From a bacterium (GTDB lineage Bacteria > Electryoneota > RPQS01), in the NCBI GenBank assembly GCA_036504735.1, contig DASXUQ010000019.1:248001-312000 (forward strand): a stretch of DNA of 64,000 nucleotides, read 5' to 3'. Below, piece by piece: positions 1-64,000 of the stretch. The translations under genes were made by a program, and so were the position numbers. How positions within the stretch are numbered: position 1 is the first letter of the stretch; each line of letters begins with the position of its first letter. The notes under the pieces were generated by a model that did no database searches, was not told the origin of the DNA, and saw only the letters and a program-made list of their open reading frames with translations.

Positions 1-253
1 CGCAGAAGAAGATGCGGAAGAAGACCGTCACGCCGTCCTGCACCACCGAGCCGAAGAGATACTCTCCGACAGATTCGTCGCCGCCCATTGCGAACACGCA
101 GACGACGGCCAGCAGGATCACGCCGCCAATCGCCATCACCTTGCCCCGCCCGCGCTTCACCACAAGGTTGACAATCAGCAGCAGCAGCAGCCCGGCTGAA
201 AAGATCAGTTCGGGCAGCAGCGGGCCGAGGTCGACCTGCAAGCCGGACATCAT
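1..253 (-). CDS. nuoN: NADH-quinone oxidoreductase subunit N, N-terminal fragment
   Basis: Only the first 84 or so codons are in the window; the gene runs off the left edge. The start ATG overlaps the TGA of nuoM in an ATGA arrangement, so the two are translationally coupled. The visible protein begins MMSGLQVDLGPLLPELIF and has hydrophobic stretches at about residues 12-27 and 36-53, as expected for the first helices of this antiporter-like subunit of the complex I membrane arm. NuoN is one of the three proton-pumping subunits (L, M, N) and normally closes the operon, as it does here. The identification rests on the short sequence plus its position after nuoM. Confidence 0.85.
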   Translation of the reverse strand, partial: MMSGLQVDLGPLLPELIFSAGLLLLLIVNLVVKRGRGKVMAIGGVILLAVVCVFAMGGDESVGEYLFGSVVQDGVTVFFRIFFC

Positions 254-1806
254 AGTGCGCTCCCGGCGGTTTGAATGGCCTGAGTAATCGGGTGGCTGCC
301 TGCCTGCATGATCTGCCCGAGATATGTCATGGAAGAATTCATCAGATCGAGAATCGGCTGCGGCCAGATGCCGAAGATCAGCACGATGACCGCCAGCGGA
401 ACCAGCGTAATCAGTTCGCGCGTATTGATGTCCGGCAGCGAAATGTATTTCTCATTCACCTGGCCGAAGAAGACGCGCTGCAGCGTCCACAGCAGATAGG
501 CCGCCGTAATCACGATGCCGCCGATGGACACCATGGTGTACAGACGCCAGATCGGGAACGCGCCGATGAAGCACAGGGCTTCGGCAATGAAGCCGGACAG
601 GCCCGGCAGACCCATTGACGCAAAGAAGGCGATCGCGGTCATGCCCATATACTTGGGCATGACGTTGGCCAGACCGCCGAAACCGTTGATCTCGCGGTGG
701 TGGGCACGGTCATAAATGACGCCCACCAGAAGGAAGAGCATGGCCGTAATGGTGCCGTGGGTGAACATCTGCAGCACCGCGCCGTTCATTCCGGCGGGGG
801 TGAAGCTTGCCATGGCCAGCATCACGTAGCCCATGTGGGAAATCGAGCTGTAGGCCACCAGTTTCTTCAGGTCCTTCTGCGCCATGGCGCAGAACGCGCC
901 ATAGATGATATTGATCATCCCCATCAGCGCCAGGAACCAGCCGAAGCTGCGGGTAACGTCCGGCAGAATCGGGTACATGATCCGCAACATGCCGTAGGTT
1001 CCCATCTTCAGCAGCACGCCGGCCAGAATCACGGAAATGGCGGTCGGCGCTTCCACGTGGGCGTCGGGCAACCAGGTATGGAACGGGAAGACCGGCACCT
1101 TGATGGCAAAGCCGATGAACAGCCCGAAGAACAGCAGCACACGCACGGTGTTCACGTTGAGCAGGCCCGAGTGGGTATTCTGCGTCATCATGGTCAGCAT
1201 GTTGAACGTGTGCAGATGGGTGGTCGGATCGGTCACATTGAAATACAGCACCAGTAACGCGATCAGCATCAGCACCGAGCCGAACAGCGTATAGAGGAAG
1301 AACTTGATAGCGGCGTACACGCGCCGCGGTCCTCCCCACACGCCGATCAGGAAATACATCGGCAGCAGCATCACTTCCCAGAACACGTAGAACAGGAAGA
1401 AATCCAGCGCGACAAAGGTGCCCATCATGCCGGTCTCCAACAGGAGAAACAGCGCGAAGTAGCCCCTCAGTCCGGTCTTGATGCCCCACGATGCAATCAC
1501 GCAGATCACACACAGCAGCGCGGTCAGCAGCACCATGGGGAAGGACAGACCGTCCACTCCCACGAAGTAGCTGATGCCGTAGGCCGGGATCCAGGAGGCC
1601 TGTTCCGTAAACTGGAACGAGGACGACTGGTTGATACCCACCGCGCCGCGATCAAACTGCGGGAACAGCGACAGGGTGATCACGAGGACGAGCGCGGTAA
1701 AAAACACCGCCGTCCAGCGGATCAATTGATGGTTATCTTTCGGCAGGAAGGCGATGATAGCCGCCCCCAGCACGGGAAGAAACGTTATGAGAGTAAGTGG
1801 ACCCAT
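250..1806 (-). CDS. nuoM: NADH-quinone oxidoreductase subunit M
   Basis: A 518-residue, highly hydrophobic antiporter-like subunit of the complex I membrane arm, of normal length for NuoM. About 14 membrane helices are apparent. The proton-channel signature is visible: the glutamate in FYVFWEVMLLPMYFLIG near residue 140, the lysine in GFAIKVPVFPFHTWLPDAH near residue 235, and the KKLVAYSSISHMGY segment near 315. It pumps protons across the inner membrane, driven by quinone reduction. It lies 53 bases after nuoL and overlaps nuoN by four bases. Confidence 0.96.
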   Translation of the reverse strand: MGPLTLITFLPVLGAAIIAFLPKDNHQLIRWTAVFFTALVLVITLSLFPQFDRGAVGINQSSSFQFTEQASWIPAYGISYFVGVDGLSFPMVLLTALLCVICVIASWGIKTGLRGYFALFLLLETGMMGTFVALDFFLFYVFWEVMLLPMYFLIGVWGGPRRVYAAIKFFLYTLFGSVLMLIALLVLYFNVTDPTTHLHTFNMLTMMTQNTHSGLLNVNTVRVLLFFGLFIGFAIKVPVFPFHTWLPDAHVEAPTAISVILAGVLLKMGTYGMLRIMYPILPDVTRSFGWFLALMGMINIIYGAFCAMAQKDLKKLVAYSSISHMGYVMLAMASFTPAGMNGAVLQMFTHGTITAMLFLLVGVIYDRAHHREINGFGGLANVMPKYMGMTAIAFFASMGLPGLSGFIAEALCFIGAFPIWRLYTMVSIGGIVITAAYLLWTLQRVFFGQVNEKYISLPDINTRELITLVPLAVIVLIFGIWPQPILDLMNSSMTYLGQIMQAGSHPITQAIQTAGSAL

Positions 1807-1859
1807 GGCGTTTGTTCTATGTCAGAAGATTCGATTTTCGTCGCAAAGGATGTTCCGGC

Positions 1860-4049
1860 CTACTTCCAGCCCTGGAACACATTCAGAATGATAATAAGAC
1901 CCACCGCTACCAAGGTGTAGAACAGGTAGCGTTGAACCTGCCCGCGCTGGAACGTGCGGGTAAAGCGTCCCCAGAAGCCCACAAAAGACGCGGTGAAATT
2001 GACGAGGCCGTCCACGACATGATTGTCGAACCAGCCCTGAATGTCCGAATAGTGCCGCGTCACCCACGCCGAGCCGTTGACCAGACCGTCAATGATTGTC
2101 CCGTCGAACCAGGCCAGGAACCGTGACAGCGTCAGCGCTCCCTTCACCGCCGTGGCCTCGTAGATCTCGTCCATCCACCACTTGCGGTACATGCCCTGAT
2201 AGACCACGCCGAGCCGCCGCTGGAAAATGGCAGGATTGATCTTGCCCCAGTAGTAGCCCATGGTGGCAATCAGGATGCCGAGACCGGCCACGAAGATGGA
2301 AATGCCCATGGCGCTGTTGTGGGCGACGTGCTCAGTCTCCTCCGCCCGCAATTGCTCAGTCTCCCGTGCCTTAACTTCTTCCTCGTACGCTTTCAGCTTA
2401 GTCTCGTATTCTGCGTGCTTCCGTTCCTGTTCCAACCTCTGGACCTCAGGCGCTTCAGTAAGGAACACGGGGTCTGTGATCAGGGGGGGTGCAGGCGGCG
2501 TGAGGGGAAGATCGTAGGCGCGCGCCGGAGTCGGATTAAGGTGGGCAAACCAGCCGCCGGCAGGAGTCGTAGGATTGAAGGCGGGCATGGAATAGAAGGC
2601 GAAAAAGCACAGCGTGGCCAGTACCAGCAACGGTGTGGTCATGACGCCGGGGGATTCATGCAGATGATGTTCTTCCTCGTGACCGCCGCGGAATTTGCCG
2701 GCGAAGGTCAGATAGACGAGACGGAACATATAGAAGGCCGTAAGGGCCGCCGCAGCAAAACCGAACACCGGCAGAATCCAGTGCTGCGGGTGCTCCATGG
2801 CAAAGGCCAGCGTTCCGGCCAGAATGTAATCTTTGGAAAGGAAACCGGAGGTCAGCGGCACACCCGCAAGGGCCACCGTGGCAATCAGGAACGTCCAGAA
2901 GGTGATGGGCATGTGCTTGCGCAGGCCGCCCATGTTGCGCATGTCCTGAGGATCCGCGTGATTGTGCGTATGATGCAGCGCCGCGTGCATGGCATGGATG
3001 ACCGAGCCCGACCCGAGGAACAGGCAGGCTTTGAACATGGCGTGCGTCACCAGATGGAAGAAGCCCGCCGTGTACGCGCCGGTTCCCAGCGCCATAATCA
3101 TGTAGCCAAGCTGCGAGACCGTTGAATAGGCCAGCACGCGCTTGATGTCGTTTTGCGCCACGGCAATGGTGGCAGCGAAGATAGCGGTAAACCCGCCGAC
3201 GTAGGCGATGACGACGGAGGCATCGAACGTCAGAATCGAGAACAGACGGGCCACGAGGTATACGCCGGCGGCAACCATGGTGGCGGCGTGGATCAAGGCG
3301 GACACCGGCGTCGGGCCTTCCATGGCGTCGGGCAGCCAGACATGCAGCGGGAACTGCGCGGACTTGCCGACCGCACCCATAAAGAGGCAGAGCCCTGCCG
3401 CCGTGAGCAGACCGCCGCTGAGCTTACCCGCGGCCACACCCTGCGCGATTTCGGTCAGATTGAAGGTGCCGAGGGCGGTGAAGACGATCAGGATGCCAAT
3501 GAGCATGCCGGCGTCACCGATGCGGTTGGTGACGAAAGCTTTCTTGGAGGCGTTGGCGGCGCTGTTCTTCTCATACCAGAAGCCGATCAGGAGATAGCTG
3601 GAGATGCCGACGAGTTCCCAGAAGGCATAAATGAGGAACAGGTTGTCGGAGAGTACCAAGCCGATCATCGAAAAGGAAAAGAGGGACAGGTAAGCGAAGA
3701 AGCGGTGATAGCGCGGGTCGCCCTTCATGTAGGCCGTGCTGAAGAGGTGTACAAGCGAGGACACGAGGGTGACGACCACGAGCATGATGACCGCCATATT
3801 GTCGAGGTTCATGCCGACGGTACAATGGAAGTTCCCCCACATGATCCAGTCCATACTCGACTGGGTCGAGTAGGCGGCGTCAAAGTGGGAGATATGATCC
3901 ACGAGCATGATGAGCGAAGCCGCAAGGCCGCTCCAGATCGCCGTCAGGCTGATCCAGTCTCCGCCGCGCGGCAGCTTTTTGCCGAAGAACATGACGAGGG
4001 CAAAGGCGGCCAGCGGGGCGAGCAGAATATAGAGTGCCAGTTCAACCAT
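1860..4049 (-). CDS. nuoL: NADH-quinone oxidoreductase subunit L, with a long charged insert
   Basis: A 729-residue distal proton-pumping subunit, longer than the roughly 610-650 residues usual for NuoL. Conserved channel elements are present: FWELVGISSYLLIGFWY near residue 143, GKSAQFPLHVWLPDAMEGPTPVSA near 228 (split here only for description), and KRVLAYSTVSQLGYM near 305. The extra length comes mainly from about residues 500-570, a proline-rich run (LPLTPPAPPL) followed by a Glu/Lys/Ala-rich segment with heptad character (QRLEQERKHAEYETKLKAYE). This sits between two membrane segments shortly before the C-terminal lateral helix region. It starts ten bases after the nuoK stop. Confidence 0.96.
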   Translation of the reverse strand: MVELALYILLAPLAAFALVMFFGKKLPRGGDWISLTAIWSGLAASLIMLVDHISHFDAAYSTQSSMDWIMWGNFHCTVGMNLDNMAVIMLVVVTLVSSLVHLFSTAYMKGDPRYHRFFAYLSLFSFSMIGLVLSDNLFLIYAFWELVGISSYLLIGFWYEKNSAANASKKAFVTNRIGDAGMLIGILIVFTALGTFNLTEIAQGVAAGKLSGGLLTAAGLCLFMGAVGKSAQFPLHVWLPDAMEGPTPVSALIHAATMVAAGVYLVARLFSILTFDASVVIAYVGGFTAIFAATIAVAQNDIKRVLAYSTVSQLGYMIMALGTGAYTAGFFHLVTHAMFKACLFLGSGSVIHAMHAALHHTHNHADPQDMRNMGGLRKHMPITFWTFLIATVALAGVPLTSGFLSKDYILAGTLAFAMEHPQHWILPVFGFAAAALTAFYMFRLVYLTFAGKFRGGHEEEHHLHESPGVMTTPLLVLATLCFFAFYSMPAFNPTTPAGGWFAHLNPTPARAYDLPLTPPAPPLITDPVFLTEAPEVQRLEQERKHAEYETKLKAYEEEVKARETEQLRAEETEHVAHNSAMGISIFVAGLGILIATMGYYWGKINPAIFQRRLGVVYQGMYRKWWMDEIYEATAVKGALTLSRFLAWFDGTIIDGLVNGSAWVTRHYSDIQGWFDNHVVDGLVNFTASFVGFWGRFTRTFQRGQVQRYLFYTLVAVGLIIILNVFQGWK

Positions 4050-4059
4050 GAGCGCAGGT

Positions 4060-4365
4060 CTACCCTTCCAGCAAATTGGCTTTATCCACTTCGGTCGTGG
4101 CTTTCAGCCGGTAGAGGTTGAGGAAAATCGCCAGTGCCACGGCCGCTTCCGCCGCCGCGACGATAATCACAAAGATCGCCGCCGACTGCCCTTCAAGATT
4201 GTGGGCGGTGAAGCGCGAGAAGGCCACGAAATTCAGGCCCGCCGAGTTGAGGATGAGTTCGATGCCCATCAGCACCGACACGGCGTTTCGGCGCGTCATC
4301 ATGGCCAGCAGGCCGAGCACAAACAGGATAACGGAAACGGCCAGATAAAGAGGCAGAGAGTTCAC
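4060..4365 (-). CDS. nuoK: NADH-quinone oxidoreductase subunit K
   Basis: A 101-residue protein with three membrane helices, the normal size for NuoK. The two conserved membrane glutamates are visible, in VLMGIELILNSAGLNFVAF near residue 36 and in IVAAAEAAVALAIFLNLYR near residue 72. It belongs to the proton-translocating part of the membrane arm next to NuoJ and NuoA. It overlaps nuoJ by the ATGA at 4362-4365. Confidence 0.96.
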   Translation of the reverse strand: MNSLPLYLAVSVILFVLGLLAMMTRRNAVSVLMGIELILNSAGLNFVAFSRFTAHNLEGQSAAIFVIIVAAAEAAVALAIFLNLYRLKATTEVDKANLLEG

Positions 4366-4904
4366 TTAGTCCTCCCGTCCGACGGAGTCGAGATCTCGTC
4401 TTCGGCGGAGCTGCGGTAAAACCGTGCCAGACGCATGGCCCCGATCAGCGCCGCCAGCAGAAGGAAGCTCGCCAATTCGAAGGGAACCAGATAACGGGTC
4501 ATGAGAAGTTCGCCGAGGTCGCGGGCGGTGGGCGCGCTGCCCATGTAGGTTGCGCCCCACTGCGTACGCAGGATGACGACGAACAGCCCCACGCCGATCA
4601 TCAGCACGGGAATCAGCGCGAGGTAGCGCTGATGCGTCAACTGCGGAATATCCAGCGACGTGACTTTAGCGGTGAGAAAGACGCCGAAGATGATCAGGGT
4701 GAGAATGCCGCCCACATACACCAGCAATTGCGCGGCGGCCAGAAAGTCGGCCATGAGGAACAGGTACAGGGCGGCGACACCGAAGAAGGTAAAGAGCAGG
4801 GCAAACGCGCTGTAGATGATCCGCTTGTGGAAGACCACCACCGCTGCCGAGGCGACGGTCAGCAGCGCGAAGAAACCCAGGGCGATATTGGTCAGTAGTT
4901 CCAT
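4362..4904 (-). CDS. nuoJ: NADH-quinone oxidoreductase subunit J
   Basis: A 180-residue membrane subunit with about five hydrophobic helices. The family signature around the mobile third helix is visible as FLAAAQLLVYVGGILTLIIFG near residues 55-75. The C-terminus is short and charged (SSAEDEISTPSDG). The gene starts two bases after the nuoI stop and ends overlapping nuoK, so it is part of the tightly packed operon. Confidence 0.95.
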   Translation of the reverse strand: MELLTNIALGFFALLTVASAAVVVFHKRIIYSAFALLFTFFGVAALYLFLMADFLAAAQLLVYVGGILTLIIFGVFLTAKVTSLDIPQLTHQRYLALIPVLMIGVGLFVVILRTQWGATYMGSAPTARDLGELLMTRYLVPFELASFLLLAALIGAMRLARFYRSSAEDEISTPSDGRTK

Positions 4905-4906
4905 AC

Positions 4907-5509
4907 TTATTTCTCCGCCGGCGGAGGAGTGTCCGCTTTGGGCGCTTCGGGCGGGGGTGCGGCGGCAGCGGCGGCGGCCTTAGCGGCAGCAGCGGCGGCG
5001 GCTTCGGCGGCTTTGGCCTTCTTTTTGGCCGCTTCACGCGCCTCAAGCTGCGCCCGGTATTCCGGGCTCACGTCGGTGAAATCCTTGTGCAGGTCGCGCC
5101 GGCTGAAGACCGGCTGCTCCTGCGGTTGTTCCCAGTGCAGCGAACCGGTGTCGCAGGCATCCACGCACAGGCCGCAGTAGATGCACTTGGACATGTCAAT
5201 CTTGAACTCGACGATATGCATCTTCTTGGGCTTGCCGTCAGGCAACGTGCCCAGGCCTTCGTCGCCCGCCTCACCGCGAATGCCGGTGATGGTGAACAGA
5301 TTGGCCGGGCAGACGCGCTTGCAGCTCAGGCAGAACCCGCAATCCTTGGCGTCGTTCACCAGCATCGTGCGCGAACGCGGATACATGGGAACCGTTTCCT
5401 TGGGGTACTGCACCGTAATCGTCGGCTTAAACACATGCCGGAGTGTGACCATCATTCCTTCGAGAACGGTGGTCACGCCGGACCAAACATCTTGGAAATA
5501 GCCGGACAT
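4907..5509 (-). CDS. nuoI: NADH-quinone oxidoreductase subunit I (2[4Fe-4S]) with Ala/Pro/Lys-rich tail
   Basis: A 200-residue peripheral-arm iron-sulfur subunit that carries clusters N6a and N6b towards NuoB. The two cluster motifs are CGFCLSCKRVCP near residue 57 and CIYCGLCVDACD near residue 108. The start is the ATG at 5509 (MSGYFQDVW); upstream in-frame codons belong to the body of nuoH read in another frame. The last 45 or so residues are an unusual low-complexity tail of Ala, Lys, Pro and Glu with runs of up to seven alanines, beyond the point where typical NuoI proteins end. Confidence 0.95.
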   Translation of the reverse strand: MSGYFQDVWSGVTTVLEGMMVTLRHVFKPTITVQYPKETVPMYPRSRTMLVNDAKDCGFCLSCKRVCPANLFTITGIRGEAGDEGLGTLPDGKPKKMHIVEFKIDMSKCIYCGLCVDACDTGSLHWEQPQEQPVFSRRDLHKDFTDVSPEYRAQLEAREAAKKKAKAAEAAAAAAAKAAAAAAAPPPEAPKADTPPPAEK

Positions 5510-5535
5510 ATTGGATGACTCGGGCTTGAAAAAAA

Positions 5536-6570
5536 CTACTTGCTGAGGGCGACCCAGAGGGAAGCCAGCAGGATATTCACAAAGGAAAACGGCAGGAAAA
5601 CTTTCCAGCAGATGTGCATGAGCTGATCGACACGCAAACGGGGCAGCGTCCACCGCAGCCACATCTGCACGCACACCAGACCGATGCCCTTGCCGGCAAA
5701 CCAGGCGGCGCCGACAATGCCGTGCCAGAGCGGGCCGGCGGTTGCGGGAGCGTCCAGCCACGGAATCGGCGCGTACCAGCCGCCGAGGAACAGGGCCGTT
5801 GCAACCGCCGAGACCACAAACATATTGGCGTATTCGGCGAGGAAGAAGATGGCGAAGCGCATGCCGCTGTATTCCACCATGTAACCGGCGACCAGTTCGG
5901 ATTCCGCTTCGGGAATATCGAACGGGTTGCGGTTGACTTCCGCAAGGCTCGCCCAGAAATAGATGACGAAGGCGATGAGGCCGAACGGCGCATGGCTGAG
6001 AACACCCCAGTGCCAGAAGCCGCCCTGCTGGATCATGACGAGGTCGCGCATGGACATGCTCTGGGCAATCAGAATCGGCACCAGCAGCGAGAGCGCGATG
6101 GGAATTTCGTAGCTGACCATCTGCGCGGCGGAGCGCATCGCGCCGTACAGCGCCCACTTATTGTTGGACGACCAGCCCGCCATGAGAATGCCGATTACCG
6201 CCAGCGAACTGACGGACACGATGTAGAAGACACCGATATTAATGTCGGCGGCGATAAGGTTCTGCGCCCACGGCAATACGGCAAAGGTGGCAAAGGCCGC
6301 GGTGAAGACAATATAGGGAGCAAAACGGAACAGCGGTTTGTCCGCCGCATCGGGGAAGATATCTTCTTTGAGCAGCAGTTTGACGGTATCGGCCATGGTC
6401 TGAGACCAGCCGTGCCAGCCGCCGGTTTCCATCGGGCCGAGACGGTCCTGAATATGCGCCGAAATCTTGCGCTCAAGATAAATAGCCAGGAGCGCGAAGA
6501 CCGCGACGAAGGCGATGACCCCCACGGCAAACGCCGCGGAGATGAGGATGGAAAGCGTCTGAGGATTCAT
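5536..6570 (-). CDS. nuoH: NADH-quinone oxidoreductase subunit H
   Basis: A 344-residue membrane subunit that forms the quinone chamber with NuoB and NuoD. The start is set at the ATG at 6570 (MNPQTLSILI), which overlaps the nuoD TGA as ATGA; a longer reading would run back into nuoD. Family motifs include AIYLERKISAHIQDRLGP near residue 29, the FAPYI segment near 90, and the glutamate-rich loop NRNPFDIPEAESELVAGYM near 210. Eight membrane helices are apparent. The length is normal. Confidence 0.96.
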   Translation of the reverse strand: MNPQTLSILISAAFAVGVIAFVAVFALLAIYLERKISAHIQDRLGPMETGGWHGWSQTMADTVKLLLKEDIFPDAADKPLFRFAPYIVFTAAFATFAVLPWAQNLIAADINIGVFYIVSVSSLAVIGILMAGWSSNNKWALYGAMRSAAQMVSYEIPIALSLLVPILIAQSMSMRDLVMIQQGGFWHWGVLSHAPFGLIAFVIYFWASLAEVNRNPFDIPEAESELVAGYMVEYSGMRFAIFFLAEYANMFVVSAVATALFLGGWYAPIPWLDAPATAGPLWHGIVGAAWFAGKGIGLVCVQMWLRWTLPRLRVDQLMHICWKVFLPFSFVNILLASLWVALSK

Positions 6571-7769
6571 CGGTCCACCTCTCCAAGTACCACGTCCAGT
6601 GAGCCGACGAGGGCCACGATGTCCGAAATCAGCAAGCCGGGAGCCACGTGAGGAATCACGGACAACACTACAAAGGAGGGCGCGCGGCACTTCAGGCGGT
6701 AGGGCTTGGCCTTGCCATCCGAGACCAGATAGAAGCCCAGTTCACCCTTAGGGCTTTCGGTGCGCACATAGACTTCGCCGACGGGCATCTTGTTCCAGGA
6801 GGTGGGAACTTTCGCCCGCACATCATCGCCCGGCATCTTCTCGAGGCGGTCCACAGCCTGTGCCATGATCTTCAGCGACTGCTCCATCTCGCGCACGCGC
6901 ACCATGTAACGGTCGAAGCAATCGCCGACAATGCCCTGTTCGCCCGTGCCGACGGGGATCTCGAAATCATAGGTTTCATAGCCGCAGTAGGGCTCCACTT
7001 TGCGCAGATCCCACTTAACGCCACTGCCGCGCAGATTGGGGCCGGTCGTGCCCGTGGCAATCGCCAACTCCGGCGTAATCACCGCCACCTTGCCCACGCG
7101 TTCGACATAAATCTTGTTGAAGGACAGCAGCGTGTTCAGTTCGAGGATCTTGCCTTCCATATACTGGAGGAAATCGCGAACCTTCTTCAGCCAGCCGTCG
7201 GGGATGTCATGCGCCAGGCCGCCGATCCAGATGTAATTGTAGAGCAGGCGGCCGCCGGAGAGTTCATCGAACAGGTCGAGAATGTGTTCCCGCTGCTGGA
7301 AGAGAAACAGGAACGGCGTCCACGCGCCGATGTCGAGGCCGTAGGTGCCGACCGCCACCATGTGGTTGGCGATGCGGTTCATTTCGGCGACGAGCACGCG
7401 GATCACGTTCACCCGCTCAGAGACTTCGATATTAAACAGTTTTTCCGCCGCCACCGCATAGCCCAGCGCGTTGTTCATGCTCGAACAGTAGTCGAGGCGG
7501 TCCACATACGGCGTGATCATCGGCCACGTCACGTTTTCGCAGACCTTTTCGAAACAGCGGTGCAGATAACCGAGATGCGGCGTGGCCTTCACCACCAACT
7601 CGCCGTCGGTTTCCAGTTCCAGCCGGAGCACGCCGTGCGTGGCGGGATGCTGCGGCCCCATCTGAAGGGTCATGCGCTCGCCGTGGACATCTTCGATGTC
7701 GTACAGCGCCGCATTCAGCCGGTCCTGTTCGGGGCCAAGCATAAGATCAAGATCGCGCGTATCGCTCAC
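6567..7769 (-). CDS. nuoD: NADH-quinone oxidoreductase subunit D
   Basis: A 400-residue 49-kDa-type subunit, related to [NiFe]-hydrogenase large subunits but lacking the metal-binding cysteines. MTLQMGPQHPATHGVLRLEL near residue 35 holds the quinone-site histidine region, and GYLHRCFEKVCENVTWPMI follows. The C-terminus ends in DIVALVGSLDVVLGEVDR as in the family. It overlaps nuoC (ATGA at 7766-7769) and nuoH. It is separate from NuoC here, unlike the NuoCD fusion of E. coli. Confidence 0.97.
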   Translation of the reverse strand: MSDTRDLDLMLGPEQDRLNAALYDIEDVHGERMTLQMGPQHPATHGVLRLELETDGELVVKATPHLGYLHRCFEKVCENVTWPMITPYVDRLDYCSSMNNALGYAVAAEKLFNIEVSERVNVIRVLVAEMNRIANHMVAVGTYGLDIGAWTPFLFLFQQREHILDLFDELSGGRLLYNYIWIGGLAHDIPDGWLKKVRDFLQYMEGKILELNTLLSFNKIYVERVGKVAVITPELAIATGTTGPNLRGSGVKWDLRKVEPYCGYETYDFEIPVGTGEQGIVGDCFDRYMVRVREMEQSLKIMAQAVDRLEKMPGDDVRAKVPTSWNKMPVGEVYVRTESPKGELGFYLVSDGKAKPYRLKCRAPSFVVLSVIPHVAPGLLISDIVALVGSLDVVLGEVDR

Positions 7770-8260
7770 GATAGAGATTCCGGTAAGATATTGGTGAGAG
7801 GAATGCCGTGGAAGGACTCGGGAGCCTTGTAGTCCTTGCGCAGCGGATGGCCGTCCCAGTCATCGGCGCAGAGAATGCGGCGGTGATCGGGATGGTTTTC
7901 AAAACGGATGCCGAACATGTCCCAGGCTTCGCGTTCGTGCCATTCGGCGGTCTGCCACACATGGCACACCGTGGGCATCGAAGGATCGTCACGGGTCACG
8001 ACGCAGCGCAGCGCCACGGTCTGCTTGTTCTTCATCGAATGCAGGTGGTAGACGGTGTGCAGCTCGGGGGCCTTGTCCAGTCCGGACAGGCACATCAGGC
8101 ATTCGAAGTGCAGCGCATCGTCGTCGCGCAGTTTCAGCGCGACATCCGCCAGCACAGCACGCGGCACGCGGATCACCGGCGACGGCTGGATCTCTTCGAG
8201 AACCAGTTCCGCGGCGGGGAATGCCTTGGTCAGATAGGTGAATATTTCTTGAGGGGTCAT
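7766..8260 (-). CDS. nuoC: NADH-quinone oxidoreductase subunit C
   Basis: A 164-residue 30-kDa-type peripheral subunit. The family signature is visible as EWHEREAWDMFGIRFENHPD near residue 105 followed by RRILCADDWDGHPLRKDY near 130. It helps assemble the connecting module with NuoD and NuoB. It starts 11 bases after the nuoB stop and overlaps nuoD. Confidence 0.95.
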   Translation of the reverse strand: MTPQEIFTYLTKAFPAAELVLEEIQPSPVIRVPRAVLADVALKLRDDDALHFECLMCLSGLDKAPELHTVYHLHSMKNKQTVALRCVVTRDDPSMPTVCHVWQTAEWHEREAWDMFGIRFENHPDHRRILCADDWDGHPLRKDYKAPESFHGIPLTNILPESLS

Positions 8261-8271
8261 AATCGTGGGCG

Positions 8272-8760
8272 TCAGGCCGTCTGCTTGGCGATGGTTTCCG
8301 TTTCGATCTTTTCGCGCAGTTTCAGAAACGCGTCAATCAGGGCTTCGGGACGGGGCGGGCAGCCGGGGACGTACACGTCCACCGGAATGACCTGATCCAC
8401 GCCTTTTACCACATGATAGCCGTGCTCCCAGTAGGGGCCGCCGCTGATGGCGCAGGAACCCATGGCGATCACGTAGCGCGGTTCGGGCATCTGCTCATAC
8501 AGCCGCTTGATGCGCTCGGCCATCTTGACGGTGACCGTGCCGGCCACAATCATGCAGTCGGCCTGACGCGGCGTGGGCCGCATGAAAATGCCGAAGCGGT
8601 CGAGGTCGAAACGCGACGCCGCCGCGGCCATCATTTCGATGGCGCAGCAGGCCAGTCCGAAGGACAGCGGCCACATGGAACTCGTGCGCGACCAGTTGAA
8701 TACTTTATCGATAGACGTGATGACAACGTTGGGGCCGTAGCGGCCTTCAATCACACCCAT
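8272..8760 (-). CDS. nuoB: NADH-quinone oxidoreductase subunit B (cluster N2)
   Basis: A 162-residue subunit carrying the N2 [4Fe-4S] cluster, the last one before quinone. The ligands are seen in [17 protein letters not shown] near residue 35, in MGSCAISGG near 101 and in [11 protein letters not shown] near 131. The start at 8760 (MGVIEGRYG) is chosen because an AAGGAGA ribosome-binding site lies in the end of nuoA; a longer in-frame reading would overlap nuoA extensively. Confidence 0.96.
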
Positions 8761-8761
8761 A

Positions 8762-9205
8762 TCAACGTTCTCCTTCCAGAACGGACGCCGGAGCCCGGCG
8801 TGCCGCAACAACTTTTTGCCCGGTCGAGGAACCGCCGGCGGAGGATCCTTTGGGCCGCACCCAGTCGAGGTCTCCCTTGCCCCATACATACGCCAGGCCC
8901 ACCGCGAGGATCAGAATGAACACCGCCATATCCACCCACGCGAACAGTCCCATGCGTTTCAGATTGATAGCCCAGGGGAAAAGGAACAAGACTTCCACGT
9001 CGAACACGAGGAAGATCAGCGCCACGACGTAGAACCGGGTATTGAATCGGATCCACGGTGTTCCTACGGCTTCCTCACCACACTCATAGGTGGAATTCTT
9101 GATGGGATTGGGTTTGTGAGGAGCCACGAGGCGACTGACCGAGAGCGCAAGCACGACAAAGCCCGCTCCGGCCAGAAAGAAGATCAGAATCGCGGTAAAC
9201 GACAT
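8762..9205 (-). CDS. nuoA: NADH-quinone oxidoreductase subunit A; first gene of the nuo operon
   Basis: A 147-residue three-helix membrane subunit. The conserved loop is [20 protein letters not shown] near residue 31 (the cysteine loop next to the quinone site), followed by [20 protein letters not shown]. The C-terminal 30 residues are polar and longer than in many NuoA proteins. It is the promoter-proximal gene of an eleven-gene order A-B-C-D-H-I-J-K-L-M-N in which E, F and G are missing. Confidence 0.95.
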
Positions 9206-9277
9206 AGGGGGAAAGCCTGAAGGTAAAGCAGTTCAGGAGGCAGATTCAAACGCCGGGAAGCGCTGGAGTCCTGCCGT

Positions 9278-9307
9278 GTAACAAGCGGAGTTTGAAGAAA
9301 TTGTCAA
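9278..9307 (-). promoter_or_regulatory. candidate nuo operon promoter
   Basis: On the minus strand a perfect TTGACA (9302-9307) is followed after 18 bases by TGTTAC (9278-9283), about 75 bases upstream of nuoA. The -35 is good and the -10 is weak, so this is only a candidate. The rest of the 282-base gap between the thioesterase gene and nuoA is AT-rich and shows nothing else I can name. Confidence 0.3.
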
Positions 9308-9487
9308 AAGCCCTGCATGCGAAACTTTGCACATGGGCTTTTAAATAGCAGAAAATCTGCCGCCACAATATACGCCTTCTGACTAAAAGATGCAATAACC
9401 AACTTTGACATCTAATTATGAGCAAATCAATCAGTTATGCAAGGGAAGCCGCATAGAATTAAGAATTAAGCGGCACAATCGCCGATT

Positions 9488-9955
9488 TCACATGCCACTA
9501 TCTACAACCTTATCAACGGCGGGAGGCGTTGCCATGAACTTAGCCTGTGCGGCAGCCCGGACACGACCCTCCTGCCAGACCTCTGCGCTGAGGTAAATAA
9601 TGCGTGGCGTAATTTTCTCAATTCGCCCGCGCACCGTCGCTGTAATGTTCAGCCGGACAGGCTCCCGGTAGCGCACCACCAGTTCCGCGGTCACGGCGTT
9701 CATGCGGCGGGCAAACAGACTGTTGACCATCGCGCTGTCCAGCATGGCGGCAATCACACCGCCGTGCACGATCTCCGAATAGCCTTGAAAACGCGGTTCG
9801 CAGGCAAAGTCCGCTTCGATATCACCACCTTCGATGATGCGAAACTTCAGCTGCAAACCTTCCGGATTGGCCGAGCCTGCGATCCGGCAGTTGGGATGAA
9901 TGACATCCCGGACTTCCGCCAGAATCCGGTTGGCGGAAACAATGTCCAGTTCCAT
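9488..9955 (-). CDS. PaaI-like hotdog-fold thioesterase
   Basis: A 155-residue single-domain hotdog protein. The family core is GYSEIVHGGVIAAMLDSAMV near residue 60, with the HGG turn and the downstream aspartate expected in PaaI/YigI-type acyl-CoA thioesterases. It probably hydrolyses an acyl- or aryl-CoA ester, but the substrate cannot be read from sequence. It stands alone between the nfn genes, which end at a terminator, and nuoA, so it may have its own promoter. The start ATG is at 9955. Confidence 0.8.
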   Translation of the reverse strand: MELDIVSANRILAEVRDVIHPNCRIAGSANPEGLQLKFRIIEGGDIEADFACEPRFQGYSEIVHGGVIAAMLDSAMVNSLFARRMNAVTAELVVRYREPVRLNITATVRGRIEKITPRIIYLSAEVWQEGRVRAAAQAKFMATPPAVDKVVDSGM

Positions 9956-10060
9956 AAGATGTGTACCTCGCTTCCGGAAGCCGGCACGGGTCGCGGCCGT
10001 CTATTCGCAGGCGGTAAGATGCCCAGCCTCATACATGAGGCATGGGAGATGTCGCCGAAC

Positions 10061-10090
10061 AACAAAAAGGGCACACCGAAGCGTGCCCTT
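10061..10090 (-). terminator. rho-independent terminator after nfnB
   Basis: On the minus strand an eight-base-pair stem GGGCACGC/GTGTGCCC (one G-T wobble) with a TTCG loop is followed by TTTTTG. It lies directly after the nfnB stop codon. Confidence 0.85.
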
Positions 10091-10097
10091 GTGCATA

Positions 10098-11525
10098 CTA
10101 CGGCTTCGGCAGGCCGCGCATGTATTCGTCCATATATTTGGCGGCGGTTTTCCCTGCCCCCATGGCCAGAATGACTGTGGCCGCCCCGCTGACAATATCC
10201 CCTCCGGCATACACGCCCGGACGGGTCGTCGCTCCCGTGGCATCCTCAATCTTGATCGTGCCGCGTTTGGTCACTTCGATGCCCTGCGTACTGCGCGGAA
10301 TAATCGGGTTTGGGCTGTTGCCGATGGCTACAATCACCGTATCGCAGTCAAACACAAACTCGCTGCCTTCCACCGGCACCGGACTGCGGCGGCCGGACGC
10401 ATCCGGTTCGCCCAGTTCCATGCGGATGCACTTCAGGCCGATGCACTGGCCTTTGTCATCGCCAACGACTTCCACCGGCGCGGTCAGAAGCTGGAAGTCT
10501 ACGCCCTCTTCGATGGCGTGATGAATCTCTTCCTTGCGGGCGGGAATTTCATCCATCGAACGGCGGTACGCCAGAGTCACATGATTGCCGGTCACACGCA
10601 GCGATACGCGGGCGCTGTCCATGGCGGTGTTGCCGCCGCCGACGACGACGGTGTGCCTGGCCTTGCGGATCGGCGTATCATAATCCGGAAACTTGGAAGC
10701 GCCGAGCAGATTGACACGCGTCAAAAACTCGTTGGCGCTGTAGACGCCGACCAGATTCTCGCCGGGAACGCCCATCATGCGCGGCAGGCCCGCGCCGGTG
10801 CCGATAAAGATCGAATGGAAGCCCTGCTCGAACAGCTCATCCACGGTCACGGTAATACCCACGACGACATCGTAGATAAACTTCACGCCGAGCTTTTTGA
10901 TGTACTCGATTTCGGAATTCACTACAATGCGCGGCAGACGAAACTCGGGAATGCCGTACGCCAGCACGCCGGAGGGGCGGTGCAGCGCTTCGAACACCGT
11001 CACATCATGGCCCATCTTCGCCAGATCGCCCGCCGCGGTAAGACCTGCGGGGCCGGAGCCGACGATCGCCACTTTGTATCCGGTGGGAGGCGGAAGATCC
11101 GGAATGGTGATAGCGTTATTCCTCACTTCCCAGTCGGCGACAAACCGTTCAAGGTTGCCGATGGCGACCGGATCATGCTTATTGCCTTCGATGCACAGGG
11201 CCTCGCACTGGTCCCCTTGCGGGCAGACGCGGCCACAGACGGCAGGCAGGGAATTGGTGGCGCGCAGAATCAACGCAGCATCGTTCATGCGCTCTTCGCG
11301 GATGGCCTTGATGAAGGCCGGAATATCGATTCCCACCGGGCAACCGGCGACGCACTTGGGCTTCTTGCAGAGCAGGCAGCGTTCGGCCTCGGCCATCGCC
11401 AATTCGGCGTCATAGCCAAAGGGCACCTCGGTGAAGTTCTGCACGCGCTCCTTCGGATCCTGCTCCGGCATCTGGGTGCGCGGCAATTTCTGGCGGTCGG
11501 CCTGAGTCAAATTCGGATTAGCCAT
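10098..11525 (-). CDS. nfnB: NADPH-dependent bifurcating transhydrogenase large subunit NfnB (GltD-like)
   Basis: A 475-residue flavoprotein of the glutamate-synthase small-subunit family. It has an N-terminal double [4Fe-4S] domain (CLLCKKPKCVAGCPVGIDIP near residue 50, CGRVCPQGDQCEALC near 95). An FAD-binding GSGPAGLTAAGDLAKMGHDV near 155 and an NAD(P)-binding GGGNTAMDSAR near 293 follow. Next to an NfnA partner this is best read as NfnB, the subunit binding NADP and the bifurcating FAD, rather than glutamate synthase, because no gltB is present. The start at 11525 has GGAG upstream and overlaps the end of nfnA by eight bases. Confidence 0.88.
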   Translation of the reverse strand: MANPNLTQADRQKLPRTQMPEQDPKERVQNFTEVPFGYDAELAMAEAERCLLCKKPKCVAGCPVGIDIPAFIKAIREERMNDAALILRATNSLPAVCGRVCPQGDQCEALCIEGNKHDPVAIGNLERFVADWEVRNNAITIPDLPPPTGYKVAIVGSGPAGLTAAGDLAKMGHDVTVFEALHRPSGVLAYGIPEFRLPRIVVNSEIEYIKKLGVKFIYDVVVGITVTVDELFEQGFHSIFIGTGAGLPRMMGVPGENLVGVYSANEFLTRVNLLGASKFPDYDTPIRKARHTVVVGGGNTAMDSARVSLRVTGNHVTLAYRRSMDEIPARKEEIHHAIEEGVDFQLLTAPVEVVGDDKGQCIGLKCIRMELGEPDASGRRSPVPVEGSEFVFDCDTVIVAIGNSPNPIIPRSTQGIEVTKRGTIKIEDATGATTRPGVYAGGDIVSGAATVILAMGAGKTAAKYMDEYMRGLPKP

Positions 11526-12396
11526 GCTGCACCACTCCTTCCCGCGCAACGTTCGTCAGCCCGATCTTGCATTTGTGATCTTCCATGCGGCGCATCGCTT
11601 CGGCTTCCTGGGTACGATAGGCCTGATTGCGCAGGTTCAGTTCGCGGAAGTCCACGCCGTGAGCATCGAACTCCGGTCCGTCCACACAGGCAAAGAATAC
11701 TTTTCCGTGCACCGTCACGCGGCAGGCGCCGCACATGCCGGTGCCGTCCACCATAATCGGATTGAGGGATGCCATCGTGGGAATGCCCAACTCCTTGGAC
11801 ACCTTGGCCGTCGCGCCCATCATGGGAATCGGACCGGCAATAATCGCCTGATCCACCTTCAGGCCTTCGCCCACCCATGCTTTCAGCGCGTCGGTGACAA
11901 AGCCCTTGACGGCGTACGATCCGTCATCGGTCGAGACGCGCGTCTCATGGCAGGCGGCACGAAACTCATCTTCGAGAATCAGCAAATCCTTCGTGCGCGC
12001 GCCGATAATGGAATAGACGGTGTTGCCGAGCTTGCGCGCCGCGATGGCGATGGGCAGCACGGGAGCCGCGCCGACGCCGCCGCCGATGATCATCAGGTTG
12101 CCCCAGTTCTCCAGATGCGTGGCTTTGCCCAGCGGGCCCACCACGTCGAGAATGCCATCGCCGGCCTTGAAGGCCGCCATTTCCGTCGTTGTCTTGCCGG
12201 CTTCCTGCACGATCAGCCGGATCAAGCCCTCTTCCGGTTTCGTCTCCACCACGGTCAGCGGGACACGTTCGCCCTGATCGTGCGTGCGAATAATGACGAA
12301 CTGCCCGGCGCGGTATTTCCGGGCGATGAGCGGAGCTTCCACCCAGTATTCATGGATCTTCTCCGCCAACACGCGAGTGCTGTGAATGATGTGCAT
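11518..12396 (-). CDS. nfnA: ferredoxin-NADP transhydrogenase small subunit NfnA
   Basis: A 292-residue protein of the dihydroorotate dehydrogenase electron-transfer subunit type. It has an FAD-binding beta-barrel, a nucleotide-binding region (LMIIGGGVGAAPVLPIA near residue 100) and a C-terminal [2Fe-2S] loop MVDGTGMCGACRVTVHGKVF near 219, with a final cysteine in FACVDGPEFD. With NfnB it would couple NADH and reduced ferredoxin to two NADP in the electron-bifurcating transhydrogenase. Its RBS is AGGA ahead of the ATG at 12396. Confidence 0.88.
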   Translation of the reverse strand: MHIIHSTRVLAEKIHEYWVEAPLIARKYRAGQFVIIRTHDQGERVPLTVVETKPEEGLIRLIVQEAGKTTTEMAAFKAGDGILDVVGPLGKATHLENWGNLMIIGGGVGAAPVLPIAIAARKLGNTVYSIIGARTKDLLILEDEFRAACHETRVSTDDGSYAVKGFVTDALKAWVGEGLKVDQAIIAGPIPMMGATAKVSKELGIPTMASLNPIMVDGTGMCGACRVTVHGKVFFACVDGPEFDAHGVDFRELNLRNQAYRTQEAEAMRRMEDHKCKIGLTNVAREGVVQHG

Positions 12397-12494
12397 AGAA
12401 ATCCTAAAGCTGAATCACGCGGATTTTATCGGTACTTGCGAATCATCAGACACGACGGAAAGATGCTCGGCTTGATTGTCGAGGTGCTGGGATC

Positions 12495-12563
12495 AAATCA
12501 AAAAACAAAAATTAGAAACTAAAAATGAAAAATGTGGATCGCAATTTTCAGTTTTTAATTTCT
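12495..12563 (-). terminator. AT-rich terminator after the kor operon
   Basis: On the minus strand an imperfect AT-rich hairpin (arms about 12545-12563 and 12514-12531, one bulge and one mismatch) is followed by a T-rich tail at 12495-12510. It sits just after the korC stop and ahead of nfnA, separating the two operons. Confidence 0.6.
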
Positions 12564-12571
12564 GACTTTTC

Positions 12572-13171
12572 TTAATAGGTGTCTCTCGCCTTTTCTTCTT
12601 CCATGCCGGCGGAGATCGCGTTGCGGGATTCGGGTTGGATCTTCAGAATGGCATCCCATCCGGCGCGGAAGGCTTTCAAATTATTCTCGACGGTGCCGCC
12701 GGGAGCATTCTGCTCGATCGTCCGGATCATCATCTCCTGCGGAATCACCTGCGGCATGAGCGCGCAGAAGGTGCCGAGGGCCACAGAACTGGTATAGACC
12801 ATTTTGCCCACGGTCTCCTTGCAGATGGCCACGATGGGCAGGCGGTAAATCATCTGCGGGCCGGGGCCGATGTTCAGCACAAGGTTGGGATCGATCACGA
12901 CGATGCTCTCCGGCTTGAGTTGCTTGGAGAACACCTTCCACCCTTCCTGCGCGAGGCAGCAGAAGAAATCAATGGCCGTGAGGCGCGGGAAGATAATCTC
13001 GTGGTCGTCGATCAGCACGTCCACACTGGTGGGGCCGCCGCGCACCTGCGCGGTATAGGTCGGAGCCTGAATGGCATGCTTGCGCATCGTATGAGCCGCC
13101 AGCGCGACCCACTCGCCTGCGAGGATATTTCCCTGGCCGCCGACACCGGCGAAACGGATTTCAGTTCTCAC
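12572..13171 (-). CDS. korC: 2-oxoacid:ferredoxin oxidoreductase gamma subunit
   Basis: A 199-residue gamma-domain protein with the family start RTEIRFAGVGGQGNILAGEW and the conserved YTAQVRGGPTSVDVLI near residue 39. It is the last gene of a four-gene set D-A-B-C encoding a 2-oxoglutarate-type ferredoxin oxidoreductase, which turns a 2-oxoacid, CoA and ferredoxin into acyl-CoA, CO2 and reduced ferredoxin. A GTG at 13171 with GGAG upstream is the likely start, overlapping the korB stop. Confidence 0.9.
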   Translation of the reverse strand: MRTEIRFAGVGGQGNILAGEWVALAAHTMRKHAIQAPTYTAQVRGGPTSVDVLIDDHEIIFPRLTAIDFFCCLAQEGWKVFSKQLKPESIVVIDPNLVLNIGPGPQMIYRLPIVAICKETVGKMVYTSSVALGTFCALMPQVIPQEMMIRTIEQNAPGGTVENNLKAFRAGWDAILKIQPESRNAISAGMEEEKARDTY

Positions 13172-14063
13172 CTGAGGTAGCTCCTAAGATTTCATCGCGC
13201 GTCTTCAGCGTTTCCTGCTCCGCCACTTTGCGCGAAGCCTCGCGCATCTTGTTCATGGCACGCTCCTGCAGATTGTGATAGGCCTCGCAGTACTCGGGCT
13301 TCTCTTTATTCTGATACAGGACGCCCACCGAGAATTTGCCCACGCGCTCTTCAGGCGAGAGCTTTTCGAACACCGACAGCGGCACCGCGTCCGCCGCGAT
13401 CTTCTCGATCAGGTCGGCAGGATCGGGGAACTTGTTGCGCCGGCCCCACTGCGTGTGGCAGTTGGCCATGACTTCGATCACCGAAAATCCCTTGTGCTTC
13501 AGACCGTTGCGGATCATCTTCTCGAGGAACACCGCATTGCCCACGTGGGCGCGGGCGACGTACGTCGCGCCCGCCGCGATGCAGAGCTGGGCCAGGTCGA
13601 AGGACGGATCGATATTGCCGTAGGGAGCCGTGGCCGCCTTGGAATCGGACGGAGTGGTCGGCGAGAATTGACCGCCGGTCATGCCGTAGATGCCGTTGTT
13701 GACGATCACCAGCGTGATGTCGATATTGCGGCGGCAGGAGTGAATCAGATGGTTGCCGCCAATCGCCGCGGCATCGCCGTCACCGGAGATTACGACGACA
13801 TTCTTCTCGGGAGCGGCCATCTTCACACCGGTGGCGAAGGTCAGGGCGCGACCGTGAGTGGTGTGCAGCGTGTTCATGTCCACGTAGCCCGGCGCACGCG
13901 AGGTGCAGCCGATGCCCGAGACCATTGCCGTGGCGTCGCGGTCCCAGCCGCAGGCATCCATGGAACGGATCAGCGACTTCAGAATGATTCCGACGCCGCA
14001 GCCCGGACACCAGATATGCGGCATCATCTCCTGGCGCAGCCAGGGATTATAGTCAAACGGCAT
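13161..14063 (-). CDS. korB: 2-oxoacid:ferredoxin oxidoreductase beta subunit (TPP-binding)
   Basis: A 300-residue subunit that binds thiamine diphosphate and a [4Fe-4S] cluster. Cluster and cofactor motifs are HIWCPGCGVGIILKSL near residue 16, SGIGCTSRAPGYVDMNTLH near 49, and the TPP motif GDGDAAAIGGNHLIHSCRR with NNGIYGMTGGQFSPTTP following. The start at 14063 has GGAGG upstream and overlaps the end of korA. The length and motifs match KorB rather than PorB. Confidence 0.92.
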   Translation of the reverse strand: MPFDYNPWLRQEMMPHIWCPGCGVGIILKSLIRSMDACGWDRDATAMVSGIGCTSRAPGYVDMNTLHTTHGRALTFATGVKMAAPEKNVVVISGDGDAAAIGGNHLIHSCRRNIDITLVIVNNGIYGMTGGQFSPTTPSDSKAATAPYGNIDPSFDLAQLCIAAGATYVARAHVGNAVFLEKMIRNGLKHKGFSVIEVMANCHTQWGRRNKFPDPADLIEKIAADAVPLSVFEKLSPEERVGKFSVGVLYQNKEKPEYCEAYHNLQERAMNKMREASRKVAEQETLKTRDEILGATSGEN

Positions 14064-15180
14064 GGTGAGCCTCCTCAATCGCGGTCAGAACCTGCTGCGG
14101 CTCGATGGATACGCCGCCTACCACATTTACTTTGTACATCTTCGTGTCGCGGCGCATGGCGGACTTCTCCACCTGCAGCGACAGCATACCCATATTCATT
14201 TCCGGCACCACCACGGCCTTCACGCGGTCGATGATCGTCCGCAGCGTTTCCGTGGGGAACGGCCAGAAGGTGATCAGGCGGAACAGGCCGGCCTTGATGC
14301 CCTTGGCGCGGGCGGCATTCACCGCTTCGCGCGCGGCGCGTCCCGGAGAACCGAAGCAGACCACTGCGATATCGCAGTCGTCCATCAGGTACTCGACGTT
14401 GCGCTCAAGTTCCGGCTGGGCCTTGACAATCTTGTTGACCAGATGCTCGATGCTCTTCTGCACGATAGCCGGATTGGTCGTGGGAAACCCTTCCTGCGTA
14501 TGAGAAAGTCCGGTGACGTGAATATGTTTCCCCTGATAGAAGTCATAGAACGGACGCCAACTGTTGGCGCGCGCGCTGTCATACTCGCTGCGCGGCTTGA
14601 TCGGTCCGCATTCGTCGTCGCGCGGAATCTCGAAGCTCTCGGTGGTGTGCGCCATGATCTCATCGAGCATCACATACACCGGAGTGCGAAACTGCTCGGC
14701 AAGGTGAAAAGCGCGCACGGTTTCCAGATAGATTTCCTGCGGATACAGCGGCGTCAGAGCGATCACCGAATGGTCGCCGTGCGTGCCCCAGCGGGCCTGC
14801 ATGATGTCCGCTTGAGCCGGCGCCGTGGGCAGACCGGTCGAAGGTCCCCCGCGCTGCACGTCGACGATCACACACGGCACTTCCGCCATCATCGCAAAAC
14901 CGATATTCTCCTGTTTGAGGGACAAACCGGGACCGGACGTCGCGGTGAGGGACTTGGCGCCGGCCAGCGACGCGCCGATTACGGCGCCCATCGCCGCAAT
15001 CTCGTCTTCCATCTGGATGAAGGCCCCGCCGAGTTGCGGCAGGCGCAACGCCAGATGGGCGGCGATTTCCGAGGACGGGGTAATGGGATATCCGGCAAAA
15101 AAGCGGCAGCCCGCGCGCAGCGCGGCTTCCGCGACAATTTCATTTCCGTGCCAGAAGGCGCGGCCATTGTACTTGTTCAT
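14053..15180 (-). CDS. korA: 2-oxoacid:ferredoxin oxidoreductase alpha subunit
   Basis: A 375-residue alpha subunit. AGCRFFAGYPITPSSEIAAH near residue 23 is the family signature of the pyrimidine/2-oxoacid-binding domain, followed by TSGPGLSLKQENIGFAMMAE. It forms the catalytic core with KorB. The start ATG overlaps the stop of korD as ATGA. The fused long alpha chain and the kor order suggest 2-oxoglutarate as substrate, which would supply an oxidative or reductive TCA branch, but substrate choice is inference. Confidence 0.9.
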   Translation of the reverse strand: MNKYNGRAFWHGNEIVAEAALRAGCRFFAGYPITPSSEIAAHLALRLPQLGGAFIQMEDEIAAMGAVIGASLAGAKSLTATSGPGLSLKQENIGFAMMAEVPCVIVDVQRGGPSTGLPTAPAQADIMQARWGTHGDHSVIALTPLYPQEIYLETVRAFHLAEQFRTPVYVMLDEIMAHTTESFEIPRDDECGPIKPRSEYDSARANSWRPFYDFYQGKHIHVTGLSHTQEGFPTTNPAIVQKSIEHLVNKIVKAQPELERNVEYLMDDCDIAVVCFGSPGRAAREAVNAARAKGIKAGLFRLITFWPFPTETLRTIIDRVKAVVVPEMNMGMLSLQVEKSAMRRDTKMYKVNVVGGVSIEPQQVLTAIEEAHHAV

Positions 15181-15452
15181 GCTGCCTCCGCGGACTTGCC
15201 GGGTTTCTTCTTCTCAGGAGCCGTGACGGAAATGGCGAAATCCGGGCATTCCACCTCACATACACCACATCCGTTGCAGGCATCCATCAACACTACCCGC
15301 ACAATGGAACCTTCCCAGCGATCCGGCGCCTCGATCATCTCGAGTACTTTTTTCGGGCACAGGTCGACGCAAATGCGGCAGCCCTTGCACCAGGTCTCGT
15401 TGACCACGAGGCTGTAATCCCCGCTGGTTGAAACCGATTTGACGAGTTTCAT
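15177..15452 (-). CDS. korD: 2-oxoacid:ferredoxin oxidoreductase delta subunit (2[4Fe-4S] ferredoxin)
   Basis: A 91-residue ferredoxin-like subunit with two cluster motifs, CKGCRICVDLCP near residue 22 and CNGCGVCEVECP near residue 60, and a lysine-rich tail. It is the exit cluster relay for the KorAB catalytic unit and the first gene of the operon. The start at 15452 (MKLVKSV) is preferred; a GTG five codons upstream is possible. Confidence 0.88.
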   Translation of the reverse strand: MKLVKSVSTSGDYSLVVNETWCKGCRICVDLCPKKVLEMIEAPDRWEGSIVRVVLMDACNGCGVCEVECPDFAISVTAPEKKKPGKSAEAA

Positions 15453-15875
15453 CGCGAAATCTCTCACAAAGTCCCAGACAGCTCATCGCCGCCAAGGAGA
15501 TGTTGATGGGTTTTTCGTTGCAGCAAAAACGGCCAGAGACGGCTCTGGCCATGAACTTAATGACGTGGAGTATGAAGCGGTACTCGCCGCAGCAGAAAGT
15601 CCGTCATCGGAAGGGGAATGTTATAGCCTCGAAATCTGCTCAAACCGTTATTCACACACGTCTTAGTCTTGACCTCGTAATCTACAATTTCTTGCCAAGA
15701 AATGCAACCACAAAGCTTAGGTGTGCGCAGGCGCGTCTCATTCTGAACCTACAGGTAAACAATGAGATGCTGCAAACCTAAATCGTACAAGGAGGGGAAT
15801 ATTCTGTTCGGTTCAGCGGAAGGAGATTAAACGCAGGAATCGAGGTCAGGGGGCGGTTTTGAACCGGACGCCTCC
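15453..15875. other. gene-free leader region upstream of korD with a dyad and a hairpin
   Basis: No convincing gene. It holds a hairpin with eight-base-pair arms (15531-15538 and 15543-15550) that is followed on the minus strand by GTTTTTG, like an attenuator or terminator in front of korD. It also holds a perfect 17-base palindrome ATTTCTTG-C-CAAGAAAT at 15687-15703 that could be a repressor operator. A reading frame at 15439-15666 on the plus strand has no family resemblance and overlaps korD antisense. Confidence 0.5.
15524..15550 (-). terminator. terminator-like hairpin in the korD leader
   Basis: GGCCAGAG/CTCTGGCC stem with a four-base loop and a T5 run on the minus strand. It is 72 bases upstream of the korD start and downstream of a stronger terminator, so it is either a back-up terminator for the ferredoxin gene or an attenuator for kor. 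Confidence 0.55.
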
Positions 15876-15927
15876 AGAAAAAGCCAAGCCGCGAGCGCCG
15901 AAGAAGGTGGGATTCGGGGCTCGCGGC
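15876..15927 (-). terminator. terminator after the ferredoxin gene
   Basis: On the minus strand a long GC-rich hairpin (GCCGCGAGC at 15919-15927 pairing with GCTCGCGGC at 15888-15896, with inner CCGAA/TTCGG pairing) is followed by TTGGCTTTTT. It lies 56 bases past the ferredoxin stop. Confidence 0.8.
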
Positions 15928-15982
15928 AAGACGGGGAGGGACTTTTGAGTATAGCGGGAGGCGGGATAGCGGAGAACTTATC

Positions 15983-16168
15983 CTACTTGTGGATGCAATC
16001 CACAGGGCAGACTTCTACGCACTTCGGAGCATCGAAATGTCCAATGCACTCGACACATGTTGCGGCATCAATTACGAAAATGTCGCCACCTTCCGTGATG
16101 GACTTGGTCGGACATTCGGGTTCGCAAGCGCCACAGGCGATGCAGGTTTCGTCAATGGTCAGTGCCAT
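15983..16168 (-). CDS. 2[4Fe-4S] ferredoxin, Alvin-like
   Basis: A 61-residue soluble ferredoxin. The first motif is CIACGACEPECP and the second is CVECIGHFDAPKCVEVCP, which has the extra residues between the second and third cysteines seen in Allochromatium-type (YfhL-like) ferredoxins, often of very low potential. The start at 16168 (MALTIDET) has GAGG nine bases upstream. It is monocistronic, flanked by terminators, and sits between the kor and pyruvate oxidoreductase operons, so it is a good candidate for their shared electron carrier; that pairing is inference. Confidence 0.92.
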   Translation of the reverse strand: MALTIDETCIACGACEPECPTKSITEGGDIFVIDAATCVECIGHFDAPKCVEVCPVDCIHK

Positions 16169-16317
16169 ACAGGGATACCTCAAGCTTGAGAGACTCAGGA
16201 AACGCTGACCGTGCACTCACCCGGACTCCTCAAGCGGAAATCTGAGTGATTGAGGAAGGTTTGGCACCCGGCGGCCAGCCAACTATGTGATCTATACCGC
16301 AATATACAAATTAGTTT

Positions 16318-16366
16318 TGAAAATGTCCACTCCCGCTTTGAAGACCCGGGAGTGGACATTTTCAAG
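16318..16366. terminator. strong perfect inverted repeat, bidirectional terminator
   Basis: Two perfect 19-base arms (16318-16336 and 16348-16366) around an 11-base loop, with A/T ends on both sides. It begins four bases from the stop of the dihydroorotate-dehydrogenase-like gene and must fold very stably. Confidence 0.85.
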
Positions 16367-16369
16367 ACG

Positions 16370-17371
16370 TTACCGAACTGCCGGGCGGAAGCTCTGGATG
16401 GTCTTCATATAATTGGCGCGCTCGTAGGCCGCCGGTTCCGCACACGACTTCTGGCTCATGGAGCCTTTCATCTGCGCCACCGACAGATATTCATGCTCGC
16501 CCATCCACTTTTCCATGCCCTTGAGCATCGTCTGCACATGGCCCAGACCGTGCGCATAGAGAGCCGAACATATCATGGCCACGTCGGCGCCCGCCATCAC
16601 AACCTTGATGACGTCTTCGGCAGTGTGAATACCGCTGGTCGCCGCCAGGCTGCACTCCACGCGGCCATGCAGAATGGCAATCCACCGCAGCGGAAGCTTC
16701 AGCTCCGCCGAGGTGCTGAACTCTACGCGCGGAGTCACTTCCAGCTTTTCCAGATCCAGTTCCGGCTGGTAGAAGCGGTTGAACAGCACCAGGCCCGCTG
16801 CTCCCGCCTGATCGAGGCGGCGCGCCATGTTGGCCAGGTTGCTGAAGTACGGGCTGAGCTTCACCGTGACGGGGATCTTGACCTGCGACTTGACGGTCTT
16901 CAGGACTTCGATGTAATTGCGTTCCACCACTTCGCCGGGCTGGAAAGGATCCGTCGCCAGATAATAGACGTTCAGTTCCAGCGCGTCCGCGCCGGCTTGC
17001 TGCACGCCACGGGCGAACTGAATCCAGCCGCCGGGAGTGACGCCGTTCAGGCTGGCGATCACCGGAACCTTCACCGCGGCCTTGGCCTTGCGGATCAGGT
17101 CCAGATAATCATCCGGTCCGACGGCATAATGATCGGCCTTGGGGAAATAGCTGAGGGCTTCCGTGGAACTTTCCGTCCCTTGAGTGGTCAGAAACTCCAG
17201 TTCGGCGGCTTCGCCGGCAAGCTGTTCTTCAAACAGTGAATGCATCACGATGGCGGACACGCCCGCGTCTTCGAGCTGGCGGAAACCGTCCAGCTTATGC
17301 GTGAAAGGAGACGCTGATGCGACCAGCGGATGCTTGAGCTTCAGACCGAGATAGGTTGTCGAGAGATCCAT
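16370..17371 (-). CDS. dihydroorotate dehydrogenase-like flavoprotein, coupled to nifJ
   Basis: A 333-residue TIM-barrel protein of the class 1 dihydroorotate dehydrogenase type. FMN-site features include KLKHPLVASASPFTHKLDGF near the N-terminus, VIASLNGVTPGGWIQFARG and PVTVKLSPYFSNLANMARRL mid-protein. The catalytic loop of true enzymes (N-S/C-P-N with a Cys or Ser base) reads LELNVYYLATDPF, so the base is not evident and pyrimidine synthesis is doubtful. The preferred start at 17371 has AGGAG eight bases upstream inside the end of the pyruvate oxidoreductase gene; ATG at 17377 is possible. Overlap with that gene implies a linked redox role. Confidence 0.8.
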   Translation of the reverse strand: MDLSTTYLGLKLKHPLVASASPFTHKLDGFRQLEDAGVSAIVMHSLFEEQLAGEAAELEFLTTQGTESSTEALSYFPKADHYAVGPDDYLDLIRKAKAAVKVPVIASLNGVTPGGWIQFARGVQQAGADALELNVYYLATDPFQPGEVVERNYIEVLKTVKSQVKIPVTVKLSPYFSNLANMARRLDQAGAAGLVLFNRFYQPELDLEKLEVTPRVEFSTSAELKLPLRWIAILHGRVECSLAATSGIHTAEDVIKVVMAGADVAMICSALYAHGLGHVQTMLKGMEKWMGEHEYLSVAQMKGSMSQKSCAEPAAYERANYMKTIQSFRPAVR

Positions 17372-17373
17372 GA

Positions 17374-20300
17374 TCATTCTCCTTCCTTCTTGCCATGTCC
17401 GTTCCTGGCGTAATCCATACCAGCCATCTGCTCATACAGTTTCCAGCGAGCGTCGGTATCCGTCTGGGCCGCTTCCATCAGTTTGGCGGCTTCTTCGGGA
17501 TTCATCTTGGTCAGCATCTTGAACCGGGTCTCGGTGTACGCCCAGTCCGCGACTTTCATCTTCGGCGGCTTGGAATCGAGAACCAGCGGGTTCTTGCCTT
17601 CGTGAGCCAGCACCGGATTGTAGCGGTAGAGCGGCCATGCGCCGCAGTCCACGATGTTCTTCTGATTGTTCAAACCGCGCGCCATGTCGATGCCGTGGGC
17701 GATGCAATGACTGTAGGCAATAATCAGGGACGGGCCGTCATAGGCTTCGGCTTCGAGGAATGCTTTCACCGTCTGCAGGTCATTGGAGCCCATCGCGATC
17801 TGCGCCACATAGACGTGACCATACGCCATAGCGATCATGCCCAGATCCTTGCGCGGAACCGGCTTGCCGCCAAACGCGAACTTGGCCACGGCGCCCAGCG
17901 GTGTCGCCTTGGAGCACTGACCGCCGGTATTGGAATAGACGCCCGTGTCCAGCACAAGCACGTTGACGTTCTTGCCCATCGCCAGCACGTGATCCAGACC
18001 GCCGTAACCGATATCATACGCCCAACCGTCGCCGCCGACCACCCACACCGACTTCTTCACCAGCGAGTCCGCGACGCCGAGCAGGTGCTTGGCCTCGACG
18101 CTGGTGTTACCGGCCAGCGCCTTGCGGAGCTGCTCGATGCGCTCGCGCTGCTGGGCGATTCCGCCTTCGGTGCTCATGTCCGCGCCCATGATCTGGTCCA
18201 CCAGACCCGCGCCGATCTTATCCTTCAGACGCACGAGCAGTTCCTGGCCGAACTCGCGCTGCTTGTCCAGCGTCACGCGGAAGCCCAGACCGAACTCGGC
18301 GTTGTCTTCGAACAGCGAATTGTTCCACGCGGGGCCGCGGCCATCCAGATTGGAGGCATAGGGCGTCGTGGGCAGGTTGGCTCCGTAAATGGAGGAGCAA
18401 CCCGTGGCGTTGGCCACCAGCAGACGGTCGCCGAAGAGCTGGGTAAGCAGCTTGACGTACGGCGTCTCGCCGCAGCCGGAGCAGGCGCCGGAGAACTCGA
18501 ACAGCGGCTCAAGGAATTGCGACCCCTTGACGCTGTTGACCTTCACCGTGCTGCGGTCCACTTCGGGAATCGACAGGAAGAAGTCCCAGTTGGCCTTCTC
18601 CTGCGCGCGAATCGGCGGCTGGGGAGCAAGGTTGATGGCTTTGAGCTTGACTTCCTTCTTGTTCTTGGCCGGGCAGGCGTCAATACAGAGACCGCATCCG
18701 GTGCAGTCTTCCGGCGCGACCTGCAGACTGTACAGCAGATCGGTGCGGCCGAAATCACTGCCCTTGAACTTGGCGGTAACAAAGCTCGCCGGAGCGCCCA
18801 CAAGCGCTTCGGGGGCCACCACCTTGGCGCGGATCGAGGCGTGGGGGCAGACGATAACGCACTTGTTGCACTGGATACAGGTCTCGGTGTCCAGCACCGG
18901 GATTTCCAGCGCGATATTGCGCTTTTCCCACTTGGCCGTTGCCGTGGGGAACGTGCCATCGACCGGGAACGCCGACACCGGCAGATCGTCGCCATGACCG
19001 GAGATGATCTTCGCCAGCGTCTCACGCATGAATTCGGGAGCTTCCGGGGCCACCACCGGCGGGCGAACCCACGTGGCGGTCACTTTGGCCGGCACCTTCA
19101 CTTCGCTGAGCGCCGCGAGGGTCTGATCCACCGCCGCATAGTTCTGCTTCACGACGTTTTCGCCCTTGCGCATGTAGGTCTTCTTGATTGTGCGCTTGAT
19201 GGCTTCGATAGCTTCTTCGCGCGGCAGCACGCCGGAGATCGCGAAGAAACACGTCTGCATGATGGTGTTGATGCGCGTGCCCATGCCCGTGGCGCCGGCA
19301 ACCTTGTAGGCGTCAATCGTGTAGAACTTCAGATGCTTCTGAATGATGTCCTGCTGAACTTCATACGGCAGCGTGTCCCACACTTTTTCCGGACTGGCGG
19401 GAGAATTCAGGAGGAAAATGCCGCCGTCCACGATGTCGGACAGCATATCATATTTTTCGAGGAACACCGTCTGGTGGCAGGCCACGAACTTGGCACTGTT
19501 GACCAGATAGGTGCTGCGGATCGGACGCGGGCCGAAGCGCAGATGCGACACCGTGATTGCGCCCGACTTCTTCGAATCATACACAAAGTAGCCCTGGGCA
19601 AAGAAATCGGTATCATCGCCGATGATCTTGATCGAGTTTTTGTTCGCGCCCACCGTGCCGTCCGCGCCCAAGCCGTAGAACTTGCCACGGAACACGTCGT
19701 CGGCTTCCACCGTAAAGGCCGCATCGTACGCGAGGCTCGTATGGGACACGTCATCGTTGATGCCCACCGTGAAGTGGTTTTTCGGAGCGGGCTTCTTCAG
19801 CTCGTCGAACACGGCCTTGATCATCGCCGGGGTGAATTCCTTGGACGACAGACCATAACGTCCGCCGATCACCTTCGGGGCAACCTTAAAGCCTTCGGCG
19901 GTGCCGGTCGTTTCGGCCAGCGCGGTCAACACGTCCTGATACATCGGCTCGCCAGCGCCACCCGGCTCCTTGGTGCGATCCAGTACGGCAATCGCCTTGA
20001 CCGACTTCGGCAGCGCGGCCATGAAATGTTTGAGGGAGAACGGACGGAACAGACGCACCTTCAGCACGCCGACCTTTTCGCCGTGCGCCTGCAGGTAGTC
20101 CACCGTCTCATGGGCGGGATCGCTGCCCGAGCCCATCAGAATAATCACGCGCTCGGCATCCGGCGCACCCACGTATTCGAACAGCTTGTAGCTGCGGCCA
20201 ATACGCGACGCAAACTTGTCCATCGCGTCCTGCACGATGTCCGGGCAGGCGTCATAGAAGGGATTGCACGCTTCGCGGGCCTGGAAGAAGACGTCGGGAT

Positions 20301-20961
20301 TCTGGGCCGTGCCGCGCAGCACCGGATGATCCGGCGACAGCGCGCGGCGGCGGTGCGCCTGCACCAGATCGTCGTCGATCATAAAGCGCAAATCGTCGTC
20401 CGACAGCCCTTCGATCTTCTGCACTTCGTGCGACGTACGGAAGCCGTCGAAGAAGTGCATGATGGGAACGCGCGCCTTCAAGGTGGCGGCGTGGGCGATC
20501 AGCGCCATGTCATGCGCTTCCTGCACACTGGCCGATGACAGCAGCGCCCAGCCCGTCGAACGCACCGCCATCACGTCGCTGTGATCACCGAAGATCGAGA
20601 GCGCGTGGGTGGCCACGGTACGGGCGGAAACGTGAAAGGCGGTCGAAGTCAATTCGCCCGCGATCTTGAACATGTTGGGAATCATCAGCAGCAGACCCTG
20701 CGACGCGGTAAACGTCGTGGTCAGCGCGCCGCTCTGCAACGCTCCGTGGACGGCGCCCGAAGCTCCGCCTTCGCTCTGCATTTCAATGACGGTCGGAATC
20801 GTGCCCCAAATGTTCTTCTTTCCCAGTGCGGACCATTCGTCGGCCCACTCCCCCATATTCGAGGACGGGGTGATCGGGTAAATCGCACAGACTTCACTGA
20901 CGCGGTGGGCTACACTGGCCGCCGCCTCATTGCCGTCTATGGTCAAAATCTGTTTTGGCAT
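17374..20961 (-). CDS. nifJ: pyruvate:ferredoxin (flavodoxin) oxidoreductase, single chain
   Basis: A 1195-residue homodimeric-type enzyme containing all domains in one chain. It oxidises pyruvate with CoA to acetyl-CoA, CO2 and reduced ferredoxin, or runs in reverse. The N-terminal alpha-type domain has VCAIYPITPSSNMGEWADEW near residue 23. A gamma-type domain with FYGLGADGTVGANKNSIKII is near 425. Two [4Fe-4S] motifs are CIQCNKCVIVCP near 690 and CTGCGLCIDACP near 752. The TPP domain has GACSGCGETPYVKLL near 823 and GDGWAYDIGYGGLDHVLAMG near 975, ending with the TGVYSNTGGQCSKATPLGA segment. The start at 20961 has GGAG seven bases upstream. Confidence 0.97.
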   Translation of the reverse strand: MPKQILTIDGNEAAASVAHRVSEVCAIYPITPSSNMGEWADEWSALGKKNIWGTIPTVIEMQSEGGASGAVHGALQSGALTTTFTASQGLLLMIPNMFKIAGELTSTAFHVSARTVATHALSIFGDHSDVMAVRSTGWALLSSASVQEAHDMALIAHAATLKARVPIMHFFDGFRTSHEVQKIEGLSDDDLRFMIDDDLVQAHRRRALSPDHPVLRGTAQNPDVFFQAREACNPFYDACPDIVQDAMDKFASRIGRSYKLFEYVGAPDAERVIILMGSGSDPAHETVDYLQAHGEKVGVLKVRLFRPFSLKHFMAALPKSVKAIAVLDRTKEPGGAGEPMYQDVLTALAETTGTAEGFKVAPKVIGGRYGLSSKEFTPAMIKAVFDELKKPAPKNHFTVGINDDVSHTSLAYDAAFTVEADDVFRGKFYGLGADGTVGANKNSIKIIGDDTDFFAQGYFVYDSKKSGAITVSHLRFGPRPIRSTYLVNSAKFVACHQTVFLEKYDMLSDIVDGGIFLLNSPASPEKVWDTLPYEVQQDIIQKHLKFYTIDAYKVAGATGMGTRINTIMQTCFFAISGVLPREEAIEAIKRTIKKTYMRKGENVVKQNYAAVDQTLAALSEVKVPAKVTATWVRPPVVAPEAPEFMRETLAKIISGHGDDLPVSAFPVDGTFPTATAKWEKRNIALEIPVLDTETCIQCNKCVIVCPHASIRAKVVAPEALVGAPASFVTAKFKGSDFGRTDLLYSLQVAPEDCTGCGLCIDACPAKNKKEVKLKAINLAPQPPIRAQEKANWDFFLSIPEVDRSTVKVNSVKGSQFLEPLFEFSGACSGCGETPYVKLLTQLFGDRLLVANATGCSSIYGANLPTTPYASNLDGRGPAWNNSLFEDNAEFGLGFRVTLDKQREFGQELLVRLKDKIGAGLVDQIMGADMSTEGGIAQQRERIEQLRKALAGNTSVEAKHLLGVADSLVKKSVWVVGGDGWAYDIGYGGLDHVLAMGKNVNVLVLDTGVYSNTGGQCSKATPLGAVAKFAFGGKPVPRKDLGMIAMAYGHVYVAQIAMGSNDLQTVKAFLEAEAYDGPSLIIAYSHCIAHGIDMARGLNNQKNIVDCGAWPLYRYNPVLAHEGKNPLVLDSKPPKMKVADWAYTETRFKMLTKMNPEEAAKLMEAAQTDTDARWKLYEQMAGMDYARNGHGKKEGE

Positions 20962-21032
20962 TCTATTCTCCACTCCAAAAGGTGTCTTTCGAGGATCTGA
21001 GGTCAGATAGGCAAATATCGAGAAAGCCTCAG

Positions 21033-21061
21033 AAAATAAATGTACCAACCACGCTTGACAA
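21033..21061 (-). promoter_or_regulatory. candidate nifJ promoter
   Basis: On the minus strand TTGTCA (21056-21061), a 17-base spacer and TATTTT (21033-21038) lie about 72 bases upstream of the nifJ ATG. This is one mismatch to the -35 and two to the -10 consensus, with ideal spacing. Confidence 0.5.
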
Positions 21062-21914
21062 ATGCAACCTAAATGTGAAAATTTTCTTAATCACGATTGC
21101 CCCTATCCTATTCGTGATTGCGGCAAATGCACCCATTGCACACACCATCCCGACTTTCAACCTCGCGAATACGCAGATACACAACAGATGTTGCCCCTTG
21201 CCGCCACCCCATGTTATGCCCCCATATGCGAACGGGATACTTTGCTCCCGCTGGCACAAACTTTGATCAAAAGTTCCATCTAAATATTTATCAAAATTTG
21301 TTTTATGTGACACAAGCAGTGTCCCAATATACTCATTTCGGACAATATTGTCAAGAATGATGCTTTTGGATTATCCAACTATTTTCAATAATAACAGGGT
21401 CAGAATATGCTCCTGAGCCGGCATAGAAATAGTCGCTTCTATGCTGCCCCCTCGCACATGGATCAGGTTGACTCCCGAGTCAACCCTTTGCATCTCAGTG
21501 GACCTTATGGGTTCCTTGCGCTATCTGCCGACTCGCCCAGATTGGTCACATAACAGCCCGGCACGTTGGAGACGCTCAGAACCGCAGTCCAAAAGGCTCT
21601 CCGTCAAAATACTCTTCTTCCATGCACGGCCTCTGATATTATGTGCGGAACATCTATTTACATGTTACACATTATCCAGAATTGGCGCGGGTTTTACGAA
21701 TAAATTCGTTGAAAATCATTCTTAATGCAACTTAGCGCTTCGGCAGCCTGAGTCGTATCTCTTGCCGGATACAAACCTTAGGAGGCCCACGTCTCTGTTG
21801 CGCGTCACGGCCTCCGTCCTGCGGGATATTGATTAAGTCAAATAATTTGGTTATACTGCAAGATCCAAGTCAAATCGCTTCATAATTCTATCCGCATAGA
21901 GGACCCGCTGTCGC
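21062..21914. other. gene-free, AT-rich intergenic region with two hairpins
   Basis: About 850 bases between the divergent nifJ and methyltransferase genes. I see no gene: short frames in it lack ribosome-binding sites and family resemblance. Two perfect small hairpins lie close together: GCATAGAA/TTCTATGC (21421-21444, loop eight) and GGTTGACT/AGTCAACC (21466-21485, loop four). They could belong to a structured leader or small RNA. Confidence 0.5.
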
Positions 21915-22838
21915 ATGATGGACGAATACACTCTAAAGACCAAACGCTGGCTGGACAACCGCTTTCGCGAAACGGATAAGAACGGCATCTACTTCGCACA
22001 TCAGCCGATCTATGGCTTCCGCAAAGGCCATTGTGAATTCGCCATGGTATCGCGGTACATGCGGACCTACCACATCATGCGCGCGATCTCGCGGCTGAAT
22101 GTAAAGTCCCTGCTGGATGTCGGCGCAGCCGAAGGCTACAAAGCCGCAGTGGCGCGGGAGCTTTTTGGAATTCAGGTGACATGCACGGATCTCTCCGAAG
22201 AAGCCTGTAACCGCGCCCGCGAGATTTACAACATCGAAGCCGCTCCGGCGGATGTTCACGAGCTTCCCTATGGCGACAACGCCTTCGACGTTTCACTTTG
22301 CAGCGAGACGCTCGAACACGTGACGGATTTTCGCAAGGCCATGCAGGAATTGCTGCGAGTCTCTAAGAAGGCCGTGATCGTCACAGTGCCGCACGAGCCC
22401 GAAGCGAAAGTCGAAGCGAATATTGCCTCTGCCGCCCCGCATGGGCATATTCATGCCTTTGAACCCAACAGCTTTGACTACCTGAAAGAGGCCGGGCTTA
22501 CGATCTACAATTGGCGGATCGAGAGTTCCAAGCTGTCCGCGCCTGCGGTGCTGATCGATGCGATGCCGGTCCAATATCAGGAACGGTGGAAGTTTCCCAA
22601 GTGGGTGGCATCGGCCTATAACCTCACCGTGCCGATCCTCAGACTTTTTCTGGGCAAACGAACTGCCGCCTGGCTCATCCGCAAAGATGAATCCCTGTGC
22701 AAGACCAGCCCGTCATACACCGGTTTGGTGTTGCTGATTCTGAAGGATCCCACGGCGTTCAAGGGCGAATCGGTGCCCGAAATCGATCCGCTACGGATTA
22801 TCAATTTCGCAGTGCCCTACCACACACTGCGCAAGTAG
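21915..22838 (+). CDS. SAM-dependent class I methyltransferase
   Basis: A 307-residue protein with a Methyltransf_11-type core. The SAM-binding loop is VKSLLDVGAAEGYKAAVA near residue 63, motif II is VTCTDLSEEACNRARE near 88, and motif III is FDVSLCSETLEHVTDFRKAM near 125. The N-terminal 60 and C-terminal 100 residues are not typical of a named subfamily and the substrate is unknown. It is monocistronic with a terminator after it. AGAGGA lies 12 bases before the first ATG; a second ATG follows at once. Confidence 0.85.
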   Translation: MMDEYTLKTKRWLDNRFRETDKNGIYFAHQPIYGFRKGHCEFAMVSRYMRTYHIMRAISRLNVKSLLDVGAAEGYKAAVARELFGIQVTCTDLSEEACNRAREIYNIEAAPADVHELPYGDNAFDVSLCSETLEHVTDFRKAMQELLRVSKKAVIVTVPHEPEAKVEANIASAAPHGHIHAFEPNSFDYLKEAGLTIYNWRIESSKLSAPAVLIDAMPVQYQERWKFPKWVASAYNLTVPILRLFLGKRTAAWLIRKDESLCKTSPSYTGLVLLILKDPTAFKGESVPEIDPLRIINFAVPYHTLRK

Positions 22839-22868
22839 AACAGGCATTGCGCGTTCGGCCTTATCGCA

Positions 22869-22898
22869 GCGGGAGCCCCATCGGCTCCCGCTTTTCTT
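22869..22898 (+). terminator. rho-independent terminator after the methyltransferase
   Basis: GCGGGAGCC/GGCTCCCGC stem with a five-base loop followed by TTTTCTT, 30 bases past the stop codon. Confidence 0.9.
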
Positions 22899-23027
22899 CT
22901 GCCTTTTGCCCGAATCGCCGGATAGTAAGGAGAGGACACCACGGCACAAATGCCCAGTCTGCAACATAAACCTATGTAAAACCGCTTTCATGACTTTGTT
23001 GTCTTTTATTAAATCGAAATCCTTGTA

Positions 23028-23056
23028 TTGCGAATCATCATGTCCTGACATATATT
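23028..23056 (+). promoter_or_regulatory. candidate promoter of the T9SS repeat-protein gene
   Basis: TTGCGA (23028-23033), a 17-base spacer and TATATT (23051-23056), 57 bases ahead of the ATG at 23114. The -10 has one mismatch and the -35 has two. Confidence 0.45.
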
Positions 23057-23113
23057 TATATGGAATGGTGTAGACCTGTCGAGCACTGGAACTTCGTCAC
23101 TAAGGAGGCAGAC

Positions 23114-25762
23114 ATGCGCGGGTTATCGATTGCAGTTGCTTTGATGCTGCTGGCGGCTGGGGCGGCCTTTGGCCAGCCTGCCGCACCCGACCTTCTCTGG
23201 ACACACAACTTCGGCGGCTCCGGAGAAGACTACGCGGGGTGGATGGAGAATACCCCGGATAACGGCTTTATTCTGGCCGGCGTGAACGGCACCGGAACTC
23301 ATGGCGGCAGCGACGCCTGGTTAATCAAGACCAACGGCGAAGGCGTTGAGCAGTGGTCCGCCATGTACGGCGGCACAAACTACGATGATTTTCGCGGTGT
23401 GGATGTCCTGCCCGATGGCAGTTTCATTGCCTTGGGCACCACCGTTACAGGCTATGATGAAAATTTTTATCTTGTCAAGACCGACGGATCGGGCAACTTG
23501 GAATGGAGCCATACTTATGGCGGCACGAGTTCCGACCGCGGCATGTTCGTGCGGCGTTGTCCTGACGGCGGCTTCATTCTGGCGGGCACCACTTACTCCT
23601 TTGGAGCAGGCGGCCCCGACGCCTACCTTGTAAAGACGGACAGCCTCGGCGCGGTTCAATGGACTCACACCTATGGCGGACCCGGTGCGGAAGACGCCAG
23701 CAGCGTGCGCTGCATGGGCGACGGCTACGTCTTCACCGGTACCACCGACTCCTTCGGAGCAGGCGCCACCGATATCTGGATCGTACGGGTGAACAGTGCA
23801 GGTGACGTGGTATGGTCGCATACCTTCGGTGGTGAAGATCGCGATTACCCGGGCGGTTTGCGCGTAACCCACGACGGCGGAGTTATCTTCGCCGGCGTCA
23901 CCTTCTCCTTTACCGCGGGTTGGGGAGACGGCTATGCCGTCCGCCTCGCCCCCGACGGCACGACACTCTGGACGCGCTCCTATGGCACATCCGCGCCGGA
24001 GTCCTGGCGCGAACCGATTGAAATGCCCGACGGTGGCTTCTTCTTCATCGGCTTGCAGAACTACGCCCCCTACAACTTCTGGGTAATGCGCACTGATCCG
24101 CAGGGCAATCCCATCTGGTCCCGCAACTTCGGCGGACCGGAGATGGAATGGGCGCTCAGCGGACAACTTACCCGCGACGGCGGGTTTGCCATGTGCGGGC
24201 AGACGTACTCGTATGGACAAAACGGCGATGCCTACCTTGTGCGCCTTGCGCCCGATCAGGTGATCCCGGAGCACCACTTTGCACCGGTACTCCCGACAGG
24301 CTTGCCCTATGCCGTGATCGTGGACAGCGCAACGCTGGACAATGCGGTACTGTCGGAAGGTGATGAGATCGCCGTCTTTGATGGCGCCCTGTGCGTGGGC
24401 GCGGGAACACTGGGCCATTGGCCGTTCAGCATCACGGCCTGGCAAGGTGATCCCGAACACGATCTTTCCGGCTTCGCCGCGGGCCATCCGATGACCTTCC
24501 GTGTGTGGCAGCAAGAAACCCATATCGACGCGCCGGCAGCCGCCACTTTCCGCGTCGGCGACGGCAGTTTTGGCTCGGGAGTCTATTCGGAAGTCTTCCT
24601 GACCGCCACGGGAGCGCTACGGCAGGTGATTCCCCTGCGCGCACATGCGGCGCGTCTGATTTCGTTGAATGTCTGGCCGACGGAACCCACGGCACAGCAT
24701 GTGTTCGGTGCTTTAGGAAGCCTTGTGGCGGCCTATCAGGATAACGGCAATGTGTTCATCCCGCCGCGCGTCAACACGATGGGTAATCTGATGTCCACGG
24801 CTGCCTACCGCCTGGTTTTGAATACGCCGGACAGCATCGTGGTCACCGGCACTCCGGTCAATGCCCAGCAGGATTATCACCTTCTGGCCGGGCCGTGGAA
24901 CTGGATCAGCTATCCGTTCCCCGTTGCTGGTGAGACCGAGACGTTGCTGGCTTCGCTGGGCGGCCATCTGGTGATCGTGCAGGACGATGAGGGCCACGCG
25001 TGGATCCCTTCGCAAGACATCAACACGCTGACCCGCATGGTTCCCGGCAAAGGCTATATGCTGATTGTCAATGAGAATCTGACCTTCCACTACAGCCAGG
25101 GGGCATCCGTCACCTCCATGCCGCAGGAAGATCCGGATCCGGCCCAGCCGCTCTCGGGAGTCACCCCGACCGGCCTGCCCTATCAAGTGGTGCTGCACCT
25201 TGGCGATGCGGTGCGTCGGGCCCATCCGCAGACGGTCAGCTTGTATGATGACAATGTTCTGGTGGGCGCGGCTACGGTAACTGTTGACGGTGGCACGCTG
25301 ATGGTCACAGCCTGGCAAGGTCTACCGGAATACGATCTGCAGGGCTTCACGCCGGGTCATGCGATGACGGTCGTTGTAAAGACCGCGTCCGGCGAACAGG
25401 TACCCATTCAGGTCAGTGGAAGCAACCTGAGTTTCGGATCGGGAGCCTATGCCGAACTGAACGTGGACACCGACGGCGCATCTATCGCCCGGGAGTTCAT
25501 CGTCGGCGAAGGTTATCCCAATCCTTTCAATCCGTCGGTTTCCATTCCCTTCACCATTCAGAATGCGGGCCGGGTTGAAGCTCGGATCATCAACACCCTT
25601 GGCCAAACGGTGTATCAAGTGGCCACAGAGTATCCGGCAGGTGAGCAGCATTTTGTCTTTGACTGCAACCGCCTGCCCGCCTCTCCCGTCAGCGGCCTCT
25701 ATTTCGTCGAACTTCGCTTCAGCGGCCAGAGTCAGATCCGCAAGGTTCTGCTGGTCAAGTAA
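23114..25762 (+). CDS. secreted repeat protein with T9SS type A sorting domain
   Basis: An 882-residue secreted protein. The signal peptide is MRGLSIAVALMLLAAGAAFG. Residues about 25-380 hold repeated blades of roughly 50 residues with the pattern W(S/T)HTYGG...D(G)GF(I)LAGT...DAYLVKTD, suggesting a beta-propeller. Two copies of another domain follow, near 390 and 690, each starting PTGLPY and ending in a TAWQG-type segment. The C-terminal 85 residues are a T9SS sorting domain (EGYPNPFNPSVSIPFTI to IRKVLLVK). The start at 23114 follows AAGGAGG; longer frames lack both RBS and signal. Adhesion or surface binding is plausible but unproven. Confidence 0.85.
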   Translation: MRGLSIAVALMLLAAGAAFGQPAAPDLLWTHNFGGSGEDYAGWMENTPDNGFILAGVNGTGTHGGSDAWLIKTNGEGVEQWSAMYGGTNYDDFRGVDVLPDGSFIALGTTVTGYDENFYLVKTDGSGNLEWSHTYGGTSSDRGMFVRRCPDGGFILAGTTYSFGAGGPDAYLVKTDSLGAVQWTHTYGGPGAEDASSVRCMGDGYVFTGTTDSFGAGATDIWIVRVNSAGDVVWSHTFGGEDRDYPGGLRVTHDGGVIFAGVTFSFTAGWGDGYAVRLAPDGTTLWTRSYGTSAPESWREPIEMPDGGFFFIGLQNYAPYNFWVMRTDPQGNPIWSRNFGGPEMEWALSGQLTRDGGFAMCGQTYSYGQNGDAYLVRLAPDQVIPEHHFAPVLPTGLPYAVIVDSATLDNAVLSEGDEIAVFDGALCVGAGTLGHWPFSITAWQGDPEHDLSGFAAGHPMTFRVWQQETHIDAPAAATFRVGDGSFGSGVYSEVFLTATGALRQVIPLRAHAARLISLNVWPTEPTAQHVFGALGSLVAAYQDNGNVFIPPRVNTMGNLMSTAAYRLVLNTPDSIVVTGTPVNAQQDYHLLAGPWNWISYPFPVAGETETLLASLGGHLVIVQDDEGHAWIPSQDINTLTRMVPGKGYMLIVNENLTFHYSQGASVTSMPQEDPDPAQPLSGVTPTGLPYQVVLHLGDAVRRAHPQTVSLYDDNVLVGAATVTVDGGTLMVTAWQGLPEYDLQGFTPGHAMTVVVKTASGEQVPIQVSGSNLSFGSGAYAELNVDTDGASIAREFIVGEGYPNPFNPSVSIPFTIQNAGRVEARIINTLGQTVYQVATEYPAGEQHFVFDCNRLPASPVSGLYFVELRFSGQSQIRKVLLVK

Positions 25763-25784
25763 TCGCCGATTCGACGAGACATCA

Positions 25785-25811
25785 AAGCGGGAGCCATAAG
25801 GCTCCCGCTTC
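25785..25811. terminator. bidirectional terminator between convergent genes
   Basis: GCGGGAGCC/GGCTCCCGC with an ATAA loop between the plus-strand T9SS gene and the minus-strand MCP gene. The stem is the same as that at 22869. Confidence 0.75.
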
Positions 25812-25841
25812 GCGTTGCGTCCAATTGCGTCGCTTCTGCTT

Positions 25842-27452
25842 TTAGAAGCGGTTCATCTCTTCGTCGCTATCCAGCGGAATGGCTCGCTTCGGTTTGACGG
25901 ACGGGCTCTTCTTCGACAGATTAGCCTTTGGACGCCGCACGGTTTGGAATGATTGTGCCCGTGAATACGCCTGTGCTCCATCTTTTCCGCCGCCATTAAC
26001 CAGAGCCGTCAACTCATTGACCAGATCGGTCAGGCTTTCGGCCTGGCCCGCCATCTCCTCGGCGGCACTGGCGCTTTCCTCCGCGTTGCCGCTGTTCTGT
26101 TGTGTGACCGCATTCATCTGCGTCACCGCGCCGTTGATCTGTTCAATGCCCTTCGACTGCTCCGCACTGGCGGCCGCGATCTCATCCACCAGATTGGCCA
26201 CCTTGCCCGAGGCCGTCGTCACATCACCCAAGGCCGTCTTCAGCCCGTCCACGATCTGCACTCCACCATTAACCCGGTTCACGTTTTCTTCGATCAGGCT
26301 ACCGGTATTCTTGGCCGCTTCAGCCGCACGCATCGCAAGATTCCGCACTTCTTCTGCGACGACGGCGAAACCCTTCCCGGCTTCCCCGGCACGAGCCGCT
26401 TCCACCGCGGCATTCAGCGCCAACAGGTTGGTCTGGAAGGCGATCTCATCGATGGTCTTGATGATCTTGGACGTCTGGTCACTGGCAGACTTGATGTCCT
26501 TCATCGCCGCGTCCATGGTGTCGGTGCCCTTGGCCGCCTTGTCCACCAGGCTCTTCGTCTCGCTCATGAGCTGGGCAACGGTACGGGTGTTGTCCGCATT
26601 CTGCTTGGTCATCGAGGACAACTCTTCCAAGCTGCTGCTGGTCTCTTCAATCGAGGCTGCCTGCTCCTGCGATCCTTGGGCTACACCCTGCGCCGAAGAC
26701 GACACCTGCGTGGCCGCGCTGGCGATATTGCTCGCCCCTTCACCCGCCGCGCCCACGATCTGATTCATCCGCCGCGAGATATTCAAACTGAGGAAGATGC
26801 CGAACGCCAAGGCCGCGAGGATGCCGCCGATGGCGAAGGACAACGCCAGCACTTGGGAGCGGCCCGCCTGCACGTCCGCTAACTTGGATGTCTCATCGGC
26901 CGACTTGATGTTCAGGTTGACCAGATCCACCAGCTTGCCCATCAGCTCGCCGCCGATCTGACCGAAGTTGCCGAACGCGTGTTTGTTCATGACAGCCATC
27001 GTCTGCGAGGCTTCCGACTGAGACCGCGCGTTCATGTAACTCTTGACCTCCGGCACATACGAGGTGTATTCCTGTTTGTAGGCATCCATCAGACGCGTGA
27101 TGTCCTTCCAGAGCGCTTCCTCGTCGGCGCTGCGGGGCAGGCCTTCGAACTCTTTGCGGGCATCGTCCATCTGCTTCCAATACGTTTCGCCTTGTCCTTC
27201 GAACAGACGGCGTTTTTCGTCCGGGTAGGCCGGATTCAAAACGCAGTTGCAGATCAGGCGGATTTTCATCTGACCATCCTGCACCTTGGCCAGCGAGGTG
27301 AGTGCGGGAATGCTCTTCGCCCCGAGGGCGTCCAGGCTTTTCTTACCGCCGGCAACGCCGGAGAAGCCCACCCAGCCGACAATGCATAAGACGGCTGCTA
27401 CCACACAGAAAGAACCAATCAACTTGAACTTCAGAGACTTATTCGCGAACAT
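25842..27452 (-). CDS. methyl-accepting chemotaxis protein (MCP-1), small four-helix sensor, HAMP-less
   Basis: A 536-residue transmembrane chemoreceptor. TM1 is at about residues 9-31, a 170-residue periplasmic helical sensor follows, and TM2 is at about 202-224. A short linker with no recognisable HAMP domain leads to the signalling hairpin, whose tip is [20 protein letters not shown] near residue 340. Adaptation regions are recognisable ([18 protein letters not shown] and [15 protein letters not shown]). The sensor contains a CNC motif in [17 protein letters not shown] near residue 65. The C-terminus is the array-wide tail, here [17 protein letters not shown] lies eight bases before the ATG. 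It follows cheW-1 by 74 bases and is nearly identical to MCP-3 even in its sensor. Confidence 0.95.
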
Positions 27453-27526
27453 GACGTCAACTCCAGTTACGCTACTCCTACGAGCGGGTTCATTTGCGTT
27501 TGCATTAATCCTTACATGAAGCCAGC

Positions 27527-28024
27527 TTATTGCTCCGCAATCAAAACGAGGTCCTTGTCACAGAGCACCTTGCTGATTTCGAGCAATATTTTAACACGAC
27601 CTTTGGCTTTGGCCATGCCGAGGATAAAGTCATTTTGCACCGCCACGCCCACGTTGGGAGCATCCTCGATGTCCTCCCCCCGGATGTCCAGCACTTCCGA
27701 GACCTTGTCCACCACTACTCCCATCAGATTGCCCTGAACGTCCACCACGATGATGCACGTTTCCGCCGTCTGCTCCGTGCCTTCCATCCCGAACTTCAAC
27801 CGCAGGTCGATCACCGGGATCACCTTCCCCCGCAGATTGATCACCCCTTTGACATAGGCCGGCATCCCCGGCACCGCCGTCGTGCTCATGCTCCCGATAA
27901 TCTCCCGTACCTTCAAAATCTCCAACCCATACTCTTCGTCTGCTAACTCGAAGGTAAGGTACTTGCCTTGACGCTGGTCTGCAGTCGGACCCGCCGTCGT
28001 TGATATCCGAGTCTCCGAACTCAT
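27527..28024 (-). CDS. cheW: chemotaxis adaptor CheW-1
   Basis: A 165-residue single-domain CheW, which links receptors to the CheA kinase. The core begins [20 protein letters not shown] near residue 21 and includes [19 protein letters not shown], as in the family. From about residue 20 to 150 it is identical to CheW-2; only the N-terminus and last residues differ. AAGGAGG precedes the ATG. It is 30 bases after MCP-2 and 74 before MCP-1, giving an mcp-cheW-mcp transcription unit. Confidence 0.96.
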
Positions 28025-28054
28025 CGAGCCTCCTTCAGATTTTTGACATTGATT

Positions 28055-30166
28055 CTAAAACTTCGACGGTCCGTCTGCACTATCCAGAGGGATCACGAGT
28101 TCCGGTTTGAGCAGATCTGCCTTCGCCTGTCGGGCTGCTGCCGTGCGTGCAGGCTGACGTCGATCTGCGCTGGCGACTTCGCGCTTCGCTGACTGTTCGT
28201 CCTGACCATTAACCAGCGCCGTCAGTTCATCGACCAGATCGATCAGGCTTTCAACCTGTCCGGACATCTCTTCGGCAGCACTGGCGCTCTCTTCGGCGTT
28301 GCCGCTGTTCCGCTGCGTCACCGAATTCATCTGCGTCACTGCCACATTGATCTGTTCAATGCCCTTCGACTGCTCCGCACTGGCGGCCGCGATCTCATCC
28401 ACCAGATTCGCCACCTTGCCCGAAGAGGTCGTCACATCGCCTAACGCCGTCTTCAGCCCGTCCACGATCTGCACCCCGCCGTTAACCCGGTTCACGTTTT
28501 CTTCAATCAGGCTACCGGTATTCTTGGCCGCTTCGGCTGCACGCATGGCAAGATTCCGCACCTCTTCAGCGACGACGGCAAAGCCTTTGCCCGCTTCCCC
28601 GGCACGGGCCGCTTCCACCGCCGCATTCAACGCCAGCAGGTTGGTCTGGAAGGCGATCTCGTCGATCGTCTTGATGATCTTGCTGGTCTGATCGGACGCG
28701 CTCTTGATGTCCTTCATCGCCGCGTCCATCGTGTCGGTGCCCTTGGCCGCCTTGTCGATCAACGTCTTGGCTTCACTCATCAGGTGAGCAACCGTCTTGG
28801 TGTTATCCGCGTTCTGCCTGGTCATCGAGGCCAGTTCTTCGAGGCTGCTGCTGGTCTCTTCAATCGACGCTGCCTGCTCTTGACTGCCCTGCGCCACCTC
28901 CTGCGCGGAAGAAGACACCTGAGCAACACCGGAGGTAATCGTGCGAATTCCATCTTCGATGCTGGTAGACGAGCGCTGCAGACCGGCGGTAAGATGGCGC
29001 CCGAACATCAAGGCGGCAAAGCCCGCAAGGACGAGAATGATAATACTGCCGATCACCGACCATCTCAAAATACTGTTCATTGCGGATTCGGCGACCTTGA
29101 CGGAACTCAGGAAGTCGTCTTCCCAAGTGCCGGCACCGATAACCCAGTCCCACGGAGCAAAATAGGCGAGCGCGACAACCTTCGGCTTGGCCTTATTGTC
29201 CGACTTGTTCTTCCACGAGTACTGATGGAAGTCCACATCCTTCGGCGCCAGCACTGTGGCCTTCTGAATCAGTTCCTGAATGAACGGGTGTCCATCCTCG
29301 TCTTTGGACTCCCAGAGGTTCTCGCCATCGCGCTCCCCTTTGTAGGAGATCAGATAGTGGCCCTTTTGGTCGCCCTTGCCGGCCAGCACATACACATAGC
29401 CGGTCTTTCCCACTTGGACACTCTGAATGGCCTTGCGCACGCTTGCCGCCGCTTCCTGCTTTACTCCCGTAAAGAGCATGCCGATGACCTGGCCTTGCGC
29501 ATCCTTCAGCGGTTCATATGCCGCCTGATACCATGCGTTCACGACAAAGGCACGGCCTCGATAGGTCTGTCCGGATAGGGCCGCCTGAACCACCGCGTTT
29601 CGCGTCCCGCCCGGTTCCACGGCAGGAATATACGTGCCAACCGCTCGCGCGCCATTAGCTCCCATTACGTTGGTCGCGACGCGCAGCATATTCCCTTCCT
29701 CGTCCATTCTCTGAAAAACTGTACACGTTGAGCCGGTAAGTGAACCTACGAGGTCCACCAGAGGAGTCGCTTTCGACGAATCCCGGTTCTGCCCGAGCCA
29801 TTGGTTCCCTACATACAACTTCGGCAAAGTAACAGGTGTGACTGCCTTCGAGAATTGGTTCGTCGCTTCCCATGTCACATGTTCATGGGTGTTGCGAATT
29901 CCGCCGGACTTTTCCGCAGTTTGCCTTGCAACGGCGAGGCTTGTGTTGACCTGCTGCTGAATCAGATCATTCGCCGCCTCACACATACCGTAAACATCCC
30001 GCGCGATCTGCGAGAGATTTCCCTTGCCTGCGTCAATGAGTTGGCTCTCCAACTGGACCTTCGCGCGCTGCTGTTGAATCACTGTCAGCGTCACGATCAC
30101 CAGCACAGGAAGAATTGCCGCCGATAATGCCACCCCTACGATTTTCGTACGAATACTTAATTTCAT
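28055..30166 (-). CDS. methyl-accepting chemotaxis protein (MCP-2) with large Cache-type sensor
   Basis: A 703-residue chemoreceptor. TM1 is at about residues 9-31. A roughly 330-residue extracytoplasmic domain follows, resembling the Cache_3-Cache_2 fusion, with [20 protein letters not shown] near 205, a [17 protein letters not shown] strand near 250 and [17 protein letters not shown] near 345. TM2 is near 367-390. The signalling hairpin is almost the same as in its neighbours, and the tail is [13 protein letters not shown]. Cache domains commonly bind small molecules such as organic acids or amino acids; the ligand is unknown. It is the only receptor in the array with this sensor. AAGGA lies six bases before the ATG. 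Confidence 0.94.
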
Positions 30167-30249
30167 GGCTTGTCCTTAAGCAAAGTGCTTCTGGTTTGGG
30201 CCGCCATCTCCGGAGCGCTCTGCCGTGGCTTCGAAGATGAATTTACGGC

Positions 30250-30285
30250 AAAAATAAAACGACGGCATAGTTGATATGCCGTCGT
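30250..30285 (-). terminator. terminator-like hairpin in the MCP-2 leader
   Basis: A ten-base-pair stem ACGACGGCAT/ATGCCGTCGT with a seven-base loop followed by TTTTATTTTTG on the minus strand. It lies 84 bases upstream of the MCP-2 start and no gene ends before it, so it may be a transcription attenuator. Confidence 0.65.
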
Positions 30286-30805
30286 CGGTACTCATAAAGT
30301 CGCCGCGAGAACGTTGAAGCGCTGCATCGCACCGTTCAGGATCATCGTCAGGCGTATCTGTGCCCACGTGTCCTTTTCAGCCGCCGCACCCATGCGATGA
30401 TTCGTCACTTCCGCCACTGTGTTCTCCGCAAGGTAATTTTACTCGAATAGCAGAGGTGTTCGCTTCGCAGCGCGTGGGGTCACGACGAGCAAAACGTCTG
30501 TCTGCCGATGAGCCTTTGACTCCACCGTACCTAATTCGATGCGGAAAACACGGATGCTAATCTACCGGGGAGGTGTTAATTACGGTCTTTGGTATTTGCA
30601 AATGAAGTGCCGAGACGCTGATAATACACAATTAAGCTTCTAAGCCGTTAGAAATCAGACCTTCATTTTATAAGAATTTTCCGAACCCGTGCCTTGTTTG
30701 CTGAGTGCCGCCGCCGGGTTGCGCCTGATTTAAGCCCCTTTTTTCCCTTGTGACGAATCATGTTGTCATAACGAAACCTAAGGGTATGAACACACTCCAA
30801 ACAGC
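30286..30805. other. gene-free region upstream of MCP-2
   Basis: About 520 bases with no convincing protein gene. A 17-codon frame (minus strand, ATG at about 30345) ends just before the terminator-like hairpin and could be a leader peptide, but it has no clear RBS. The far part (30570-30720) is AT-rich and may hold the promoter; I see no clear -35/-10 pair. Confidence 0.4.
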
Positions 30806-30833
30806 AGAACCCCGCCATTCGTGGCGGGGTTCT
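30806..30833 (-). terminator. hairpin after MCP-3
   Basis: A perfect 12-base-pair stem AGAACCCCGCCA/TGGCGGGGTTCT with a TTCG-type tetraloop, 20 bases past the MCP-3 stop. It lacks a continuous T run, so its termination strength is uncertain. Confidence 0.65.
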
Positions 30834-30853
30834 ACAGTTTGGGACATTCCGAC

Positions 30854-32470
30854 TTAGAACTTGCCTAATTCTTCCTCGGTATCCAGTGGGATCATCTTTT
30901 TGGCTTTGGCCGGGGTTCTTGGCGCAGCGTGGCTCAGCGTCCGGGACTTGGGAGTCCGGCTCGTTGATCCGCCGTATGCACTACGTCTTTCTCCGCCAGT
31001 GCCATTCCCGCCATTAACCAGAGCCGTCAACTCGTTGACCAGATCGGTCAGGCTTTCGGCCTGGCCCGCCATCTCCTCGGCAGCACTGGCGCTTTCCTCG
31101 GCGTTGCCGCTGTTCTGTTGTGTGACCGCATTCATCTGCGTCACTGCGCCGTTGATCTGTTCAATGCCCTTCGACTGCTCCGCCGATGCCGCCGCGATCT
31201 CATCCACCAGATTCGCCACCTTGCCCGAGGCCGTCGTCACATCACCCAAGGCCGTCTTCAGCCCGTCCACGATCTGCACCCCACCGTTGACCCGGTTCAC
31301 ATTCTCTTCAATCAATGATCCGGTATTCTTGGCCGCTTCGGCAGCACGCATGGCCAGATTCCGCACCTCTTCAGCCACCACCGCAAAGCCCTTGCCCGCT
31401 TCCCCGGCACGGGCCGCTTCCACCGCCGCGTTCAGCGCCAAGAGATTCGTCTGGAAGGCGATCTCGTCGATCGTCTTGATGATCTTGGACGTCTGATCGG
31501 ACGCGCTCTTGATATCCTTCATCGCCGCGTCCATCGTGTCGGTGCCCTTGGCCGCCTTGTCCACCAGGCTCTTCGTCTCGCTCATGAGCTGGGCCACCGT
31601 GCGGGTGTTGTCCGCATTCTGCTTGGTCATCGAGGCTAATTCTTCCAACGAGGAACTGGTCTCTTCAATCGAGGCTGCCTGCTCCTGGGATCCTTGGGCC
31701 ACACCCTGCGCCGACGACGACACCTGCGTGGCCGCGCTGGCGATATTGCTCGCCCCTTCGCCCGCCGCGCTCACGATCTGATTCATCCGCCGCGAGATAT
31801 TCAAACTGAGGAAGATGCCGAACGCCAGGGCCGCCAGGATACCGCCAATCGCGAAGGACAACGCCAGCACCTGGGAGCGGCCGGCATGCACCTCGGCTAA
31901 GGTAGCCGTCTCATCCGCTGCCTTGATATTCAGATTTACCAAGTCCGCCAGCTTGCCCATCAGCTCGCCGCCGACCTGGCCGAAGTTGCCAAACACGTGT
32001 TTGTTCATCTCGGCCAGTGTTTGCGAAGCTTCCGACTGTGTCCGCGCGCTCATGTAACGCTGGGTTTGCGGCACATAGGAAGTGTATTCCTGTTTGTAGG
32101 CGTCCATCAGACGCGTGATGTCCTTCCAGAGCGCTTCCTCGTCGGCGCTGCGGGGCAGAGCGTCGAACTCCTTGCGGGCATCGTCCATCTGCTTCCAATA
32201 CGTTTCGCCTTGTCCTTCGAACAGACGGCGTTTTTCGTCCGGGTAGGCCGGATTCAAAACGCAGTTGCAGATCAGACGGACTTTCATCTGACCATCCTGC
32301 ACCTTGGCCAGAGCTGTGAGCGACGGAATACTGTTCGCTCCCAGCTCGTCCAAGCTTTTCTTACCGCCGGCAACGCCGGAGAAGCCCACCCAGCCGACAA
32401 TGCATAAGACGGTTGCTACCACACAGAAAGAACCAATCAGCTTGAACTTCAAAGATTTGTTTGAAAACAT
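30854..32470 (-). CDS. methyl-accepting chemotaxis protein (MCP-3), paralogue of MCP-1
   Basis: A 538-residue HAMP-less chemoreceptor with the same plan as MCP-1: TM1 near 9-31, helical periplasmic sensor with the CNC motif in [19 protein letters not shown]2 near 202-224, signalling tip near 340. Sensor differences from MCP-1 are scattered single residues, making this the youngest visible duplicate pair. The tail is [13 protein letters not shown] after a basic, Pro-rich stretch that is not shared with MCP-1. GGAG precedes the ATG with the same spacing as in MCP-1. It is 74 bases after cheW-2. Confidence 0.95.
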
Positions 32471-32544
32471 GACCTGAACTCCAGAGTTTCTGCTCTCTCA
32501 AGAGCAGCGTTCAATTACATTTTGTGGTGACTGCGACCGATCTG

Positions 32545-33042
32545 CTACCGCTGGATAATCTGCTCGACGTCGGAATCGCAGAGCACTTTATTAATCTCCA
32601 GCAATATTTTGACGCGACCTTTGGCTTTGGCCATGCCGAGGATAAAGTCATTCTGCACGGCCACACCCACGTTGGGAGCATCTTCGATGTCCTCCCCCCG
32701 GATGTCCAGCACTTCCGAGACCTTGTCCACCACCACCCCCATCAGATTGCCCTGCACGTCCACCACGATGATGCACGTTTCCGCCGTCTGCTCTGTGCCC
32801 TCCATCCCGAACTTCAACCGCAGGTCAATCACCGGGATCACCTTCCCCCGCAGATTGATCACCCCTTTGACATAGGCCGGCATCCCCGGCACCGCCGTCG
32901 TGCTCATGCTCCCGATGATCTCCCGTACCTTCAAAATCTCCAACCCATACTCTTCGTCTGCTAACTCGAAGGTAAGGTACTTGCCCGCTCTTTGATCCAC
33001 ACCGGTTTGGGTGGGACCGGCGGCGCCAGTCTGTGCGCTCAT
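32545..33042 (-). CDS. cheW: chemotaxis adaptor CheW-2
   Basis: A 165-residue CheW with a core identical in protein sequence to CheW-1 over about 130 residues. The N-terminal 20 residues (MSAQTGAAGPTQTGVDQRA) and the C-terminal 12 are different. AGGAGA lies a few bases before the ATG. It forms a cheW-mcp cassette with MCP-3. Confidence 0.96.
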   Translation of the reverse strand: MSAQTGAAGPTQTGVDQRAGKYLTFELADEEYGLEILKVREIIGSMSTTAVPGMPAYVKGVINLRGKVIPVIDLRLKFGMEGTEQTAETCIIVVDVQGNLMGVVVDKVSEVLDIRGEDIEDAPNVGVAVQNDFILGMAKAKGRVKILLEINKVLCDSDVEQIIQR

Positions 33043-33354
33043 GCTGCTCTCCTCTTAGATGAATCACGATACCCGCCGCCGGATTTGCGCCATGCCGGTG
33101 TCAGGTTATCATGCATGCCGTAAAATTTCTCACAAATCCCGAAAAAAGAAAAGAATTCGGACCCGCGCAGCCTCACCGCGCGGGACAGACGCACGCCAAA
33201 AGTGCGGCATCCTTGTCGCACTTTTGGGCAAATCCGAGGCCCATAATACAAATCGGGCCTCAAGAGTCCGTAATCAAAAGTATTTGCCTTGATGACCCAA
33301 CTGCAAAGGCGGCAGGCTCTACCCGGCAAAAGGAAGCAAAGTGTGTTGCCAATC
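33043..33354. other. gene-free region upstream of cheW-2
   Basis: About 310 bases without a supported gene. It contains a perfect 11-base-pair hairpin CCAAAAGTGCG/CGCACTTTTGG (33196-33227) without a T run, and a seven-base-pair GAGGCCC/GGGCCTC dyad (about 33235-33260). The cheW-2 promoter should lie here but no clear elements are visible. Confidence 0.4.
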
Positions 33355-33393
33355 TAAAACAGCAAACGGAGAGCAGATATGCTCTCCGTTTGC
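33355..33393 (-). terminator. rho-independent terminator after MCP-4
   Basis: A perfect 14-base-pair stem GCAAACGGAGAGCA/TGCTCTCCGTTTGC with a four-base loop, followed by TGTTTT on the minus strand, 46 bases past the MCP-4 stop. Confidence 0.85.
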
Positions 33394-33439
33394 GTCCAAG
33401 GTCGGGAGTTAATTCAGTGCTTGAAGTTGCCGTTCACTC

Positions 33440-35047
33440 TTAGAACTTCCCGAGTTCCTCATGACTATCCAGCGGAATCGCGTGGCGAGCTGCGGCGGGC
33501 GCGCTCTTGGAGAGCTTCGCCGCCGGGCGCTTCAAGGTCGAACTGGCAGGCTTCGACTGATAGCTGGGGCGGGCCGACTTGTCGCGTCCGTTCACCACCA
33601 TCATCAGCTCACCGACCAGATCGGACAGATTTTCGGCCTGGCCCGCGGCTTCTTCGGACGCGGAGGCGGCCTCTTCGGCGTTGGCCGAGTTCTGCTGCGT
33701 CACCGCATTCATCTGCGTCACCGCCACATTGATCTGTTCGATCCCCTTGGACTGTTCATCCGATGCCGCCGCGACTTCATTGGCCAGATTCGTCACCTTG
33801 TCCGCCGCCGCCACCGTCTGACCCAGCGTGGTCTTGAGCCCGTCCACAATCTGCACCCCGCCGTTGACCCGGTTCACGTTTTCTTCGATCAGCGATCCGG
33901 TGTTCTTGGCCGCTTCGGCAGCACGCATCGCAAGGTTCCGCACTTCTTCTGCGACCACCGCAAAGCCCTTGCCCGCTTCCCCGGCACGGGCCGCTTCCAC
34001 CGCTGCGTTCAGCGCCAGCAGATTCGTCTGGAAGGCGATCTCGTCGATGGTCTTGACGATCTTGGACGTCTGATCACTGGCGCTCTTGATGTCCTTCATC
34101 GCCTGATCCATCGCATTGGCACCCTCGGCGGACTTGCTCATCATGCTCTTGGTTTCGCCGGCCAGCGAGGCTGCCGACTTGGCGTTATCGGCATTCTGTT
34201 TGGTCATCGAGGCCAGCTCTTCGAGGCTGCTGCTGCTCTCTTCAATCGCCGCCGCCTGCTCCTGCGACCCTTGGGCCACCCCCTGCGCCGCCGACGAGAC
34301 CTGCGACGCCGCCGATGCGATCTGCGAGGCCCCCTCCGCCGATTCGGTCACGATCCGGTTCAGCTTGCGGGTTATATTCAAACTGAGGAAAATGCCGAAA
34401 GCAAGGGAGATCAGCACACCGCTGATGCCGAACAGGATGGCCATCACCCGGCCACGGCCAGCCGCCGTGTTGGCGACAGCCATGGCGCTGTCCGCGTCCC
34501 GACTCGTGATTTCGTTCAAGACATCCAGACCCGCAACCGCATCCCGGGCCGTCTTCAGCATGGAACCTTCGAGCAGGTCATGCATTTCGGCAAGCAATTC
34601 CTGCGACTCCTTCGGATTGCGGCTGGCGATATAGGCCCGCGCCTTCATGTCGAGCTGCGCGAATTCCTGCTTCCATGCATCGAACTTCGCCTTGAAATCC
34701 TTGAATGCTGCCGTGGCTTCGTCGCCGTGCTTCAGCGATTCATACAGTTTGAAATCCTCTTCTATGCCCTTCCACGCCTTGTCCATCTGCGCGGGATATT
34801 CCTGCTGGCGCTCTTTCGAAAGCTGCGGATCCATGATTTGGCGGTAGAGCATGCGAACCTGAGTCATTTCCTTGGAACAGTCAGTGATGGCATTCGAACT
34901 GGGCATGAGACGCCCACCGATATCCGACATGTAGAACTGCGTAGTGGAGACACCGGATATTCCCACCCAGGCAACCAGCGACAGAATAGCGGCTACGATA
35001 CAGAACGACCCGATCAGCTTGAACTTAAGGGACATATTCGCGAACAT
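33440..35047 (-). CDS. methyl-accepting chemotaxis protein (MCP-4)
   Basis: A 535-residue HAMP-less chemoreceptor with a four-helix-type sensor that differs clearly from MCP-1 and MCP-3 ([19 protein letters not shown] near residue 66, no CNC motif). The signalling domain is the most divergent of the six, for example KIVKTIDEI instead of KIIKTIDEI and a [20 protein letters not shown] segment. The tip itself is still identical. The tail is [13 protein letters not shown]. The start at 35047 (MFANMSL) is eight bases after AGGAG. It follows cheW-3 by 87 bases. Confidence 0.95.
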
Positions 35048-35134
35048 GATCACAACTCCTATGTAGTGCGCTTCCGCAAAAGCGCGGGTGATTTGCTTTG
35101 GACTACCTCTGACGTTGAAGTGCGAGCAACGCGC

Positions 35135-35629
35135 TCACGCCACCAGGTCGGCAATGGCCGTCTCCGAGAGGACCTTATGGATCTCCAGCAATATTTTGAC
35201 ACGACCTTTGGCTTTGGCCATGCCGAGGATAAAGTCATTCTGCACTGCGACACCAACATTGGGAGCATCCTCGATGTCCTCCCCCCGGATGTCCAGCACT
35301 TCCGAGACCTTGTCCACCACCACCCCCATCAGATTGCCCTGAACGTCCACCACGATGATGCACGTTTCCGCCGTCTGCTCTGTGCCCGCCATCCCGAACT
35401 TCAACCGCAGGTCGATCACCGGGATCACCTTCCCCCGCAGATTGATCACCCCTTTGACATAGGCCGGCATCCCCGGCACCGCCGTCGTGCTCATGCTCCC
35501 GATGATCTCCCGTACCTTCAAAATCTCCAACCCGTACTCTTCCCCCGCCAACTCAAATGTCAAGTACTTGCCAGCTCGAACATCTGCACCAGTCCCTGCT
35601 GTGGCGCTGGTTTGTGTCTGCCCGCCCAT
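35135..35629 (-). CDS. cheW: chemotaxis adaptor CheW-3
   Basis: A 164-residue CheW. The core differs from CheW-1/2 at only a couple of positions (FELAGEEYG for [17 protein letters not shown] for FGMEGTEQ). The start at 35629 (MGGQTQTS) follows GGGAG with five bases spacing; a longer frame to 35713 lacks an RBS. A sigma-28-like promoter lies about 220 bases upstream with a terminator-like hairpin in between. Confidence 0.95.
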   Translation of the reverse strand: MGGQTQTSATAGTGADVRAGKYLTFELAGEEYGLEILKVREIIGSMSTTAVPGMPAYVKGVINLRGKVIPVIDLRLKFGMAGTEQTAETCIIVVDVQGNLMGVVVDKVSEVLDIRGEDIEDAPNVGVAVQNDFILGMAKAKGRVKILLEIHKVLSETAIADLVA

Positions 35630-35730
35630 GTCGTCTCCCTCGCCGGTTAGTAAGACCAAATCCGGAGTTGCTTTTTCACGCAACTCAAGCGTGTTTCCTG
35701 TTGTAAACCGCATTGGAGCCGACTGCTACC

Positions 35731-35780
35731 AAAAAACAAGGCACAGCCTCGGGTCCTTGAGAGATCCCATGACTGTGCCT
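35731..35780 (-). terminator. terminator after the response regulator, in the cheW-3 leader
   Basis: AGGCACAG/CTGTGCCT outer stem with an inner GGG/CCC pairing, followed by TGTTTTTT on the minus strand. It is 109 bases past the response-regulator stop, but also about 60 bases downstream of the sigma-28-like start point, so it may act as an attenuator or define a short RNA. Confidence 0.7.
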
Positions 35781-35846
35781 GAAAACTCGCAGTTCTATTA
35801 CTGCGCGGATAGGCTCCCCACACAAATGCGGGTATGTACGTTCCAG

Positions 35847-35873
35847 TTATCGGCCACCCATTAGAAAACTTGA
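35847..35873 (-). promoter_or_regulatory. near-consensus sigma-28 (FliA) promoter
   Basis: On the minus strand TCAAGTTT, an 11-base spacer and GCCGATAA. The known FliA consensus is TAAAGTTT-N11-GCCGATAA, so 15 of 16 positions match with exact spacing. It begins 16 bases after the response-regulator stop and points at cheW-3/MCP-4. This ties the array to flagellar gene control. Confidence 0.75.
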
Positions 35874-35888
35874 GCGCCGATTAAATGA

Positions 35889-36650
35889 TCATGCAGTCTG
35901 ACTTTGCAACAATCCCTCGAGCTTCTTGCGCAGGTCCGCTATTTCTTTTGACTTGAAGGAGCGTTTGGTTGCCTCCAGCGTCCGTACAGCCTCTTGCAGC
36001 CCCGCTTCGAGGCACACCGTTCGGGGACTCTTGAAATCCTCAGAAGCATCGGCATCCTTGTCGCGCGAGGGCATGGCTTCAATCAGCCGGGAGATGTTCG
36101 CAACCGCCCCGAAGATATTGCGCAGCGATGTAGCAATGAATGTCTTCGCCGCCATACTTGCATTCTCGGTGTGCGATGCTTCGATCAATGCCGTCAGATT
36201 GTCCATGTTCGTCAGCCAGTGATGCATCGCCCGGCGTGTGTCTATAATGGTGCGATACACGTGATAGCGCCTCACCGCCGATTCGGCCTGAGTAAGCAGT
36301 TCCGGAATATTCAACGGCTTGGTCAGATACGCAAACACCGGCAGTCGGAACAGCACCACGGCAGACTCCACCGACGGATGTCCTGTCACAATGATGACCG
36401 GCAAACCCTGGTGTCGTGGTGGAATGGAATTCACCAATTCGAAACGCGTGTTCCCCGGCATCTGTATGTCCGCAATCAATAGTTCGTAGTCGTTCTCCGC
36501 GAGCATCTGTATCGCCGTCGAACCGTCCGGAGCCGTGTCACAGGCATAGCCTGTATGCCGCAGCAGATCCGCAAGCGATTCGAGAAAGACCTGGTCGTCG
36601 TCGGCGATTAAGATTCGCGCGCTTGAAGGCAAGTCCATGCTGTGAACCAT
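35889..36650 (-). CDS. response regulator with receiver domain and unassigned C-terminal region
   Basis: A 253-residue protein. Residues 10-130 are a complete receiver domain: acidic pair in RILIADDDQVFLESL, phosphoacceptor aspartate in LLIADIQMPG near 62, the threonine in VIIVTGHPS and the lysine in AYLTKPLNIPELL. The remaining 120 residues are predicted helical and have no DNA-binding domain I recognise. A middle segment (MHHWLTNMDNLTALIEAS) may resemble a histidine-containing helix, and the C-terminus looks coiled-coil (SFKSKEIADLRKKLEGLLQ). The start at 36650 or the ATG at 36638 are both possible; neither has a clear RBS. It could serve the neighbouring receptors. Confidence 0.85.
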   Translation of the reverse strand: MVHSMDLPSSARILIADDDQVFLESLADLLRHTGYACDTAPDGSTAIQMLAENDYELLIADIQMPGNTRFELVNSIPPRHQGLPVIIVTGHPSVESAVVLFRLPVFAYLTKPLNIPELLTQAESAVRRYHVYRTIIDTRRAMHHWLTNMDNLTALIEASHTENASMAAKTFIATSLRNIFGAVANISRLIEAMPSRDKDADASEDFKSPRTVCLEAGLQEAVRTLEATKRSFKSKEIADLRKKLEGLLQSQTA

Positions 36651-36784
36651 GTGGTATAGATTGTTCGTACCGGAGACTCACATCCTGCCGCCACGACGAT
36701 GTTATTTCGTAGTTATACGGCTTGTTGCGCATACGGCATGCGAGTGTTGAGTGTCCGGGTGCTCACTTAAGAGCAGAAATCGTG

Positions 36785-36967
36785 CTAAGGGCTCTTCTCA
36801 TCAAAACATCCATACGTCGCCAATCCAATCAACTCCGTAACCTTATATTCATATTGCGATTCATCCTGCGGTCTTACGAATTGCATGCGCGATTTATGCA
36901 TTGCAGCTCCAGCCTCCATGCAGATGTTGCCTACTTCTGTAAGGTCTGTCGGCCTGAACCCGGACAT
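36785..36967 (-). CDS. possible 60-residue small protein downstream of MCP-5
   Basis: A short frame starting 11 bases after the MCP-5 stop, with GAGGACGG just before the ATG. The protein (MSGFRPTDLTEVGNICMEAG at its start) is soluble, of ordinary composition and matches no family I know. The tight spacing and RBS-like sequence suggest co-expression with MCP-5. It fills much of the gap to the response regulator. A chance frame cannot be excluded. Confidence 0.4.
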   Translation of the reverse strand: MSGFRPTDLTEVGNICMEAGAAMHKSRMQFVRPQDESQYEYKVTELIGLATYGCFDEKSP

Positions 36968-36978
36968 CCGTCCTCGTC

Positions 36979-38610
36979 TCAGAATCGGTCCAACCCCTCG
37001 CTCTCCTCGCGGCTGTTCAGGGGGATCACTCGCTCCGGTTTGTGCTCATTCCGTTTCTGAGCCTTTGTGGCGGCCTTCCGCATGGATTGCTTGGGGACCA
37101 TGGTTTGCGCCGCTCCCCTGCGGATCATGCCGTCGTTGCGCTTTCCACTGCCGTTAACCAGCGCGGTGAGTTCATTGACCAGATCGGTCAGGCTTTCGGC
37201 CTGGCCCGCCATCTCCTCGGCGGCACTGGCGCTTTCCTCGGCGTTGCCGCTGTTCTGTTGTGTGACCGCATTCATCTGCGTCACTGCGCCGTTGATCTGT
37301 TCGATCCCCTTCGACTGCTCCGCACTGGCCGCCGCGATTTCCTCCACCAGATTGGCCACCTTGCCCGAGGCCGTCGTCACATCACCCAAGGCCGTCTTCA
37401 GCCCGTCCACGATCTGCACCCCGCCGTTGACCCGGTTCACGTTTTCTTCGATCAGCGATCCGGTGTTCTTGGCCGCTTCGGCAGCACGCATGGCAAGATT
37501 CCGCACTTCTTCAGCGACGACGGCGAAACCCTTCCCTGCTTCCCCGGCACGGGCCGCTTCCACCGCCGCATTCAACGCCAAGAGATTCGTCTGGAAGGCG
37601 ATCTCGTCGATGGTCTTGATGATTTTGGAGGTCTGATCGGACGCGCTCTTGATGTCCTTCATCGCCGAGTCCATCGTGTCGGTGCCCTTGGCCGCCTTGT
37701 CCACCAGGCTCTTTGTCTCGCTCATGAGTTGGGCCACCGTGCGGGTGTTGTCCGCATTCTGCTTGGTCATCGAGGACAACTCTTCCAAGCTGCTGCTGGT
37801 CTCTTCAATCGACGCTGCCTGCTCCTGGGATCCTTGGGCCACTCCCTGCGCCGAAGACGACACCTGCGTGGCCGCGCTGGCGATATTGCTCGCCCCTTCA
37901 CCCGCCGCGCCGGTGATACGGTTCAAACTGCGCGAAATACTCAAACTGAGGAAGATCCCAAAGGCCAGAGCGGAGCACATTCCCAGCAAGGCAAACAGCG
38001 TCGACAGAGTGCGCGATGTGGCCGCACTGGCAACGGCTTGCTTTCCCTGCTCCTCGGCGTCCCGCGCACAGACTTGGGTAGTGCTATCCACCTTGTCCAT
38101 AACAGCATCCGCTGCCGCTCCCAATTCCCCATAGAGCGACGCGTTAACTTGAGCCAAGAGTTGTCTCGCCTCAGCCTGATTCCGTGCGCGCATATAACTT
38201 TGTACTTCCGGCACGAAGCGGGAAAAGGCCTGTCGATAGGCATCCAGCGCTTTGTTGTCGTCCTTCCACTCCGCGGCTTCCGCAGCGGTGTGTGGTCCCT
38301 TATCGTACATCTTCCACGCCGCGTCCAGTTCACTCCACTTCCGGTTGACGCTGCTCTCCCACTCCTGTTTGCGGTCCGCAGGATAAACCGGATTGACGAT
38401 CTCGTCGCACAGCATGTCAACTCCAATGAGCATACTGCGAATCTGATCCAAGACGGTTAACTGAGGAATTTGGTTGTCGGCGAACTCACTCGCCGTTCGG
38501 CTTTCACTCTGCGCTGTGGAAAAGCCAACCCAACCTACCACCCCGACAATCAGGCCGACAATGCAGAACGATCCGATTAACTTGACTTTCAGAGACATGT
38601 TAGCAAACAT
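36979..38610 (-). CDS. methyl-accepting chemotaxis protein (MCP-5)
   Basis: A 543-residue HAMP-less chemoreceptor with TM1 near 9-31, a four-helix-type sensor ([19 protein letters not shown] near 65) and TM2 near 202-222. The signalling region is nearly identical to that of MCP-1. The tail is [16 protein letters not shown], slightly longer than in its neighbours. The start at 38610 ([15 protein letters not shown]) is eight bases after AGGAG; the upstream extension in frame has no membrane-protein character. It has no adjacent cheW, unlike the other small-sensor receptors. Confidence 0.95.
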
Positions 38611-38996
38611 GTGCATTTCTCCTGCGCGTGTTGTCTCTGCCGAAACCCGATGGTGCGTAAAACTGTGTTTGGAAACCGCGCCCCCGAAATCCGGCAGCGA
38701 ATTCATGTGTGTTGCGTGAGGACTCGGTGACAAAGCGGCTCGCGCTCCTTCCCCGATGAATCATCCTCGGATTCTCTCATATGTGCATCTTCATCCCGTC
38801 CCGGGTGAAGCGTGTCGTTAGCGCTCGCAAATCAAGGGCCGTTATGAGTGGCACTGACCCTATTCTCTGATAATTGTGGATTTAACGATACGGTTACCAA
38901 GAACAGGGGTCCCCTTTCGTTTTTCCTTTGCTGGAGTAGGCAAAAGAGTGTCCGATCCCCTCGCGCCGCCAGGGTCTGCAATGCTGCCGGACTGCA
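38611..38996. other. gene-free region upstream of MCP-5
   Basis: About 385 bases between MCP-5 and the MCP-6 terminator. No gene is supported. It presumably carries the MCP-5 promoter, but I see no clear elements. Confidence 0.4.
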
Positions 38997-39029
38997 ACAA
39001 AAACGGAGAGCCGCGCAGGCTCTCCGTTT
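38997..39029 (-). terminator. rho-independent terminator after MCP-6
   Basis: A perfect 12-base-pair stem AAACGGAGAGCC/GGCTCTCCGTTT with a five-base loop followed by a T run on the minus strand. The stem core is shared with the terminator after MCP-4. Confidence 0.88.
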
Positions 39030-39053
39030 CCATGTTTCGACAGTGTGGGTAGC

Positions 39054-40679
39054 TTAAAAGGCCGAAATCTCGTCGCGCTCATCCAGGGGAATCTTCCGTT
39101 CCGGATTTGTCGCTCCTGTGCGCTTGGGGCGATCAACCGTGCCGCGTTTTGCGGGGCGCTTCAGGGCTGCCGGTCCCGCCGGACGCTCATAGTGAGGCCG
39201 ACCGCTCTTCTCCCCACCATTGACCAGCACTGTCAGCTCGCTCACCAGATCGGTCAGGCTTTCGGCCTGGCCCGCCATCTCCTCGGCGGCACTGGCGCTT
39301 TCCTCGGCGTTGCCGCTGTTCTGTTGCGTCACCGCATTCATCTGCGTCACTGCCACGTTGATCTGTTCAATCCCCTTCGACTGCTCCGCCGATGCCGCTG
39401 CGATTTCAGTGACAAGATTGGCGACCTTGCCCGAAGAGGTCGTCACATCGCCCAAGGCTGTCTTCAGCCCGTCCACGATCTGCACCCCGCCGTTGACCCG
39501 GTTCACGTTTTCTTCGATCAGGCTACCGGTGTTCTTGGCCGCTTCAGCCGCCCGCATCGCCAGGTTGCGCACTTCTTCGGCCACCACCGCGAAACCCTTG
39601 CCTGCTTCTCCGGCACGGGCCGCTTCCACTGCCGCGTTCAAGGCCAAGAGATTCGTTTGGAAGGCGATCTCGTCGATCGTCTTGATGATCTTGGACGTCT
39701 GATCGGACGCGCTCTTGATATCCTTCATCGCCGCGTCCATCGTCTGCGTTCCCGCCGCCGCCTTGTCGATCAGCGTCTTGGCTTCACTCATCAGGTTCGC
39801 AACCGTCTTGGTATTGTCCGCATTCTGCTTGGTCATCGAGGCCAGCTCCTCCAGTGACGAACTGGTTTCCTCAATCGACGCCGCCTGCTCCTGAGATCCT
39901 TGGGCGACGCCCTGCGCCGACGACGACACCTGCGTGGCCGCGCTGGCGATATTGCTCGCCCCTTCGCCCGCCGCGCCGGTGATGCGGTTCAAGCTGCGCG
40001 AAATACTCAAACTGAGGACAATTCCGAAGCCCAAGGCAAGGATCACGGCCAGCACTCCAATGACACTCGCCATGACCTTGGAACTGGCTGCGCTCGACTC
40101 GGCGTTCTTGATTTCGCCTTGGACGTCCTGTACGCAGCCGTCAATCAATTCCTGCAATTTATCAGCCGACGTCTTGGCAGCCGCAGCCCACTCGGGCCGG
40201 GCCACAATGTCATTCATCTGGTCGAGCAGAGCCGCTTGCTCCTTCGAGTCACGCGATTGCTGGTAACGCAGCGCCACGGGATGCAACTCATCCAGATTGC
40301 GCCGCCAGTCCTTCATCGCGGTCATGAGATCTTTCCATTCCGCCGCGCTCTTCTCGTCCATCGGAATCGATTCATAGTTCTTGATTCCATCGTCTATGAA
40401 TTTCAGGGCTTCTTCCATATCGCTGGCGTAGGCTTGGCGCCGCTCAAAGGTCAGAGCAGGATTCAACATGCGAAAATAATCCATGCGTGCCAGGGTCTGG
40501 CCATGACGAATCAGTGCCAGCCCACGATAGCTGGGAAATTTCTCATTGCCGATCAGATCCACATTTACTTGCCCCGTATTCGCGGCCGAGAAGCCCACCC
40601 ACCCGACAATGCTCACCAGCAGCGCCACAATGCAGAAGGATCCGATAAGCTTGGATTTCAAAGACAAATTAGCGATCAT
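39054..40679 (-). CDS. methyl-accepting chemotaxis protein (MCP-6)
   Basis: A 541-residue HAMP-less chemoreceptor. TM1 is near 9-31, the sensor is four-helix-type with [19 protein letters not shown] near 65, and TM2 is near 203-225. The signalling hairpin shares features with both MCP-1 (QGVAQ segment) and MCP-2 ([30 protein letters not shown]), suggesting recombination between paralogues. The tail is [19 protein letters not shown] lies seven bases before the ATG at 40679. It follows cheW-4 by 69 bases. Confidence 0.95.
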
Positions 40680-40748
40680 CTCGTGACTCCTCTAAGGGTT
40701 TTCTGCTTTCGAAGCAGATGAGTTGTTGTACAAAGTCCACGGCTCAGT

Positions 40749-41246
40749 TCAAGCGTCCGCCAGCGGGGAGTTGGCCATGGCCTCCGAGAGAACTTTGTTG
40801 ATCTCCAGCAATATTTTGACACGACCCTTGGCTTTGGCCATGCCGAGGATAAAGTCATTCTGCACTGCGACCCCCACGTTGGGAGCATCCTCGATGTCCT
40901 CCCCCCGGATGTCCAGCACCTCCGAGACCTTGTCCACCACTACCCCCATCAGATTGCCCTGCACGTCCACCACGATGATGCACGTTTCCGCCGTCTGCTC
41001 CGTGCCCTCCATCCCGAACTTCAACCGCAGGTCGATCACCGGGATCACCTTCCCCCGCAAATTGATCACCCCTTTGACATAGGGAGGCATCCCCGGAACC
41101 GCCGTCGTGCTCATGCTCCCGATGATTTCCCGAACCTTCAAAATCTCCAACCCATACTCTTCGCCCGCCAACTCAAATGTCAAATACTTACCGGCTCGTT
41201 GATCTGCGGAAGTGCCGGCCCTTGCTTGAGCGACTTGTTGTTCCAT
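40749..41246 (-). CDS. cheW: chemotaxis adaptor CheW-4
   Basis: A 165-residue CheW. The core matches the others except for single changes such as GMPPYVKG for GMPAYVKG. The N-terminus (MEQQVAQARAGTSADQRA) and C-terminus (LSEAMANSPLADA) are its own. AGGA is before the ATG. It forms a cheW-mcp cassette with MCP-6 at the upstream end of the array. Confidence 0.96.
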   Translation of the reverse strand: MEQQVAQARAGTSADQRAGKYLTFELAGEEYGLEILKVREIIGSMSTTAVPGMPPYVKGVINLRGKVIPVIDLRLKFGMEGTEQTAETCIIVVDVQGNLMGVVVDKVSEVLDIRGEDIEDAPNVGVAVQNDFILGMAKAKGRVKILLEINKVLSEAMANSPLADA

Positions 41247-41574
41247 AACCGGTTCCTGAAAAGTGTTTGGTGCCGCAGACGATGACGTCTGCTAAAGACT
41301 GCCACGCGCCGGCGCAACATCGGAGAGCATCCGCCTCTGACCGTTTGCTTTTGAATCCCGAGCGAGGTCACGCGCTTAAAGGCAAGAAGGGTGCCGCGCA
41401 GGCAGTGCGTCAGGGCTGTCCCATAGGTGATCATGCTGCGGATCAATCTCGTAGTGAGCCCGCGACACAAGCCCGCGGTGTATGGTCATATTATTCAGGA
41501 TGCGACATTTTCTTCCGGGGCCGTGCGCGATTGTCCACAGCCGTTGCGCCATCGTCCGGATGTGGCGCCGGCAC
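41247..41574. other. gene-free region upstream of cheW-4
   Basis: About 330 bases. Frames present are antisense or have no RBS or family resemblance. It should carry the promoter of the cheW-4/MCP-6 unit; I see no clear elements. Confidence 0.4.
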
Positions 41575-41606
41575 AAACACAAAAGCCGCGAGCCGAAGAC
41601 TCGCGG
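41575..41606 (-). terminator. rho-independent terminator after the receiver-like gene
   Basis: CCGCGAG/CTCGCGG stem with a seven-base loop followed by CTTTTGTG on the minus strand, 36 bases past the stop codon. Confidence 0.75.
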
Positions 41607-41642
41607 TGTGAGTAAAAGTGGATCGCCTGCTGTGTTCCGGTC

Positions 41643-42167
41643 TTACACGCGCTCCAGGACGCCGGAGCACATCGCGCCTTGCGGGCACCCGGAATCCGAT
41701 TGCCGGGAGAAGGTGGACATGACTCTTGCGCAGGTGTGAATCAGGTCAACCAGTTCCCGTTTCTCGTCGAGCAGCGCGCGCATCTCGAGGGCATGCCGCA
41801 CGGTGAGAAACAGTTCCGCCCGGCTCCACGGCATGGGGAGCGCAAGGTGCGCCACTCCGTCGTCGCCAACCTCCGATGCGTAACAGGCCGTCAAATCCCG
41901 GGTCGCCATGACCCGCAGCGTGTCCGGCCAACGCAGCATTACGACCCGCAACAGCTCGTCACTGCATACTCCGGGCGCCTGTTCACCGCACAGAATAATC
42001 GCGACAGGTTGCGAAGCCAGAATTTCCAATGCGCTTTCCACACTCGCCGCCGCAATGACCTTATGCGTGCGACGATCAAGTAATTGCTCAACAGACCTCG
42101 ACAACCGGTGATCGCTGGCTACCACCAATACCGCTTGAATCGACGCGTCTGTGCTTTGATCAGTCAT
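41643..42167 (-). CDS. degenerate receiver-domain protein
   Basis: A 174-residue protein that aligns with CheY-like receivers (AVLVVASDHRLSRSVEQLL, then AIILCGEQAPGVCSDELLR, then TLRVMATRDL and LALPMPWSRAELFLTVRHAL). The acidic pair is replaced (VASD), the phosphoacceptor aspartate position is a glycine (LCGEQAP) and the KPW lysine is a methionine (PMPW). The pattern around PMPW and WPDT resembles receivers of the RpfG/DQRMPG type. It is therefore likely phosphorylation-independent. A 45-residue tail has three cysteines. The start at 42167 follows GGAG by six bases. It lies 34 bases after the Fis-like gene. Confidence 0.7.
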   Translation of the reverse strand: MTDQSTDASIQAVLVVASDHRLSRSVEQLLDRRTHKVIAAASVESALEILASQPVAIILCGEQAPGVCSDELLRVVMLRWPDTLRVMATRDLTACYASEVGDDGVAHLALPMPWSRAELFLTVRHALEMRALLDEKRELVDLIHTCARVMSTFSRQSDSGCPQGAMCSGVLERV

Positions 42168-42201
42168 GAGCCGCTCCATGGGGAAGGGTTGCCGTGCGGT
42201 T

Positions 42202-42552
42202 TCACTCATCCCGGTCACTGCCCAGCGTGTTTCCCACGGGCAGTATCACAGTGATCGGTGAACCGGATTCCAGCAAGGTCATATCGATGCTGCGCATCGC
42301 GTTCATGTCAATGCCCAACTGGTTGATCTTTCGAGTCAAGCAGCGGCGGGACACACCGAGAGCGCGTGCCGTTCGTGTCACATTGCCCGCAAACCGCCGC
42401 AGTGAGATGCTGATAAACGCTGTCTCGAACGCGTCTTGGGCACCGGCCAGGTCTACCGGGCAGTTCTTGATGACTAGTGTGAATAACTTCGGTTGGCGCA
42501 ACGGAACCTCGTCGCTGCCAAGCTCCTGAGCCGTAAACTCCAGGACCGCCAT
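42202..42552 (-). CDS. Fis-type helix-turn-helix DNA-binding protein
   Basis: A 116-residue protein. Residues about 45-90 match the Fis/NtrC C-terminal DNA-binding domain: ETAFISISLRRFAGNVTRTA followed by RALGVSRRCLTRKINQLGID. There is no AAA+ sigma-54 module and no receiver in the chain. Downstream, after 34 bases, is a degenerate receiver protein, so the pair looks like a split ActR/RegA-type regulator. The start at 42552 (MAVLEFTAQ) has AGGAG ten bases upstream; a longer frame lacks an RBS. Confidence 0.72.
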   Translation of the reverse strand: MAVLEFTAQELGSDEVPLRQPKLFTLVIKNCPVDLAGAQDAFETAFISISLRRFAGNVTRTARALGVSRRCLTRKINQLGIDMNAMRSIDMTLLESGSPITVILPVGNTLGSDRDE

Positions 42553-43026
42553 TCGTCTCTGACTCCTGAATCGCGCATGTAATACCTTCCGACCCACCGC
42601 AGGGAAGCCGCGCCGGCGTATCTTGGCCGCGGGCATCGCGACGCAAAATGCTTTTCCACGCTATCGCAAATGCAATGCCGTCTGGCAATGGGAATGCAAT
42701 GTCTCACTTATGGGAAAATCTCTTCGCACAAGTGGGACAAGTTTGACTAAGGGCGGCGCGATCAACCGTGGAAGGCGGTCGAAATGCTCTGCCATGATTT
42801 GAATTACTTGACAGTTGGGCCTCAATCCGTATCTACCGGGTAAATGAGGATAGTTTTGTCCTCCTTTAAATATCGCACATATTTGGCGAAGAATCAATAA
42901 TACTGACCACCCCCTCGGCCACAACCCCAAATTAGTTGAGCCAGAGTGTGGTTGGCTTGTTGGGGGGCTTTTAGGAGGATGATGTCGTCTAAACTCGTGC
43001 AAAAAGTAACAAGCCCTAAAGCTTAC
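42553..43026. other. intergenic region between divergent regulator and vor genes
   Basis: About 475 bases. It holds a candidate plus-strand promoter (TTGACA at 42808, 16-base spacer, TATCTA at 42830; the -10 is weak). An imperfect GC-rich dyad follows (about 42908-42970) in which a CCCCCTCGGCCA arm faces TGGCTTGTTGGGGGG, followed by CTTTT, which could be an attenuator ahead of the small gene. A 127-codon minus-strand frame here has no support. Confidence 0.4.
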
Positions 43027-43043
43027 AAAGGAGGGACTATTCA

Positions 43044-43163
43044 ATGGCCATTCAGGGTCTGTGCTATCTGCTTGAAATTGCTTTAATCGCGATTCACTGT
43101 TACAAAACGGATAAACTTATCCGATTGAAATTAGAAGAGGAAATGAGTATATTGAAACGCTAA
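43044..43163 (+). CDS. 39-residue membrane miniprotein ahead of the vor genes
   Basis: A short gene with a strong ribosome-binding site AAAGGAGGG eight bases before the ATG. The protein starts MAIQGLCYLLEIALIAIHCY (one hydrophobic helix, residues about 3-20, with two cysteines) and ends in a charged amphipathic stretch (KTDKLIRLKLEEEMSILKR). It is 86 bases ahead of the vor ferredoxin gene on the same strand and may be co-transcribed. I know no family for it. The RBS and the membrane-then-charged design make a real gene likely. Confidence 0.6.
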   Translation: MAIQGLCYLLEIALIAIHCYKTDKLIRLKLEEEMSILKR

Positions 43164-43249
43164 GCCCGCTACGCGCTATCGCCAGCGGCTCAAACGAAAA
43201 ATCATAGCCGGAACGAGTCTTAACCGCTCCGGCGGACGATGGAGGTGCC

Positions 43250-43501
43250 ATGTCGGACAACAATGTGCCCCGTGTCGAAGTCGTGCCCAACCTTTGCAAA
43301 GCCTGTCAGCGCTGCGTTGAAGCCTGTGCACCGGCTTGTTTGGTAACTAACACAGACCGGGCGTTCAACGAACTGGGTTATCAGTGGATCGTGTATACAG
43401 GCCACGGCTGCACCGGTTGCGGTGTGTGCTTCTATGTGTGTCCTGAACCCGGTGCGATTGCGGTGTACAAGAGAGAGCGGGAGAAAAAAGCGGTCGAATG
43501 A
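43250..43501 (+). CDS. vorD: 2-oxoacid:ferredoxin oxidoreductase delta subunit (2[4Fe-4S] ferredoxin)
   Basis: An 83-residue ferredoxin-type subunit. Cluster motifs are [12 protein letters not shown] near residue 16 and [12 protein letters not shown] near 54. GGAGG lies just before the ATG. It is the first of three genes of the oxidoreductase; vor naming follows family resemblance of the next gene and is tentative. Confidence 0.85.
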
Positions 43502-43526
43502 TCGTCGTGACCGCAAAGGAATTTCC

Positions 43527-44573
43527 ATGCAAAAGGAATTAATCAAAGGCAACGAGGCGGTTATCAAAGGCGCGATCATGGCGGGATGCAGCCAGTACTT
43601 CGGCTATCCCATCACTCCCGCGTCCGAAATCGCTCAGGCAGCATCCAAGTATCTGCCGCCCGTCGGGGGAACGTTCATTCAGGCCGAATCCGAAGTTGCG
43701 GCAATTAACATGGTGTATGGCGCGGCAGCAGCCGGCATGCGCGTGATGACCGCGTCCTCCGGCCCCGGCATTTCCCTCAAACAAGAAGGCATCTCCTATA
43801 TCGCCTGCGCCGAACTGCCCTGCGTCATCGTCGACGTCATGCGCGCCGGCCCGGGATTGGGAAACATCTGGCCCGAACAGGGCGATTATCATCAGGTCGT
43901 GTGGGGCGGCGGTCACGGCAACTATAAGTGCATCGTGCTCGCTCCCAATGGCGCGCAGGAAATGTGCGACCTCACCATGCTGGCTTTCGACCTCGCCGAC
44001 AAGTACCGCTGCCCGGCTTTTGTCCTGGCGGACGGCTACGTCGGTCAGATGATGGAACCCGTCGTCTTCCCGCGCAAGCGCTATCAGGTGCCGCGCCGTG
44101 ACTGGGCTCTCTACGGTGACAAGGAATCCAAGGACAATCTCGTCAGTTCCATTTTCATGAGCGCCGGCGGCCTCGAAGAACAGAACTTCAAGCTGCAAGC
44201 CAAGTACGCGGAAATGGAAGCGAACGAAGTCCGCGTTCAGGAAATCAAGACCGATGACGCCGACCTGATCGTCATCGGCTACGGGATCGTCTCGCGCATG
44301 CTGCAGTCCGTGGTGGAGCACCTCCGCGCGGATGGAAAAAAGATCGGTATGCTGCGCCCCATTACCCTGTTCCCCTTCCCGTCAGAGCGGCTGATGGAAC
44401 TGGCGCAGCAGGGCAAGCACTTCCTCGTGGTCGAACTGTCCAATGGCCAGATGCTCAAAGACGTGCAGTTGGCTACGCGGCAAATCACCCCGATTCATTT
44501 CTACAACCGCATGGGCGGTGCGGTGCCGTCGGTGGAAGAACTCGCGAACGTCGCGCGCAAATACTTGAAGTAG
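43527..44573 (+). CDS. vorB: 2-oxoacid:ferredoxin oxidoreductase alpha subunit, VorB-like
   Basis: A 348-residue alpha subunit. The signature is [20 protein letters not shown] near residue 18, with [18 protein letters not shown] near 73 and the C-terminal domain with [20 protein letters not shown]. Family knowledge links this short alpha type, with no N-terminal gamma domain, to branched-chain 2-oxoacid oxidoreductases. The real start at 43527 follows AAAGGA; it begins 25 bases after vorD. Confidence 0.87.
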
Positions 44574-44583
44574 GAGACCCATC

Positions 44584-46059
44584 ATGGCAACCAATATCCT
44601 CAAAAAGCCCGCGGCGTTTTACGATCACTTTGACCGCTGGCGTGAAACCCAGAACCAGACCACGCACTACTGCCCCGGCTGCAGTCACGGCAACGCCCAC
44701 AAGCTGATTGCCGAGGCCGTCGATGAACTCGGCCTCGCCGACCGTGGCGTGTTCGTCTCCCCCGTCGGCTGCTCGGTGTTCGCCTATTATTACTTCGCCA
44801 TGGGCAACATCCAAGCGGCTCACGGCCGCGCTCCGGCAGTAGCCACGGGCGTCAAGCGTTCCCATCCGAATTCCATCGTCATGACCTATCAGGGTGACGG
44901 TGACCTGGCCTCCATCGGCGGTCTGGAAATTCTCCACGCGGCCAACCGTGGCGAGAATATGACCGTGTTCTTCATCAACAACGGCATCTACGGCATGACC
45001 GGCGGCCAGATGGCGGCCACCAGCCTGCTGGGCATGAAGACCACCACCAGCCCCTATGGCCGTAATGCCGAGACCGAAGGCTACCCGCTGAAGGTCTGCG
45101 AACTGCTGGCCACCCTCGAAGCTCCCGTGTTCATTCAGCGCTGCCACCTCGGCGACGCCAAAGGCATCATGGCCGCCCGCAAGGCCGTTAAGAAGGCCAT
45201 CCAGAATCAGGCGGAAGGCAAGGGCTTCTCCTTTGTCGAACTGCTCGCCGCCTGCCCCTCCGGCTGGAAGATGGAGCCGGTAGCCGCCGACCGCTATATC
45301 ATCGAGAAGATGGTCCCCATCTTCCCCGTGCAGGTCTTCAAGGATGAATCCGCCACGCGTGTCGGTCACATCCACGAACCGAAGCAGGTGAACGGTGACG
45401 AAGAGCTGTTCGAAGCTCTGGACCTCGGCAAGTTCGGCGAGACCCACCCTTACAATGAAGCCTACATTAAGGCGTTCAAGACCACGCATCTGAAGTTCGC
45501 CGGCTTCGGCGGTCAGGGCGTGCTGACGGCGGGCATCATTCTCGCCGCGGCCGGTATGCAGGAGAATCTCGAAGTCTCCTGGATTCCGTCCTACGGTCCG
45601 GAAATGCGCGGCGGCAGTGCCAATGCGTCCGTCGTCCTCTCCAAGGATCCTGTCGGCTCCCCGCTGGTCGTGGATCCGGACATTCTCGTCGCCATGAACG
45701 ATCCGTCTCTCGATACGTTCGAAGAGACCGTGAAGCCCGGCGGCCTGATTGTGGTGAACTCCTCGATCATCGCCCGCAAGCTGCATCGCACCGACGTCGA
45801 TGTGCTCTACATCCCGCTGACGGACATCGCGTCCGAGCAGGGTATCCAGCAGGCGGCCAACGTGGTGCTACTGGGTGCGCTCATGGAGTACACCAAGCTT
45901 GTTCCCATCGAGACCATCAAGGAAATCATTCCCCTCGGCCTTAAGCGCAAGGCGCTCATCGAGCAGAACCTGAAGATCGTGGACGCCGGCGTGGAATGGG
46001 TCCGCAAGAATGTCCCGGGCAAAAAGCCTGCGGCCAAACCGGCCATGGCTGAAAAGTAG
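44584..46059 (+). CDS. vorA: 2-oxoacid:ferredoxin oxidoreductase, fused beta and gamma subunits
   Basis: A 491-residue fusion. Residues 1-295 are the TPP-binding beta subunit (THYCPGCSHGNAHKLIAEA near 27, VSPVGCSVFAYYYFAMGNIQ near 58, GDGDLASIGGLEILHAANRG with NNGIYGMTGGQMAATSLLG). Residues about 305-480 are the gamma domain (FAGFGGQGVLTAGIILAAAG near 307, SYGPEMRGGSANASVVLS near 336). An alanine- and lysine-rich tail closes it. It begins ten bases after vorB. Together the three proteins form a complete alpha-beta-gamma-delta enzyme converting a branched-chain 2-oxoacid to acyl-CoA with reduced ferredoxin; substrate is inferred. Confidence 0.9.
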   Translation: MATNILKKPAAFYDHFDRWRETQNQTTHYCPGCSHGNAHKLIAEAVDELGLADRGVFVSPVGCSVFAYYYFAMGNIQAAHGRAPAVATGVKRSHPNSIVMTYQGDGDLASIGGLEILHAANRGENMTVFFINNGIYGMTGGQMAATSLLGMKTTTSPYGRNAETEGYPLKVCELLATLEAPVFIQRCHLGDAKGIMAARKAVKKAIQNQAEGKGFSFVELLAACPSGWKMEPVAADRYIIEKMVPIFPVQVFKDESATRVGHIHEPKQVNGDEELFEALDLGKFGETHPYNEAYIKAFKTTHLKFAGFGGQGVLTAGIILAAAGMQENLEVSWIPSYGPEMRGGSANASVVLSKDPVGSPLVVDPDILVAMNDPSLDTFEETVKPGGLIVVNSSIIARKLHRTDVDVLYIPLTDIASEQGIQQAANVVLLGALMEYTKLVPIETIKEIIPLGLKRKALIEQNLKIVDAGVEWVRKNVPGKKPAAKPAMAEK

Positions 46060-46095
46060 TCGCCCTCGCCCGGGTGCGTTTGTCGGCCCGGTTTA

Positions 46096-46141
46096 AATAG
46101 AAAACGCCCTGCGGATCGTAAGCCGCAGGGCGTTTTCTATT
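46096..46141. terminator. long bidirectional terminator
   Basis: Perfect 19-base arms (46096-46114 and 46123-46141) around an eight-base loop, with A/T-rich outer ends. It serves the vor operon on the plus strand and possibly the repeat-protein gene on the minus strand. Confidence 0.88.
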
Positions 46142-46226
46142 CCGCTTCACCACAGCCTTGGAGCGGGACGGCCCATCAGCCGCCCCGCCCATTCAGCGTT
46201 CCTCGTTTCTCGTTCATCGTTTCCAA

Positions 46227-47543
46227 TTAAGGTGCGTCTGCCCCCTTCACCACATAAAATCCCTGTGCAGCGGCGGGCGAACTCACCGTTGCAAAGGTAT
46301 CCGTCGTCGCAGTTACCAGTGTCGTATAAGTGCCATTGACCGCCGCATCGGTGTAGACATGGAATGCCGGATTTCCCATGCGGCTCCAGCGCAGTACGAT
46401 GTTCCCACCCAGCGGAATTGCCGTCAGATCGGTAATTGGCTGTAGGCTCACATGCGGCACAGGCCCATTCCAGGCAATGATGTTCGCCGAACCCACCGCA
46501 TCCCCTGCCGTGAAAATCCCTCCCGCGGCAAATCCGGTTCCGAATGGTGTGAGCGCACAGACTGCCGTGGTCGATCCGCTGTTGCTCATCCCGCTTCCCA
46601 GCGGCGCCCAGGAACTGCCATTCCAACCGGCAATGTTCATGGCTGGATTTCCGCCGGCATGTTCGAACATCCCGCCCGCAATCAGTTCATTTCCCACCAC
46701 GGTCAGGGCCAGCACATAGCCATACACCCCGCCGCCAATTCCCCCGTTGCCCACTTCCGCCCAAGTGCTACCATTCCAGCGCGCCACATCCTGGGCCGGA
46801 TTTCCTCCCGCACTGCTGAACAGTCCTCCCGCAATCAAGTTGCCATTGTACGGTGTTAATGCATACACAATCCAGCCGATGCCGCCGCCGATGGATGACC
46901 ACGCGCTCCCATTCCACGCGGCAATGTGCGGCGCGGGATTTCCGCCTGCCGTATCGAAAAACCCGCCCGCAATCAACTGATTATTCCACACCGTCAGGGC
47001 CATCACTTGCCCCTGCGTTCCTCCCATCCCGGTACCCAGAACATTCCAGCCGTTTCCGTCCCAGCGTGCAATGTAATTTCCCGGTGAGCCATCCGCCGAT
47101 GTAAAATATCCTCCGACAATCAATTGCCCCCCGTACACGGTCAACGACGCCACAATGTTGCCCACGCCGCCTTCAGGGTCATTCCATCCTGCTCCATTCC
47201 AGTAGGCGATGCAGCTCACCGGCACTCCGCCTGCCGTAAAGAACTGCCCTCCCGCATACAGATTTCCTTGATACACGGCAAGGGCATTCACGCGCCCGTC
47301 CAGCCCCGTTCCCAGCGGCTGCCAGACTGCTCCATCCCAGCGGGCAATGTGCCCGGGGCAGTCCCCTGCCGCAATCAACTGGCCGTTGTACACAATGGTC
47401 GCATAGATCCACCCCGCCACACCGCCTCCGAGAGTCGCAAACCCTTGGCTGAATGCGCTGCCCGCCGGAATCAACATCAGAAGCCATACCAGAGCCGCAG
47501 TTACAACCCAACTCGTACAAAAAGTAGATCTTAACATCTTCAT
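46227..47543 (-). CDS. secreted propeller-like repeat protein (Rax2-like repeats)
   Basis: A 438-residue protein with an N-terminal hydrophobic signal (about residues 12-32, ending SAFSQG). Seven or so repeats of 45-50 residues follow, with the pattern IA-W(N/D)G--W--LG-G---G-V-AL-VY---LIAGG-F--AGG-P. They resemble the repeats of the cortical polarity marker (Rax2) family and suggest a beta-propeller. The C-terminal 80 residues look like a fibronectin-type domain (NIVLRWSRMGNPAFHVYTD). There is no obvious T9SS sorting domain. Function is unknown; surface binding is plausible. Confidence 0.7.
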   Translation of the reverse strand: MKMLRSTFCTSWVVTAALVWLLMLIPAGSAFSQGFATLGGGVAGWIYATIVYNGQLIAAGDCPGHIARWDGAVWQPLGTGLDGRVNALAVYQGNLYAGGQFFTAGGVPVSCIAYWNGAGWNDPEGGVGNIVASLTVYGGQLIVGGYFTSADGSPGNYIARWDGNGWNVLGTGMGGTQGQVMALTVWNNQLIAGGFFDTAGGNPAPHIAAWNGSAWSSIGGGIGWIVYALTPYNGNLIAGGLFSSAGGNPAQDVARWNGSTWAEVGNGGIGGGVYGYVLALTVVGNELIAGGMFEHAGGNPAMNIAGWNGSSWAPLGSGMSNSGSTTAVCALTPFGTGFAAGGIFTAGDAVGSANIIAWNGPVPHVSLQPITDLTAIPLGGNIVLRWSRMGNPAFHVYTDAAVNGTYTTLVTATTDTFATVSSPAAAQGFYVVKGADAP

Positions 47544-47796
47544 GTGGCACCTGAATTATTTTGGATAACGAGGTAAGGAAGCGATGTAAGGAGGGCGGTT
47601 GGCGATAAGTACTGACCCGTGGAATCAAATCGTACCAGAAGAGTACTATTGTAGTATACGGCGGCTCTGCTTGCTTGTTCCACCAAACTCTACGTGAAGA
47701 ATCTGGATCTTGACAAATTGAGATGGGGATTTAATAACCATTATCCGACGAGCACCAAACTATCCAATCAAGATCCCAATTCAGCCTCCCCGCCAA
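47544..47796. other. gene-free region upstream of the repeat protein
   Basis: About 250 bases, AT-rich, between the repeat-protein gene and the terminator of the next gene. No gene and no clear promoter seen. Confidence 0.4.
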
Positions 47797-47830
47797 CAAA
47801 AAAAGGACGCCACACGGACGCCCTTTTTCC
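47797..47830 (-). terminator. rho-independent terminator after the T9SS gene
   Basis: On the minus strand AAAGGGCGTC pairs with GGCGTCCTTT (two G-T wobbles) and is followed by TTTTTTG, 19 bases past the stop. Confidence 0.8.
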
Positions 47831-47848
47831 AAGACTCGGTTTCCAAGT

Positions 47849-49273
47849 TCACTTCAGCAACATCATTTTCCTCGTCTGCACCGCCTGGCCTGCCTGCAAC
47901 CGCGCGAAGTAAATCCCCGAAGGAAGATGTGCGCCGTCAAAGGTGAGGCTATGCACTCCTGCGGTCTGCGCACCGTCGGCCAGTGTGGCGACTTCCCTGC
48001 CTAACACGTCATAGACGCGAAGGGCCACGCGTTCAGTCTGCGGCACGGAATACTCGATGGCCGCCGTGGCATTGAAGGGATTCGGATAGGAAGTCAACGT
48101 TAATGACACCGGCACCGCCCTCTGCGGCCCGGCATCTGCTGTAGTGTGCACAGCCGATGTGCGCACCACGTAAAAATCCCAACCCGCCGCGCCAAACGCC
48201 TGCGTACGGCCCGTAATTACACAGCCGCCGTCCGACATCAGCTTCATATCTTCCACCCAGTCCGCCGTACCGCTGCCATAGCGGCGTGACCAGAGCACGG
48301 TATCATTCGGTGCGACACGCGCCAGATAGAAATCCGGAACTCCCGTCGCCCCTGCCAGCAGTGTCCCGGATATGATCAGGTCGCCGCCTTCAATTTCATA
48401 AGCCGCCGCGCACGTCACCGAACCCACGGTGGTAATCACCCGGTTCCACAGCACCTCGCCGCTCTCGCTCACCTTCACCACGTGCGGACAAAAACTCGAG
48501 CCGCGATTATCGAATCCGCCAATCACATAGCCGTCACCCGTCGCCTGCACACTGCGCGCCCCCTGCCGGTACGCGCCGCCAATCGACCGCGTCCAGAGAG
48601 TATCGCCTGCGCCATTGACGCGGATGATATAGAAATCTTCGTTGATGATCGCATCAACCGTATCCACCGTTCCCGCGCCGACAAAGCCGCCGTCGGGCGT
48701 CGCACACGCGGCATCGAGAGTCAAACTCAGAGCCGGTGATGCGGTTCTGCTCAGAGTACGCTCCCACATCGCGTTCCCCGCCGAATCCAGCCGCGCGTAG
48801 TATACCCCGGAAAGCGAAGTAGCTATATCCCTGTGCCCCGCGGCCATATAACTGCCGTCGGAACGCGGAAACACACTGGCAAACACCGCGTGATCATGCA
48901 CCAGCGTGCGCGACCAACTCTGTGCGCCTGACGAATCCGTCTTCAACACTAAGGCGCCCACCGTCCCCACGGCGCCTGCCAGAACATATCCGCCGTCTGC
49001 CGTGCAGCGCACATCGTTCGCATAGGAACTGCCCGGTCCAAGATTGCGAATCCATTGTCTCGTGCCATTGCCGGTAGTCTTGACCAGTTCACAGGAAAAC
49101 GGCGACGACATACTCCCCGCCACCACCACGCCGCCATCCGGTGTCTCCTGCACCACGTAGGAATAGTCATCACTGCTCTGCCCGTAAATATGCGTCCACA
49201 CGGTGTCCGGCTGCGCCCAACCTTGCACCGCAATCACCAACACGGCTACCCAGACGACTAAGCTGCTTTTCAT
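47849..49273 (-). CDS. secreted repeat protein with T9SS type A sorting domain
   Basis: A 474-residue protein. The signal peptide is MKSSLVVWVAVLVIAVQGWA. Residues 22-375 have blades of about 50 residues with the WTHIYG...D(G)G(Y/V)VLAG...FY(I/V)VR pattern, closely related to those of the plus-strand protein at 23114. The C-terminal 80 residues are a T9SS domain (LTSYPNPFNATAAIEYSVP to KMMLLK). The start at 49273 follows GGGAGG; a longer in-frame extension upstream has no signal peptide and covers the terminator of the next gene, so it is rejected. Confidence 0.87.
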   Translation of the reverse strand: MKSSLVVWVAVLVIAVQGWAQPDTVWTHIYGQSSDDYSYVVQETPDGGVVVAGSMSSPFSCELVKTTGNGTRQWIRNLGPGSSYANDVRCTADGGYVLAGAVGTVGALVLKTDSSGAQSWSRTLVHDHAVFASVFPRSDGSYMAAGHRDIATSLSGVYYARLDSAGNAMWERTLSRTASPALSLTLDAACATPDGGFVGAGTVDTVDAIINEDFYIIRVNGAGDTLWTRSIGGAYRQGARSVQATGDGYVIGGFDNRGSSFCPHVVKVSESGEVLWNRVITTVGSVTCAAAYEIEGGDLIISGTLLAGATGVPDFYLARVAPNDTVLWSRRYGSGTADWVEDMKLMSDGGCVITGRTQAFGAAGWDFYVVRTSAVHTTADAGPQRAVPVSLTLTSYPNPFNATAAIEYSVPQTERVALRVYDVLGREVATLADGAQTAGVHSLTFDGAHLPSGIYFARLQAGQAVQTRKMMLLK

Positions 49274-49427
49274 GTTTCCCTCCCGAAGTTGTCCCTTTCG
49301 GCATCCGAAGTTTCCGCCGCAGACGCGGCGCGCGGTGACGGTCTTCACCCATCGCCCATAAGTATAGCCATCGTCCGCCCAAAAAGCAAGCCTTGTCCAC
49401 GTCTTTTTACAATTTTCCCGCCTTACC

Positions 49428-49470
49428 AAAGAGAAAGGGCTGCCCCCGTACTGGGAGGGCAGCCCCTTCG
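49428..49470 (-). terminator. rho-independent terminator after the GH26-like gene
   Basis: GGGCTGCCC/GGGCAGCCC stem with an 11-base loop, followed on the minus strand by CTTTCTCTTT, about 90 bases past the stop. Confidence 0.75.
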
Positions 49471-49560
49471 GTATTGCGAAGCAGCCAGCTCTTTGGCTTG
49501 CAGCGCGGGTGGATCGGTACCTGCGCCGCTGCGCCAGGAGGATCCGTCGGCCGCTTCGCA

Positions 49561-51828
49561 TTACTTCAGCAATTGCATCTTCTGAATTTTTGTCACGTTG
49601 CCCGCGCTCATCCGCATCAGGTACATCCCCGATGCCAGATTGCTGCCATCAAATGTAACCCGGTGAGTGCCCGCAGCCTGCTCCGAATCCATCAGCGTTG
49701 CCACCAGCCGGCCCATGATGTCAAACACTTCGAGCTTGACATGGACCGCTTCGGAGAGCTGATACTGAATCTGTGTCGTCGGATTGAACGGATTGGGAGA
49801 CGCGCCCGCCAGCCCCGTTCCTCCCATCGGCCCACTCATTATGTAACCGGCGGAGATGGTAAAGTTGGCGTCGGACGTGTCGCCGATCGCCGAATTGTAG
49901 TAGCTGACAATCCGGATCCGGGCCCGTGAGGTCGTCGCGCCGCTAACCGCCCATGTGAAAGAGCCGTCGTTGTAGGTCGCATAGCTGATACTCTCCCATG
50001 TGCCCGTCGGATAGTTACGATTCAACTGAATCCGCACATACTGCGCACCGGAAACATTGGTATAGCCCCAGCGAATGGTATAGTAGCTCTGCAGGCGCGC
50101 CAACTCGCCGCCGTTGGGCGACGTCACGGTGATGGTCGGTGTGGTGCTCGTAGCCGTAATCGAGAAATTCGCATTGGACGTATCGCCTACGGCAGGCGTG
50201 GTTGTGCCTCGCACCCGGATCCGCGCACTGCTGCTGGCCGAGCCGTTCACGCTCCACTGGTAACTGCCCGTATTCGATGCGCTGGAGGAGATCACTTCCC
50301 ACGTTCCACCCGGGTAGCTGCGGTTGAGTTCAATCTGCACATTCTGCGGAAAGTTCGCCGATGACCACGTGATCGCATGCGATGTTCCACTCCCCCATGC
50401 TTCACCGCCATTCGGCGCCGTAACGGTCACCGATGCCACAGGCGCGGTGGTGGTAAGGGAGAAGCTGGCGTTCGAGGTATCGCCGACCGTAGTATGCGTG
50501 GTGCCGGTAATCCGCACCCGCGCGGCACTGCTGGCCGTGCCCGCAACCGCCCACGTGTAGCTGCCGGTATTCCCGGTGCTGGCAATAATCGTCTCCCACG
50601 TGCCGCCGGGATAGGCGCGGTTCAGTTCGATCTTCACCGCCTCCGAAAGATTCGATGAGGTCCACGTGATCGCATGAGACGTTCCCGTTGCCCAGGATTC
50701 GCCCCCATTCGGCGCGCTGACCGTCACCGTCGATGCGGGCGGCGGCGACGAAGGCAGCCGGCTAAGGACGTTGGAACGGTCCCGCACCCATGTCCGGAAC
50801 GACTGCGTCGTCCCGGAGTCATCCTGCACCCAGAAGTCGGCGAAATCCCCTGGATTGGGTCCCGTAGAGTATTTTTCATCCCACCAGGAAAAGCCGCTCA
50901 CCCGTGGCCACCGTCCGCCTTGCAGAGAGGTGAAAGCGTCGTTTGCCCATGTCCCTGACGGGCAAACGGTATTGTTGCCGCCCGCGCCCATTTCGAGTAT
51001 CCAGATCGGCTTGGTGGTCGACAACGCCGCCATCTGCGGATAAGCATAATCCATCGCCGGCGCAAAGGGCTGGCAATTGGGGTCGTTCATGGACTTTGCC
51101 CCGTAAATGCTCACGCCGATGCCGTCGATGTAGTTATCACCCGGATAATAGTGGTCCATGTTGTTCCATGTTTCGTGCGGCTCACTGTAGCCCACCACAT
51201 GGAAAAACCAGTAGATATTGGTCGCGCCTTCCGCGCGGCAGATGTCGATGATATGCCGGTACGCGTCGCGGTACCGTTCGGGGCCGTCCGCCACCGTGGG
51301 ATCCCCGTATCCCGTGGTCGTGCCGCCACCGTTGAAACAGGCGCTCCACGGCATCACACCACCGTTCACCTCGATCCCATACTGCGCGAAAATCGCCTTG
51401 CCAAAGGAGCGGGCCGCCCGAGCCCAGGCATGTAAATCGGCGTCGAAATCGCCATTGATGATCCGCTGCGGATTGTACACCGGATCCTGTTGATTGGTCA
51501 TGCCGATCTGGCTGCGCATCGAAAGCCGGATGAAGGGGATACTGCCCATGCTGTCGATCCAGGCACAAGCAGACGTCGGAAAAGCCCGCGTCAACGCCCA
51601 CTCATGGGAAAAGTAGACAAACATCGCCGGCTTGCCCACCGTCTGCTGGTAGGTCTGTAACTGCGCGGGAGTAACTTGGTCTTCGCGACCATTGTACGGG
51701 CCGGGGTATACCCCGTGATAGAAGGTACCTGTCGAGGTGGGGAACACGTTGGGGTGGCTGAATGCGTCTTGGGCCCATACTGGAACCAGGCTCGCCAGAG
51801 CCAAAAGAATGGCAACGATGATAACCAT
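49561..51828 (-). CDS. secreted GH26-like glycoside hydrolase with T9SS sorting domain
   Basis: A 755-residue secreted enzyme. The N-terminal signal ends near VPVWAQ. Residues about 25-360 resemble GH26 beta-mannanases: the acid/base glutamate in AQYGIEVNGGVMPWS near 155 (family pattern xEMNG) and the nucleophile in KPIWILEMGAGG near 275. Three tandem copies of a 95-residue Ser/Thr-rich Kre9/Knh1-type domain follow, each starting VT(V)(S/T)(A/S)PNGGE, near 375, 470 and 570. The T9SS domain (ASPNPFNPTTQIQYQLSE to KMQLLK) ends it. GGAG is six bases before the ATG. It probably cuts a beta-mannan-like polysaccharide outside the cell; the exact substrate is inferred. Confidence 0.82.
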   Translation of the reverse strand: MVIIVAILLALASLVPVWAQDAFSHPNVFPTSTGTFYHGVYPGPYNGREDQVTPAQLQTYQQTVGKPAMFVYFSHEWALTRAFPTSACAWIDSMGSIPFIRLSMRSQIGMTNQQDPVYNPQRIINGDFDADLHAWARAARSFGKAIFAQYGIEVNGGVMPWSACFNGGGTTTGYGDPTVADGPERYRDAYRHIIDICRAEGATNIYWFFHVVGYSEPHETWNNMDHYYPGDNYIDGIGVSIYGAKSMNDPNCQPFAPAMDYAYPQMAALSTTKPIWILEMGAGGNNTVCPSGTWANDAFTSLQGGRWPRVSGFSWWDEKYSTGPNPGDFADFWVQDDSGTTQSFRTWVRDRSNVLSRLPSSPPPASTVTVSAPNGGESWATGTSHAITWTSSNLSEAVKIELNRAYPGGTWETIIASTGNTGSYTWAVAGTASSAARVRITGTTHTTVGDTSNASFSLTTTAPVASVTVTAPNGGEAWGSGTSHAITWSSANFPQNVQIELNRSYPGGTWEVISSSASNTGSYQWSVNGSASSSARIRVRGTTTPAVGDTSNANFSITATSTTPTITVTSPNGGELARLQSYYTIRWGYTNVSGAQYVRIQLNRNYPTGTWESISYATYNDGSFTWAVSGATTSRARIRIVSYYNSAIGDTSDANFTISAGYIMSGPMGGTGLAGASPNPFNPTTQIQYQLSEAVHVKLEVFDIMGRLVATLMDSEQAAGTHRVTFDGSNLASGMYLMRMSAGNVTKIQKMQLLK

Positions 51829-52134
51829 GCCGAACTCCGATCCTGTCTAACCGCAGAAAACTGAGCAAGCCGATCCTATTACTTGCTCTCTCTGCATCTA
51901 AGTTAGTCAGGAGTAGAGTGAGATGAAAGCCCTTTTCGACGAGAAAATGGCAAATTTTACCTGTGATAAATTGTCCACCAATTTTCCAGACCCGCCCGCA
52001 GACGTTGTCTCGTTAATTGAAATTTATCCGTTTTTTGCGCTCAATAGGTGCGATAAAACAGATTCAAGAAGATGACTAAGGAGGTCTACAAATAATGCAG
52101 AATAATGCTCCCTGATTTGTCCAGACTAACTTAC
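51829..52134. other. intergenic region with an orphan ribosome-binding site
   Basis: About 305 AT-rich bases upstream of the GH26-like gene. On the plus strand an AAGGAGG (about 52079-52085) precedes only tiny frames, MTKEVYK (overlapping it) and MQNNAP. It may be a relic or a leader. Nothing else is recognisable. Confidence 0.4.
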
Positions 52135-52177
52135 AGCGGGAGCAAACACGGGAGCCAGTTGAGACTTAGCTCCCGCT
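52135..52177. repeat. hairpin-forming inverted repeat next to the hyp terminator
   Basis: AGCGGGAGC (52135-52143) and GCTCCCGCT (52169-52177) face each other around a 25-base loop that contains another GGGAGCC. It is the same stem family as the terminators at 22869 and 25787 and may add to termination. Confidence 0.5.
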
Positions 52178-52185
52178 CTACCCTA

Positions 52186-52213
52186 ACAAAAGAGCGTGCC
52201 TTCGCACGCTCTT
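52186..52213 (-). terminator. terminator of the hydrogenase-hyp operon
   Basis: A ten-base-pair stem AAGAGCGTGC/GCACGCTCTT with a four-base loop followed by TTGTT on the minus strand, 23 bases past the hypB stop. Confidence 0.85.
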
Positions 52214-52235
52214 CACAGCTTTTCGATTTCACTCG

Positions 52236-52889
52236 TCAACTTTTCTTAACGAGCCATTCTACCCATGCGTCCAGCCCTTCCCCCGTCTTGGAAGACACCG
52301 GCAGCACGGTGATCTGCGCGTTGGTCTTGCGGATGTTGCTCGTGATCTGGGCAACATCGATGTCCAGATGCGGCGCCAGATCCATCTTGCTGATCAAACA
52401 GACACTGCATTCGCGGAACATCAGCGGGTACTTCAGCGGCTTGTCTTCGCCTTCGGTCGTCGACAGCACCACCACCTTGCGGTTCTCGCCGAGGTAGAAT
52501 TCCGCCGGACAGACCAGGTTGCCGATGTTCTCGATAAACAGAATATCCAGCGCGGACAGATCCAGATACTTCAGCGCCGCCTGCACCAGATGCGCGCCCA
52601 CGTGACAGTCGCCGCCGAACGGCTCGGTGTTCGCCTGCACCACCGGAATCCCCAACGGCTGCAACCGCTCGCTGTCGATGGTCGAGGTGATATCGCCTTC
52701 GATGACCGCGCAGCGCAGACCCCGCTGCTGCAGCAGGGGAATGGTCTTGGAGAGCAGCGTGGTTTTGCCCGAGCCGGGGCTGCTCATAATGTTCACCACA
52801 TACAGTTTGTGCTCATCGAACCGCGCGCGGTTTTCCTTGGCCAGGGCGTTCGATTCTTCCAGTACGTCACGGATGACCGGTATGTCCAT
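52236..52889 (-). CDS. hypB: hydrogenase nickel incorporation GTPase HypB
   Basis: A 217-residue GTPase that inserts nickel into the hydrogenase active site together with HypA. The P-loop is VNIMSSPGSGKTTLLSKTI near residue 36. The metal-site segment GGDCHVGAHLVQAALKYLDL is near 92, and NKxD-type recognition appears as ISKMDLAPHLDI near 160. The N-terminal histidine-rich nickel store of some HypB proteins is absent. The start at 52889 (MDIPVIRDVLEE) is the usual HypB start; a further ATG seven codons upstream exists. It overlaps hypA by 23 bases. Confidence 0.95.
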   Translation of the reverse strand: MDIPVIRDVLEESNALAKENRARFDEHKLYVVNIMSSPGSGKTTLLSKTIPLLQQRGLRCAVIEGDITSTIDSERLQPLGIPVVQANTEPFGGDCHVGAHLVQAALKYLDLSALDILFIENIGNLVCPAEFYLGENRKVVVLSTTEGEDKPLKYPLMFRECSVCLISKMDLAPHLDIDVAQITSNIRKTNAQITVLPVSSKTGEGLDAWVEWLVKKS

Positions 52890-53250
52890 GGTTCTCGTCC
52901 TCAGGTTCATTCACCGTTATCCCGGTCAATCGAATACCCCTTCCCCGCAGCAGCTCCACATTGCCGCTCTGACAGTCCGGGCAGATAAACACGGGCAATT
53001 CCATTTCAAACTCACGCGAGCAGTCCTTGCAGACGCACGCCACCGCAATCTGCTCGACCAGCAATTCCGCCTGCGGCATGTTGCTCTCGGCCTTGATCGC
53101 GTCAAACAAAAATATCAAAGAGTCCGGCACCACCGCATCGAGCTGCCCGCACTCCACCCGCACCTGCGTCACATCTTCCGCCCGCACGTCCTCCGGCAGC
53201 GACTTCTGCACTGATTTCAAAATAGATTGTGCGATATACAGTTCGTGCAT
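52867..53250 (-). CDS. hypA: hydrogenase nickel metallochaperone HypA
   Basis: A 127-residue zinc protein. The N-terminal MHELYIAQSI contains the nickel-binding histidine 2, and two CxxC pairs (CVCKDCSREF near 80, CPDCQSGNV near 96) form the zinc site. It delivers nickel to HypB and the MvhA precursor. The C-terminal tail (EPEDENHGHTGHP) has extra histidines. It is 78 bases after hypE. Confidence 0.94.
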   Translation of the reverse strand: MHELYIAQSILKSVQKSLPEDVRAEDVTQVRVECGQLDAVVPDSLIFLFDAIKAESNMPQAELLVEQIAVACVCKDCSREFEMELPVFICPDCQSGNVELLRGRGIRLTGITVNEPEDENHGHTGHP

Positions 53251-53328
53251 AGACGATGTCTGTCATCCCGCAGGCCGTCTTCGGGATGCAGGATCTCTCT
53301 TTCTTAGTTTTTCGCTTTTCGCTTCTAC

Positions 53329-54339
53329 TCAGCAGATTCTCGGCAGCAATTCCCCTGCCGGGCGCTGCAACCGCCGCACACCGCCCACTTCCGTCTGCAC
53401 CCGCACCACACCGGCCGGACCTTCCGTCACCTGCCCGATCAGCGCCGCGTTCTTGCCCAGCGGATGGGTTTTCAAAATCTCGAGAACTCCTCCGGCGGCG
53501 GATTCTTCCACCACCATCACTACCTTGCCTTCATTGGCCAGATGCAGCGGATCGAAGCCCAGCAATTCGCACACTGCCTTCACGTCTTCCCGCACCGGAA
53601 CCGCGGCTTCCTGAATCAGCACGCCAAACGGCTGCCCTTCGGAAAGCTCGGTCAGCACCGCCGCCAGTCCGCCGCGCGTCGGATCCCGCATCCACTTCAC
53701 ACCCGGTGAAATTTTCAGCACTCCGCCGATCAAATCTCCCAGCGGCGCGCAATCGCTTTCAATCTGCGTCTGAAAAGATAATCCTTCGCGCGCACTCAGC
53801 ACCGCCAGCCCGTGATCGCCCATCGTCCCCGATACGATGATCGCATCTCCCGGCGCAACCAGTAGCGGCGAGAGACCGTTGCCCTGCGGCACAACCCCGA
53901 TTCCCGCCGTATTGATAAAGATCCCGTCGCATTCCCCGCGCGGCACCACCTTGGTGTCTCCCGTGACAATCTCCACGCCCGCCTCGCGCGCCGTCTTTGC
54001 CATCGCCCGCACAATTCTCTCCAACCGGGAATAATCCAGCCCTTCCTCAAGAATGAATCCCGCCGAAAGGTACAGCGGCTTCGCTCCCATCACCGCCAGA
54101 TCATTCACCGTCCCGCACACGGCCAGCTTGCCGATATTCCCTCCGGGAAATTCGACGGGCTTGATGACATAAGAATCCGTCGTAAACGCCAGCCGCGTCC
54201 CCGGCAGATTCAAGAGCGCCGCGTCCGCCAGAGTATCCAGCAGGGGATTGGCAAAGGACTCGATGAAGAGTTGCTTGATGAAGCCGCGCATCGTCTCGCC
54301 GCCCGCGCCATGATTCAACGTCACTACCGAATCGCTCAC
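53329..54339 (-). CDS. hypE: carbamoyl dehydratase HypE
   Basis: A 336-residue enzyme that dehydrates the carbamoyl group from HypF to cyanide for the Fe(CN)2CO centre. It starts at the GTG at 54339 (SDSVVTLNHGAGG), overlapping hypD as GTGA, with GGAGG upstream. The AIR-synthase-type fold has FTTDSYVIKPVEFPGGNIG near 45 and MRDPTRGGLAAVLTELS near 210. The chain ends in the required PRIC, whose terminal cysteine is carbamoylated and dehydrated. The length is normal. Confidence 0.96.
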   Translation of the reverse strand: MSDSVVTLNHGAGGETMRGFIKQLFIESFANPLLDTLADAALLNLPGTRLAFTTDSYVIKPVEFPGGNIGKLAVCGTVNDLAVMGAKPLYLSAGFILEEGLDYSRLERIVRAMAKTAREAGVEIVTGDTKVVPRGECDGIFINTAGIGVVPQGNGLSPLLVAPGDAIIVSGTMGDHGLAVLSAREGLSFQTQIESDCAPLGDLIGGVLKISPGVKWMRDPTRGGLAAVLTELSEGQPFGVLIQEAAVPVREDVKAVCELLGFDPLHLANEGKVVMVVEESAAGGVLEILKTHPLGKNAALIGQVTEGPAGVVRVQTEVGGVRRLQRPAGELLPRIC

Positions 54340-55427
54340 CGCTCCTCCGCCGCAAAATGGTACACCGCCGCACACGCGCCTTCCGAAGAGACCATGCACG
54401 CGCCGCGCGGCTGCTCCGGAGTGCAGGCTTTGCCGAACAATGCACAGTCCTTGGGTCGAATCATTCCGCGCAGCACTTCCCCGCAGCGGCAGCCCGGATG
54501 CTCGCGCGCGGGTTCCACCTCCACCGGAATGGCCGCCGCATCCCACGCCGCAAACTCCTTGCGAATCGCCAGCCCGCTCTGTGGAATATCACCGAAGCCC
54601 CGCCACGGCATATCGCACGGCTCAAACATCTTCGCAATCAGCGCCTGTGCGTGGGGATTGCCGTCCTGCCGGACCACGCGAGTGTACTGGTTTTCCACGG
54701 CAGCGCGCTTCTGCTCGATCTGCCGGCAGAGCATCAAAATAGTTTCCATCAAATCCACCGGCTCGAAGCCCGACACGGCGCAGGGAATCCGAAACTCGCG
54801 CGGCACAAAATCAAACTCCGCCATACCCGTCACCGTCGTCACGTGCCCCGGCAGAATCAGACCGTCGATCTGTACTCCCGGCGCGGAGAACAGGGTGCGC
54901 AGCGCCTCGGGCATCGTCTTCAGTGCGCACAGCATCGAAAAATTCCGTGTGCCGCTCTGCACAGCCGCCGCCAGCGTCGCCGCGAGGGTGCAGGCCGTGG
55001 TCTCGAAGCCAATCGCCAGAAAAATCACCCGGCGTTCGGGATGCGTCTTCGCAAACTCCAGAGCATCCGCCGATGAATAAAACACCCGCACATCCGCGCC
55101 GCGCGCCCGCGCCTCCGCGAGGCTGCGCGATGAGCCCGGCACGCGAATCAAATCTCCGAATGTCGCAATCGTGACGTCGGGCAATTGTGCCAGCGCCACG
55201 GCGCGGTCCACGAAATCATTGGCCGTCACGCACACCGGACAGCCCGGCCCGGAGACTAAGCGTACGGCATCCGGCAGCAGATCATGCAGCGCAAAGCGGT
55301 AGATCGCCGCCGTATGTCCGCCGCACACCTCCATAAACCGCACGGGGCGCGGAAGCTCCACCTGCGCAATCTGCGCGGCAATACGCCGTACATTTTCCGC
55401 GTCGCGGTAACCGGACAGCGCGCTCAC
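54336..55427 (-). CDS. hypD: hydrogenase Fe(CN)2CO assembly protein HypD
   Basis: A 363-residue iron-sulfur scaffold that assembles the Fe(CN)2CO unit with HypC. Conserved motifs include FMEVCGGHTAAIYRFALHDL near 31, LVSGPGCPVCVTANDFVDRA near 58, the AIGFETTACTLAA segment near 150 and GCRCGEVLRGMIRP near 315. The GTG start overlaps hypC as GTGA. The length is normal. Confidence 0.97.
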   Translation of the reverse strand: MSALSGYRDAENVRRIAAQIAQVELPRPVRFMEVCGGHTAAIYRFALHDLLPDAVRLVSGPGCPVCVTANDFVDRAVALAQLPDVTIATFGDLIRVPGSSRSLAEARARGADVRVFYSSADALEFAKTHPERRVIFLAIGFETTACTLAATLAAAVQSGTRNFSMLCALKTMPEALRTLFSAPGVQIDGLILPGHVTTVTGMAEFDFVPREFRIPCAVSGFEPVDLMETILMLCRQIEQKRAAVENQYTRVVRQDGNPHAQALIAKMFEPCDMPWRGFGDIPQSGLAIRKEFAAWDAAAIPVEVEPAREHPGCRCGEVLRGMIRPKDCALFGKACTPEQPRGACMVSSEGACAAVYHFAAEER

Positions 55428-55645
55428 TCGCCCGCCTCCCCGAGTTCCCGGAACAGTTCCAGTGTGCGCAGCGCCTCAGCTTCATCGAGCACTTCCAGCG
55501 CGTACCCGGCATGCACAATCACATAGTCGCCGGTTTTCGCCTGCGGTGTGAGCGTCAGCATCACGTCCCGCTTCGCCCCCCCGCTCTCCACGGTCCCGCG
55601 CTGCTCGTCGCGCTCCAATAGTTTCATCGGTATGGCAAGACACAT
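55424..55645 (-). CDS. hypC: hydrogenase assembly chaperone HypC
   Basis: A 73-residue chaperone. It begins MCLAIPMKLL with the essential Cys2 that binds the Fe unit and the hydrogenase precursor. The small barrel ends GDYVIVHAGYALEVLDEAEA as in the family. It precedes hypD with an overlap and is separated from hypF by a repeat region. Confidence 0.96.
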   Translation of the reverse strand: MCLAIPMKLLERDEQRGTVESGGAKRDVMLTLTPQAKTGDYVIVHAGYALEVLDEAEALRTLELFRELGEAGE

Positions 55646-55770
55646 AATCTAAAATCCAAAAAGCTAAAAAACCAAAAAGCCCAAATGAATAGGTTTCGGC
55701 CGGGTTGTGTTTCCGGTGCCGGTAACAGCCTCCACCGGCTCAACCCGGCTCGGCAGCATGAGGCATTCCT

Positions 55771-55826
55771 TCATCCTTCATCCTTCATCCTTCATCCTTC
55801 ATCCTTCATCCTTCATCCTTCATCCT
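55771..55826. repeat. tandem heptamer microsatellite, eight copies
   Basis: Eight perfect copies of TCATCCT (AGGATGA on the coding strand). The last unit contains the hypF stop codon. The repeat carries AGGA, ATG and TGA in every unit, and seven is not a multiple of three. It lies in the 174-base gap between hypF and hypC. Confidence 0.95.
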
Positions 55827-58264
55827 TCTCTTCTCGCGTTCGCCACCACTGCCTGTCCCAGCGCCACGCCGCCGTCATTGGGGGGAACCTGCTGGTGTGA
55901 CAACACCGCAAACCCCTGCTCCGTCAGGGTCCGCTCGAAAGCCGTCAGGAGAAACGCATTCATAAAGCACCCGCCGGAAAGCGCCACCGTGTTCACTGAA
56001 GTAGCTTCCCGCACGCGCATGCATAGCCGCGTAAAACCGTCCACAATTCCCTCGTGGAACCGGCGCGACATCACATCGGGTGCAACGCGTGATTCCAAAT
56101 CCGAAACCATCGCCCGGATCATCGGCACCGGCGACAGCACCCAGCCCTGAGAATTCTCGATGACTTCCAGCGGATACGGCTTCTCTGTGGCCGATGCCAT
56201 CATCCCTTCCAGCAGCATCGCCGCCTGGCCTTCATACTGCCGCCGCGTGCCGAAGAACATCAGCGCCGCCGCTCCATCAAACAGTCTGCCGAGGCTCGTC
56301 GTGCGCGGAAATACATTCGAACGCAGCGAGGAGGACAGCAACATCCGCAGCGATTGCTCGGCAAACTCCGTACGCAAATGCGAGGCAAAGTGCAGCGGCA
56401 ATTCGCTCCAGCGGTGCCCATAGGCTTCAAACAGCCAGGCCAAGGCCATCCGCCACGGCTCCTTGGCCGCGCGCTCCCCGCCCAGCATCGCCGTCTCCTG
56501 CAGATGCCCGATTCTCTCGAAGCCGCACAGATCCCCGACCAGCACCTCTCCACCCCACACCGCGCCGTCCGTCCCGTACCCCGTCCCATCGAGGCATAAG
56601 CCAATCGCCCGCTCCGACTTGCCGTTCTCCGCCAGACACGCCGCCAGATGCGCATGATGGTGCTGCACCTTCACCAGCGGAATTCCGCGTTCGCTGCTCC
56701 ACGCCTCGGCAATTCGCGTCGTCGTGTAGTCGGGATGCAGGTCGCAGGCGGCCAGTTCAATTTTCGCATCATACAGGTGCAGAAAATGCTCCAGCGCCGC
56801 ACGGGCGGCATCAGCGGAAAGATCGTTTTCCAGATCTCCCAAATGCTGGCTGAGAATTGCAAACTGCTGCTTGCCCAGGCAGAAGGTGTTCTTGAGCTGC
56901 GGCCCGAAGGCCAGCGTCGGTGTGTGAAAGGCCTGAGGAACATGCACCGCTTCGGGCACATAGCCACGGGACCGCCGCCACACGCGGGGAGCGCCGCCGA
57001 TCACCTTCACCACCGAATCATCGGCGAACATCTGAATTTTGCGGTTGTGCACCAGTGCGCCATCCGCAATGCCGCTCATCCGGTCCAGCGCGCGATCCAC
57101 GTCGTAGGCTATGGGTTCGTCGCTGAGATTGGCGCTGGTCATCACCAGCGGCGTACCGAACTCCTTCAGCAGCACCACATGCAGCGGCGAATACGGCAGC
57201 ATCGCTCCCAGGCAGGGATTCCCCGGCGCCACCGCCTCAGCAATCACCGAGTCCGGCCGCTTCTTCAAAATCATGATCGGCGCGCGATAGGATCGCAGAA
57301 AAGCCAGCTCGATCCCTTCAACCTCGCAGCATTCTTCCAGGCTCTCCTCGGAAGGAAACATCACCGCGAACGGCTTCTCGTCGCGATGCTTGCGCCGCCG
57401 CAGCTCATTCACCAACCTTTCGTCCCGCGCATCACACGCCAGATGGAATCCCCCGATCCCCTGCACCAGCACAATCTTCTGCTCCTTGAGCGCCGCCACC
57501 GCCCGAGCCAAGGCGTCATCCTTTGTGCCCGTCTCCTGCCAGCCATCCCGGGTCATCTCCAAGTAGCGCAGCCACGGCCCGCAACTTCGGCAGGCCACAG
57601 GCTGGGCATGGAAGCGGCGGTCCTCCGGATCCTCATATTCGGCGCGGCACACATCGCAAAGCCGGAATTCGCTCATGGTCGTTTCTGGCCGGTCATACGG
57701 CAGGCGCTGGATAATGGTAAATCGCGGCCCGCAGTTGGTGCAGTTGATGAATGGGTAATCTCTCCTCCGTTCTCCTAAGCCCTCCATTTCTCTCCTGCAT
57801 TCGAAGCAGAGGGCCAGATCCGGAGACACCTGAGTAAAGGTTTCATCAAGGACTTCACTGGGTAGAATTCGAAATTCCGTGTAATCGCCCAGTTCCTGCG
57901 GCACAGCATTCAGGCTGTCCACTCTTGCCGCCGGCGGCAAGGCATCGCGCAGGGCATCCAACAGCCCGCTCAGCCCATCCTCCGCCCCTTGGGCATGGAT
58001 GATCACCCCTTGGCTGTTGTTCTGCACCGTGCCCCGCAGCCCCAACCTGCGCGCCATGTTGTAGACAAAGGGCCGAAAGCCCACTCCTTGCACCGTTCCC
58101 GATACATGGATCTCTAAGTGCTGAATTGCCGAAAATAAATAGCTTACCTTCGGCGTTTCCATCTTAGAATCAAATTCGTGTGGCAAGGCAGTAGACATAG
58201 AAATCAATCTGTTGTGATCCGAATCCCCAAAATCCTTCTCGCCCATTCCATGATTAGCCAGCAC
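55820..58264 (-). CDS. hypF: carbamoyltransferase HypF
   Basis: A protein of up to 814 residues that makes the thiocarbamate on HypE from carbamoyl phosphate. Domains in order: acylphosphatase (HVSGTVQGVGFRPFVYNMAR near 53), a four-CxxC zinc-finger region (CFECRREMEG, CTNCGPRFT, CDVC, CRSCGPW, about 150-235), a YrdC-like nucleotide domain, and a Kae1-like domain with VKVQHHHAHLAACLAENG near 530 and CLDGTGYGTDGAVWGGEV near 555. The start is uncertain: GTG 58264 and ATGs at 58246, 58198 and 58162 are in frame and none has a clear RBS. Family proteins usually begin just before the acylphosphatase domain, favouring 58162 or 58198. The stop lies inside a heptamer repeat. Confidence 0.95.
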   Translation of the reverse strand: MLANHGMGEKDFGDSDHNRLISMSTALPHEFDSKMETPKVSYLFSAIQHLEIHVSGTVQGVGFRPFVYNMARRLGLRGTVQNNSQGVIIHAQGAEDGLSGLLDALRDALPPAARVDSLNAVPQELGDYTEFRILPSEVLDETFTQVSPDLALCFECRREMEGLGERRRDYPFINCTNCGPRFTIIQRLPYDRPETTMSEFRLCDVCRAEYEDPEDRRFHAQPVACRSCGPWLRYLEMTRDGWQETGTKDDALARAVAALKEQKIVLVQGIGGFHLACDARDERLVNELRRRKHRDEKPFAVMFPSEESLEECCEVEGIELAFLRSYRAPIMILKKRPDSVIAEAVAPGNPCLGAMLPYSPLHVVLLKEFGTPLVMTSANLSDEPIAYDVDRALDRMSGIADGALVHNRKIQMFADDSVVKVIGGAPRVWRRSRGYVPEAVHVPQAFHTPTLAFGPQLKNTFCLGKQQFAILSQHLGDLENDLSADAARAALEHFLHLYDAKIELAACDLHPDYTTTRIAEAWSSERGIPLVKVQHHHAHLAACLAENGKSERAIGLCLDGTGYGTDGAVWGGEVLVGDLCGFERIGHLQETAMLGGERAAKEPWRMALAWLFEAYGHRWSELPLHFASHLRTEFAEQSLRMLLSSSLRSNVFPRTTSLGRLFDGAAALMFFGTRRQYEGQAAMLLEGMMASATEKPYPLEVIENSQGWVLSPVPMIRAMVSDLESRVAPDVMSRRFHEGIVDGFTRLCMRVREATSVNTVALSGGCFMNAFLLTAFERTLTEQGFAVLSHQQVPPNDGGVALGQAVVANARREG

Positions 58265-58324
58265 GCTCCCGCGTGGTGCCGAGTCAGGACTGAGGGTCTT
58301 CTTTGACTTCTTGGGCTTCTTCCT

Positions 58325-59011
58325 TCACATTCCCAAAAACAGAATCCCTGCCCCGCACAGCGCAAGGATCGAGCCCGCCATAGCGTGCATGTAGCGGTCC
58401 AGATTCCAACGGGGCAACCATTCCAGTCCGCGCAGAGACGCCATCACCAGCACGGTCATGGTGCTGATACACGTCAGCCCGAAGGCAAGTGCCACGCCCG
58501 TAATCGCGAAGGCGTTGGCCGTGGTTGTGGCGGCGTACATAATCAGCGGGATCAGCGGTTCGCAGGGGCCAAACACAAAAATCGTAAATAACACCCACGG
58601 AGTCAGGTTCACCCGCTCGTGGTGATGTTCCTTCTGTCCGAGGTGCACATGCGTTAATCCGTCATGCGTATGCGTCAGCCGTGACTGCCGGACCGCATGC
58701 CGGATTCCCCAAACCGTGTAGGCCAGCCCGAAACCGAACAGCAGCCATCCGGCAATGGCACCCCGTGCCGACTCCAGCGCGGTAAGTTTAAGCACTTCTA
58801 CGCCGAAAAGCAAGCCCGCCAGTCCAATCAGGACCGAACTGGTCACATGCCCCACACCACTGAGCAGGGTAATCGTCAGGGTCTTGCGGCGGGACCAGTG
58901 CCGCGCCTTGGCCATCGCCACAAACGGCACATAGTGGTCCGGGCCTAAGACCGTGTGCACAAAGCCCAGGGCAACCGCCGTGGCCAGCAACGTCAACACA
59001 TGAGGGGTCAC
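58325..59011 (-). CDS. UreH/NicO-like membrane protein, candidate nickel transporter
   Basis: A 228-residue protein with about six membrane helices. Near the N-terminus is GFVHTVLGPDHYVPFVAMAK, which has the HxxxxDH-type signature found in nickel/cobalt transporters of the NiCoT/UreH-related group. A cytoplasmic or periplasmic loop is histidine-rich (LTHTHDGLTHVHLGQKEHHH near 115). FGPCEPLIPLIMYAATT follows. The GTG start overlaps the zinc-finger gene as GTGA. Being between the hydrogenase genes and hypF, it most likely imports nickel for the active site; this is inference from motif and context. Confidence 0.72.
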   Translation of the reverse strand: MTPHVLTLLATAVALGFVHTVLGPDHYVPFVAMAKARHWSRRKTLTITLLSGVGHVTSSVLIGLAGLLFGVEVLKLTALESARGAIAGWLLFGFGLAYTVWGIRHAVRQSRLTHTHDGLTHVHLGQKEHHHERVNLTPWVLFTIFVFGPCEPLIPLIMYAATTTANAFAITGVALAFGLTCISTMTVLVMASLRGLEWLPRWNLDRYMHAMAGSILALCGAGILFLGM

Positions 59012-59337
59012 TTGGAGCCCTGACTCTTCTTCAGTTCCCGCGGATTGAAGGCATAGTCGTCAATCGTCATGGAGGGTGGAATGGGCCAGACGCCTGCGCC
59101 GCCACATTGCGGACACGGTTTCTTGTCTTCCATCCGCACTTCCATCAATCCCGTGCCTCCGCACCCATAACAGGGACGGCCCAGCACATTGGTGCCGCGC
59201 CCGTCGCAATAGGGGCAACGGTGCGCCTGATCCGCCCGCAAACAGCGATTATCCAGCCAGCCACGGCCACCACACTCTTCACATGGCCGCGGCTGGTTGT
59301 CCTGGATTTTTATCGTAGGCTTATTGTTTCCCGGCAT
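59008..59337 (-). CDS. stand-alone DnaJ-type zinc-finger protein
   Basis: A 109-residue soluble protein without a J domain. It has four CxxCxGxG-like motifs: CEECGGRG near 18, CPYCDGRG near 41, CYGCGGTG near 56 and CPQCGGAG near 75, the arrangement of the DnaJ central zinc domain. The start at 59337 (MPGNNKPTIKI) has GAGG at a suitable distance; ATG at 59346 is an alternative. It overlaps the maturation protease upstream and the transporter downstream. A chaperone or metal-handling role in hydrogenase maturation is plausible from context only. Confidence 0.6.
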   Translation of the reverse strand: MPGNNKPTIKIQDNQPRPCEECGGRGWLDNRCLRADQAHRCPYCDGRGTNVLGRPCYGCGGTGLMEVRMEDKKPCPQCGGAGVWPIPPSMTIDDYAFNPRELKKSQGSK

Positions 59338-59824
59338 ATTGAACATCCTCGACGGCATTCTCAGCCACCCATGCTCGGATCCGAGCCAGCGCTCCATCCA
59401 GTGCGTCTCGCACCGGCTGGGTCAACTCCTCCGACAGGGTTTCCAGATCCTGCGCCTCCACGGCCACCACATCCACCACCTCCGGCATCTTAAGCCCCAG
59501 CCGCTTGCCCAGCTCGAGAGCCGTCGGCAGACTGATCTGATGACTGGTCGTCAAATGCTTCGAAGGAGTCAGCACTCCCGCCGGAAAACTGTGCAGTGTT
59601 CCGGCCGCCGCGGTGCCCGTGACAATCGTGTCCACAATCAGAATCTTGTCGCGCCCCTGAAACAGGTCCAGCAGATGGAATCCGGCCACAGGAGCAAATA
59701 GTATATCCGCGTGACGGTTCAGGTCCGGCTCATCCCGCAGGGCGCGGGAGACCGCCGGTCCAAAGGCGTCATCACTGACAATCTCGTTGCCGAGACAGAG
59801 AATTAAGAGCGGCTTGTTCGTAAT
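59321..59824 (-). CDS. hydrogenase maturation protease (HycI/HybD family) with non-standard start
   Basis: A 167-residue peptidase. Reading upstream of the GTG at 59689 restores the family N-terminus: LLILCLGNEIVSDDAFGPAV, with the nickel-sensing acidic residue E in LGNE and the DDAFG motif, then a second acidic site in KILIVDTIVTG and a histidine in LTTSHQISLP. No ATG, GTG or TTG exists before the conserved LGNE motif; an in-frame stop lies at 59828. The best start is ATT at 59824, or ACG at 59821. It is 33 bases after mvhA, whose product keeps a C-terminal peptide of the type this protease removes. Confidence 0.8.
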   Translation of the reverse strand: MTNKPLLILCLGNEIVSDDAFGPAVSRALRDEPDLNRHADILFAPVAGFHLLDLFQGRDKILIVDTIVTGTAAAGTLHSFPAGVLTPSKHLTTSHQISLPTALELGKRLGLKMPEVVDVVAVEAQDLETLSEELTQPVRDALDGALARIRAWVAENAVEDVQYAGKQ

Positions 59825-59857
59825 AGATTACCGTCGGTTACAAACCGTGAAAATTCG

Positions 59858-61348
59858 TCAGCAGTTGCGGTACGTCGTGTCTACAATCTCGCCCGATTCC
59901 GCATCGTGTACCACCACTTCAAGCGGCATCTCGCCCGGCAAAGAGTGTGTGGCGCAACCGAAACACGGATCGTAGGCGCGGAACGCCATCTCAATGCGGT
60001 TCAGGGTGCCGTTGGTAATCGGCGTTCCCTTCTTAATCAGACCTTCCGCCGCGCGCTTGATCGACATCGTGATCGGCGCGTTATTGTTGGTCGTGCCCAC
60101 AATCAGATTGGCTTCCGTCACCATACCGTTTTGATCGGTCTTGTAATGATGCGTCAGTGTACCGCGAGGTGCTTCGACAATGCCCACGCCTTCGCCAACG
60201 AAGTTTTCCTTCTTCGGCGGAACGTGGATCGTGTCTGACGTGATTTCGTCGTCCTTGGCCATCATCAGCGTCGCCTCGCAGGCGTACACCAGTTCGACGA
60301 CGCGCGCCCAGTGAGTGGCCAGCGTGGCATGCACCATCGTCTTGCCGCTCTTGTCCTTGGTCAAAGTCTCGTAGAAGCGCTCGTACTCGGCCTGCGCCAG
60401 CGGCGTTGCCATGCCGTCCGACACATTCAAACGCGACAACGGCGATGCCTTGTACACGCCCGAATCCACGCCGTCCACAAAGCCCTTCCAGCCGATCTTC
60501 TTCAGATACGGGTATTTCAAATAGGAGTACGGCTCCACGTGCTCGGCCACATACTCCAGATAATCCTTCGCTTCGTACTCCGCGTGCTTCTTGCCGTCCG
60601 GTCCCACAACGCGCACCTTGCCTTCGTAGAAATTGACCTTGCCGTTCGCGTCCACGAGGCCCATGTTGTAGGTCTGGTGGGTGAAGCTGTTGGACAGAAT
60701 CAGGTCCACGTAGGCCTTGTTCGCGAGCACCACGTCGTTCAGAATCTGGATCGTGAACTTGGCGAATTCCACCATCTGCTCGCCGAGCTTGATCATCTCC
60801 TGCTGCTCGGCCTTAGAAACCCGCTTGGACATGCCGCCGGGCAACGCCGTCATCGGGTGCACTTTCTTGCCGCCGATGATTTCGATAATCCTCTGCCCTG
60901 CCGCTCTCTGCGCAATCACGGCTTTGCCGGCCTCTAAACCGACCTTGGCCACCACGCCCAGAATATTCCGCTCCGCGGGAGGAGCATCGGGGCCGCACAC
61001 GAAATCCGGTCCGCTCAGCGCGTAAAAATGCGTGGCATGATCGCCGGCATAGAACGCGTTGTACACCAGGTTCCGCAGCTTGGTCGCCGCCGGAGGCAGC
61101 TTCGCGCCGTACACTCCGTCCGCCGCTTTGGCCGCCGCCATATGGTGCGCATCCGGGCAGACGCCGCAGATCCGCGTCACAATCCGGCACAACTCTTCGA
61201 CCGGCCGCCCCTGGCAGAACTTTTCGAAGCCGCGCAGCTCGGGAATCTGAAAATAGCAGTTGGCCAGCGACCCGTCATCGTTCACAAACAAGTGAATCTT
61301 GCCGTGACCTTCCAGACGGGTAATCGGATCGATGACAATACTCTTCAT
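59858..61348 (-). CDS. mvhA: [NiFe]-hydrogenase large subunit, MvhA type
   Basis: A 496-residue catalytic subunit. The start at 61348 (MKSIVIDPITRLEGHGKIHL) overlaps mvhG as ATGA; upstream codons belong to mvhG. The nickel ligands are the L1 motif RICGVCPDAHH near residue 62 and the L2 motif DPCFGCATH near 460. Unlike mature large subunits, the chain continues 28 residues beyond the L2 histidine, so the precursor needs proteolytic processing. It splits or makes H2 as part of a soluble MvhADG-HdrA complex. Confidence 0.96.
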   Translation of the reverse strand: MKSIVIDPITRLEGHGKIHLFVNDDGSLANCYFQIPELRGFEKFCQGRPVEELCRIVTRICGVCPDAHHMAAAKAADGVYGAKLPPAATKLRNLVYNAFYAGDHATHFYALSGPDFVCGPDAPPAERNILGVVAKVGLEAGKAVIAQRAAGQRIIEIIGGKKVHPMTALPGGMSKRVSKAEQQEMIKLGEQMVEFAKFTIQILNDVVLANKAYVDLILSNSFTHQTYNMGLVDANGKVNFYEGKVRVVGPDGKKHAEYEAKDYLEYVAEHVEPYSYLKYPYLKKIGWKGFVDGVDSGVYKASPLSRLNVSDGMATPLAQAEYERFYETLTKDKSGKTMVHATLATHWARVVELVYACEATLMMAKDDEITSDTIHVPPKKENFVGEGVGIVEAPRGTLTHHYKTDQNGMVTEANLIVGTTNNNAPITMSIKRAAEGLIKKGTPITNGTLNRIEMAFRAYDPCFGCATHSLPGEMPLEVVVHDAESGEIVDTTYRNC

Positions 61349-62316
61349 TTCTGCGACCTCCCGATAAGCGAATCCGCCAGCGTGAACCGGTAAAACGTTC
61401 CCAGCGGATCGGGAATCGTCGCCATAATGCGTTCCGCCTCTTCCGGATCCCGCGTGTCCACCACGCTCGCCAGAGCGCTCACCATTTTCGCCCCCTGATC
61501 CCGCACGTGAACCGGCATGCCGTAGCAGCCGCGGCAAGGCACATTGGCCGCCGGGCACTTGGCCCCGCAACCCGCCTTGGTGGCCGAGCCGACACACACA
61601 ATTCCCTGCTCCAGAAGGCAAATGTCCGGATCGGGGATGATCTCGAAGGGACGGACAAATTTAGTGATTTTTTTGATGTCGCGCTTGCGCGTGCATTCGT
61701 CGCAGCAGGTGGACTCCGTCGCACCCAGCACCGTGCCCTTGGGCGGCAGCGGCTTGCCGTTCTTCAGAATATCAATCACCGCCTCGACAACCGCGGCAAT
61801 CTGATTCGATTGCGGCGGGCAGCCGGGGATGATGTAATCCACATCCACCACCTGCGGCAAAGATCGCACCGTGTTCCACAGTTCCGGAATATGGATTTCT
61901 CCCTCCGGCATTTTCACCGTGGTTTGTGGATAAATCTTGTCCGGATTGTCCGTTGAAGGCGACGTCACATAGGCATACTTCATGATCTCTTCTTTGGTCG
62001 TGAAGTTCGCCAGTCCCGGAATGCCGCCTTCCGCCGCGCAGCTCCCGAACGCGCAAAGCACGACGGACTTCTGGCGCAGCAGTTTGGCCAAATGATAATT
62101 CTCTTCGGTGCGGATGGCTCCGTTGAATAGCGTCAGCGTGATGGATTTGTCTTCCATCTTCTCCACGTCTTCATATTTGAAATCCATCGCGCACGGCCAG
62201 AATACGAGGTCGAAAAAGTCCGCCACGGCCAGAATCTTGTCCTCGATGTCGAGGATGGCGACGTCACAACCGCCGCAGGACGCTGCCCAGTAAATGGCGA
62301 GTTTGGGTTTTGCCAT
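61345..62316 (-). CDS. mvhG: [NiFe]-hydrogenase small subunit, MvhG type
   Basis: A 323-residue subunit without a twin-arginine signal, so the enzyme is cytoplasmic. Proximal cluster ligands are AASCGGCDVAILDIED near residue 12, FGSCAAEGG near 110 and IPGCPPQSNQ near 165. Additional clusters are in CCDECTRKRDIKK near 205 and GCGAKCPAANVPCRGCYGMP near 248. It passes electrons from MvhA to MvhD. It starts nine bases after mvhD ends. Confidence 0.95.
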   Translation of the reverse strand: MAKPKLAIYWAASCGGCDVAILDIEDKILAVADFFDLVFWPCAMDFKYEDVEKMEDKSITLTLFNGAIRTEENYHLAKLLRQKSVVLCAFGSCAAEGGIPGLANFTTKEEIMKYAYVTSPSTDNPDKIYPQTTVKMPEGEIHIPELWNTVRSLPQVVDVDYIIPGCPPQSNQIAAVVEAVIDILKNGKPLPPKGTVLGATESTCCDECTRKRDIKKITKFVRPFEIIPDPDICLLEQGIVCVGSATKAGCGAKCPAANVPCRGCYGMPVHVRDQGAKMVSALASVVDTRDPEEAERIMATIPDPLGTFYRFTLADSLIGRSQK

Positions 62317-62325
62317 GAGGTTCTC

Positions 62326-62814
62326 CTAACGCGCGGCTGGTTGATGGACCGTGTCCGCCGACTTTCCGTTGGGAGCAGGTCCCGCCGGATGTTCCGGATC
62401 GAAAACGGCTTCGTGCAGCTTCAGCGGCCCGAGGGCGCGAATTTGTTCGGTGAATTCCGTTACCACCTGCTGAAACCGGTTGCCTTCCGAGGCCGATACC
62501 CATTCCAGACGCAGACGGTTCGGATCAATGCCCATGCCTTCCAGCAGGGTCTTGGTCAGCGGGATGCGGCGCAGGCACTTGTAATTGCCCTCCACATAAT
62601 GGCAGTCGCCCGGATGGCAGCCGCACACCAGAACGCCGTCCGCCCCGTGGCGGTAGGCATCGAGAATGAAGCCCGGGTCCACGCGGCCACTGCACATCAC
62701 GCGCACGCTGGTCACGTTGGGCGGATACTTCAGGCGGGCCGTTCCGGCCAGATCCGCGCCCGTATAGCTGCACCAGTTGCAAAGGATGCCGAGTATTTTG
62801 GGTTCGAAACTCAT
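62326..62814 (-). CDS. mvhD: F420-nonreducing hydrogenase iron-sulfur subunit, MvhD type
   Basis: A 162-residue [2Fe-2S] protein that docks the hydrogenase onto HdrA. Conserved features are ILCNWCSYTGADLAGTARLK near residue 10, VRVMCSGRVDP near 38 and VCGCHPGDCHYVEGNYK near 63. The C-terminal 20 residues are extra. It overlaps hdrA by four bases, keeping the docking order HdrA-MvhD-MvhG-MvhA. Confidence 0.94.
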   Translation of the reverse strand: MSFEPKILGILCNWCSYTGADLAGTARLKYPPNVTSVRVMCSGRVDPGFILDAYRHGADGVLVCGCHPGDCHYVEGNYKCLRRIPLTKTLLEGMGIDPNRLRLEWVSASEGNRFQQVVTEFTEQIRALGPLKLHEAVFDPEHPAGPAPNGKSADTVHQPAAR

Positions 62815-64000
62815 GCCAGTATCCCTTCAATTTGGGCGTAAATCTGTTCATCGGTGAAGTGCAATCCCTTGATCGCACCGCTCGGACAGGCCGCCACACA
62901 CGTTCCGCAGGCCTTGCACATGGCCGGATTGATGTTGCTGATCTTTTTGGCCTCGTCGTAGCTGATGGCATTGTACGGACACAGGCCGTTACAGATGCGG
63001 CAGCCGCTGCACAGTTCATCCTGGATTTCGGCGCACGCCGCATCGAGGAAAATCTCGCCCCGGTTCATCAGCTTCATCGCCTGGGCCGCCGCGGCTCCGC
63101 CCTGCGCCACCGTATCGGGAATGTCCTTGGCTCCTTGGCAGACACCGGCGAGGAAAATGCCGTCGGTGGTCGTGGAGACCGGTCCCAGCTTCGGATGGGC
63201 TTCGATGTACCAGCCGTCCGCGCCCGTCGAAATGTTGAATTTGCGGCCAACCTTCGAGGCGTCGGCGTTGGCTTCCAGCGCCGTGCACAGCACCACCATA
63301 TCCACCGGAATCTCGCGGTACTTGCCGATCAGCGTGTCTTCACAGCAGACCATCAGACCGCCTTCGCCCGGACGGCGGTAGTGCGCCGGAATCACTTCCG
63401 CCGCCTTGCCGCGAATCACCGTCACGCCTTCTTCCAGAATGCGGTGATAGAACTCTTCGTAGCCCTTGCCATACGCGCGCATGTCGATGTAAAGCTGGTA
63501 CACCTCGGCGGTGGTCTTTTCCTTGGCCAGATGCGCGAACTTCAGCGCGTACATGCAGCACACGCGGCTGCAATACTTGTGGTGATGGTCGTCACGGCTG
63601 CCGATGCAGTGCAGCAGGGCAATCGAGCGCGGCTCGCTGCCGTCCTGCATTACGATCTTGCCGCCCGTCGGACCCGCCGCGTTGTTCATCTGCTCGAACT
63701 CGATGGCGCTGACCACGTTCGGGTACTTGCCGTAGCCGAACTGCTTCATCGGGGACGGATCGAAATCCTGAAATCCCGTCGCCATGATCACCGTGCCGAC
63801 GTCGATCTCTTCGATCTTGTCCACGTCATCATACTTGATGGCGTTCTTGTCGCACACCTCCGAGCAGATTTCGCAGCCGCCCGTCGAGAAGTGAATACAG
63901 TCTTCCGTGTGAATACGCGGCACATTGGGCACCGCCTGGCGGAACGTCAACGTGATCGCGTTGTTCGGTCCCAGGCGCATATCCTGATGCACCACCGGAC
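62811..64000 (-). CDS. hdrA: heterodisulfide-reductase-like subunit HdrA, C-terminal part
   Basis: About 396 codons are visible and the gene continues past the right edge. It carries the FAD/[4Fe-4S] flavoprotein of HdrA: a ferredoxin-like CEICSEVCDKNAI, TVIMATGFQDFDP near the middle, the CIGSRDD...CSRVCC segment (a cluster/flavin region), and a C-terminal pair of [4Fe-4S] motifs (CSGCRICNGLCP and CKACGTCVAACP). HdrA is the electron-bifurcating flavin site that couples H2 oxidation to reduction of ferredoxin and a second acceptor. No HdrB or HdrC is in the window, so the second acceptor is unknown. Confidence 0.9.
   Translation of the reverse strand, partial: PVVHQDMRLGPNNAITLTFRQAVPNVPRIHTEDCIHFSTGGCEICSEVCDKNAIKYDDVDKIEEIDVGTVIMATGFQDFDPSPMKQFGYGKYPNVVSAIEFEQMNNAAGPTGGKIVMQDGSEPRSIALLHCIGSRDDHHHKYCSRVCCMYALKFAHLAKEKTTAEVYQLYIDMRAYGKGYEEFYHRILEEGVTVIRGKAAEVIPAHYRRPGEGGLMVCCEDTLIGKYREIPVDMVVLCTALEANADASKVGRKFNISTGADGWYIEAHPKLGPVSTTTDGIFLAGVCQGAKDIPDTVAQGGAAAAQAMKLMNRGEIFLDAACAEIQDELCSGCRICNGLCPYNAISYDEAKKISNINPAMCKACGTCVAACPSGAIKGLHFTDEQIYAQIEGILA

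Follow-up and report, generated by a model that had tools for sequence, protein, structure and literature searches.

Chemoreceptor sensors are freely gained and swapped in bacteria, although a single kinase array has to accommodate every receptor. The Group A receptors Tlp2, Tlp3 and Tlp4 of Campylobacter jejuni carry identical signalling domains, and their sensors are about 30% identical (PMC9769880). The tlp genes of Campylobacter also show extensive recombination, with inversions between conserved halves (PMC6433261). In Geobacter, 'E. coli-like' che clusters encode several CheWs and several receptors of the 34H class, and lack cheZ (PMC2577667). Several explanations for multiple CheWs, along with class-specific pentapeptides, have been described for this genus, and receptor-specific CheWs have been proposed for both Rhodobacter and Geobacter (PMC2577667). 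In the open-access literature searched, no account was found of an adaptor and a receptor being homogenised together. The locus described here is an array of cheW–mcp cassettes in which the sensors are diverse while CheWs and signalling modules are probably homogenised by intragenomic recombination, the whole array presumably feeding a single CheA.

Layout of the array

The window, meaning the whole 64,000-nucleotide stretch analysed, comes from the 475-kb contig C19 (bases 248001-312000) of a 4.16-Mb draft genome that is 98% complete and comprises 19 contigs. Its minus strand carries six MCP and four cheW genes in a row between positions 25842 and 41246 (Table 1), as the initial annotation had reported; all of these frames are open and score above the Pfam cut-offs. 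The array also includes a response regulator gene that had been overlooked. A stretch related to the C-terminal part of this regulator precedes cheW-5 on contig C9 (tblastn and alignment), where a seventh, dispersed cassette, cheW-5/MCP-7, is located (G000:C9:67774-69690, locus L001).

Table 1. Genes of the array, listed in order of transcription, with positions in the window
Feature	Position	Strand	Basis
cheW-4, 165-aa adaptor	40749..41246	-	PF01584, 137 bits
MCP-6, 4HB sensor, no HAMP detected, signalling domain, IPLD...F tail	39054..40679	-	PF12729, PF00015, alignment
MCP-5, 4HB sensor, without a cheW of its own; open frame from 38733	36979..38610	-	PF00015, PF12729; ribosome-site-like sequence
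Response regulator, receiver plus C-terminal region of ~130 aa	35889..36650	-	PF00072, 79 bits
cheW-3; frame open from 35713, with a probable ATG start at 35629	35135..35629	-	PF01584
MCP-4, 4HB sensor; signalling domain of 'type B', near-identical to that of MCP-7 (contig C9)	33440..35047	-	Domain match, alignment
cheW-2	32545..33042	-	PF01584
MCP-3, sensor sharing 89% identity with the MCP-1 sensor	30854..32470	-	Genome search, alignment
MCP-2, Cache_3-Cache_2 sensor, array-type signalling domain and tail	28055..30166	-	PF17201, 316 bits
cheW-1	27527..28024	-	PF01584
MCP-1, 4HB sensor	25842..27452	-	Domain match; Tsr alignment

Likely starts of MCP-5, MCP-4 and cheW-3 lie at internal ATGs (the upper coordinates in Table 1), each preceded by an AG-rich, Shine-Dalgarno-like stretch. 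The gaps from each cheW to the mcp downstream of it measure 69-87 bases, and every one contains a GGAG-like ribosome site. Gaps of ~170-690 bases lie between most of the larger units, which are therefore probably transcribed separately. A search for promoter signatures common to the cassettes (sigma-28 and sigma-54 patterns) gave no consistent match.

Receptors and adaptors

Five of the array receptors have four-helix-bundle (4HB) sensors, and MCP-2 has a Cache_3-Cache_2 sensor. PF00015 scores 143-156 bits in the five MCPs tested, all six are recovered by the genome search, and a conserved 19-residue hairpin tip is present in every one. Their signalling regions are ~74-95% identical over 300-nt windows, with identity climbing sharply near the second transmembrane segment (TM2) in most receptor pairs. 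Residues 225-478 of MCP-1 align without gaps to 46-299 of E. coli Tsr (3zx6) over 254 residues. On this gap-free alignment, rather than on a dedicated heptad-class model, the array receptors are assigned to a 36H-like length class matching the length of Tsr. The 34H class, a first guess from the Pfam span, is ruled out by the same alignment. A HAMP domain following TM2 is typical of MCPs but not obligatory. None was detected at E values up to 1 in MCP-1, MCP-2, MCP-5, MCP-6 and a relative from genome G009, and the alignment has TM2 continuing straight into the signalling helix.

All six array receptors possess a C-terminal IPL[DN]...F motif that lies behind a variable linker, and their tails end in MNRF, PSKF, LGKF, LGKF, LDRF and ISAF. 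In receptors whose terminal pentapeptide tethers CheR and CheB, the second and the fifth of the last five residues are aromatic (PMC7390727). The array tails depart from this rule, having F at position 5 and an aliphatic residue or P at position 2. Relatives such as L008 end in DFKEF.

In each of the four array CheWs, a single PF01584 domain (134-137 bits) accounts for the full protein, matching from position 1 to at least 134 of 138. Their cores share 93-95% DNA identity, in keeping with the nearly identical adaptors of the initial annotation; the further claim that each receptor has its own adaptor is overstated, as there are four CheWs for six MCPs, MCP-5 has none and MCP-2 shares the cheW-1/MCP-1 unit. 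First halves of the array genes show 1-6 mutual differences at ~30 fourfold sites, versus ~14-20 differences at 22-28 fourfold sites when compared with relatives from other genomes. Only a few residues separate one core from another, and receptor type is not reflected in them: array-type cheW-3 adjoins the type-B receptor MCP-4. CheW lineages were not seen to pair with the MCP lineages of their cassettes; the CheW protein trees are poorly resolved. The array CheWs are presumably interchangeable with one another. In the dispersed cassette, the first half of cheW-5 is array-like and the second half is not, a mosaic break that is suggestive only.

Genomic context and distribution of cheW–mcp pairs

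The genome encodes one CheA, which contains Hpt, dimerisation, ATPase and CheW domains (locus L002). Its core operon, cheA-cheR-cheD-HDOD-cheB, includes neither cheW nor mcp. In agreement with the initial annotation, cheA, cheR and cheB are absent from the surroundings of the array; all three lie on other contigs. The CheW class of the array occurs at five places, four in the array and one on contig C9, with an mcp directly after each. With one cheA and a core operon devoid of cheW, every copy of this class therefore sits in a receptor cassette. The remaining CheW-like proteins comprise, on C2, a divergent CheW that neighbours an HDOD protein and a receiver and, on C18, two CheW domains with an inserted CZB domain; given these, the cassettes may not be the sole source of adaptors. 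Flagellins are also encoded, and the array most likely feeds the single CheA pathway for flagellar chemotaxis. A benefit in adaptor dosage would fit a core operon without cheW. The genome additionally encodes T9SS-type sorting tails (Por_Secre_tail), a feature that hints at membership of the FCB group.

The pairing of cheW and mcp was surveyed in 82 single-domain CheW genes from 79 related loci in many phyla, with a neighbour limit of 400 bases. An MCP gene follows cheW directly in at least 26 of the 82 and precedes it in 10; another 8 of the cheW genes reach the end of their contig. A receptor accompanied by its own cheW is thus not uncommon, contrary to what had been supposed. Within the family of the window, where a check of neighbouring genes had been proposed, an MCP adjoins all 12 cheW genes of this class (five in the window's genome, G000, three in G002, two in G009 and one each in G001 and G004). 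The pair is found inside the core operon in G001, between cheA and cheR, and adjoins cheA in divergent orientation in G004; in G000, G002 and G009 the cassettes are distant from cheA.

A CheW of the same family, with an MCP directly downstream whose tail reads IP[LFM]...F, likewise occurs in Chitinispirillales, UBP15, Planctomycetes, Verrucomicrobia, Terriglobia and other groups. These loci mostly hold one pair, whereas the six receptors and four CheWs of the window form the largest array among the loci compared. L070 (Verrucomicrobia) has three cheW-mcp cassettes in a row, and its three receptors combine signalling domains that are 82-85% identical and near-identical tails with sensors that are 14-23% identical. 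The two receptors of L051 (Terriglobia) are 96% identical in the signalling domain and 21% in the sensor, with silent differences at 7 of 87 sites in the N-helix and tip and 13 of 22 in the sensor.

Contrasting signals from sensors and signalling domains

Signalling domains of the same type in the window's genome are 90-100% identical. Differences at fourfold sites, for which unrelated sequence is expected to mismatch at 0.66 (sensor) and 0.56 (signalling), separate the two parts of several receptors: MCP-4 and MCP-7 differ at 28/45 sensor sites (62%) and 21/133 signalling sites (16%; p = 9e-9), MCP-3 and MCP-5 at 27/41 (66%) and 22/128 (17%; p = 1e-8), and MCP-1 and MCP-5 at 24/43 (56%) and 30/128 (23%; p = 1e-4), the sensor counts resting on uncertain alignment, as they do for every pair but MCP-1/MCP-3, at only ~25-40% sensor identity. 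Outside the MCP-1/MCP-3 pair, silent sites are saturated or nearly so in the sensors of most pairs, but not in the signalling domains and CheWs. The same signalling genes do reach saturation when compared between genomes (66/106 for MCP-1 against G009), and the low silent divergence within the array is therefore not attributable to codon constraint. Copies in G002 and G009 group by genome in the protein tree yet are saturated at silent sites; any homogenisation there is therefore old. A GENECONV-style run permutation on silent sites was significant only for MCP-4/MCP-5 (global p 0.003), MCP-1/MCP-5 (0.026) and MCP-5/MCP-7 (0.037) among MCP pairs, and for none of the CheW pairs.

MCP-2 provides the clearest conflict between trees, with a sensor that matches the Cache receptors of G002, G009 and G004 at 447, 436 and 349 bits. 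By these matches the sensor is assigned to an old, conserved Cache receptor orthologous to those three. In G002 and G009, the Cache receptors are built on another signalling domain and lack the IPL tail; the signalling domain of MCP-2 groups with the local array and is followed by an IPLD...F tail. A tree constrained to unite this domain with those Cache receptors is rejected at AU p = 3.5e-8, so the signalling half appears to have been exchanged under an old sensor. The order CacheMCP-cheW-MCP is common to the array and G002, a conservation that speaks for the signalling part having been overwritten where it stood, and it is for MCP-2 only that conserved order favours a direction of exchange.

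The sensor of MCP-1 and MCP-3 is closest to that of G009_C154a (208 bits, versus 154 for MCP-5). A group of these three is weak in the sensor tree (67/58) and is rejected by the signalling data (p = 9e-68). MCP-4 and MCP-7 are rejected, weakly, as sensor sisters (AU p = 0.037). Separate trees, which had been proposed as a check on tandem duplication, give histories for sensor and signalling domain that conflict both for MCP-2 and for MCP-1/MCP-3/G009_C154a. Recombination would explain the silent-site contrasts as well as the tree contrasts.

Proposed mechanism and alternatives

Under homogenisation by recombination, the array would have grown partly through cassette duplication, of which cheW-1/MCP-1 and cheW-2/MCP-3 would be a recent case. 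Gene conversion or crossover between near-identical stretches would then rewrite CheW cores and MCP signalling domains and spare the sensors. The outcome would be seven membrane receptors, six from the array and one from contig C9, whose periplasmic sensors differ but whose signalling domains are nearly interchangeable, with the CheW that couples them to CheA encoded only in the cassettes and not in the core operon. Any sensor placed on this module could thus be read by the same CheW, CheA, CheR, CheD and CheB.

The same exchange may have run in the opposite direction, with new sensor DNA recombined onto a resident signalling domain. The abrupt rise in identity near TM2 and the presence of 4HB and Cache sensors on one signalling type are consistent with such capture, which we regard as possible though somewhat doubtful: the gene order that MCP-2 shares with G002 points to overwriting, and the CheW cores seem to be homogenised too, even though they contain no sensor.

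Recent tandem duplication of cassettes followed by fast sensor diversification, with no recombination, is unlikely, although the units are paralogous cassettes laid out in tandem on one strand. The initial annotation had favoured this history, and it suits one pair: between cheW-1/MCP-1 and cheW-2/MCP-3, silent differences amount to 19/96 in the sensor (20%) and 34/128 in the signalling domain (27%), which looks like a recent duplication of the whole cassette. As a general account it fails on the several other pairs that are near-saturated in the sensor and not in the signalling domain or CheW, and on MCP-2, whose sensor has orthologues in other genera above a local signalling domain.

Even less probable is that each CheW serves only the neighbouring receptor and that the cassettes are separate signalling units. 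The adjacency at all 12 family genes and the specific CheWs proposed for Rhodobacter and Geobacter (PMC2577667) would suit dedicated adaptors, but the CheW cores are only a few residues apart irrespective of receptor type, and the genome has a single CheA. Multiplied or chimeric copies produced by assembly, conceivable in a 19-contig draft with copies so alike, are scarcely credible given longest exact repeats of 119 nt inside the array and, in comparison with the C9 cassette, 131 nt, distinct copies that each lie between unique sensors on a 475-kb contig, and genome contamination of 0.01%.

Recombinational homogenisation, if correct, has wider implications. New sensors could plug into one shared motor circuit, and homogenisation of adaptors and signalling domains under diverse sensors in several unrelated phyla would offer a testable route to receptor modularity. 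A tree built from entire MCP genes would then blend two histories, which calls for caution in phylogenies. More tentatively, the array might be a standing platform for sensor acquisition, in which near-identical cheW cores and signalling domains would serve as landing sites where recombination attaches incoming or drifting sensors to a common read-out, and in which an adaptor gene within each cassette would hold adaptor supply level with receptor number, a mode that could have arisen in several phyla (this lineage, L070 and L051).

Comparison with known systems

Like Tlp2, Tlp3 and Tlp4 of Campylobacter, the array places near-identical signalling domains under divergent sensors in one genome. 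The sensors differ in type, being mostly 4HB with one Cache_3-Cache_2 in the array and dCache_1 in Campylobacter. The Geobacter clusters resemble the array in having several CheWs beside several MCPs; they also hold other che genes, which the array does not. Geobacter receptors belong to the 34H class and have tails with an xFxxF pentapeptide, whereas the array receptors have the length of Tsr (36H-like) and tails without an aromatic residue at pentapeptide position 2. The Campylobacter papers concern receptors only, whereas the repeated, apparently homogenised unit of the array includes cheW. From the sequence comparisons made here, it is this inclusion of the adaptor, recurring across phyla, that appears to be new.

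Receptor architecture and cassette extent

The array receptors that were tested lack a recognizable HAMP domain: at E values up to 1, none was detected in MCP-1, 2, 5 and 6 (MCPs of window 25842-40679) or in a relative from another genome, G009 (L117:1954-3654). In these receptors, the second transmembrane helix passes directly into the signalling helix. Elsewhere in the genome, a single PAS-HAMP_2 receptor protein contains two consecutive MCP hairpin-tip stretches, and a decayed member of the array signalling family persists as a remnant split over two reading frames.

The ancestral cassette may have extended beyond cheW and mcp. A stretch matching the C-terminal portion of the response regulator in the array lies immediately 5' of cheW-5, in the dispersed cassette on contig C9, accompanied by a conserved GGCACAGTC...GCTGTGCC-like hairpin; the recurrence of both elements beside cheW-5 suggests a larger ancestral unit. 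Immediately upstream of the array, the genes for a weak receiver-like protein and a Fis-type HTH protein overlap and may represent a split regulator.

Features in and beyond the array
Feature	Location	Remarks
PAS-HAMP_2 receptor	L005:5547-7601 (contig C19, ~60-61 kb)	MCPsignal matched twice
Receptor remnant, array signalling family	L006:5126-5757 (contig C12)	two reading frames
Large open frames with CheR and CheB domains	G000:C18:71251-72624; G000:C9:83806-85179	1178 and 1048 aa
Weak receiver-like protein	window 41643-42218	minus
Fis-type HTH protein	window 42202-42636	minus
Array response regulator	window 35889-36650	C-terminal part recurs at L001:7283-7531
Tandem CheW protein, first	L004:7749-8567 (contig C18)	CheW domain with CZB inside
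Tandem CheW protein, second	L004:8922-9737 (contig C18)	split CheW match

Other chemotaxis components and relatives

Relatives G007 and G010 (also G005, G006 and G008) encode flagellins, and no MCP signalling domain was found in them at E <= 1e-10. A CheA-sized CheW protein was likewise missing from G007, G010, G006 and G008, with G005 the exception. These relatives possibly have flagella without chemoreceptors.

Both CheR-plus-CheB frames stand away from the core operon. In the first tandem CheW protein, a CZB zinc-binding domain interrupts the CheW domain mid-way, and the second protein has a CheW match split in the same manner. The CheW-CZB architecture is rare, accounting for 1.4% of CZB proteins (PMC8262984).
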